Notes under the pieces: model-generated | The model's input: only the letters and a program-made list of their open reading frames with translations | Told to the model about the DNA's origin: nothing | The model's database searches: none | Assembly (NCBI GenBank): GCA_009777535.1 | Contig: WRLP01000028.1 | Location: forward strand, 1 to 32,702 | Length of the DNA stretch: 32,702 bases | Source of the DNA: Treponema sp. | GTDB lineage: Bacteria > Spirochaetota > Spirochaetia > Treponematales > Breznakiellaceae | Direction: 5' to 3' | Position numbers and translations under genes: made by a program | Part shown: one piece after another, positions 1 to 32,702 of the stretch | Layout of the letters: every line of letters begins with the position of its first letter | Position numbering within the stretch: the first letter of the stretch is position 1

Positions 1-272
1 TGGCCTACGCCGTATTAACATTACTCCAACAACCCGCTCACCGGTTCGCGGGCTTTTACCTGGCGGGCCTGAGGCCATTACTTAAAAGTTATGACCTTTA
101 CTTGGCCTACGCCGTATTAACATTACTCCAACAACCCGCTCACCGGTTCGCGGGCTTTTACCTGGCGGGCCTGAGGCCATTACTTAAAAGTTATGACCTT
201 TACTTGGCCTACGCCGCGTTAACAATACTCCAACAACCCGCTCACCGGTTCGCGGGCTTTTTCCTGGCGGGG
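1..272. repeat. 102-bp tandem repeat, about 2.7 copies
   Basis: Two identical 102-bp units lie at 1-102 and 103-204. A third, diverged and truncated copy starts at 205 and loses similarity near 270. Each unit carries a small inverted repeat (CCCGC...GCGGG around the sequence ACCGGTTCGC). It also contains the short palindromic stretch GGCCTGAGGCC. The array touches the window edge, so more copies may lie outside. Because 102 is a multiple of three the array stays open in one frame, but no start, ribosome site or protein family supports a gene. The whole unit repeats, unlike a CRISPR array. Confidence 0.9.
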
Positions 273-300
273 GGGATTCGAATCACCCATCAGGTAGAAG

Positions 301-353
301 CTTGGAGTTTTGCTATGCAAAACTCCAAGGTCAAAATCCAAAGGATTTTGACC
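301..353. repeat. pair of adjacent perfect palindromes
   Basis: Two perfect hairpins lie back to back. The first (301-329) has a 13-bp stem, CTTGGAGTTTTGC, around the loop TAT. The second (329-353) has an 11-bp stem, GGTCAAAATCC, around AAA, and shares G329 with the first. Neither is followed by a T-run, so a simple terminator is unlikely. The form resembles REP or MITE-type dispersed repeats of treponeme genomes. That identity is inferred, since only one copy is present here. Confidence 0.8.
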
Positions 354-357
354 ACGT

Positions 358-378
358 TTCCGGAGCAGGGGGGATTCG
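358..378 (-). repeat. partial duplicate of the tRNA-Ser 3' end
   Basis: These 21 bases are identical to 575-595, which hold the acceptor and T-arm 3' side of the tRNA-Ser gene. Past 378 the match ends and no tRNA can be folded. A third, weaker T-arm-like stretch occurs near 270-286, and an inverted one near 500-516. Direct repeats of a tRNA 3' end are the usual trace of site-specific integration. A decayed attachment site is therefore the favoured reading, with local duplication as the alternative. Confidence 0.6.
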
Positions 379-389
379 GGGTTCCGGTC

Positions 390-498
390 GTAAACGTCCT
401 GTTTACTCCCTCCACCCCCGCCTGCGCGCTCCCGGTGCGTCCATGCACCGCATTATCCACAGCAAGGCTTACGCCTTGGTGTTTAACAGGAGCGCTCC
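390..498. repeat. run of four short perfect inverted repeats
   Basis: Four small palindromes follow one another: GTAAAC/GTTTAC (390-406), CGGTGC/GCACCG (433-450), CAAGGC/GCCTTG (463-478) and GGAGCGCTCC (489-498). A perfect DnaA-box 9-mer, TTATCCACA, sits at 453-461. I see no gene in the whole stretch 273-555. It may be a repeat mosaic or a decayed structured RNA. Confidence 0.55.
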
Positions 499-555
499 GT
501 TTCGAATCCCCCTTTGCCAAGATTTAAAATAAAATCCCAAACAAAAGAGAATCTT

Positions 556-576
556 AACGGAAAGCTTATTTCCGTT
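556..576 (-). terminator. hairpin just downstream of tRNA-Ser
   Basis: An 8-bp perfect stem (AACGGAAA/TTTCCGTT, loop GCTTA) begins two bases past the tRNA 3' end on the minus strand. The sequence after it is T-rich but has no uninterrupted T-run. It is a likely tRNA terminator or processing hairpin. Confidence 0.5.
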
Positions 577-577
577 C

Positions 578-662
578 CGGAGCAGGGGGGATTCGAACCC
601 CCGGTACCTTGCGGTACAACGGTTTTCAAGACCGCCTCCTTCAACCACTCGGACACCGCTCC
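578..662 (-). tRNA. tRNA-Ser (anticodon TGA)
   Basis: Read on the minus strand this 85-nt sequence folds as a class II tRNA. It has a 7-bp acceptor GGAGCGG/CTGCTCC with one G-U-type pair and the discriminator base G. The anticodon loop CTTGAAA places TGA at positions 34-36. There is a long variable arm (GTACCGCAAGGTAC) and a T-arm GGGGGTTCGAATCCCCC. The long variable arm, anticodon and G discriminator all indicate serine, decoding UCN codons. CCA is not encoded, because the next bases are GAA, so it must be added after transcription. The 3' end is copied at 358-378. Confidence 0.97.
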
Positions 663-720
663 ATGTTTTGATAGTTTATCAAGAGCCGCGTCCGCGCCGT
701 TGCTCCAGCTTCCTTCTAAA

Positions 721-750
721 ATACTAGCCGGTTTTATGGGCTTAGGTCAA
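721..750 (-). promoter_or_regulatory. sigma-70-type promoter for tRNA-Ser
   Basis: On the minus strand TTGACC (750-745) is followed after 18 bp by TAGTAT (726-721). Transcription would start about 50 nt before the tRNA. A small palindrome, TTGATA/TATCAA (666-680), lies between promoter and tRNA. Confidence 0.5.
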
Positions 751-759
751 GAATAATAC

Positions 760-1239
760 TCACCCCGCCCAGGAAGCTTCCGCTTCCCTGATTGCAGTTA
801 TTATTGTCTCTTTCGGAGCCTGGGATTTAATCAAAGTCCGGAAATATTCCTGCTGACACAGGAAATTTATCCTGGATAATACATTTAGGTGCTGTTTTGA
901 CGATATCGATACAATCAGAAAAATGGTGTGAACTTTGCTGCCGTCGGGTGTATTCCAGTCAAGGGGCTCGGCCGGAAAATTAATTGCCACAAAGGGGGAA
1001 TCAGTTTCTTTAAGCAGGGGAGTGCGGGGGTGAGGCAGGGCGACGCCTCTGCCGATACCCGTGGGCATAAGGGCTTCGCGCTCCAAAACTGCCTGTAAAA
1101 GGGTTTCCGCCTTAAAAGACGGAAAGGCAGGAAGCAGGTTAATTACATTTGTTAAGACTGTCGATGGATAACTGCCGGTTACGCCATGATAAACGCCTCC
1201 GCGTGCAACAAGCTCCGCAAGGTTATCTTTCCTATTCAT
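760..1239 (-). CDS. PTS EIIA domain protein (PtsN/fructose type)
   Basis: A 159-residue single-domain protein of the PTS EIIA-2 family, which accepts phosphate from HPr or NPr on a histidine and passes it to a sugar permease or uses it for regulation. The signature GRGVALPHPR around residues 64-72 contains the expected phospho-acceptor His70. The length matches stand-alone EIIA(Ntr). The ATG at 1239 overlaps the end of the upstream gene by 8 nt (ATGAATAG), so translation is coupled. Longer readings would lie inside the neighbour. No EIIB or EIIC is nearby, which favours a regulatory role over sugar uptake. Family assignment is firm; the target is unknown. Confidence 0.85.
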   Translation of the reverse strand: MNRKDNLAELVARGGVYHGVTGSYPSTVLTNVINLLPAFPSFKAETLLQAVLEREALMPTGIGRGVALPHPRTPLLKETDSPFVAINFPAEPLDWNTPDGSKVHTIFLIVSISSKQHLNVLSRINFLCQQEYFRTLIKSQAPKETIITAIREAEASWAG

Positions 1240-3241
1240 TCTTTGTCTCCATAGCACATGCTGTGTTAAAAATGCGGTTACTCTTTTCCATGTCAAAAAA
1301 GTCCGGTGTAAAATCGGGCCCAAGTTCATACCGGGCATTTTGTTTTTCCGCTTCAGTTCCGGTTTCCAGAATACTTAAGATTCTGCGAAAGCGAAGGGGC
1401 CCGCTTACGGTTTCCAGCGGAGCGGCGCCGGCACCGGCTACAAAGCGGACAGATTCTTCTTTTTCCGGATGGTATGATGACATAATAATAATCTTGATAT
1501 TCCACTTGGCTCCATATTCATATATCAGCTCGTTTTTTCCCTGGGAGTCCACATCACTGATCCGTGCTTTATCATGCATATATTGTTTATCTGTATTGTC
1601 CGGATTTTCATAATAAAAGCGGTATTGGTAATTATTTTTCCAGTTCATGCCGGCCTGAATAAGCAGATGCAGGTCTGCCATTGTGAAGCTGCCCGGAATC
1701 AACGCCCTGCGCCAGATATCGGTTCCACCGACGCTGATTTGAATTATCCGCCATGCTGTGTTTGTAGATTTATCTTCGCCGCTATGAACCACCATCAGAT
1801 TGTTTTTTCTGAAATTGTCCATGGCTTCATCGATCAGTTCTTTTATGTCTGTGAAAGTCTCGACCATGCAGTCCAGCGAATTGTCCATGGTTTCCAGTTC
1901 CTGTTCAGGGGGCGAGTCATCAAAGGCGAGATCTTCAAGCAGCGAGGCGGCATGTCCCTGTATTTGTGAGAGAACTATGAAAGTATGCCTGGGCAGCCAG
2001 GCTGTTTTAATTTCCCCTTTTTGCAGCCTTGCCGAAAGTTCAATAACGGCAGTGTGCAGTTCCACAACCTGATGTCTTGTCTGTCCCATACCCTGATCCG
2101 TAAACAGTGAATATCCTTTGCCTATACTTTCCATCGTATCTGCGATAAAGCATGAGATTAATTCCCATTCTTTTTTTTCAAGATGAATTACCGGCGGTAT
2201 GACACGATTTATCACCTGATCGATATCTTTCTCATTGCGGAACAGCGCGTCTCTTACATACGACTGGACTACATATTCTGAAATTGGGATATTTTTACCG
2301 ACCAGGAGATTCTCTACCATCGTAAGATCTGGCGGAAGAATAAAGCCCTGAAGTTTTCTGCTGTCAGGAATTTCCTTGCCGGAAAACCAAAAACGGGTTT
2401 CGATGCCATACGGCACTGTTTCGATCCGTTCAGTTTTTTCGTAAAGAAATTCCTCAAGCGAGTAAGCCGGAATTTCCCTCATTCGTTTGCCGCCGTACCA
2501 GTAGGCATAGGCAATTTGTTCTTCGGTGGAATTGCCCGGCCCAAGAAGCGCAAAGCTGTCCTGAAACCCGCTCTCGGCAGCCTCTACCCAGTTGTACAAA
2601 TCAGTTTGATTCCATTCATCTTTACCTATTTTATCCAGATTGAAATGACCTTCTTTCCAGTCAAGAGTTTGCACAATAAAACGATCGCCCGGTACAAAAG
2701 ACAGCTCCCTGTAAATATTGCGCATATCAAGAGTACGGATTGATACCTCCGGCGGATCCTCGTATGGGTCGCAGTTAAAGGCAGATTCATTTTCCGGATT
2801 GTCTCTTGCTATATACTGGGGAGCATACTCTTCGCCATAGATAAAATAGTATGGATACAACTCTTCGGGAGGCCCCTCGGTAGTTGTCTCGGGAATGGGA
2901 AAGCCCCTCCAGAAAAACTCATATTCATGGGGCAGTATAAGAGGATTGGCAAACGGAGCGCATCTATGTCCGGGGATAAGAATACCGTTGAGCAATTCCA
3001 GCCGTGTCGGGGTTATCACAAAGGCCACCGGTTCGAAACAGCCCCGGCGTGAAACCCAATGCCGGTCATCAAGCTTGAAAGCTATTTTACGGAAATCAAT
3101 AAATGCTGCGATTTCCAGAGCCAGCTTGTTAGTCCTTTTGGATTCCTGAATTTGTATATACTCGGCCGCTTCCTCCAGAGTGAATGGCTCGGTCACATTT
3201 TCGAGAAAATCATAAAGCGCCTCTTCCTGATTAGGGCTCAT
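1232..3241 (-). CDS. large protein with C-terminal pRiA4b ORF-3-like domain
   Basis: A protein of about 669 residues. Residues from about 496 to 660 match the plasmid pRiA4b ORF-3 family: a beta-strand WRIIQISV, then DIWRRALIPGSF, DLHLLIQAGMNW, and near the end GPDFTPDFFD. That family has no firmly known activity. The first roughly 480 residues are acidic and aromatic-rich, with no signal peptide or membrane segment and no domain I recognise. The start is uncertain. I chose ATG 3241 because upstream sequence soon becomes repeat DNA; ATGs at 3349/3346 would add 35-36 plausible residues, and neither has a good ribosome site. It is translationally coupled to the downstream EIIA gene. Confidence 0.75.
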   Translation of the reverse strand: MSPNQEEALYDFLENVTEPFTLEEAAEYIQIQESKRTNKLALEIAAFIDFRKIAFKLDDRHWVSRRGCFEPVAFVITPTRLELLNGILIPGHRCAPFANPLILPHEYEFFWRGFPIPETTTEGPPEELYPYYFIYGEEYAPQYIARDNPENESAFNCDPYEDPPEVSIRTLDMRNIYRELSFVPGDRFIVQTLDWKEGHFNLDKIGKDEWNQTDLYNWVEAAESGFQDSFALLGPGNSTEEQIAYAYWYGGKRMREIPAYSLEEFLYEKTERIETVPYGIETRFWFSGKEIPDSRKLQGFILPPDLTMVENLLVGKNIPISEYVVQSYVRDALFRNEKDIDQVINRVIPPVIHLEKKEWELISCFIADTMESIGKGYSLFTDQGMGQTRHQVVELHTAVIELSARLQKGEIKTAWLPRHTFIVLSQIQGHAASLLEDLAFDDSPPEQELETMDNSLDCMVETFTDIKELIDEAMDNFRKNNLMVVHSGEDKSTNTAWRIIQISVGGTDIWRRALIPGSFTMADLHLLIQAGMNWKNNYQYRFYYENPDNTDKQYMHDKARISDVDSQGKNELIYEYGAKWNIKIIIMSSYHPEKEESVRFVAGAGAAPLETVSGPLRFRRILSILETGTEAEKQNARYELGPDFTPDFFDMEKSNRIFNTACAMETKNE

Positions 3242-3435
3242 TATTTTTATGATAAAGGAGCCAGGAGCAAGAGACAAGGGGACTGACAAAACCCCGGAAA
3301 TATCCCAAACGTCCACAAAATTTATATCTAAATCATAAAAGCGCATCATTTTGACACACTTTTTGGCAGTCAATTTCAAAAATGTGTAATTTTGAACCAA
3401 AAAACTGTGCCTGGTACCATGGGAAGTAATTATGT

Positions 3436-3504
3436 CCACGGATTTACACAGTATTTGTAAATAAAAATTCCGTGGAAATCGTTTTAATCCGTGAAAATCC
3501 GTGG
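3436..3504. repeat. dispersed ATCCGTGG-type inverted repeat
   Basis: CCACGGATTT (3436-3445) is repeated inverted as AAATCCGTGG (3495-3504), with extra partial copies between them. A closely related element sits at 20633-20706. The rest of 3242-3545 holds two copies of a GTGCCTGG-N2-CCAT motif (near 3409 and 3532). I see no gene in it. Confidence 0.75.
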
Positions 3505-3545
3505 CTAATGTTATTAATTTACCGGATATTGTGCCTGGCGCCATT

Positions 3546-3564
3546 CTTGGCACGGTTTTTGCTA
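3546..3564 (+). promoter_or_regulatory. sigma-54 (-24/-12) promoter of the hsp20 gene
   Basis: CTTGGCACGGTTTTTGCTA matches the RpoN consensus TGGCAC-N5-TTGCW without a mismatch. The invariant GG (3549-3550) and GC (3561-3562) are exactly 10 nt apart. Transcription would start near 3574 and give a leader of about 120 nt before the hsp20 ATG at 3694. Sigma-54 promoters need an enhancer-binding activator; no activator gene is in this window. Confidence 0.8.
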
Positions 3565-3693
3565 TATAAATGATGTCGGTGAAGATATGAGTTGAAGACG
3601 CCCCGCCGAAAGGGGGGACGGTCCGTTGGACATGAGTGCAATAAGCGCCGTACTTCAGCCAATAATCCTGCCGGACTAAACAAGGAGATAATC

Positions 3694-4155
3694 ATGAAAA
3701 CAATGACTATGTATCGTCCCAGCACAATCCAAAATGCCTTAAGCGATTTTGATCGCTGCTTCGAGTCCTTTTTTGGGGACTCCGTCCTGGCCCCCGCAGC
3801 CAGGGTGTTCAATAAACTGCCCGCGGTTGATGTGCGGGAAACCGAGAATGCCTATGTAATGGACGTGGAGCTTCCCGGTTATGATGAAAAGAACATCGAA
3901 GTCAATGTTGACGGCAATAATCTTTCCATTGCCTCGAAGCAGGAGGATAATAATGAAGGTAAAAAAGAAGATGGAAACCATGGAACCTATGTTTTGCGGG
4001 AGCGAAGGATCAATACCTTCAACCGTTCCTTCAAACTGCCTGAAAACGCCGATCCGGAGGCGGTAAGTGCGGTTTTCAAAAACGGTGTTCTGAGCCTGGA
4101 AATAAAGAAGCGCCCGGAGGCGCAGAAGCGCGCAATTCAGATAAGTGTAAATTAA
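3694..4155 (+). CDS. small heat-shock protein, Hsp20/alpha-crystallin family
   Basis: A 153-residue chaperone that binds unfolding proteins without ATP in the cytoplasm. A short N-terminal region (residues 1-45) precedes the alpha-crystallin domain (about 46-145). Landmarks are VDVRETENAYVMDVELPGY, then FNRSFKLPENAD, and the family hallmark FKNGVLSLEI. The ATG at 3694 is preceded by AAGGAGATAATC, a strong ribosome site. Upstream in-frame ATGs lack this and would lie in the untranslated leader. The gene appears monocistronic. Its promoter is of the sigma-54 type rather than sigma-32 or CIRCE. The leader carries a small hairpin (GTCC/GGAC near 3620-3632), too weak to call an RNA thermometer. 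Confidence 0.95.
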   Translation: MKTMTMYRPSTIQNALSDFDRCFESFFGDSVLAPAARVFNKLPAVDVRETENAYVMDVELPGYDEKNIEVNVDGNNLSIASKQEDNNEGKKEDGNHGTYVLRERRINTFNRSFKLPENADPEAVSAVFKNGVLSLEIKKRPEAQKRAIQISVN

Positions 4156-4166
4156 AAAAGATTTTT

Positions 4167-4195
4167 GGGGGTTGCGGGCCGCTGCCCGCGCCCCC
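4167..4195 (+). terminator. GC-rich hairpin after hsp20
   Basis: GGGGG-TT-GCGGGC-CGCT-GCCCGC-G-CCCCC forms a long, very stable stem 11 nt past the hsp20 stop. It lacks a T-run, so it could equally be a mobile palindromic repeat. Its right arm is part of the 12-bp sequence repeated at 4938-4949. Confidence 0.5.
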
Positions 4196-4248
4196 GCTAA
4201 TTGAATTATTTTAATCAATGCGCCATATTTAGGAAGAAGGGGGATATA

Positions 4249-4488
4249 ATGGAGGTTACGCTCACTGTTCCTGATGTTGCTAATCTTTCTAAAGTAGATG
4301 CACAGTTACTTTTTGCAATTAAACTTTTTGAAACTCAAAAGCTCTCTATCGGAAAGGCAGCGGAGGTTGCGGGGTTATCATACCGTACCTTTCGTGAAAT
4401 GCTTATGCGTTATGAAGTGCCAATAGTCAGTATGACCGAGGAAGATGTCAGACAGGAAGTTGCAAATGTTGATAGACTCCTCCGATAA
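4249..4488 (+). CDS. UPF0175-family antitoxin
   Basis: A 79-residue protein of the UPF0175 family, small helix-turn-helix proteins that act as antitoxins beside PIN-type toxins. The segment IGKAAEVAGLSYRTFREML (about residues 35-53) is the characteristic DNA-binding helix-turn-helix. The acidic C-terminus would contact the toxin. The ATG at 4249 follows GAAGAAGGGGGA, a good ribosome site, and earlier in-frame codons do not have one. It overlaps the downstream toxin start. Such antitoxins usually repress their own operon, probably through a site just upstream. The region is visibly more A+T-rich than its neighbours, which suggests acquisition by transfer. Confidence 0.85.
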   Translation: MEVTLTVPDVANLSKVDAQLLFAIKLFETQKLSIGKAAEVAGLSYRTFREMLMRYEVPIVSMTEEDVRQEVANVDRLLR

Positions 4489-4924
4489 AATAATTATTGC
4501 TGATACCAGTTGCTTTATTGCGTTTGATAATATAGGGCGTTTTGATATTTTAAAAGAAATATGTCCCAACATTGTAACGACACCGGAAGTCGCAGCCGAA
4601 TACAAAGAGCCTCTTCCTGAATGGGTGCAGATTATTAAAGTTAAGGATATTGGAAAAATTAAATCTATCAATGCTTTGTTTGGATTGGGTGAAGCAAGCA
4701 TTATTGCTTTAGCTCTTGAAACGGCGAACCCCTTGGTTATCCTGGATGATAAAAGAGCCCGTCAATTTGCACAAAACATCGGACTTGCTTTTACCGGAAT
4801 TGTCGGACTTCTGCGTTTAGGTTTCAAGCAGGGCTTAATCACGGAAATAGACTCCGTGATTGCAGGTTTGCGGAAAATAAATTTTCGGCTACCCTCAAAT
4901 ATTGAAGAATTAATCAAAGGTTAG
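4466..4924 (+). CDS. PIN-domain toxin (DUF3368/VapC-like ribonuclease)
   Basis: A 152-residue PIN-fold protein, expected to be a metal-dependent ribonuclease toxin restrained by the UPF0175 protein. The acidic active-site residues can be placed: Asp13 in IIADTS, Glu45 in PEVAAEY, Glu76 in GLGEASIIALAL and Asp94/95 in VILDDKRAR. None appears lost, so the toxin should be active. I chose ATG 4466, preceded by AGGAAG at 7 nt, because the family starts just before the first beta-strand. ATG 4445 would add seven residues. The gene overlaps the antitoxin by 23 nt, typical of coupled toxin-antitoxin pairs. Confidence 0.85.
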   Translation: MLIDSSDKIIIADTSCFIAFDNIGRFDILKEICPNIVTTPEVAAEYKEPLPEWVQIIKVKDIGKIKSINALFGLGEASIIALALETANPLVILDDKRARQFAQNIGLAFTGIVGLLRLGFKQGLITEIDSVIAGLRKINFRLPSNIEELIKG

Positions 4925-4937
4925 CTTCGGAAGCCCA

Positions 4938-4949
4938 CGCGCCCCCGCT
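4938..4949 (+). repeat. 12-bp direct repeat flanking the toxin-antitoxin pair
   Basis: CGCGCCCCCGCT here is identical to 4187-4198. The two copies bracket the toxin-antitoxin genes. The right copy leads into the palindrome GCTTTTATTAAAAGC, which overlaps the end of the LUD gene. Confidence 0.7.
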
Positions 4950-4953
4950 TTTA

Positions 4954-5592
4954 TTAAAAGCCCAGGTCTTTTCCCACAAGAATAACTTTTATGCGTCCGG
5001 CGGGTTTGCAGAGTCTGGTTGTAACAAAGAAACTGCAAATCGAGTCCTGTGAAACACAGTCTGCGCAGCTTCCGGTTTCGTTGCATGGTGTTTTATAATC
5101 GGGGAAACGCTGGCAGTTCATGGGAGCGGCAATTGTTCTGGCACGGAGCATAGCGTCTTCGGGGGTTTTAACAATTTTATTCATACCCGCAACAACAATC
5201 ACCTGCCTGGGGCCGTGGATCATCGCCGCTACGCGGGTGCCGCTGCCGTCGATGTTCACAAGCTGCCCGTCTTCACTGATTGCATTGCTGCCGGTCAGGT
5301 AAGTGTCGCATAACAACGCCCTTCGGCATATTTCCGCCCTTTCTTCCGGCGTGGCAGCTTTGTCCCTGTCCAGCAGATTATATCCTTCCCTTGCCAGACG
5401 TTCCTGTATGCCAAGGGCGCTGACGGTGGAAGAACCTCCCCATGAAACAAGGTGATCCTTTGGAATTAGAGACACAGCTTTTTCAACCGCCTTCTGCGGC
5501 TCACTGAAATACCATGCATCAAAAAAGCGTCTTTCGAGCGCCTTTACTACTTTTGGCCCGAGTTTGGAATTTCTCAGTTCAACAGGTGTCAA
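4954..5592 (-). CDS. LUD-domain protein (LutC/YkgG-like)
   Basis: A 212-residue protein of the LUD family (lactate utilisation type, formerly DUF162). It has the conserved HLVSWGGSSTVSALGI segment near residues 47-62, DRDKAATPEER, LTGSNAI and NIDGSGTRVAAMIHGP. A C-terminal cysteine-rich part (NCQRF, PCNETGSCADC, SICSFF) is typical of the stand-alone branch. LutC-like proteins work with LutA/LutB iron-sulfur proteins in lactate oxidation, but none is present here, so the substrate is unknown. The start is TTG at 5592, preceded by GGAGG at 8 nt. It follows livF by 4 nt, which makes it the last gene of the liv operon. Confidence 0.85.
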   Translation of the reverse strand: MTPVELRNSKLGPKVVKALERRFFDAWYFSEPQKAVEKAVSLIPKDHLVSWGGSSTVSALGIQERLAREGYNLLDRDKAATPEERAEICRRALLCDTYLTGSNAISEDGQLVNIDGSGTRVAAMIHGPRQVIVVAGMNKIVKTPEDAMLRARTIAAPMNCQRFPDYKTPCNETGSCADCVSQDSICSFFVTTRLCKPAGRIKVILVGKDLGF

Positions 5593-5596
5593 AATA

Positions 5597-6307
5597 TCAG
5601 CCTCCTTCGCCCAAATATGCCTTGCGGATATTTTCGTCTTTCAAAAGCGCTTCTCCGGTATCCTGCATTGCAATTACGCCTGTCTCCATCACATAAGCAT
5701 AATCGGAAATCTCCAGTGCGGCGTGGGCATTTTGTTCAATCAGGAGAATTGTGGTTCCGTTTTTATTTATCTCCTGAATAATTTCGAAGATCATTTTAGA
5801 AACCAGCGGAGCAAGCCCCAGGCTTGGTTCATCGAGCATCAACAGTTTCGGGCGGGCCATTAGCCCCCGTGCGACTGCAAGCATCTGCTGTTCGCCGCCG
5901 GACAATGTGCCGCCGCGCTGCCTGTGCCTCTCCAATAAACGGGGAAAAAGTTCGAAACAGCATTCTCTGTCCTTTTTTATCCCGTCTTTGTCGTTTCTTG
6001 AATAAGCGCCCAGGGTAAGGTTTTCGTCAACCGTAAGGTTGGGGAATATGCGGCGGCCTTCGGGAATCAGTACGAGGCCGCCGGAAACAATATCTTTCGG
6101 GTCAGTGCCGGTAATGTCCTTGCCGTTCCACATAACTTTTCCCGATGCCGACTTTACAAGTCCGACAATGGTATTTAGCAGCGTACTTTTTCCGGCGCCG
6201 TTAGCCCCGATAAGGCTTATGATCTTCCCTTCGGGAACTTCAATGTTTACGCCGCGCAGGGCATGGATGCCGCCGTAATAAACCGAGAGGGTATCAATAC
6301 CAAGCAT
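5597..6307 (-). CDS. livF: branched-chain amino-acid ABC transporter ATP-binding protein LivF
   Basis: A 236-residue ATPase, one of the two cytoplasmic motor subunits of the LIV importer. Walker A is GANGAGKST (residues 34-42), the signature is LSGGEQQML, Walker B is LLMLDEPSLGLAP, and the switch histidine lies after TTILLIEQNAH. The NxTVDENLTLGAY segment and the PEGRRIFPNLTV box separate LivF from LivG. The ATG overlaps the livG stop by one base (TAATG), so the two are made in equal amounts. Ordinary family length and no missing residue. Confidence 0.95.
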   Translation of the reverse strand: MLGIDTLSVYYGGIHALRGVNIEVPEGKIISLIGANGAGKSTLLNTIVGLVKSASGKVMWNGKDITGTDPKDIVSGGLVLIPEGRRIFPNLTVDENLTLGAYSRNDKDGIKKDRECCFELFPRLLERHRQRGGTLSGGEQQMLAVARGLMARPKLLMLDEPSLGLAPLVSKMIFEIIQEINKNGTTILLIEQNAHAALEISDYAYVMETGVIAMQDTGEALLKDENIRKAYLGEGG

Positions 6308-7062
6308 TACTCTACCCCCAGGTAGGCATCTATAACTTTTTGATTTTTTTGGATTTCTTCCGGTGTTCCTTCGGCGATGGTAATGCCGTAATCAAGCACA
6401 TAGATGCGGGTGCAGATGCCCATTACCACCTGCATGTGATGCTCGATAAGCAATACGCAGATTTTGAACTTATCCCTTACAGAGACGATAAAGTCCATCA
6501 GTTCGTAGGACTCCTGCGGGTTCATTCCCGCGGCGGGTTCGTCCAAAAGAAGTATCTTGGGGCCGGTTGCAAGCGCACGGACAATTTCAAGGCGGCGCTG
6601 CTTGCCGTAGGGCAGCGACACGGCATTGTCATCAGCGTTTTCCAGGAGGCCAACCGAGGAAAGTAATTCCCTGGCAAATTCGCGGGAGCGTTTTTCCTTC
6701 GATAAATAGCCGGGCAGATGCAGGACAGATTCAAAAAGACCGGGCTTTTCACGAAGCCAGCAGGCTACAAGGATATTTTCCAGCACGGTCATTTTACTGA
6801 ACAGCCGGATATTCTGAAATGTCCGGGCAATGCCGGCGGCTGTTATAAGATGGGGTTGTCTGCCGGTAATATTTTTATTTTCCAGATATATTTCCCCGCT
6901 TGTGGGAGTATATTGACCTGTAATCATATTGAAGGCCGTTGTTTTTCCGGCTCCGTTGGGGCCAATGAGCCCTACTATCTCATCGTTTTCAACATTTATT
7001 GAAAAATCGGAAACAGCGGTAAGGCCGCCAAACTGCAGACTGACATGGCTGGTTCGGAGCAT
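6307..7062 (-). CDS. livG: branched-chain amino-acid ABC transporter ATP-binding protein LivG
   Basis: A 251-residue ATPase, partner of LivF. Walker A is GPNGAGKTT, the LivG-typical signature is LPYGKQRRLEIVRAL, and Walker B is KILLLDEPAAGMNP, the last being diagnostic of LivG. GIARTFQNIRLF after the Q-loop is also family-typical. The C-terminus AEGTPEEIQKNQKVIDAYLG is canonical. The start overlaps the livM stop by one base (TGATG). No residue needed for ATP hydrolysis is missing. Confidence 0.95.
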   Translation of the reverse strand: MLRTSHVSLQFGGLTAVSDFSINVENDEIVGLIGPNGAGKTTAFNMITGQYTPTSGEIYLENKNITGRQPHLITAAGIARTFQNIRLFSKMTVLENILVACWLREKPGLFESVLHLPGYLSKEKRSREFARELLSSVGLLENADDNAVSLPYGKQRRLEIVRALATGPKILLLDEPAAGMNPQESYELMDFIVSVRDKFKICVLLIEHHMQVVMGICTRIYVLDYGITIAEGTPEEIQKNQKVIDAYLGVE

Positions 7063-8138
7063 CAGGCTGTCCCCTTCTTCCTGAACCTGGAACCAAACTT
7101 GGAAAAATGTCGCTTAAAATCGAAGAGCATGTCCCATGACAGCTCCCGGTTGCCCATAAGGCCCTGCTGTCTGAAAAGAATGACCAGCAGCAGCAGGATA
7201 CTGAATACAACCATTCTAAGGCCGGGCAGCCCCTGGGTGCGTACAAAAATCAGGTTCAGCGGACCGTCCAGAAAGCGCAGGGCTTCCATAGAAACCGTAA
7301 CAACGATTGCCGCAATAATTGAACCGGAGATACTGCCGACACCGCCGAGTACAACAATGAGCAGTACGTTATATGTAAGTATAAAACCGAATAATCTGGG
7401 ATCTATGGTGCTTATCATGTGCCCCAGCAGGGCTCCTCCGATCCCTGCCATAAAACTGGCAATCGTAAAACTTGTTATTTTTACCCTGGCGACATTTATG
7501 CCCATTGCCTGGGCGGCAATCTCGTTGTCCCTGATTGCCTTGCATGAACGGCCGAAGGCGGAATTAACAAGCGCAACCATAAAGACAACCGAGGCGAAGG
7601 CGAACCCCCATACCACATAAGTTGTCGAATAACGCGGCAGCCCTTTCAGCCCCAGGGGGCCGTTGGTAATTGGCTGCAAATTGGTCATAACGACACGGAT
7701 AATTTCCGAAAAACCCAGGGTGGCAATGGCCAGATAATCGTCCCTGAGCCGCAGGGCGGGGGCTCCGACGAGAAAGCCTGCCAGGGCTGCCACAGAGCCG
7801 GCAATCAGCAGTGCGGGTACAAAGGGAAGATGGATATTCGCAAGAGGCGGAATAATAGGCACCAGGTAGTAATTCATCGCTTTTTGGGCCGGACTCATTG
7901 TTAAAAGCGCACAGGTGTATGCTCCCACCGCCATAAAACCGGCGTGCCCCAGCGAGAATAATCCGGTAAAACCATTTACCAGATTCAGCGACAGGGCCAG
8001 TACGATATAGATGGCGCTTAGGTTGAAAATACGCAAAGGAAAGGGCCCGAAAGTTTTATCCGCCGTAAAAATAAAGGCGAAGATGACAATAACCAAAACA
8101 AGCGTAAGAATGTTTTTCTGTTTATTTACCAAAACCAT
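7062..8138 (-). CDS. livM: branched-chain amino-acid ABC transporter permease LivM
   Basis: A 358-residue inner-membrane permease with about nine hydrophobic segments. Family landmarks are ALSLNLVNGFTGLFSLGHAGFMAVGAY near residues 46-72 and the ATP-subunit coupling loop GRSCKAIRDNEIAAQAMGINV. Near the C-terminus VLGGVGSISGSIIAA follows. The basic tail FKRHFSKFGSRFRKK is cytoplasmic. It starts with ATG 10 nt after livH. LivM and LivH form the transport channel for leucine, isoleucine or valine; the exact substrate cannot be read from sequence. Confidence 0.94.
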   Translation of the reverse strand: MVLVNKQKNILTLVLVIVIFAFIFTADKTFGPFPLRIFNLSAIYIVLALSLNLVNGFTGLFSLGHAGFMAVGAYTCALLTMSPAQKAMNYYLVPIIPPLANIHLPFVPALLIAGSVAALAGFLVGAPALRLRDDYLAIATLGFSEIIRVVMTNLQPITNGPLGLKGLPRYSTTYVVWGFAFASVVFMVALVNSAFGRSCKAIRDNEIAAQAMGINVARVKITSFTIASFMAGIGGALLGHMISTIDPRLFGFILTYNVLLIVVLGGVGSISGSIIAAIVVTVSMEALRFLDGPLNLIFVRTQGLPGLRMVVFSILLLLVILFRQQGLMGNRELSWDMLFDFKRHFSKFGSRFRKKGTA

Positions 8139-8148
8139 CAGGGTAACC

Positions 8149-9045
8149 TTATACCTTCTCGATTTGGTTGCTGCCCAAAAGTCCCGATGGTTTTATCAGA
8201 AGCACAACGATAAGGAGTACAAAGGCGAATGCATCACGGTAGCCGGTAAGTGTGGGCAGGGCGGCTATCAGCATGATTTCGATAAAGCCCAAAAGCAATC
8301 CTCCCAGCACTGCCCCTGTAATATTTCCTATACCGCCGATAACTGCGGCTATAAAACATTTAAGTCCCGGGATCATTCCCATACTGGGGTTAAGCTGGGG
8401 GTATTTAAGGGACCACATTATCCCGCCAATGGCGGCAAGGACCGATCCCGCCCCGAATGTAAATGAAACTATCCTGTTAACATCGACGCCCATGAGCCGC
8501 GCTGCCGGAAGATCGGTAGAAACTGCCCGCATGGCCATGCCGGTCTTTGTTCTGTGTACGATTGCCTGTAATACTATCAGCAGTAATGCGGTAATTACCG
8601 GAATGATCAAGCTGACATTCATTACCGATATTTGACCCATCATTATTACTTTGTTAAAAAGCTGCGGCACCGGGAAAGGTTTGGGTCTGCCGCCAAAAAT
8701 AACGATTGCAAGATTTTGCATCAGGAAAGAAGCCCCGATGGCGCTGATCATTATGGAAATCCTCGGCGAATTGCGCAGAGGCTGGTAAGCCACTCTTTCG
8801 AGGCCGATGCCGAAAATTCCGGTAAGGCCAAGAGCCACGACAAAAGCGGCGTACCAGGGCAGGAAAAAAAGGGAAACAGCGTAAAAAGCGATATAGCTTC
8901 CCAGCATAAAAACTTCGCCGTGGGCAAAGTTTATCAGTCTTAAAATCCCGTAAACCATTGTATAACCAATGGCTATAAGGGCGTACAAGCTCCCCAACGA
9001 CAATGCATTGGTAAGGTGCTGCAAAAAATGACCAAATGATGTCAA
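8149..9045 (-). CDS. livH: branched-chain amino-acid ABC transporter permease LivH
   Basis: A 298-residue permease with about eight membrane segments. Landmarks are GSLYALIAIGYTMVYGILRLINFAHGE (residues 18-44), the coupling loop RTKTGMAMRAVSTDLPAARLMGVDV, and AVIGGIGNITGAVLGGLLLG. The start is TTG at 9045; the upstream sequence AAGGAAAGGGAAACAG supplies the ribosome site and no ATG is available nearby in frame. It lies 30 nt after livK with no terminator between, so it belongs to the same transcript. Confidence 0.94.
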   Translation of the reverse strand: MTSFGHFLQHLTNALSLGSLYALIAIGYTMVYGILRLINFAHGEVFMLGSYIAFYAVSLFFLPWYAAFVVALGLTGIFGIGLERVAYQPLRNSPRISIMISAIGASFLMQNLAIVIFGGRPKPFPVPQLFNKVIMMGQISVMNVSLIIPVITALLLIVLQAIVHRTKTGMAMRAVSTDLPAARLMGVDVNRIVSFTFGAGSVLAAIGGIMWSLKYPQLNPSMGMIPGLKCFIAAVIGGIGNITGAVLGGLLLGFIEIMLIAALPTLTGYRDAFAFVLLIVVLLIKPSGLLGSNQIEKV

Positions 9046-9075
9046 ACTGTTTCCCTTTCCTTTTTACAAAAGTCC

Positions 9076-10233
9076 TTACGGGTTGACAATTGTCCTAAAC
9101 ACAAATCTGCCGCCTTCTACGCTCTTGATATAAGCGCTCTTGGTTGCATCTCCATTGTGGTCAAGGGTTGTGGTGCCTGTAGCTCCAACAAAATCTGCGG
9201 TTTGGGCAATGGCAGCGCGAATCCTGTCGGGTTCGATTGAACCGGCGCGCTTGATTGCGTCCAGGGCGACCAGATAGCCGTCATAACCAAGAGCGGTTAC
9301 AGCGGCAGGTTCCTTGGTATACCTTTTGGCATACTCGTTAAGGAAGGTCTGCGCCTGGGGAGTACCGGCGAATTCGGCGGCAAAGAATGTTGAGAAGGCA
9401 GCCCCTTCAACACGATCTACGCCCACTTCGATGAATTCGGGTGTTTCCCAGGTGTCGCCGCCGATAAACGGCGTATTGATACCAAGTTCCCTGCCCTGTT
9501 TGATTACAAGGGCCGACTCGGTAAAGTTACCCGGTGCGAAGATAACGTCCGGATTCAGGTTTCGGATAGTGGTCAACTGGGCGCTGAAATCCTGGTCGCC
9601 GGTGTTGTAGCTGACTGTGGAAAGGACCGCATTGGGATTTCCTGTAAGCCGCACAAAATTCTCGGAGAAGAACTTCGCCAATCCAACCGAATAGTCGTTT
9701 GTTATTTCCTGTACGATTACGGCAGTCCTGGCACGCAGCTCATTGTATGCGTAGGCAGCCATTACTGTTCCCTGGAAATCGTCCAGGAAGCAAACCCTGA
9801 AGTACCAGTCGTTTCCGAGAGTTACCAGGGGGTTGGTGCATGAAAGTCCGATTGCGGGAACCTTATCCCTGCTGACTTCGCCGCCGGCCATGGAAAGCCC
9901 GGAGCCCCATGAGCCGAGGATCACATTTACCCTGTCCTGGTCGACAAGCCGCTGCACTGCATTGGCTGCTTCGATCCTGTCGGACCTGTTATCTGCGATT
10001 ACCAGTTCTACCCTGTAGGTTTTTCCGCCTACTTCTACCGTTGGGTTCAACTCGTGAGCCATTCTGATCCCTTCAACTTCCAGGGCTCCGCCGGCGGCGT
10101 TGGCGCCTGTCAGGGGCTCAAAAACTCCGATTTTAATCACATCGTCAGCAGCTTTCTTCTGACATCCGCCAAGTGCCAAAACCAGTGTTACTGTAAGCAG
10201 TACCAGGCTGGCAATTTTTAATGCTCTTTTCAC
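9076..10233 (-). CDS. livK: branched-chain amino-acid ABC transporter substrate-binding lipoprotein
   Basis: A 385-residue lipoprotein that captures the substrate outside the inner membrane and delivers it to LivHM. A basic start, a hydrophobic stretch and the lipobox LGGC (lipidated Cys24) form a type II signal. The periplasmic-binding fold starts at IKIGVFEPLTGANAAGG, followed by VNVILGSWGSG and GLSCTNPLVT, typical of type I Leu/Ile/Val-binding proteins. I chose GTG at 10233 because GAGGAGGAATTT lies directly before it; the longer ATG at 10275 would put 14 non-signal residues ahead of the signal peptide and overlap the promoter region. Related proteins also bind amides or urea, so the ligand is open. 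Confidence 0.92.
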   Translation of the reverse strand: MKRALKIASLVLLTVTLVLALGGCQKKAADDVIKIGVFEPLTGANAAGGALEVEGIRMAHELNPTVEVGGKTYRVELVIADNRSDRIEAANAVQRLVDQDRVNVILGSWGSGLSMAGGEVSRDKVPAIGLSCTNPLVTLGNDWYFRVCFLDDFQGTVMAAYAYNELRARTAVIVQEITNDYSVGLAKFFSENFVRLTGNPNAVLSTVSYNTGDQDFSAQLTTIRNLNPDVIFAPGNFTESALVIKQGRELGINTPFIGGDTWETPEFIEVGVDRVEGAAFSTFFAAEFAGTPQAQTFLNEYAKRYTKEPAAVTALGYDGYLVALDAIKRAGSIEPDRIRAAIAQTADFVGATGTTTLDHNGDATKSAYIKSVEGGRFVFRTIVNP

Positions 10234-10263
10234 AAATTCCTCCTCAAAATTCCAATAATTTGG

Positions 10264-10292
10264 TTTATATATCATGTACGATTATGGGTCAA
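10264..10292 (-). promoter_or_regulatory. sigma-70 promoter of the liv operon
   Basis: On the minus strand TTGACC (10292-10287) and TATAAA (10269-10264) are 17 bp apart. Transcription would start near 10257, leaving a leader of about 24 nt with the GAGGAGG ribosome site. No riboswitch-sized leader is possible. Confidence 0.75.
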
Positions 10293-10326
10293 AATGCAAG
10301 CAGGTAATGGTGTTTTTGATCGCTCG

Positions 10327-10355
10327 TTGACAGCCCTGCGGCTTGCGGGTACATT
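10327..10355 (+). promoter_or_regulatory. sigma-70 promoter of murA (leaderless geometry)
   Basis: TTGACA (10327-10332) and TACATT (10350-10355) are separated by exactly 17 bp. The -10 box ends only 6 nt before the murA ATG, so transcription should begin at or next to the start codon. No Shine-Dalgarno sequence precedes the ATG. Confidence 0.75.
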
Positions 10356-10361
10356 CTTGAT

Positions 10362-11642
10362 ATGAGCAGTTACCTGATCAATGGAGGAGTGCCGCTGAAC
10401 GGTACAATCAAGGTCAGCGGTAATAAAAACGCCGCCCTTCCCTGCATTGCCGCGGCGCTTTTAACCGATGAACCCGTAATACTCAGAAATATTCCCGATA
10501 TAGAAGATGTTCAGGTAATGCTTGATGTTTACAGAGCGCTTGGAGGGGAAGTTGAAAAGCCGGAAAATAATACGTGGCATCTGATACTTCGTAATATCAA
10601 GTCTCCGGAAATACCTGAAGAGCAGGCGAAAAAAATAAGGGCTTCCATACTTTTTGCCGGGCCCTTGCTTGCAAGAACGGGAAGGGCAGTGCTGCCTCCT
10701 CCCGGAGGGGATGTTATCGGCAGGCGCAGACTGGACACCCACTTTCTGGTGCTGACCGAGCTGGGCGCGAAAGTTAAAACCAACGATGAATTTACCTTTA
10801 CTGCAAAAACCCTGCAGGGTGCGGATATTTTTCTTGATGAAGCTTCGGTTACAGGCACCGAAAACGCAATAATGGCGGCAGTCCTTGCCAGGGGTAAAAC
10901 CATTCTTACAAATGCAGCAAGCGAGCCCCATGTGCAGGATCTTTGCCGGATGCTGGTTTTGATGGGTGCGCAGATAGAAGGGATAGGTTCCAATATACTA
11001 ACCATTACCGGGGTTGAAAAACTTTCCGGATGCGATTTTACAATCGGTGCGGACTTTATGGAAGTCGGCTCTTTTATCGGTCTTGCCGCTGTAACAGGGG
11101 GAGACCTCCATATCGAAGGCGCCCAGCCGCAGGATCTGCGGCCGGCAAAAATCGCATTCGGCAAACTGGGAATTTACTGGGCGCATGAAGGATCCGTTAT
11201 TCATGTGCCGAAAAATCAGTCCATGGAAGTTAACTGCGATCTTGGCGGAATGATTCCCAAAATAGACGACGCTCCCTGGCCGGGTTTTCCGCCCGATCTT
11301 ATCAGCATAATAATTGTTGTCGCCACACAGATAAAGGGAACTGTTTTAATTCACGAAAAGATGTACGAGTCGCGCATGTTTTTTGTTGACAAACTGATCG
11401 CCATGGGCGCGCGCATTGTGTTATGCGATCCGCACCGCGCCGTTATTACCGGCCCGTCGAAACTTCAGGGCTCGGAGCTGATCAGCCCCGACGTGCGCGC
11501 CGGCATGGCCATGATTATAGCGGCCATGTGCGCCGAGGGCGGCAGCGTTATCCGCAATGTTTACCAGGTTGAGCGCGGCTATGAAAACCTGGTCGAGCGC
11601 CTTTCTGCCCTCGGCGCAAGGATTATGCGTAAAGAACAATGA
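10362..11642 (+). CDS. murA: UDP-N-acetylglucosamine 1-carboxyvinyltransferase MurA, Cys to Asp form
   Basis: A 426-residue enzyme for the first committed step of peptidoglycan synthesis: transfer of enolpyruvate from PEP to UDP-GlcNAc. The N-terminus [14 protein letters not shown] is canonical and fixes the start. The catalytic loop reads [15 protein letters not shown], with Asp117 where most MurA enzymes have the fosfomycin-reactive cysteine. Asp at this place is known in Mycobacterium, Chlamydia and Borrelia enzymes, which stay active and resist fosfomycin. The conserved [13 protein letters not shown] segment near residues 378-390 is present. No ribosome site precedes the ATG; the promoter predicts a leaderless message. 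It overlaps the next gene by 4 nt. Confidence 0.96.
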
Positions 11643-12103
11643 AAAACGTATTTTTCTACGATTACCCGCTATGCTCGCTGGGCATTGCCGAAGAGGACGG
11701 CGCCATTTGCCGGGTCTTCTTCGGGAAGGGAAGGCCGGCAGGGTTCGCCCTGGCCGAGACTCCCCTGATAAAAAAAGCCTCTGCGCAGCTTGCAGAATAT
11801 TTTGACGGTAAAAGAAAAACCTTTAAGCTGCCGCTTGTTCTGCACGGCACGGAATTTCAGCGCGCCGTCTGGAATGCCCTGCAGAATATCCCCTGCGGCC
11901 AGACGCGCAGCTACGGTGAAATTGCCGCCGCGGCCGGTAACCCGAAAGCATGCAGGGCGGCCGGCATGGCGAATAACCGCAATCCAATTGTAATAATAAT
12001 TCCCTGCCACCGTGTAATCGGGCGCGACGGAAGCCTGACAGGCTTTGGCGGTGGCCTGGAGCTGAAGAGGCAGCTGCTGGAACTGGAAAAGAGAATGGGG
12101 TGA
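11639..12103 (+). CDS. ogt: methylated-DNA--protein-cysteine methyltransferase
   Basis: A 154-residue suicide repair protein that moves alkyl groups from O6-alkylguanine to its own cysteine. The active site is [12 protein letters not shown] with Cys123. The DNA-binding helix-turn-helix lies in [24 protein letters not shown] (about residues 73-96), with [17 protein letters not shown] following. The N-terminal part is short, as in Ogt/single-domain enzymes. The ATG overlaps the murA stop by 4 nt (ATGA), so translation is coupled. The functional link to MurA is not obvious. Confidence 0.93.
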
Positions 12104-12137
12104 ATTTTGTTCATCTTTCTCAACTGAAGCAAGTCCC

Positions 12138-12166
12138 TTGAAATTTTTCCCATTTAGTGATATTTT
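12138..12166 (+). promoter_or_regulatory. sigma-70-type promoter of oppABCDF
   Basis: TTGAAA (12138-12143) and TATTTT (12161-12166) lie 17 bp apart, in the gap between the alkyltransferase gene and oppA. Transcription would start near 12173, about 33 nt before the oppA ATG. Confidence 0.6.
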
Positions 12167-12205
12167 TGTTGAAATTATATCTTGTTTATTAATGGAGGTA
12201 CACAA

Positions 12206-13798
12206 ATGAAAAAAGGAATCGGAATCGCATTATTGCTGCTTTTCGCGGTAAGTGCGCTCTTTACCGGCTGCAGAAGGGGCAGCCCCGGAACAACAGGCTC
12301 CGCCGCAACGGAAATGGTCATAAATAACGGGACAAACATTCAGTCTCTTGACCCGACCCAGATTACCGGCGTCCCTGAGCATCGTATTTATATGGCCCTT
12401 TTTGAAGGCCTTGTAACATACGACCTCGATGCCAATGTTATTCCCGGCGTAGCTGAAAGCTGGACTTATAACAGCGACCGCACGGTCATAACATTTAATC
12501 TCCGTCAGGGGATTACCTGGAGCGACGGCACCGCAATAACCGCCGGGCAAATCGTGGATTCGTGGCTGCATCATCTTGATCCGGCTACGGCATCGGAATA
12601 CGCCTATATGATAGGCTATGTGGTTAAGGGCGCCGAGGAGTACAACAGCGGAACCGGAAGCCCCGATGATGTGGCAATACGCGCTGTAGATGACAGAACT
12701 TTCGAAGTAACCCTGATTGGGCCTACTCCCTACGCTGTCGACATGATGGCGCATTATGCATTCAGCCCGCTGCCCATGCATGTTATCCAAAGTCACGGAA
12801 CTGCCTGGACACGGCCGGAAAATTTCGCCGGCAACGGGCCTTTTGTTCTGTCTGAATATGTTCCCAACAATAGAATCGTTGTGGTTCCCAATACAGCATA
12901 CTGGAACAGGGCAAATGTTCACCTTACAAAGATCACCTTCCTCCCGATTGAGGATCTGAATACATCGTATAACGCATTCCTCGGCGGTGAAATTGACTGG
13001 GATACAGATGTGCCGCTGGCAAGGATCGACGAAGTTAAACTGCATAAGGATTATCAGGTTGCTCCCCAGGTAGGCACCTATTACCTTCTTGTCAACAACA
13101 GGAACCATCCCGCATTAGCGGACTCCCGTGTACGCAGGGCCCTGTCTATGGCCATCGACCGCGATGAACTGATAAACAATGTTGTGAAAGGCGGACAGAT
13201 TCCTGCATTGTCGCTGGTTCCTCCGATGGGCGATTATGCGCCAGCGGCAGGAAACGGTTTTAATGTTACCGAGGCGAAAAGGCTTCTTGCGGAGGCCGGA
13301 TATCCGGACGGACATGGGCTCCCCGCGTTTGAGTATATATACAATACCCTGGATACTCACAGGATAATCGGTGAGTACATTCAGCAGGCATGGAGGAATA
13401 ATCTTGGGGTTAATATTCAGCTCCAGAACATGGAATGGGCAAGCTATCTGGATTACAGAAGCACAGGCCAATTCCAGATAGCCAGAGCGGGGTGGGTCTC
13501 GGACTACATGGATCCGCAGGATCTGCTTAATCTTCTTGTTTCAGACAGCGGCAACAACGACGGTAAATACAGCGATGCTGAATACGATCGCATAGCGCGC
13601 CGGACCGGAGTTATAGACAACAGTCCCGAACGGACAGGGCTTATGCGCCAGGCGGAAGATATCGGCATTACCCGTGATCAGGCTGTAATTCCAATTTATT
13701 TCTATGTTTCGCAGAGCATGATCAACCTTGATATATGGGAGGGCTGGCACAAGAATCCCATGGACGCTCACACTTACGTCGGCTTAAGAAGAAGATAA
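12206..13798 (+). CDS. oppA: oligopeptide ABC transporter substrate-binding lipoprotein OppA
   Basis: A 530-residue SBP family 5 lipoprotein that binds peptides outside the membrane. The signal peptide ends in the lipobox LFTGC with lipidated Cys22. The family start NNGTNIQSLDPTQITG and the hallmark FEGLVTYDLDANVIPGVAESW (about residues 63-83) are present. YNAFLGGEIDW and RRALSMAIDRDELINNV are also typical. The ATG at 12206 follows GGAGGTACACAA; an ATG eight codons earlier has no ribosome site and would spoil the signal peptide. First gene of a five-gene operon. Whether peptides or other ligands such as nickel or sugars are bound cannot be told for certain. Confidence 0.93.
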   Translation: MKKGIGIALLLLFAVSALFTGCRRGSPGTTGSAATEMVINNGTNIQSLDPTQITGVPEHRIYMALFEGLVTYDLDANVIPGVAESWTYNSDRTVITFNLRQGITWSDGTAITAGQIVDSWLHHLDPATASEYAYMIGYVVKGAEEYNSGTGSPDDVAIRAVDDRTFEVTLIGPTPYAVDMMAHYAFSPLPMHVIQSHGTAWTRPENFAGNGPFVLSEYVPNNRIVVVPNTAYWNRANVHLTKITFLPIEDLNTSYNAFLGGEIDWDTDVPLARIDEVKLHKDYQVAPQVGTYYLLVNNRNHPALADSRVRRALSMAIDRDELINNVVKGGQIPALSLVPPMGDYAPAAGNGFNVTEAKRLLAEAGYPDGHGLPAFEYIYNTLDTHRIIGEYIQQAWRNNLGVNIQLQNMEWASYLDYRSTGQFQIARAGWVSDYMDPQDLLNLLVSDSGNNDGKYSDAEYDRIARRTGVIDNSPERTGLMRQAEDIGITRDQAVIPIYFYVSQSMINLDIWEGWHKNPMDAHTYVGLRRR

Positions 13799-13811
13799 CA
13801 GGGGGGCCCTT

Positions 13812-14741
13812 GTGGGACGCTTTGTATTAAGAAGATCCATAAGTATTATTCCGACGGTGTTCATAATAATTACTCTTGGGTTTTTCATAATACGGGCAGC
13901 TCCGGGAGGGCCGTTCTCAAGGGAAAAGGCGGTTACGCCGGCGGTAATGGCGAATTTAATGGCCAAGTACCACATGGACGAACCGCTTGTAAAACAATAT
14001 TTCCGTTTTTTGGGAGGGGTGTTAAAGGGAGACCTTGGCCCCTCCTTTACCAACAAAGATTTTTCCGTAAACGAGCTGATCGCTGCAGGCCTTCCCAACT
14101 CAATCATTCTTGGTACTACTGCCATCAGCATTGCCGTAATATTGGGCGTAACGGCAGGGATCATTTCGGCATTAAGGCAGAACTCCGCCGTTGATTACAC
14201 TGTTATGTCGGTGGCTGTTACCGGCATTTCGGTTCCGACTTTTGTAATCGGGCCTGTGCTTATGCTCGCATTTGCCGTAACGCTGAAATGGCTTCCGACT
14301 TCGGGCTGGATAGACAGCCGCCATGGCCTTAAAACACTGATCCTTCCTGTTGCCACTCTTACCCTGGCGCAGTTTGCGTATATAGCCCGCCTTACACGGG
14401 CAAGCATGCTGGAGGTTCTGCGATCGGATTATGTAAGGGCTGCCCGCGCCAAGGGGCTTTCTATGCCTGTGATCATTTTTAAGCATGCGCTTAAGGGAGC
14501 CTGCCTTCCGGTAGTAAGTTATCTGGGGCCGGCAATGGCGGAACTTATCACAGGCTCCGTAGTTGTAGAAAGAATCTTTGCAATACCGGGCCTAGGAATG
14601 CATTTTGTCCGCTCTGCCGCGAACCGTGATTATACGATGATCATGGGGACAATAATAGTATATTCAGTAATACTGATAGCACTGAACTTTATTGTGGATA
14701 TTGCATACGGGTTTTTGGATCCCCGTATTTCATATAAATAG
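13812..14741 (+). CDS. oppB: oligopeptide ABC transporter permease OppB
   Basis: A 309-residue inner-membrane permease with six hydrophobic segments. The N-terminus FVLRRSISIIPTVFIIITLGFFIIRAAPG is typical of OppB/DppB. The coupling motif EVLRSDYVRAARAKGLS (about residues 200-216) would contact OppD/OppF. The C-terminus YGFLDPRISYK is the usual ending. The start is GTG at 13812, 13 nt after the oppA stop, with a G-rich ribosome site (GGGGGG) just upstream. Complete, of ordinary length. Confidence 0.93.
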   Translation: MGRFVLRRSISIIPTVFIIITLGFFIIRAAPGGPFSREKAVTPAVMANLMAKYHMDEPLVKQYFRFLGGVLKGDLGPSFTNKDFSVNELIAAGLPNSIILGTTAISIAVILGVTAGIISALRQNSAVDYTVMSVAVTGISVPTFVIGPVLMLAFAVTLKWLPTSGWIDSRHGLKTLILPVATLTLAQFAYIARLTRASMLEVLRSDYVRAARAKGLSMPVIIFKHALKGACLPVVSYLGPAMAELITGSVVVERIFAIPGLGMHFVRSAANRDYTMIMGTIIVYSVILIALNFIVDIAYGFLDPRISYK

Positions 14742-14754
14742 GGCGTGGTATACA

Positions 14755-15816
14755 ATGATATTCACCGGAAAGAAAATTGACGCCGCCCTGAATGAATTCA
14801 GCCAGACTGTAAAGCCGGTCTCTTTGTATAAAGACGCCTGGAAACGCCTGAGAAAAAATAAAATGGCCCTTATCGGGCTTGTGATTGTAATACTGTATTT
14901 TGCCGTTTCCCTTTTTGCTCCTGTTCTGCCCTTCTACCCCTATGAAAGGCAGGAGATGCGGCACATTCATTTGCCCCCCTCACCGGAGAGCGCCGGCATT
15001 GTTATGCTGCGTGTCCGTACTGCATATTTCGACAGGCTTATGACGAGGGAAGGGCGCAGCGAATATACTCAGGCGGAGCAGGCGGAACTTGCAGCCATGC
15101 GGCTGGAAATCGAAACCAACCCGGTGCATAAACGGGTTTACATTTTGGGCACAGATATTCTTGGACGCGATTTATTATCCCGCACAATTTACGGAGGCAG
15201 AATTTCCCTGGGCATTGGAGTGGTGGGAACTTTCACAGCCCTGCTCATGGGGATTTTGTACGGAGCCATCGCCGGATATGCCGGCGGCAGACTGGACAAT
15301 ATAATGATGCGGATTGTGGATATTATTTACGGCCTGCCCTACATGATGGTGGTAATAGTATTTATGGCATTATTCGGCGGACGCAATGTATACCTTCTTT
15401 TTATCGCGATAGCTCTTGTTTCCTGGCTTACAATTTCACGGGTGGTGCGGGGGCAGATAATCAGTCTTAAAAATTCTGAATTTATTGAAGCCGCCAGATC
15501 GGTGGGGGCCGGTACGCCAAGAATCATCATGAATCATCTTCTTCCCAATACACTCGGAATCATCATAATTTATTCGTCCCTTTCTTTTCCGGGTTTTATC
15601 ATGGCTGAAAGTTTTCTTTCTTTTTTGGGACTTGGAGTTTCCGCTCCAATGTCGTCCTGGGGTTCGCTGATAGACGAAGGAGTGAAGGGCATGGAGCTGT
15701 ACCCCTGGCTCCTTATTGTCCCCGCTGTAATGATGACTGTTTTTCTTTTTGCCATTAATTTTTTGGGCGACGGACTGAGAGATGCTTTTGATCCGCAGGG
15801 GAAGAACAAAACATGA
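14755..15816 (+). CDS. oppC: oligopeptide ABC transporter permease OppC with enlarged first loop
   Basis: A 353-residue permease, partner of OppB. The first membrane helix (about residues 38-60) follows the cytoplasmic SLYKDAWKRLRKNK typical of OppC. The family block LGTDILGRDLLSRTIYGGRISLGIG comes later, and the coupling motif is SEFIEAARSVGAGTPRIIMNHLLPN. Between helix one and LGTD lie about 70 residues, longer than in enterobacterial OppC and rich in charged and helix-forming residues (EYTQAEQAELAAMRLEIE). ATG 14755 is the first codon after oppB by 13 nt. It overlaps oppD by 4 nt. Confidence 0.92.
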   Translation: MIFTGKKIDAALNEFSQTVKPVSLYKDAWKRLRKNKMALIGLVIVILYFAVSLFAPVLPFYPYERQEMRHIHLPPSPESAGIVMLRVRTAYFDRLMTREGRSEYTQAEQAELAAMRLEIETNPVHKRVYILGTDILGRDLLSRTIYGGRISLGIGVVGTFTALLMGILYGAIAGYAGGRLDNIMMRIVDIIYGLPYMMVVIVFMALFGGRNVYLLFIAIALVSWLTISRVVRGQIISLKNSEFIEAARSVGAGTPRIIMNHLLPNTLGIIIIYSSLSFPGFIMAESFLSFLGLGVSAPMSSWGSLIDEGVKGMELYPWLLIVPAVMMTVFLFAINFLGDGLRDAFDPQGKNKT

Positions 15817-16799
15817 TAACCGCCGGCAAGCCAATCCTGGAAGTGAAGAATCTCCGCACTCACTTTTTTACGGAAGAGGGGGTTGTAAAAGCTGTGGACG
15901 ATGTTTCTTTTTCCCTGCGCAGGGGAGAGGTCCTGGGTATAGTCGGCGAGTCGGGATCGGGAAAATCGGTGACAAATCTTTCCATAATAAACCTGATACA
16001 ATCCCCGCCCGGGAAAATAACCGGAGGCGAAATACTTTTCCATGGTGAAGATATTTTAAAAATGAATGAGAAACAGCTCCGGCGGATAAGAGGGGCGAAA
16101 ATTTCCATGATCTTCCAGGACCCCATGACCAGCCTTAACCCGTTTCTAAGGATATCAACACAGATGATTGAAGCCATTCGGCTGCATCAAAAACTGTCGA
16201 AAAAAGAGGCAAGGGCAAGGGCTGTAGAAATGCTCAGCATGGCCGGCATTCCCGCCGCCGGGGAGCGGATAAATGACTATCCGCATCAGTTTTCCGGAGG
16301 CATGTGCCAGCGGGTCATGATCGCAATGGGGCTTTCGTGCAATCCGGAAATACTGATTGCCGATGAACCGACCAGCGCCCTCGATGTTACCATTCAGGCC
16401 CAGATACTGGAACTAATTAAAGACCTTACAGGCAAATTCGGCACGGCAGTGATCCTTGTTACACATTCCCTTGGTGTGGTGGCGGGAATGTGCGATGCAA
16501 TTCATGTAATGTACGCCGGAAGGGTTGTGGAACGGGGCCTGACATCGGATATTTTTGAAAATCCTAAACACCCGTACACCCGCGGGCTTATCAAATCCGT
16601 GCCGCGCCTTGACGGGCAGAATACCGAAAGGCTTTTTTCCATACCGGGGCAGCCGCCCAATGTAATTGATCTTCCCCCCTGCTGCCCGTTTTTTCCGCGC
16701 TGCGGCGAAGCCGAAGAAATTTGCAAAACCAAATATCCGGCTGAAAAGGACTTTGGAAACGGTCATTGGGCGGCCTGCTGGATGGGGGACGGCGCATGA
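15813..16799 (+). CDS. oppD: oligopeptide ABC transporter ATP-binding protein OppD
   Basis: A 328-residue ATPase. Walker A is GESGSGKS, the signature [16 protein letters not shown], and Walker [15 protein letters not shown]. The C-terminal oligopeptide-transporter extension holds a cysteine cluster, [18 protein letters not shown]. In several OppD/DppD proteins such cysteines bind an iron-sulfur cluster, which is plausible here but not proven. The ATG overlaps the oppC stop by 4 nt (ATGA). Confidence 0.95.
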
Positions 16800-17803
16800 A
16801 CAAATTGCTTGATGTAAAAGATCTGTGCATGTACTTTCCGGCCGGCGGCGATACACCGGTGCGGGACATCATCAAACGTAAAAAAAATTTTATTTATGCT
16901 GTAGACGGAGTTTCATTTTCTCTTGACAGGGGAGAAACTCTGGGACTGGTCGGAGAATCCGGCTGCGGAAAATCCACGGTAGTCAGGGCGCTGGCTCAGC
17001 TCTACAAGCCCACTTCCGGGGAAATTTATCTTGACGGGAAAAATCTTGGGGGAATGACCAAACATGAACTCCTGGAAGCCCGCAGGAATATGCAGATTGT
17101 TTTTCAAAATCCATACGGCTCCCTTAATCCAAGAATGACCACCGGGGACATCATTGCAGAGCCGTTAAGGATATACAAAAAACTCGGCCTGTTGGAAATG
17201 AGCGGGGAGGAAATGGAAACCAGGGTAGAAAAACTGATGGACCTGGTGGGGCTGTTAAAAATTTACAGGAACCGTTACCCGCATGAGTTTTCCGGCGGGC
17301 AGCGGCAGCGCATCGGCATTGCACGGGCGCTGGCCCTGAACCCGCAGCTTATTCTTGCAGATGAACCTGTTTCCGCCCTGGACGTTTCCATTCAGTCCCA
17401 GATACTGAATCTTTTTAAGGATATTCAAAAAGAATTCGGCCTTTCATATTTATTCATAGCCCATGATTTGGCGGTTATCAAATACATATCGGATCGTGTG
17501 GCTGTTATGTACCTGGGCAAAATTGTAGAAGCAGGCAATAACCATGACCTTTACCGGAATCCGCTCCACCCGTATACCCAGGCTCTTCTTTCTTCAGCGC
17601 CCATACCGGATCCCAAAATTGAAATGGCGCGTAAACGTATAATCCTTGCCGGAGATGTACCGTCTCCCAATATCCGAAGGCCCGGCTGTTATTTCTACGA
17701 CCGCTGTCCCTGTAAAATGGACAAGTGTAAAACAAGCCAGCCGCCTCTTAAATCCGCGCTGGGAAACGAAGATCACAGGGCAGCCTGTTTCCGTGTGGAA
17801 TAG
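16796..17803 (+). CDS. oppF: oligopeptide ABC transporter ATP-binding protein OppF
   Basis: A 335-residue ATPase and last gene of the operon. Walker A is GESGCGKST, the signature FSGGQRQRIGIARAL, and Walker B LILADEPVSALDVS. The C-terminal extension has the family end block GCYFYDRCPCKMDKC with a cysteine cluster, as in OppD. ATG 16796 overlaps the oppD stop by 4 nt; a start 30 nt earlier has no support. It converges with the next gene 50 nt away. GCCGCC/GGCGGC arms near 17837-17875 could form a weak shared terminator. Confidence 0.95.
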   Translation: MNKLLDVKDLCMYFPAGGDTPVRDIIKRKKNFIYAVDGVSFSLDRGETLGLVGESGCGKSTVVRALAQLYKPTSGEIYLDGKNLGGMTKHELLEARRNMQIVFQNPYGSLNPRMTTGDIIAEPLRIYKKLGLLEMSGEEMETRVEKLMDLVGLLKIYRNRYPHEFSGGQRQRIGIARALALNPQLILADEPVSALDVSIQSQILNLFKDIQKEFGLSYLFIAHDLAVIKYISDRVAVMYLGKIVEAGNNHDLYRNPLHPYTQALLSSAPIPDPKIEMARKRIILAGDVPSPNIRRPGCYFYDRCPCKMDKCKTSQPPLKSALGNEDHRAACFRVE

Positions 17804-17853
17804 GGTAAAAGGAAAAGTTGGAAGGGACAAATTTCTGCCGCCTTTTCTCTTCT

Positions 17854-19644
17854 TTACCCCTTCTGGGCGGCAAGCAGAATCAGTGAAAGAAAGAGTGATA
17901 AAACAAGGAAGGCAATAAATGCAACCATGGCTGTCGAGAAACCCAGAGTAAGGACGAGCCAGATGCCGGCTGTATTCAGTATGGACTTATATAAATAAAC
18001 AACTCCGTGAAAAACCACCGGCAGTACGGGGAGCATCAGAATGAAAAAATAGCGGGGACGGTTTCTTGCCCTGTAACGCCAGCCGATAACAAGAGCAATG
18101 ATCGCCATGGGCAGAAAGAACATCGCCGCGCCGAAGCGGTTCAATATTTCCGCCTGGAACACCTGCGAGACATATCCGGCGGAACCCAGTATTTTAGAAG
18201 CGGCAAACAACTCATCAATCTGAAGGTTTGGAAGTCCGTGCCGCACCAGCGAGAGCAGCAGAAAATCTTCGTAACTAACGCCGAGGATTAACCTGTTATG
18301 CGCTGTACGGCTGCCGTATATCCATTCCGGTTCCCAGCTAAGGCCCTGGTTTTGTCTGTCGAGGGCGCGCATCAGTACCAGTACGCAGGGCCTTCCGTCT
18401 ATGGTAAAGGGCAGCAGTTTTGCGAAAGGTGCATTCAGGCTCACCAGCGGACGGGACTGGGCGTCGAAACTCATGTACTCAAAACCCATGCCGTAGGCAT
18501 AATCCTGTGTCGAAGACAGGCTGGAAAAACGCAGCACAGCCCTGCCTCCGTTTTCTGTTACAGGCAGCGAGAATACGGCGCCGGTGAGAATTTCTCCCAG
18601 TGACAATGTCATTTCGTCCATAAAGAACGCAAGCTCTTCTATCTGCCTTTCGCAGGCTGCCAGAAAATTCGCCGCATCGGGATCGTCCGGTGTTGCCGCC
18701 CTTAGTTCCTGAAAAATATAATACGCACGAATCCAGTCGCCGGAATTCATGGCCTGGTAGCCGGAAATTTTCAGGCTGAAAAGTGAATACAGACGCTCCT
18801 CTCTGCGGTTCGGCGCCTGCGACTCTATCTCGTTCCACGCCCTGCCCGCAAGCCTGGCCGCATTTGCCGCTTCCGGCCCTCCGGGCACGGAGATTCGGCC
18901 CCCAAGAGTGGCCAGCCAGTGGGCGTCAAAGTAGCGGCCTTCGTTAAAAGCGGCCTCGCTCATGGCGATTGCCTGCGCTGCGTCGACAGGCTGCTGCTGT
19001 CCGGGCAGGGCGGAAGCTGTCAGGCTGGAAGCGCCCCAACTCCTGCTGCTGCCGGCCAGAGCTTCCCTGGCCAGGGCTCTTTCATCTTCTTCATCAATGC
19101 GCCGCTCGTAAAGATGTATGCTGATTTCCGTTCTAAGGGCGGCCAATTCCGGGCTGTTGGGCCAAACCTGGTCGCATATATCAATAAATGATGAAGCCTC
19201 CGCCCATTCACTGTTAATACCATGTATCTGCGCCCGTTCCTTTGCAAGCCTGTAAAGCTCGCCCTTGAACAATAAATTTTCTTCATAATTCTTTGCCATT
19301 GGAAGGAGCAGAAAGAAAATGATTCCATAAATAGCGGCGGCGCTTGTGGCGTTGATTATAGGAACAACCAGGCGTTTCAGAAAATCCGGAGAAAAACTTT
19401 TATAGTTTTCCTGAATAGAAACAATGCCAAATGGAATTACCAGTGCAGACAGAGCCAGTGCAGGGAACAGGCTGAACAAATCCAAAACCCCGCGGATTAG
19501 CCGCCATTCACGGGAAAAAAACAATAGCGGCGCATTTGAGCCGGGAAAAATAAAACGGAAACACATTATGCTCAGGGCGGAAACAAGAATGTATATTATA
19601 AAAATTGCCCGTGGCCCCCGGAATGTTTCCCTGTTAATCTTCAT
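17854..19644 (-). CDS. polytopic membrane protein with large TPR-like extracytoplasmic region
   Basis: A 596-residue protein of a family I do not recognise. Three hydrophobic segments lie at about residues 14-35, 52-76 and 92-116, and three more at about 485-505, 518-545 and 555-592. Between them is a soluble domain of about 370 residues. Its first half is helical and TPR-like, with ALAREALAGS, AFNEGRYFDAHWLATLGG and SGDWIRAYYIFQELRAATPDDPDAANFLAAC. The second half is beta-rich (residues about 350-470). It overlaps the upstream membrane-protein gene by 11 nt, so the two are probably made together and may form one complex. Function unknown; probably spirochaete-specific. Confidence 0.8.
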   Translation of the reverse strand: MKINRETFRGPRAIFIIYILVSALSIMCFRFIFPGSNAPLLFFSREWRLIRGVLDLFSLFPALALSALVIPFGIVSIQENYKSFSPDFLKRLVVPIINATSAAAIYGIIFFLLLPMAKNYEENLLFKGELYRLAKERAQIHGINSEWAEASSFIDICDQVWPNSPELAALRTEISIHLYERRIDEEDERALAREALAGSSRSWGASSLTASALPGQQQPVDAAQAIAMSEAAFNEGRYFDAHWLATLGGRISVPGGPEAANAARLAGRAWNEIESQAPNRREERLYSLFSLKISGYQAMNSGDWIRAYYIFQELRAATPDDPDAANFLAACERQIEELAFFMDEMTLSLGEILTGAVFSLPVTENGGRAVLRFSSLSSTQDYAYGMGFEYMSFDAQSRPLVSLNAPFAKLLPFTIDGRPCVLVLMRALDRQNQGLSWEPEWIYGSRTAHNRLILGVSYEDFLLLSLVRHGLPNLQIDELFAASKILGSAGYVSQVFQAEILNRFGAAMFFLPMAIIALVIGWRYRARNRPRYFFILMLPVLPVVFHGVVYLYKSILNTAGIWLVLTLGFSTAMVAFIAFLVLSLFLSLILLAAQKG

Positions 19645-20557
19645 AATCGCTCCGCTTTCTTACCGCATAAGCCAGTATCGAATAAACATGCACTAAAAGG
19701 CCAAAGCCGCAGAAAATCAGGGGAACTGCCAATGGAAGGGGAAGCCGGTCTCCCAGAAAAGACTCAAATACATCCTGCATTTCCGGCGAATTAAAAAAAG
19801 TTTCCAGAGCCAGTACACCCCGAAAGGCGAGGCAGCCAAGGAAAAGATTTGCAAGAGGCCATGCACTTAGCTTTTGGATAAATCCAAGCGAACTCAGAAA
19901 GAAAATCAGCGCTCCGGTATAAATTAAAAAAGGTATCAGCCCTTCTCCGAAATGCCGCTGCATTCGGGCGGCGCACAGCCGTATATCAATGGCAAGGCTT
20001 CTTAGAAACCAGGGCGTAGTGTTTCCAAAGGGAATGGGCGGCAGGGTAACCTCTGTGGTTATGGTCGCCGCTCCCTCCTGAAAGGTTAATGGCCGGCCGG
20101 GTATTGCCGTTACCCTGGGACCCCTCGGCTCGGAAGGCCCCCTTAGAAGCACGATGGCAGTTTCGTTTCTTTGAAGCGCATTGGAAAGTATAAGACCGCT
20201 TTCGCCGATCGGCATTGGCTTATTCGCGGCGGCCGGCACCAGTTCCCAATGATCAAGCCCTGTTAAAACGGCATAGCTTAAACCCAGGGAAAGAGCAAGC
20301 ACGCAGATTATTGTTATAAGGAAAAAACAGCGTTTTCTGGCAGCATAGCTGAGGGTCAGAAGCAGGGAGCCGTACATGGCAAGGGACAGAGCCCAGCGTG
20401 CAGCGTCAATAAGTGAGCTTAAAACGGTCTGCTGTCCCTGCGGCAGGGTTCGCACCCAGTCAAGGCGCAGGGCTAAAAAGCGAAATCCGGCGGCTGCCAG
20501 CAGAATGGCGGCAAAACTGAGACTAAAAAAAAGCGCCAGCCTGGCCAGGTTTTTCAC
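19634..20557 (-). CDS. polytopic membrane protein, unknown function
   Basis: A 307-residue protein with about six hydrophobic segments (residues 8-30, 52-72, 77-98, 205-227, 232-250 and 275-297). A soluble segment of about 100 residues lies between helices three and four. It does not resemble a known transporter. The partner gene downstream has the same layout of 3 helices, soluble part, 3 helices, and overlaps it by 11 nt, so the two may be distant relatives or subunits. The start is GTG at 20557. The nearest ATG upstream (20566) runs into a stop after three codons. A -10 box lies 6 nt before the GTG, suggesting a leaderless message. Confidence 0.78.
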   Translation of the reverse strand: MKNLARLALFFSLSFAAILLAAAGFRFLALRLDWVRTLPQGQQTVLSSLIDAARWALSLAMYGSLLLTLSYAARKRCFFLITIICVLALSLGLSYAVLTGLDHWELVPAAANKPMPIGESGLILSNALQRNETAIVLLRGPSEPRGPRVTAIPGRPLTFQEGAATITTEVTLPPIPFGNTTPWFLRSLAIDIRLCAARMQRHFGEGLIPFLIYTGALIFFLSSLGFIQKLSAWPLANLFLGCLAFRGVLALETFFNSPEMQDVFESFLGDRLPLPLAVPLIFCGFGLLVHVYSILAYAVRKRSDYED

Positions 20558-20563
20558 CTCTTC

Positions 20564-20593
20564 ATAATAGCATATTTAGTGTTATTTTTACAA
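20564..20593 (-). promoter_or_regulatory. possible promoter of the membrane-protein pair
   Basis: On the minus strand TTGTAA (20593-20588) is 18 bp from TATTAT (20569-20564). The -10 box ends 6 nt before the GTG start. The -35 box is weak and the GAAGAG next to the start could still serve as a ribosome site, so this is tentative. Confidence 0.4.
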
Positions 20594-20632
20594 CTGACCT
20601 TGCCCGAATGAATAAACAATGTAAATTTTTAA

Positions 20633-20706
20633 CCACGGATTTTCACAGATGAACACGGATTAAGAATTTTAAGCATTAATCTGTGTTAATCCGTGTTAAT
20701 CCGTGG
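20633..20706. repeat. dispersed ATCCGTG inverted repeat
   Basis: The left arm (20633-20663, CCACGGATT... AACACGGATTAA) and right arm (about 20676-20706, ending TTAATCCGTGG) form a long imperfect palindrome. It belongs to the same family as 3436-3504. The elements lie in non-coding DNA at both sites. Confidence 0.8.
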
Positions 20707-20721
20707 AGCCTTTTGACCTTC

Positions 20722-20931
20722 TGTGGATAACTTGTTAATAATATCCGGATAAACACCTGGTTGTGTAATTTTTTATACATTGCCGGTTGTTTTGGGATAT
20801 GATCGGCTAACAAATTGAACTAATTCCTTACTGCATAAGGAATTAAGCGATTTAATTCAAGAAATTAGCAGTTTTATTTGTTGAATTCCGCACTGTTATA
20901 ATATTCTGTCTTGTAGATAAGATGTGGATAA
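20722..20931 (+). promoter_or_regulatory. cluster of DnaA-box-like 9-mers
   Basis: Two perfect TGTGGATAA boxes lie at 20722-20730 and 20923-20931. TGTAGATAA (20912-20920, one mismatch) is only 2 nt from the second. TCCGGATAA (20744-20752, two mismatches) lies near the first. All four point the same way and the DNA between is A+T-rich. No gene is visible in 20570-20940. DnaA binding is inferred from sequence alone. Confidence 0.4.
20821..20845. promoter_or_regulatory. 10-bp perfect dyad, possible operator
   Basis: TAATTCCTTA and TAAGGAATTA flank CTGCA. A second, smaller dyad (TAATT/AATTA) follows near 20853-20867. The site lies between pspA and the membrane-protein pair. It could bind a dimeric regulator or form a hairpin at the end of the pspA transcript. 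Confidence 0.4.
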
Positions 20932-20940
20932 GTTTAGAGC

Positions 20941-21642
20941 CTATTCGGTGTCGTTCTTTTCCGGAAGAGCTTTCATCTTTTCTTTTAGCTCAAGAAGCAT
21001 GATATCGGCTGAAGTATCAGATTTTTCCAGCTCCGCAAAACGTCTCTCCAGATTGGTATTTTTACTTAGGTCTTCCAGCTCTTTGGCAGCGTCGGCATTG
21101 GCTTCCATTTGGTCAACCTTGGCTGCCATGCGGTCGAAGGCGTCAAAGGCACTGCGGTTACCGGACACACTGGAGATGGTGTTCTGAATTTTCTGCTGGG
21201 CTTCGGCACGTTTCGCACGGGCAACCAGCAGATTCTTCTTGCGCTGGGCTTCCTCAATCTTGTTTTGCAGTTCCCTAAGGCTTTCTTTAAGCTGTTCAAC
21301 CGAGGCTTTCTGGGATTCCCATTGTTTTTGATACTCCGAGGCGGCCTTCTCGTATTCCTGTTTGCGCAGAAGGGCTTCTTTTGCCAGGTCGTCCTTACCG
21401 GCGTTAACAGCCAATATCGCCTTGCGCTCCCATTCCCTTGCCTGCGACGATTGATTGTCTTTTTCCCGTTCCAGCTTTTTCTCGTCTGCTATTGCCATCG
21501 CAACGGCTTTTTTCGATTCGATTAGCTGCTCATTCATTTCAATGATAAGCTGATTCAGCATTTTTTCCGGCTTTTCCGCCTTACCGATCAGATCGTTTAC
21601 ATTAGATGAAATAAGTGTTTTAAGTCGTGAAAAAATACCCAT
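20941..21642 (-). CDS. pspA: PspA/IM30 (Vipp1) family membrane-stress protein
   Basis: A 233-residue, almost fully helical protein of the PspA/IM30 ESCRT-III-like superfamily. These coat and protect the inner membrane when it is damaged. The N-terminal amphipathic helix (residues 1-20, MGIFSRLKTLISSNVND) is the lipid-binding element. The AEKPEKMLNQLIIEM segment and the long charged coiled coil (about 30-180) follow. It is the last gene of a three-gene unit, with its ATG 1 nt after the preceding stop. No pspF or pspBC homologue is present, so control must differ from the E. coli system. Confidence 0.92.
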   Translation of the reverse strand: MGIFSRLKTLISSNVNDLIGKAEKPEKMLNQLIIEMNEQLIESKKAVAMAIADEKKLEREKDNQSSQAREWERKAILAVNAGKDDLAKEALLRKQEYEKAASEYQKQWESQKASVEQLKESLRELQNKIEEAQRKKNLLVARAKRAEAQQKIQNTISSVSGNRSAFDAFDRMAAKVDQMEANADAAKELEDLSKNTNLERRFAELEKSDTSADIMLLELKEKMKALPEKNDTE

Positions 21643-21643
21643 C

Positions 21644-22051
21644 TTAAGCCTTACCGGCGCCCTGCGCCTGTTTATCCCTGTATTTTGAAAGAATCGGATA
21701 ATGCTGTGTTAACGCCAGACTGAAAGCGTCCAGAGTAGCGCGAAAATCCCCATAGTCCATCGTATCGTATTCCAATGCACCGATCAGGACTATTTTTCCG
21801 TTTTCCAGTGCATAGGCGCCGTGCAGAACATCAGAAGCATTCAGCTCCAGCAGCTTTGTAAAGAGCTCCAGCGTGTTCTGCCTGGGAATGTCCATCAATT
21901 CCACCCTGACTATTACCAGGGGTTCTGCCAGCATTACCACTATTCCCTGAAGACTGTGTTCTTCATCATCAAGAAGCCAAAGGTTAGAATCCACCTGCTC
22001 GTATGTGAGCATAAGGTCTATAAGATACTGTTCGATTTTATTTTCTGCCAT
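21644..22051 (-). CDS. small YbjN/CesT-like protein
   Basis: A 135-residue soluble acidic protein. The pattern is one N-terminal helix (IEQYLIDLMLTYEQV), several beta-strands (LWLLDDEEHSLQGIVVML, VIVRVELMDIP), and then a helix LFTKLLELNASDVLHGAYAL. This order resembles the YbjN and type III chaperone-like (CesT) fold, which binds partner proteins. I infer this from the pattern and no single motif decides it. It lies 5 nt after the STAS gene and 1 nt before pspA, so it may act as an adaptor between them. Confidence 0.65.
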   Translation of the reverse strand: MAENKIEQYLIDLMLTYEQVDSNLWLLDDEEHSLQGIVVMLAEPLVIVRVELMDIPRQNTLELFTKLLELNASDVLHGAYALENGKIVLIGALEYDTMDYGDFRATLDAFSLALTQHYPILSKYRDKQAQGAGKA

Positions 22052-22056
22052 AGCCG

Positions 22057-22614
22057 CTATCCCAGGAAAACCTGTCCGGCAGTGTCAATCGCGAGAATGG
22101 TTTTACATTCGGAACAACGGAAACGGCCCGATTTGATGGCTTTCAGTTTTTTGGAGCAGATCGGGCAGGCAAAAACCTTGGGGAAGACGGATACAGCGAA
22201 GGCGGCCGTGCCGGTGCGGAAAAAGTTAATGGCTTCTTCCAGGGTTTCTTTAATATTAAAAAACTGCGAAAAACCGAGAAGCTGGAATACCTCATACACC
22301 TTGGGCTGTATATCGAGCAGGACAAGATCACCGCCCCTGGGCTTTACCGATTTAAGGAAGGCTGTAAATGAGCCAATCCCGGTAGACGATACGTAATTAA
22401 GGCTTCCGCATTGAAAGATCAGTCTATTGAAACCGCCATCTATGGCTTTTTGGACGCGTTTTTGGAAGTAGTTTGAGTTGTATGTGTCTATGTACCCTGT
22501 AAGGTACAATACCAGACACCTGTCCGCCTCGGTTATTTTCTGGAGTCGTATTTTTAGACTGTCGTCTTTCTCCTCATCGAATCCGGGAACAATATCGTTA
22601 TTTACCATTGGCAC
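22057..22614 (-). CDS. STAS-domain anti-sigma factor antagonist with C-terminal zinc ribbon
   Basis: A 185-residue two-domain protein. Residues about 20-130 form a STAS domain of the SpoIIAA/RsbV kind. The loop NYVSSTGIGS carries the phospho-acceptor (Ser77 or Thr78), and LLDIQPKVYEVFQLLGFSQFF is the conserved end. Residues 148-171 form a zinc ribbon with Cys150/Cys153 and Cys167/Cys170 (CPIC...CSEC). Classical antagonists lack this extension. No anti-sigma kinase or sigma factor lies nearby. It is the first gene of the operon with the YbjN-like protein and PspA. Confidence 0.88.
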   Translation of the reverse strand: MPMVNNDIVPGFDEEKDDSLKIRLQKITEADRCLVLYLTGYIDTYNSNYFQKRVQKAIDGGFNRLIFQCGSLNYVSSTGIGSFTAFLKSVKPRGGDLVLLDIQPKVYEVFQLLGFSQFFNIKETLEEAINFFRTGTAAFAVSVFPKVFACPICSKKLKAIKSGRFRCSECKTILAIDTAGQVFLG

Positions 22615-22647
22615 TTCCTTTAGCCCAATACTTTCGCATAGTAATTA

Positions 22648-22676
22648 ATTATCTCACATTATCCCGATTATTACAA
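22648..22676 (-). promoter_or_regulatory. promoter of the STAS-YbjN-PspA operon
   Basis: On the minus strand TTGTAA (22676-22671) and GATAAT (22653-22648) are 17 bp apart. Transcription would start near 22641, 27 nt before the ATG, leaving room for the AAAGGAAG ribosome site. Confidence 0.55.
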
Positions 22677-22802
22677 TACTGATAACCGCCTCATTCTATT
22701 ATATTATAAACACATGGAACTTTTGTCAAATACTTGAATAAAAATTATACAGGGTTGGCAGAAAAATACCGGAATTCTGTCTGATTTTCGGCATTTTTGA
22801 GG

Positions 22803-22808
22803 TATAAT
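22803..22808 (+). promoter_or_regulatory. -10 box directly before trmJ
   Basis: A perfect TATAAT ends 5 nt before the trmJ ATG. The -35 region at 17 bp (TCTGAT, 22780-22785) is weak. GAGG at 22799-22802 could act as a distant ribosome site if transcription began further upstream. Confidence 0.5.
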
Positions 22809-22813
22809 CTACA

Positions 22814-23563
22814 ATGCTTTTTACCGATTTGATAATTATTCTGTGCCGGGTTACGGATGCCGGCAATATAGGGGCGGTATGCCGGGCAATGAAAAATATG
22901 GGGCTTTCCCGGCTCAGGCTGGCCGCCCAGCAGCCGGTAAACGGGGAATTAGTCCGTACCCGGGCAATACATGCCGCCGATGTTTGGGAACAGGCTCAAT
23001 TTTTCGATACCCTTGCCGGGGCTGCGGCCGATTGCTCCATTTTGGTGGGTACTACCCGGCGCCGGGGACGCCACCGGAAAAGTGTTACCATGGACCCCAG
23101 AACCCTTGCCTCGTGGCTCGTGGAACGCCATGTAAGCGGCGCCGGGCCGGCTGCGATTGTCTTCGGCAACGAGCGCACCGGCCTGGAGGAAGCCGAGCTG
23201 GATCTGTGCAATATTGCCTCTCATGTTCCGGTTTCCGATGACTTTCCATCGCTCAATCTTTCGCATGCCGTTCAGATATATGCCTACGAATTATTTTTAG
23301 CCATTGGCTCGGAAATAAAGGCGGTTAAAGGCGAGTGGACGGCATTGAACCGCAGCGGCGTAGAGGCTCTTGTCTCCTCAATTACCGATACCCTGTCGGA
23401 CATTGGTTTTTATAAATACCCGGGCAGGGAAGTGCAGTACCGTTTTTTGCGCGATGTAATAAGTCGTGCAGGTTTAACAGAGCGTGAAGGGAATTACCTG
23501 AAAGATATCTTCGCCAAGGCGGCCCGGCTCGGCAGCATGGCCGGCGGCTCACTTGTTAAATAG
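22814..23563 (+). CDS. trmJ: tRNA (cytidine/uridine-2'-O-)-methyltransferase TrmJ-like
   Basis: A 249-residue SPOUT (SpoU-type) enzyme that methylates ribose of RNA with S-adenosylmethionine. The three SpoU motifs are present: VTDAGNIGAVCRAMKNMG (13-30), IVFGNERTGL (115-124) and SLNLSHAVQIYAYEL (146-160). A C-terminal helical extension (about 170-249) is the TrmJ type, which modifies position 32 in the anticodon loop. The TrmJ subgroup is the best fit, but other SpoU targets remain possible. Its end overlaps the convergent gene by 15 nt. Confidence 0.9.
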   Translation: MLFTDLIIILCRVTDAGNIGAVCRAMKNMGLSRLRLAAQQPVNGELVRTRAIHAADVWEQAQFFDTLAGAAADCSILVGTTRRRGRHRKSVTMDPRTLASWLVERHVSGAGPAAIVFGNERTGLEEAELDLCNIASHVPVSDDFPSLNLSHAVQIYAYELFLAIGSEIKAVKGEWTALNRSGVEALVSSITDTLSDIGFYKYPGREVQYRFLRDVISRAGLTEREGNYLKDIFAKAARLGSMAGGSLVK

Positions 23564-24304
23564 TTTATAGATCACCAGCAGCAATATGTAATAAATATAC
23601 TGAAAAACCCTGAAAATTTTTAAAGGATTATGAAAACAATAAAAAACCCATTCGAGTCCCTTTTCGAATGTTGCCCTTGACGGGTACTTTTTTTTCTCTG
23701 CAAAAACATCAAAAAGATCGCTGCACCAAAGCCTTAAACCATTGCCAAGTATATTGCTGTTTCTTGTTATCCACTGTTCCTTGCCCCTTACACCTCTGCC
23801 GACCAGCAGCAGAGAAGGCGAAGCTTTACGAATGGCTTCGACCAGCGTGGCTTCTTCGTGGCGTTTAAAGAAACCGGTGTAACGGCCGACAATGCGCAGC
23901 CTGGGGAAGGTCTGGCGCAGATTTTTTTCGGTCTTCATCAGCACACGCTTTTTACTGCCCAACAGGTATGTTGAAAATTCGCGCTTTTCCAAAATCGACA
24001 ATAAGCTGACGACGAAATCGAACGGCATGTAGCGCACCGCTTTTTTTCCGGAAAGAAAACGAAGACCGCTTACAATGCTTTTTGAAATTGGAATAACAAG
24101 ACTTGCCCTTAGCAGATAGTTCTTGTACTCGCTGTTTCGCCTGGCCTTCAGAAGATCCCAAAGTGAAAGAAGAACGATGTTGTGTTCTTTTTCCATCGCA
24201 AGCAAATCGTAAACAAGCTGGCCAAGCTGCTCATGGTTTACAATGTCCACAGGGATATTAAGCAGCTTTACCCTGTCCCGGTTTGGTATTATTTCAACTC
24301 CCAC
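23549..24304 (-). CDS. divergent WecG/TagA/CpsF-family glycosyltransferase
   Basis: A 251-residue member of the WecG/TagA/CpsF (GT26) family, which normally adds N-acetylmannosamine-type sugars to a lipid-linked acceptor at the inner membrane face. Overall order fits: NIPVDIVNHEQLG, YLLGSKKRVLMKTEKNLRQ, LRIVGRYTGFF and LLVGRGVRGKEQWI. Two family motifs are altered. The expected T-x-N is SLW (47-49), and the region of the catalytic Asp-Gly reads VIPISKSIV (70-78). The C-terminus has a hydrophobic helix (about 233-247). The start is GTG at 24304, overlapping rsmE by 16 nt. Catalytic activity is doubtful. Confidence 0.75.
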   Translation of the reverse strand: MGVEIIPNRDRVKLLNIPVDIVNHEQLGQLVYDLLAMEKEHNIVLLSLWDLLKARRNSEYKNYLLRASLVIPISKSIVSGLRFLSGKKAVRYMPFDFVVSLLSILEKREFSTYLLGSKKRVLMKTEKNLRQTFPRLRIVGRYTGFFKRHEEATLVEAIRKASPSLLLVGRGVRGKEQWITRNSNILGNGLRLWCSDLFDVFAEKKKYPSRATFEKGLEWVFYCFHNPLKIFRVFQYIYYILLLVIYKLFNK

Positions 24305-25068
24305 GAATCTCTCTCCAGTAATATGATGCGTACAGCCGCCGCGCAGTACAACGATGCTGTTTCTGTCCGCATTATTGTATCTCCGATTGTCAACGGCATA
24401 AAGCCGGCTTCCATAAAGCGTTCAGCCTCGGAACCGGAAAAGCCCCCCTCGGGCCCGACAGCAATTACAACAATTGGGGGTACATTTTTAAGATAATCGT
24501 GCAGCGTTGACTTTGCAAGGGGCAGATGATGAAACAACAGGCCGATTGTACCTGGTGTTTTTCTTTTAAGCTCTTCCCAGTAAGAAAAAAGTTCGTCCAT
24601 TTTCAAAGGCGGCCGGACAGATGTTACAGCCGTTGAGCCGCTTTGCTGCCTTGCTTCCTTTATAATGCGCTCCCACCTCGATACTTTTCCACCTGTACGG
24701 TTATTCATTTTATAAATTGAAAATTCCGATACAAAGGGAACTATTTCTGTAAGAGCGCCCTCGGCGGCCTGCCGTACAATTAAGTCCATCTTTTCGCCCT
24801 TGGGCATTGCCTGAAACAAAATGATATTGGGCAGGGGTGAATCCTGCCCGGCGGTGTTCATTGCCGCTTCCGTCGAACATTTTCCGACCAGTACACCGCC
24901 GTCTATGGACTGTACCTGAACGCGGACATTGCCGCCGCCTGGAAGCACGGCCGGGAAAAACTCTCCGGCTGCCAGCCGCCTGCTCTTTGCAAGGTAGCGG
25001 TAATCATCGCCCCGCAGCCGGATAATGTTGTTCTTATCCGGCTCGCAGTCAAGAATAAAACGCTTCAA
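24289..25068 (-). CDS. rsmE: 16S rRNA (uracil1498-N3)-methyltransferase RsmE
   Basis: A 259-residue SPOUT enzyme that methylates U1498 of 16S rRNA in the small subunit. The N-terminal PUA-like part contains HYxR-like DDYRYLAKSRRLAAGE. KGEKMDLIVRQAAEG (90-104), ARQQSG (139-144), AVGPEGGFSGSEAE (203-216) and the knot loop IMRTETASL (232-240) are all family motifs. The start appears to be TTG at 25068, with no clear ribosome site, 2 nt after ctp. Translation is therefore probably coupled to ctp. Confidence 0.93.
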   Translation of the reverse strand: MKRFILDCEPDKNNIIRLRGDDYRYLAKSRRLAAGEFFPAVLPGGGNVRVQVQSIDGGVLVGKCSTEAAMNTAGQDSPLPNIILFQAMPKGEKMDLIVRQAAEGALTEIVPFVSEFSIYKMNNRTGGKVSRWERIIKEARQQSGSTAVTSVRPPLKMDELFSYWEELKRKTPGTIGLLFHHLPLAKSTLHDYLKNVPPIVVIAVGPEGGFSGSEAERFMEAGFMPLTIGDTIMRTETASLYCAAAVRIILLERDSWELK

Positions 25069-25070
25069 TT

Positions 25071-26588
25071 TCAGGAAGCCAGGGGCAGATCGTTCGAAGT
25101 ATCTTCCTGAATGGCCTTCAGGGTTTTGGTAGGCATCAGGCCGGGATAGGCGCCGCTCTGTAAAATATTTACCGCTTCAATAAGCTGAACATCGTATTCC
25201 ATGTCATAAACAGGGGCAATGCTGGTGCGGTTTTGTTCGTTTCGAATCAGTCTTTTCAGTAATGATAAATTAAGCTGATACTCCCGAACCAGGTTTTGGG
25301 CAAAGGTTTCAACCTGGGCCGCCGTAGCATTCGGGTTTTCCTTGACAAAACCGGGAATTTTATTTGCACTGATAAGCTCGCCTAATTTTTCAATTTCGAT
25401 ATCAGTATATTCGGGAAATTTCACCTCACGGTCAGGCGGGATTCCGATTTTGTCGATATTCATATCGCTGGGCGTATAGTAATGTGCAGTTGTTATTTTG
25501 AACCCCACTCCTTCCAGGGGATATACCTGTTGAACCGAACCCTTGCCGAATGTTTTCTCCCCGACAAGGTAGGCACGTCCCCTGTCTTTTAACGCTCCGG
25601 CGACAATCTCTGATGCGGAAGCAGAACCCCTGTTGATCAATACGATAACCGGAATATCGGTAGATACTACCTGGGATCGTCTGGCGTTGAAATTGCGGGT
25701 TTCGGAAGGTATGCGGGATCTGGTACTGACAACAAGTCCGCCGTCAAGGAAAAGGCTGGAAATTTCCACAGCCGAATCAAGAAGGCCGCCGTAATTGTTC
25801 CGCAGATCCAGGATCATGCTTTTGTAGTTTCTGGATCTGAATTCATTTATGGCGTCTCTTGCCCTGTCGGCTGTCATGGGAGTAAAGGTAAGCAGTTTCA
25901 GGTAGCCGGTGTCACCAATCATGGCGTATTTTGCGGTGGGCACTTCGATGATCGCCCTGGTAATGATTACAGGAAACTCCAGCCGCTCTCCCCGCCGGAT
26001 TAACAGATGCACATCAATTCCGGGCGCTCCCCTGAGCCTTGCCAGCACTTCGTCCATGCTGAGTTTATCCGTAGGCTCACCATCGATCTCGATAATAAAA
26101 TCGCCCGGATTTATTCCGGCTCTCCAGCCGGGAGTGTCCTCTATGGGGGAGGCCACTTCCACATAGGCGGGACTCCCGTCGGCCGCTCTTTCACCTATTG
26201 GTTTATTTATATACAAGCCGACACCGCCGAAGCTCCCCTGGGTAGTATCGTTTATATCCTTCATATCGGATTCAGACATAAATGATGAATAAGGGTCTCC
26301 CAGGGCATTTAACATTCCATGCATGGCCCCTTCGAAAATCACCCTTGGATCGGGTTCTTCCACATAATGGCGCTGGACAAAGTCAAACACATTCTGAATG
26401 ATTGCCGAATATCTGCGAACCTGCGTGTTTTGCGATTGTATGTTTGCCGCGGAATTTGAGTCGCCGCTGCCCTGGGCTGCCGCTCCGGGAACGAGTGCAA
26501 ATGCAAACGCTGCGCAGAGAACCGCGGTGGCGGCGATCCAAACCCATGAAAGGGGTAATTTCCCAAAGCGGGATCCTTTATCGCTCAT
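25071..26588 (-). CDS. C-terminal processing protease (S41A, CtpA/Prc family)
   Basis: A 505-residue serine protease exported by an N-terminal hydrophobic signal (residues about 13-36, ending GAAAQG). A PDZ domain (about 115-205, including GWRAGINPGDFIIEIDG) recognises C-termini of substrates. The catalytic core holds LDLRNNYGGLLDSAVE and the Ser/Lys dyad. Ser324 lies in GSASASEI and Lys349 in EKTFGKGSV, 25 residues apart as in E. coli Prc, with Asp335 in between. The enzyme should be active in the periplasm. ATG 26588 follows AGGAG. It is upstream of rsmE and 20 nt downstream of the kinase gene. Confidence 0.93.
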   Translation of the reverse strand: MSDKGSRFGKLPLSWVWIAATAVLCAAFAFALVPGAAAQGSGDSNSAANIQSQNTQVRRYSAIIQNVFDFVQRHYVEEPDPRVIFEGAMHGMLNALGDPYSSFMSESDMKDINDTTQGSFGGVGLYINKPIGERAADGSPAYVEVASPIEDTPGWRAGINPGDFIIEIDGEPTDKLSMDEVLARLRGAPGIDVHLLIRRGERLEFPVIITRAIIEVPTAKYAMIGDTGYLKLLTFTPMTADRARDAINEFRSRNYKSMILDLRNNYGGLLDSAVEISSLFLDGGLVVSTRSRIPSETRNFNARRSQVVSTDIPVIVLINRGSASASEIVAGALKDRGRAYLVGEKTFGKGSVQQVYPLEGVGFKITTAHYYTPSDMNIDKIGIPPDREVKFPEYTDIEIEKLGELISANKIPGFVKENPNATAAQVETFAQNLVREYQLNLSLLKRLIRNEQNRTSIAPVYDMEYDVQLIEAVNILQSGAYPGLMPTKTLKAIQEDTSNDLPLAS

Positions 26589-26608
26589 TATAAACTCCTG
26601 AATTTTAA

Positions 26609-28846
26609 TTATCGGTGAAAAGGAGGGTTTTTGCTAGTCTGTAAAATTGAATCGATCAGCGCAGCGGCGCCGTCATAATCACCGACCAGCCTGTATTGAA
26701 GAATGTTTTTAACAGCGTCGCCTATGTCAGATGCATGAGTGAATTCCTGCAGGGCGTCCGCTGTTTTATTTATCACCGCTGAATCAAAATTATCCAGAGC
26801 TGTTTTAAGTTCGGACAGCAGTTTTTTCAGTAAATTCATATCTCTGGAACTGTCCTGAGCCGCGCTGTTTTCTTCTGACAGGATAGCGTCGATATGATCA
26901 AGAAGCTTTTTAAGCTCCTGCAGAAATTCAGAGGTATTGGCCTGAATAAAGGCCTGGTTTTCCTGTTTCCCCGCCATCTCAAGCGCCCTGGCCCTGTCAG
27001 ACAGTTCCTGCGCTCCGATAATGGCCAATGCGCTTTTAATCCCATGGACGTAAATTATATATAAAGACATGTTATTCGATTCTATGCAGTCTTGTATTTC
27101 CGTGATTTTTTTTATTCCGTCCCTGTAAAAAACGCCGAGCATTTTTAAATAGTTTTTTGAATCTCCGCCTGTCATGGCGATGCCTTTTTCGGTGTCCAGG
27201 CCCCTGTATTCCATGTTTTTGCCTACGCTGATTTTTTCCGCTTCGGCGCCGGATAAAATTTCTACGGAGGATTTTATTTGCTTTTCTTTTGGAATCCATT
27301 TCGACAAGATGGAGTCCAGCTTGACCGTATCAATGGGTTTGGATAAATAATCGTTAAAACCGTTATTCAAAAACATTTCTCTGGTGCCCGAAACCGCATT
27401 GGCCGATAACGCAACAATGGGTAGTTCTTCAAAATACCGGTCTTTGTCTTTAAGCGTTCTGATATATGCTACCGTTTCAACGCCGTCCATTTCCGGCATC
27501 ATATGATCCATAAATATCAGATCGTAACGAACGGCTTTTACCGCTTCGATCGCCTCCGGGCCGCTGTTGCAAAGGGTTATTTCCATTCCGTATGGCAGCA
27601 GCAGCCCCCTGGCTACCTGTAAATTTGTTGCGATGTCATCTACTATCAGTACTTTTGCTTCCTGTGCGGTAAAGTTGATAAAAAAGCCCTTCGCGGCTTT
27701 TGCGGCAACTTCGCCGGCGGCATTAATATCGCCGGATGGCGAAGGTGAAAATTCGTGTTCTTCCCGGACGATTTCCATGTCACCGGCATCGATTTTTGAA
27801 AAATTCCAAATATCGTTTATCATGGAAAGGAGGTCTGATCCCGCCTGCTTTATTGTAAGAATCTGCTCCCGTGCCGCCGGCGGAATATTTTCACGTAATG
27901 CGAGTTCGGCCATTCCGATAATGGCATTCATCGGGGTGCGGATTTCGTGGCTCATTTTGGCGAGAAAAATTGATTTGGAACGGGACGACTGCTCGGCCAG
28001 CTCGCGGGAGCGTTCGGCTTCGTGCTGTGCGTTAATGGTTTCGGTTAAATCAATAAGAAACACCATTGTGCCGCTGGATTCTCCCTGTGAATCCCGCACA
28101 GGCGTCATTTGTATTCCCAGAAATCCCCTGGATTCATGGCTGCCGGAAAAATATTCCTGTGTGGTATACAATATCTGTTTTTCGGCGGTTGAGATTATAT
28201 ACAAATCTTCGATTTCCCTCAGGGAGTCGTGGGAAAAATATGGTTCAAACAATTCATTGATATTTTTTCCCAGAATATTGCCGATTTCAACGGAATCGAA
28301 ATACAGGGAGAAAGAGCTGCTTGAAAATATCAGTTTCCCCCGGCTGTCAAACAATAAGATGGGATTCGGGCAGTATTCAAGTATCAATTGAACGTACATT
28401 TCCAGCATTGTTTTTTCATTCAGGGTGATTTTCCGCTGCTGATCCAGTTTTTCGATCATGTTGTTAAATGCCTGCGAAAAATCACCCATAAAATTAACGC
28501 GCTGATTGTAATCGCCCTTTGCAACCTGCTGGGACTGCCATGTAAGATGTTTGAGCGATGCGTGTAACGCTTTTAACGGAGAAGCAATTTCGTTATACCG
28601 CGGCGGCTGGGTGCAATTCAGGTTGCCTGTCGCCAGCTCTTTGGCAAAAGCCCTTGCCTGGGAAACGCTGGTGCAAAAATACTGAAGTCCTTTCCCAAAG
28701 TTCCGGAATGCTTCCGGCAGGCTTTCAGTATCCAGAAAAGCGTCCGATGGCTTGTAAATTATGTCGTGCAGATACGTGAAAAGCGCATCTGCAACCGGCT
28801 TTAACGAGTCGTGCTCTTCTTTCAATTTCAGCGCGGCTTTCTGCAT
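26609..28846 (-). CDS. hybrid sensor kinase-like protein lacking the HATPase domain
   Basis: A 745-residue soluble signalling protein with no membrane helix. A HAMP-like linker spans about 65-138 and a PAS domain about 150-270. A HisKA dimerisation helix pair follows, with MSHEIRTPMN and phospho-acceptor His300. Normally about 110-130 residues of ATP-binding domain (N, G1, G2 boxes) would come next. Here only about 30 low-complexity residues (about 365-396) join HisKA to the receiver domain (397-515, DD at 403-404, Asp447 in FMDHMM, Lys503). A histidine phosphotransfer domain near 565-660 has His601 in VHGIKSA. The join is in frame with no stop. It follows the V4R gene by 15 nt, which may supply the signal. 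Confidence 0.88.
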   Translation of the reverse strand: MQKAALKLKEEHDSLKPVADALFTYLHDIIYKPSDAFLDTESLPEAFRNFGKGLQYFCTSVSQARAFAKELATGNLNCTQPPRYNEIASPLKALHASLKHLTWQSQQVAKGDYNQRVNFMGDFSQAFNNMIEKLDQQRKITLNEKTMLEMYVQLILEYCPNPILLFDSRGKLIFSSSSFSLYFDSVEIGNILGKNINELFEPYFSHDSLREIEDLYIISTAEKQILYTTQEYFSGSHESRGFLGIQMTPVRDSQGESSGTMVFLIDLTETINAQHEAERSRELAEQSSRSKSIFLAKMSHEIRTPMNAIIGMAELALRENIPPAAREQILTIKQAGSDLLSMINDIWNFSKIDAGDMEIVREEHEFSPSPSGDINAAGEVAAKAAKGFFINFTAQEAKVLIVDDIATNLQVARGLLLPYGMEITLCNSGPEAIEAVKAVRYDLIFMDHMMPEMDGVETVAYIRTLKDKDRYFEELPIVALSANAVSGTREMFLNNGFNDYLSKPIDTVKLDSILSKWIPKEKQIKSSVEILSGAEAEKISVGKNMEYRGLDTEKGIAMTGGDSKNYLKMLGVFYRDGIKKITEIQDCIESNNMSLYIIYVHGIKSALAIIGAQELSDRARALEMAGKQENQAFIQANTSEFLQELKKLLDHIDAILSEENSAAQDSSRDMNLLKKLLSELKTALDNFDSAVINKTADALQEFTHASDIGDAVKNILQYRLVGDYDGAAALIDSILQTSKNPPFHR

Positions 28847-28861
28847 AAAACAGGTTTTTTA

Positions 28862-29395
28862 TCAGGCTGCCAAACACTTGAACCGGCAGACTCTGTCTCC
28901 GCTCGCCCAGCAGTCAACCTCGCGTACCGAGTACGGCTTGCCTGTATACGCTTCGAGAATGCCGGCGATAAACCCTTCGTCGTAAACGCATACATTTTCA
29001 CCGGTTATCGGCAGTCCGCTGCAATCGAGGTCTTCGGCTACTGTAAGAATAATTTCTTTTGCACCCTCGTTAACCGATTCAATGCGAAGTATTCCGACCT
29101 TCAGGTCTTCCAGGATTTTCTGCAGATTGGCGACAAAAATGTTTAAGTCTACCTTTAAGTCCATTGCGTTACGGGCAAATTCTACTCCGGCCAGATGACC
29201 TGCCTTGCGGTAGTATTCGTCCGCCTTTGTCCTGCCGAATTCCTTTGTAAGAATGTCCAGCATGGTAAACTGCATCAGCCTGTAAACCAGCACCGGCATT
29301 TCTTCGCCCAGACTTCCCCGGCCTTCCTTAATGTTGCCGATATTTGACCATGTAAAACTGCCGTGATCCTTGCCGCTCATGAATACATTTTCCAT
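28862..29395 (-). CDS. V4R (4-vinyl reductase) domain sensor protein
   Basis: A 177-residue soluble protein. The C-terminal V4R domain (about 113-176) is shown by AEDLDCSGLPITGENVC, YDEGFIAGILEAYTGKPY and EVDCWASGDRVCRFKC. V4R domains are thought to bind small hydrophobic molecules or metals. Cysteines 125, 136, 162, 170 and 174 could form a metal or redox site. The helical N-terminal part (residues 33-110) is of the kind found fused to signalling domains elsewhere. Here it is a separate gene directly before a hybrid kinase-like gene. The ATG has a clear GGAGG site. Confidence 0.9.
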   Translation of the reverse strand: MENVFMSGKDHGSFTWSNIGNIKEGRGSLGEEMPVLVYRLMQFTMLDILTKEFGRTKADEYYRKAGHLAGVEFARNAMDLKVDLNIFVANLQKILEDLKVGILRIESVNEGAKEIILTVAEDLDCSGLPITGENVCVYDEGFIAGILEAYTGKPYSVREVDCWASGDRVCRFKCLAA

Positions 29396-29442
29396 TTTAA
29401 TCCTCCGTTTTCTGTTTTAGCAAAAATTTGCCTAATATAGCC

Positions 29443-29460
29443 TTTATCAATACTGATAAA
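29443..29460. promoter_or_regulatory. 7-bp dyad upstream of the V4R operon
   Basis: TTTATCA-ATAC-TGATAAA is a perfect inverted repeat. On the minus strand a TATATT (29439-29434) lies just downstream and could be the -10 box of the V4R gene, with the dyad covering the -35 region. A repressor or activator site is likely; the regulator is unknown. Confidence 0.5.
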
Positions 29461-29491
29461 AAACTTTCGTTTATTTTTAGAGCCGGGCCCT

Positions 29492-30616
29492 CTACCTAAA
29501 ATAGCGCTGAAAAGCGCTTTTGTCTTTCTCGGGACTGCCTGACTCTCCCTGCACTGTCACATTATAAAACTTGTCGGAAACGCCCAGAAATATGCCGATC
29601 AGGGAAGGATCGAAAAAAATTCCGTTGTCAGTTGAAATTATATTTACGGCCTGCTCATGCGAAATCGGTTTTTTATACGGTCTTTCGGAGACAAGGGCGT
29701 CATATACATCGGCGATTGCCATCAACCGTCCAAGAAGGGGTATTTCTTTTCCTTTCAGCCCCCTTGGATAGCCCGTTCCGTTCCATTTTTCGTGGTGTGT
29801 GGAAACCAGCGTTTTTGCCTGATCCAAAAAAATATGTTCTGTTGTATTTTCCTTGATTTTTTCTATTATCATTTCCCCGAACGTTACGTGCAATTTAATT
29901 TCTTCAAATTCTTCGCCGGTCAGCCTGCCCTGTTTTTTAAGAATATTGTCGCTGATTGCGATTTTCCCGACATCGTGAAGCTGCGCCGACTGCAGAATAA
30001 AATCCATGTCCCAGGTTGATGTTTCTTCGGCATACAGACCGTCGCTTTTCAGCGCATCAAGCAATATGCTTAAATAGTACTGAGTTCTTTCTATGTGCCC
30101 GCCGGTAATATCGTCGCGGCAGTCCACAAGCTCGGCCATTGTTTTAAGAACGGCGTTTTTTAATTCAACAACCGTTCTGGTTTTTTCTTCCACCATTCCC
30201 TGCAGATTATTGTTAAAGTTGATAAGTTCCCGTTTTTGGGCGTCGACAAGCAAGTGTATTTCGATGCGCTTTAACAACAGCGGCGGAGAAAACGGCTTTA
30301 TTATGTAGTCTACTGCGCCCAGAGATAACCCCTTCAGCTCGTTTTCCATATCGCTGTGCGATGTAAGAAAAATAACAGGTATATTTATGGTCTTGCCCGC
30401 ATTTTTCAGGAGCCTGATAACTTCGTAGCCGTTCATTTCCGGCATTTCTACATCCAAAAGAATCAGATCGGGAATGTGCTTTTCCAGCATTTTCATCAGG
30501 CGCCGGCCGGAATCGAAGGTAAAAACATTATAAAATTTGCTGAGCGTGTCGTTGCCCATCGTTAAATTCGTTATATCATCGTCAACGAGAAAAATTGTTT
30601 TCTGCCCGGTGGTCAA
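29492..30616 (-). CDS. response regulator with HD-GYP output (RpfG-like)
   Basis: A 374-residue protein. The receiver domain (about 6-125) has the acidic pocket VDDD, phospho-acceptor Asp55 in LILLDVEMP and Lys107 in IIKPF. A coiled-coil linker (about 128-160) leads to an HD-GYP domain (about 162-350), with HDVGK (214-218) and HHEKWNGTGYP (274-284). HD-GYP enzymes hydrolyse cyclic di-GMP, or in some cases other cyclic dinucleotides. All hallmark residues are present. I chose TTG 30616, preceded by AAAGGAGA at 8 nt; the ATG inside that spacer is followed at once by a stop. A phosphorelay from the neighbouring kinase-like protein is possible. Confidence 0.93.
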   Translation of the reverse strand: MTTGQKTIFLVDDDITNLTMGNDTLSKFYNVFTFDSGRRLMKMLEKHIPDLILLDVEMPEMNGYEVIRLLKNAGKTINIPVIFLTSHSDMENELKGLSLGAVDYIIKPFSPPLLLKRIEIHLLVDAQKRELINFNNNLQGMVEEKTRTVVELKNAVLKTMAELVDCRDDITGGHIERTQYYLSILLDALKSDGLYAEETSTWDMDFILQSAQLHDVGKIAISDNILKKQGRLTGEEFEEIKLHVTFGEMIIEKIKENTTEHIFLDQAKTLVSTHHEKWNGTGYPRGLKGKEIPLLGRLMAIADVYDALVSERPYKKPISHEQAVNIISTDNGIFFDPSLIGIFLGVSDKFYNVTVQGESGSPEKDKSAFQRYFR

Positions 30617-30644
30617 GAAATCATTCTCCTTTCCCCTATATGCA

Positions 30645-30673
30645 ATAGTATAACAATGGTAATTAAATGTCAA
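30645..30673 (-). promoter_or_regulatory. promoter of the HD-GYP gene
   Basis: On the minus strand TTGACA (30673-30668) is followed at 17 bp by TACTAT (30650-30645). Transcription would start near 30638, just ahead of the AAAGGAGA ribosome site. Confidence 0.55.
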
Positions 30674-30688
30674 TTTCCGGTTTTGGGG

Positions 30689-30717
30689 TGGTCAAGCCCC
30701 GTCTTTCGCTGTATACT
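30689..30717 (+). promoter_or_regulatory. promoter of the Nif3 gene (leaderless geometry)
   Basis: TGGTCA (30689-30694) and TATACT (30712-30717) are 17 bp apart. The -10 box ends 6 nt before the ATG at 30724, and no Shine-Dalgarno sequence precedes it. Confidence 0.65.
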
Positions 30718-30723
30718 GCAAAA

Positions 30724-31497
30724 ATGAACAATGCTCTGAACAGCGGCAGTCTGGATAAATTCTTTAAATCTTTTCTCGATATCGAGGGTTTTTCTTCTGC
30801 CGATAATTCCCATAACGGAATTCAGGTTGATAATGACGGCTCGGATATACGTAAAATAGCTTTTGGGGTGGATGCCGGCCTGGAGACTTTTAAGAGAGCC
30901 GCCGGTGCGGGGGCGGGAATGCTCTTTGTGCATCACGGTTTGCTTTGGGGTTCTTCACTTCCGTTAACCGGAAATACAAGGAGCAGGATTAAGTTTCTTC
31001 TGGATAACAATATCTGTCTTTACGCTGTACATTTGCCGCTGGATCAGCATCCGCAGTTCGGAAACAATGCAGCGCTGGCCGGCATGCTGGGCCTTAAAAA
31101 CATTGAGCCCTTCGGCATTCACCATGGAAAAAAAATCGGCTGCAAGGGAACATTCACCGTTCCGTTAACAATTGATGACGCCGTAAAAAAAATCAGTTTT
31201 ATGGACAGGCCGCCGCTGGGCGTGTATCCGTTCGGAAAAAAAGAAAACACAAGCTGTGCGGTTGTTTCCGGCGGCGCTTCCGGTGATGCCAGGCAGGCAA
31301 TTGATGAAGGCATCGACCTGTTTGTTACAGGCGAAAATTCCCACACCGTTTACCATGACTGCCTGGAGGGAAAACTCAACATGATAGCCGGCGGCCACTA
31401 TAGTACCGAGGTTTGGGGCGTACGTTCTGTTATGCAGCATTGCGCCGCCGAACTTAAAATTGACGTTGAATTTATTGATGTACCCACAGGATTATAA
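30724..31497 (+). CDS. Nif3-like dinuclear metal-binding protein
   Basis: A 257-residue protein of the Nif3/YbgI family, toroidal hexamers with two metals per subunit. Metal ligands are visible: FVHHGLLWG (His70/His71), AVHLPLDQHPQFGNN (His103, Asp107), and GGHYSTEVWG near the C-terminus. The early GIQVD motif (32-36) is typical. The family is often called GTP cyclohydrolase 1 type 2, but the true reaction is unsettled. ATG 30724 fits the family start; the upstream extension reads through the promoter. First gene of an operon with lspA, 8 nt away. Confidence 0.92.
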   Translation: MNNALNSGSLDKFFKSFLDIEGFSSADNSHNGIQVDNDGSDIRKIAFGVDAGLETFKRAAGAGAGMLFVHHGLLWGSSLPLTGNTRSRIKFLLDNNICLYAVHLPLDQHPQFGNNAALAGMLGLKNIEPFGIHHGKKIGCKGTFTVPLTIDDAVKKISFMDRPPLGVYPFGKKENTSCAVVSGGASGDARQAIDEGIDLFVTGENSHTVYHDCLEGKLNMIAGGHYSTEVWGVRSVMQHCAAELKIDVEFIDVPTGL

Positions 31498-31505
31498 CAG
31501 GAGCC

Positions 31506-32039
31506 ATGATGAAATTGGATAAGGTGCGTGTTCTGCCTTTGTTTTTTACCGGATTTGTTGTTTTAGCAGATCAGCTTGTAAAATCATTTATTGTAAAAAA
31601 CTGGCCTGTGGAGGGTTCTTTTATTAAAGATGTTTTTAACAATGACATTCTTCATATTTATCATGTCAGAAATAAAGTGATTGCCTTTAGTCTTGGGCAG
31701 GGAATTCCCGCTCCGCTGAGGCCTGTGCTTTTCATTGTGGTTCCTGTGCTGGTTTTGGGATTTTTGCTTTGGTACTACCTTAAAACCGATGAGTTCAGCC
31801 GCCTGCAGCGCTGGGCAGTAGCGGGGATACTGGGCGGCGGAATAGGAAACATTATCGATCGAATATTCCGTCCGGACGGCGTGGTGGATTTTATCAGTGT
31901 AAAATTTTACGGGATATTCGGCTTTGAGCGCTGGCCCACTTTTAATATCGCGGACTCATGCGTTGTTGTAAGCTGCATTCTGTTGTTTATTACAATTTTG
32001 TTTACCTCTCCAAAGAAACCCGCAGAGGAGGGCAAATGA
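31506..32039 (+). CDS. lspA: lipoprotein signal peptidase (signal peptidase II)
   Basis: A 177-residue inner-membrane aspartic protease that removes signal peptides from lipoproteins such as LivK and OppA in this window. Four hydrophobic segments are visible (about 10-26, 72-92, 102-118 and 150-169). The catalytic pair is Asp128 in GVVDFI and Asp150 in FNIADS. ADQLVK and GGIGNIIDR are family motifs. The usual N-x-G-x-AF motif is relaxed to RNKVIAFSLG. Start ATG 31506 (or 31509) follows CAGGAG. It overlaps the next gene by 4 nt. Confidence 0.94.
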   Translation: MMKLDKVRVLPLFFTGFVVLADQLVKSFIVKNWPVEGSFIKDVFNNDILHIYHVRNKVIAFSLGQGIPAPLRPVLFIVVPVLVLGFLLWYYLKTDEFSRLQRWAVAGILGGGIGNIIDRIFRPDGVVDFISVKFYGIFGFERWPTFNIADSCVVVSCILLFITILFTSPKKPAEEGK

Positions 32040-32317
32040 ACAAAAAGACCAACACGCTTTTATTTATCCTGGGGGCGACCCTGTTTAACATGATTGTTAC
32101 CGTGGTAAGTTTTTTTTTACTGATAGTGCTTTTTGTTAAATATATTATGCCCCTGCTGCCGGAAGAAGGCCGTCTTTGGGGCGTTGCCATAAGTTTTATC
32201 GCCGCTGTTATAATTTCTTTTTTTGCATACCGTTTTGCACTTAAAATACTGTTAAAAAAAATACAAATGGAAAAATATTTTGTCCCGATATTCGGCAGAA
32301 AGAAAGAGGACAATTAA
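32036..32317 (+). CDS. small two-helix membrane protein
   Basis: A 93-residue protein with hydrophobic segments at about residues 8-36 and 46-70 and a basic, cytoplasmic C-terminus (IFGRKKEDN). I recognise no family. ATG 32036 overlaps the lspA stop (ATGA) and has GGAGGG before it. It is the last gene before a terminator. Coupling to lspA suggests a role near lipoprotein processing, but nothing in the sequence proves it. Confidence 0.75.
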   Translation: MNKKTNTLLFILGATLFNMIVTVVSFFLLIVLFVKYIMPLLPEEGRLWGVAISFIAAVIISFFAYRFALKILLKKIQMEKYFVPIFGRKKEDN

Positions 32318-32426
32318 TAGTAAAAAGCTGCACTTGCCTTGGCTTTAGAAACCATAGAGCCTCAACCAAAGGGGTGTTTGTTCGTGTGGTTCGTGGTAAA
32401 AAAAACTCAATTTTTTTTGTTAATTT

Positions 32427-32450
32427 TTAGCCAAAAGGCTAATTTTTTTT
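32427..32450 (+). terminator. rho-independent terminator after the lspA operon
   Basis: TTAGCC-AAAA-GGCTAA forms a 6-bp stem followed by eight T. It lies 110 nt after the small membrane-protein gene. The DNA between (32318-32426) shows a TTCGTG-type short repeat and no gene. Confidence 0.8.
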
Positions 32451-32460
32451 GCTAATAATG

Positions 32461-32469
32461 TGATATAAT
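32461..32469 (+). promoter_or_regulatory. extended -10 promoter
   Basis: TGATATAAT is an extended -10 element (TG-N-TATAAT), 11 nt after the terminator. There is no good -35 box, as is common for this promoter class. Transcription would start near 32476. Confidence 0.6.
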
Positions 32470-32473
32470 GGGT

Positions 32474-32612
32474 CTGGTAAGGAAGCCGGTTGCTTCCTGA
32501 CTAGGTCTTGCATTTTCTCCCGTTTCGTTGAAACGGTGCGAAAATACAGTTTATAAGGAAATTTTTCAGAAACTGAAGTTTCCGAAAAATAACCTGCAAT
32601 TATTTCGCGGGT
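32474..32612 (+). promoter_or_regulatory. highly structured 5' leader with four hairpins
   Basis: Four stems follow one another. H1 (32474-32504) is an 11-bp stem with two 1x1 mismatches, core AGGAAGC/GCTTCCT. H2 (about 32509-32550) has CCGTTTC/GAAACGG nested inside TTTTC/GAAAA. H3 (32561-32590) joins ATTTTTC/GAAAAAT and GAAACT/AGTTTC with one mismatch. H4 (32591-32612) is AACCTGC/GCGGGTT with one G-U pair. None has a T-run after it. The leader then runs to AAAGGAG and the ATG at 32642. I do not recognise the RNA class. Confidence 0.6.
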
Positions 32613-32641
32613 TATAAACCATTAAAGTAAAGGAGTAGATT

Positions 32642-32702
32642 ATGAGAAACAGTACTATTGACAAAGGAGGCGGAAGTATGGTAACCTGTAAGAGACCAGT
32701 CA
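32642..32702 (+). CDS. start of an unidentified gene, cut by the window edge
   Basis: Only about 20 codons are present. ATG 32642 has AGGAG 6 nt upstream. A second in-frame ATG at 32678 has an even stronger site (AAAGGAGGCGG) inside the coding sequence, so the true start could be either, or both could be used. The visible residues (VTCKRPV after the second Met) do not identify a family. Confidence 0.6.
   Translation, partial: MRNSTIDKGGGSMVTCKRPV

Follow-up and report, generated by a model that had tools for sequence, protein, structure and literature searches.

A Treponema hybrid kinase that has lost its ATP-binding domain in frame and kept its phospho-acceptor sites

Main

The window analysed here, a 32,702-nt stretch of DNA from Treponema sp., encodes a 745-aa hybrid protein with HisKA, receiver and HPt domains and no HATPase. 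Comparison with relatives shows it to derive from an ancestral PAS/HisKA/HATPase/receiver/HPt hybrid kinase that lost about 280 codons in frame in the window's lineage: there are positional orthologues of full length, and each half of the protein groups with them. We place middling confidence in the further proposal that the loss produced a functional cytosolic phosphotransfer module, which would depend on other kinases for its phosphate and trade it with the receiver of the neighbouring HD-GYP protein.

Domain architecture

The open reading frame (26609–28846, reverse strand, as are all window features below) runs through 745 codons with no internal stop, which bears out the frame, coordinates and strand originally given. 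From the open reading frame, Pfam and an AlphaFold2 model, the protein comprises a HAMP-like N terminus, PAS, DHp (HisKA), receiver, HPt and a helical C terminus. The N-terminal helical/HAMP-like input module (residues 13–150, 28397–28810) is common to V4R-linked HD-GYP and GGDEF proteins. Matches to HAMP and PAS are weak; the PAS domain (residues 153–266, 28049–28390) falls below the PF00989 cut-off here, is clear in the orthologues and appears in the model. The three phosphorelay domains are recognized directly: HisKA (PF00512, residues 291–355, 27782–27976, 1.2e-16), Response_reg (PF00072, residues 399–512, 27311–27652, 7e-22, above cut-off, with alignment and Foldseek in agreement) and Hpt (PF01627, residues 569–653, 26888–27142, 7e-6, above cut-off). 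His300 (27947–27949, within MSHEIRTP), Glu301, Thr304, Asp447 (27506–27508) and His601 (27044–27046) are all in place, so that the phospho-acceptors had been correctly described as intact. The 745-aa protein has no strongly hydrophobic 19-residue stretch (maximum 1.46) and is therefore probably cytosolic.

Between DHp and receiver lies a link (residues 365–396, 27659–27754) that occupies, by orthologue comparison and in the model, the place of the HATPase and of a receiver-like stretch, and contains the deletion junction. Its Ala/Gly/Ser-rich composition is as the original prediction described. No HATPase_c or HATPase-like model matches the 745-aa protein in Pfam at E values up to 10, whereas the same library detects HATPase_c in full-length orthologues at 1e-25 to 1e-28. 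The AlphaFold2 model, built on a 37-row alignment (mean pLDDT 74.6, pTM 0.42, at which the domain arrangement is not reliable), places the DHp hairpin at residues 268–346 and the start of the receiver at 398; residues 361–391 are disordered, with 361–388 below pLDDT 50 and devoid of secondary structure. As modelled, the link of ~30 residues leaves no room for a HATPase fold of >100 residues, and the domain search and structure prediction across it found no diverged ATP-binding fold. Foldseek matches listed were mostly receivers and PAS-containing sensor kinases. Alignment of the link suggests remnants of HATPase motifs (GD, GEV..KG), which could be chance.

The protein thus has the phospho-acceptor His, receiver Asp and HPt His of a hybrid (tripartite) histidine kinase and lacks its HATPase_c. 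Its best NCBIfam matches, far below cut-offs, are BarA/TorS/ArcB-type hybrid kinases, which share the HisKA, receiver and HPt modules but are complete with HATPase. A histidine kinase without HATPase cannot load itself with phosphate from ATP; the claim that this protein does not phosphorylate itself from ATP follows from such established biochemistry.

Origin of the deleted form

Orthologues were sought by anchoring on the upstream V4R gene, which 11 of 40 genus genomes carry, the window's included. Two of these same-genus genomes, G012 and G043, keep the gene order HD-GYP, V4R, hybrid kinase, and in both the kinase is full length at about 1000 aa, with HATPase_c matches of 1.5e-25 and 5e-26, respectively, and an extra receiver-like stretch. 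The ancestral form that had been sought at the same locus in relatives is thus present, and the domain had rightly been called lost; the receiver-like stretch, missing as well, had escaped the earlier reading. Both halves of the 745-aa protein match the same orthologous gene, with 54–56% identity before the gap and 46–48% after it, and the C-terminal half is sister to the G012 and G043 genes with moderate support (89/93, 71-row tree).

Two other origins were considered. A gene fusion was suggested by slightly better BLAST matches of the C-terminal half elsewhere (G043:C56, Fibrobacterota) and was rejected on the tree, whose support is moderate. Relocation of the HATPase to a separate gene was rejected when a search of the genome with the G012 segment met only HATPases within other kinases: the best match is 38% identical and lies within another kinase, and there is no stand-alone copy. 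Among the matches listed for a HisKA-link-receiver query of the 40 genus genomes, there was no other contiguous HisKA-receiver match.

The deleted form of the locus is seen in one genome only, a draft in 47 contigs, and the contig might have skipped an intact HATPase segment. We regard such an assembly artefact as very improbable: nowhere else does the genome carry a close copy of the missing segment, its paralogues differ too much to have produced a chimera (no more than 36% over long stretches), and a single orthologue matches both halves.

Constraint after the loss

Alternatively, the deletion could be a recent loss of function in a gene on its way out, in which the V4R/HAMP-like scaffold alone, or nothing, still matters. 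This would fit a form found in one species only, whose divergence is greatest in PAS and helix 2. Against it, all 745 codons are open and every phospho-site is kept. Nor is there any general relaxation or overall speed-up, because the branch shares of DHp (0.48), receiver (0.34) and HPt (0.44) do not exceed those of the V4R and HD-GYP neighbours (0.56 each).

Changes at family-conserved columns are distributed unevenly, with 0 of 20 in the phospho-His helix, 1 of 49 in the receiver, 2 of 27 in the HPt and 6 of 18 in helix 2 and its exit (I342M, L347W, D348N, E353D, Y364H and S368P). The helix 2 excess (p=4e-4) is significant in this row alone out of 37; with the two junction-proximal columns left out, it still gives p=0.008. 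At its conserved columns the receiver has changed less (1) than in the full-length orthologues (8 and 11), a further point against decay. We infer that the segment once leading into the HATPase was released and the phospho-acceptor surfaces stayed under selection. The helix 2 excess also fits a lineage that truly lived without HATPase, and so speaks against a misassembly.

A second, independent HATPase-less protein comes from an Oscillospiraceae genome (locus L138, WRMH01000018.1). This 438-aa HisKA-receiver-HPt protein (L138:7858–9165) lies two genes along from a full-length hybrid kinase of 1091 aa (L138:3778–7032), with a 276-aa receiver protein between them; the two paralogues share 57% identity across receiver-HPt and 52% across DHp. 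The 438-aa protein keeps an intact phospho-His helix and has lost conserved helix 2 residues, with L347F and D348N at positions altered in the 745-aa protein (L347W, D348N). These common changes may be chance, since D348N also occurs in one of that genome's full-length kinases (L209). We found no further HATPase-less contiguous HisKA-receiver matches in 150 + 398 genomes around the Oscillospiraceae genome, 393 genomes from the phylum to which the window belongs and the best rows from plasmids, in surveys that scored 7 to 20 candidates per genome when broad and can miss cases.

The second case counts against simple decay, which we consider improbable, although less so than a misassembly. Together, the constraint pattern and the second case argue for a function that is real and has been kept, and against assembly error. 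Only tentatively would we extend this to a recurrent route, in which loss of HATPase from DHp-receiver-HPt hybrids gives rise to a separate class of trans-fed phosphorelay proteins whose signature would be a frozen phospho-His helix, a released HATPase-proximal half of helix 2 (L347 to W/F, D348 to N) and a kept receiver and HPt.

Genomic context and proposed function

Immediately upstream of the 745-aa gene is a V4R-domain protein (28862–29395), assigned by Pfam, NCBIfam and gene order and presumed to be a small-molecule or redox sensor. Cysteines occupy its positions 125, 136, 162, 170 and 174, and NCBIfam gives a single match, to the regulator MsvR and below cut-off; redox or metal sensing is possible. 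The next gene (29492–30673) encodes a receiver-HD-GYP response regulator (HDVGK and HHEKWNGTGYP motifs), presumed to be a c-di-GMP phosphodiesterase and, from Pfam, motifs and gene order, the likely output. Its best NCBIfam match is a NosR-family c-di-GMP phosphodiesterase, at 139 bits against a cut-off of 400.

The HD-GYP neighbour is supported as the output of the 745-aa protein because the input module repeatedly controls c-di-GMP enzymes. Genome G041 has the N-terminal module fused to an HD-GYP that shares 64% identity with that of the window, and G022 and G048 carry GGDEF fusions of this module. Other genera of the family encode, next after V4R, a GGDEF protein with the HAMP-like segment in common. 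V4R and the HAMP-like helical module look like a portable input cassette in the family (window 28862–29395; L186, L189, L190 and L273–L278), coupled to GGDEF in several genera, to HD-GYP by fusion in G041, or to a hybrid kinase. In a further genus, a V4R/kinase pair (G1113, L271) is uninformative on the HATPase, as its contig ends before that position. The proposed transfer from HPt to HD-GYP is strengthened by the conserved gene order and by the relative in which the V4R-linked N-terminal module is fused to HD-GYP; phosphotransfer itself is what these gene orders and domain fusions would imply.

Most likely, the 745-aa protein would act on the neighbouring HD-GYP regulator as a trans-fed relay or phosphatase module, setting cyclic-di-GMP. 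Its phosphate would come in trans from another kinase, which would charge His300 within a mixed dimer or reach Asp447 or His601 through cross-talk, and its HPt would exchange phosphate with the HD-GYP receiver. Flow would be biased in one direction or the other by V4R and by the HAMP-like/PAS input, so that phosphate may sometimes be drawn off the HD-GYP protein by the module. Candidate donors are the many other sensor kinases of the genome, which has 31 HATPase_c matches above cut-off; no other kinase genes were found on the 32.7-kb contig.

The main rival reading, less probable yet able to coexist with the favoured trans-charged module, is that the protein serves mainly as a phosphatase or phosphate sink, its DHp (HEIRT, Thr304) and receiver-HPt dephosphorylating the HD-GYP regulator with no further need for kinase input. 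The HE/DxxT/N phosphatase motif, as defined previously (PMC3591291, PMC3510030), is intact as H300-E301-I-R-T304, and HisKA phosphatase activity requires its Thr/Asn (PMC3510030). However, nearly all HisKA kinases carry the motif, so that finding it here does not separate the readings, and the HD-GYP protein would still need a phosphate donor.

Discussion

With HisKA and the phosphatase motif present and HATPase absent, the 745-aa protein is a HATPase-less HisKA protein, or candidate split kinase, and belongs to this documented class rather than to a separate kind. SMART counts cited in earlier work give 1556 such proteins among 42417 (3.66%), of which 711 retain the motif (PMC3591291), a number that favours the phosphatase reading; P2CS lists them as probable or 'possible incomplete histidine kinase' (PMC2716373), and archaeal 'HisKA, no HATPase' proteins have been proposed as phosphatases (PMC5847659), again in that reading's favour. 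Like these (PMC3591291, PMC5847659, PMC2716373), the 745-aa protein has HisKA with the phospho-His; unlike them, it adds a receiver and HPt, and it derives from a hybrid kinase by internal deletion, with full-length orthologues surviving in the same genus.

Precedents for loading or unloading by a partner are found in split kinases, CheA3/CheA4 among them, and in the uptake by RetS of phosphate from GacS (PMC3591291, PMC5992135). In CheA3/CheA4 of Rhodobacter sphaeroides the phospho-acceptor and ATP-binding parts are on separate proteins, as proposed here, but the acceptor domain is of CheA type and the partner known, whereas the 745-aa protein has a HisKA-type DHp and, at most, a putative partner. 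In the RetS/GacS multikinase network a hybrid sensor protein acts on another kinase's phosphate through uptake and phosphatase activity (PMC5992135), resembling the proposed role; those two sensor kinases are known to interact, whereas the 745-aa protein is wholly without HATPase and its partner is again putative.

HATPase-less HisKA proteins number >1000 in one database count (PMC3591291), and their role in the literature is mostly proposed and little tested. At this locus the likely HD-GYP output can be identified along with both the deleted form and its full-length counterpart in relatives, and the second, independent case adjoins an intact paralogue; what a kinase does without its kinase domain therefore becomes directly testable in a c-di-GMP circuit.
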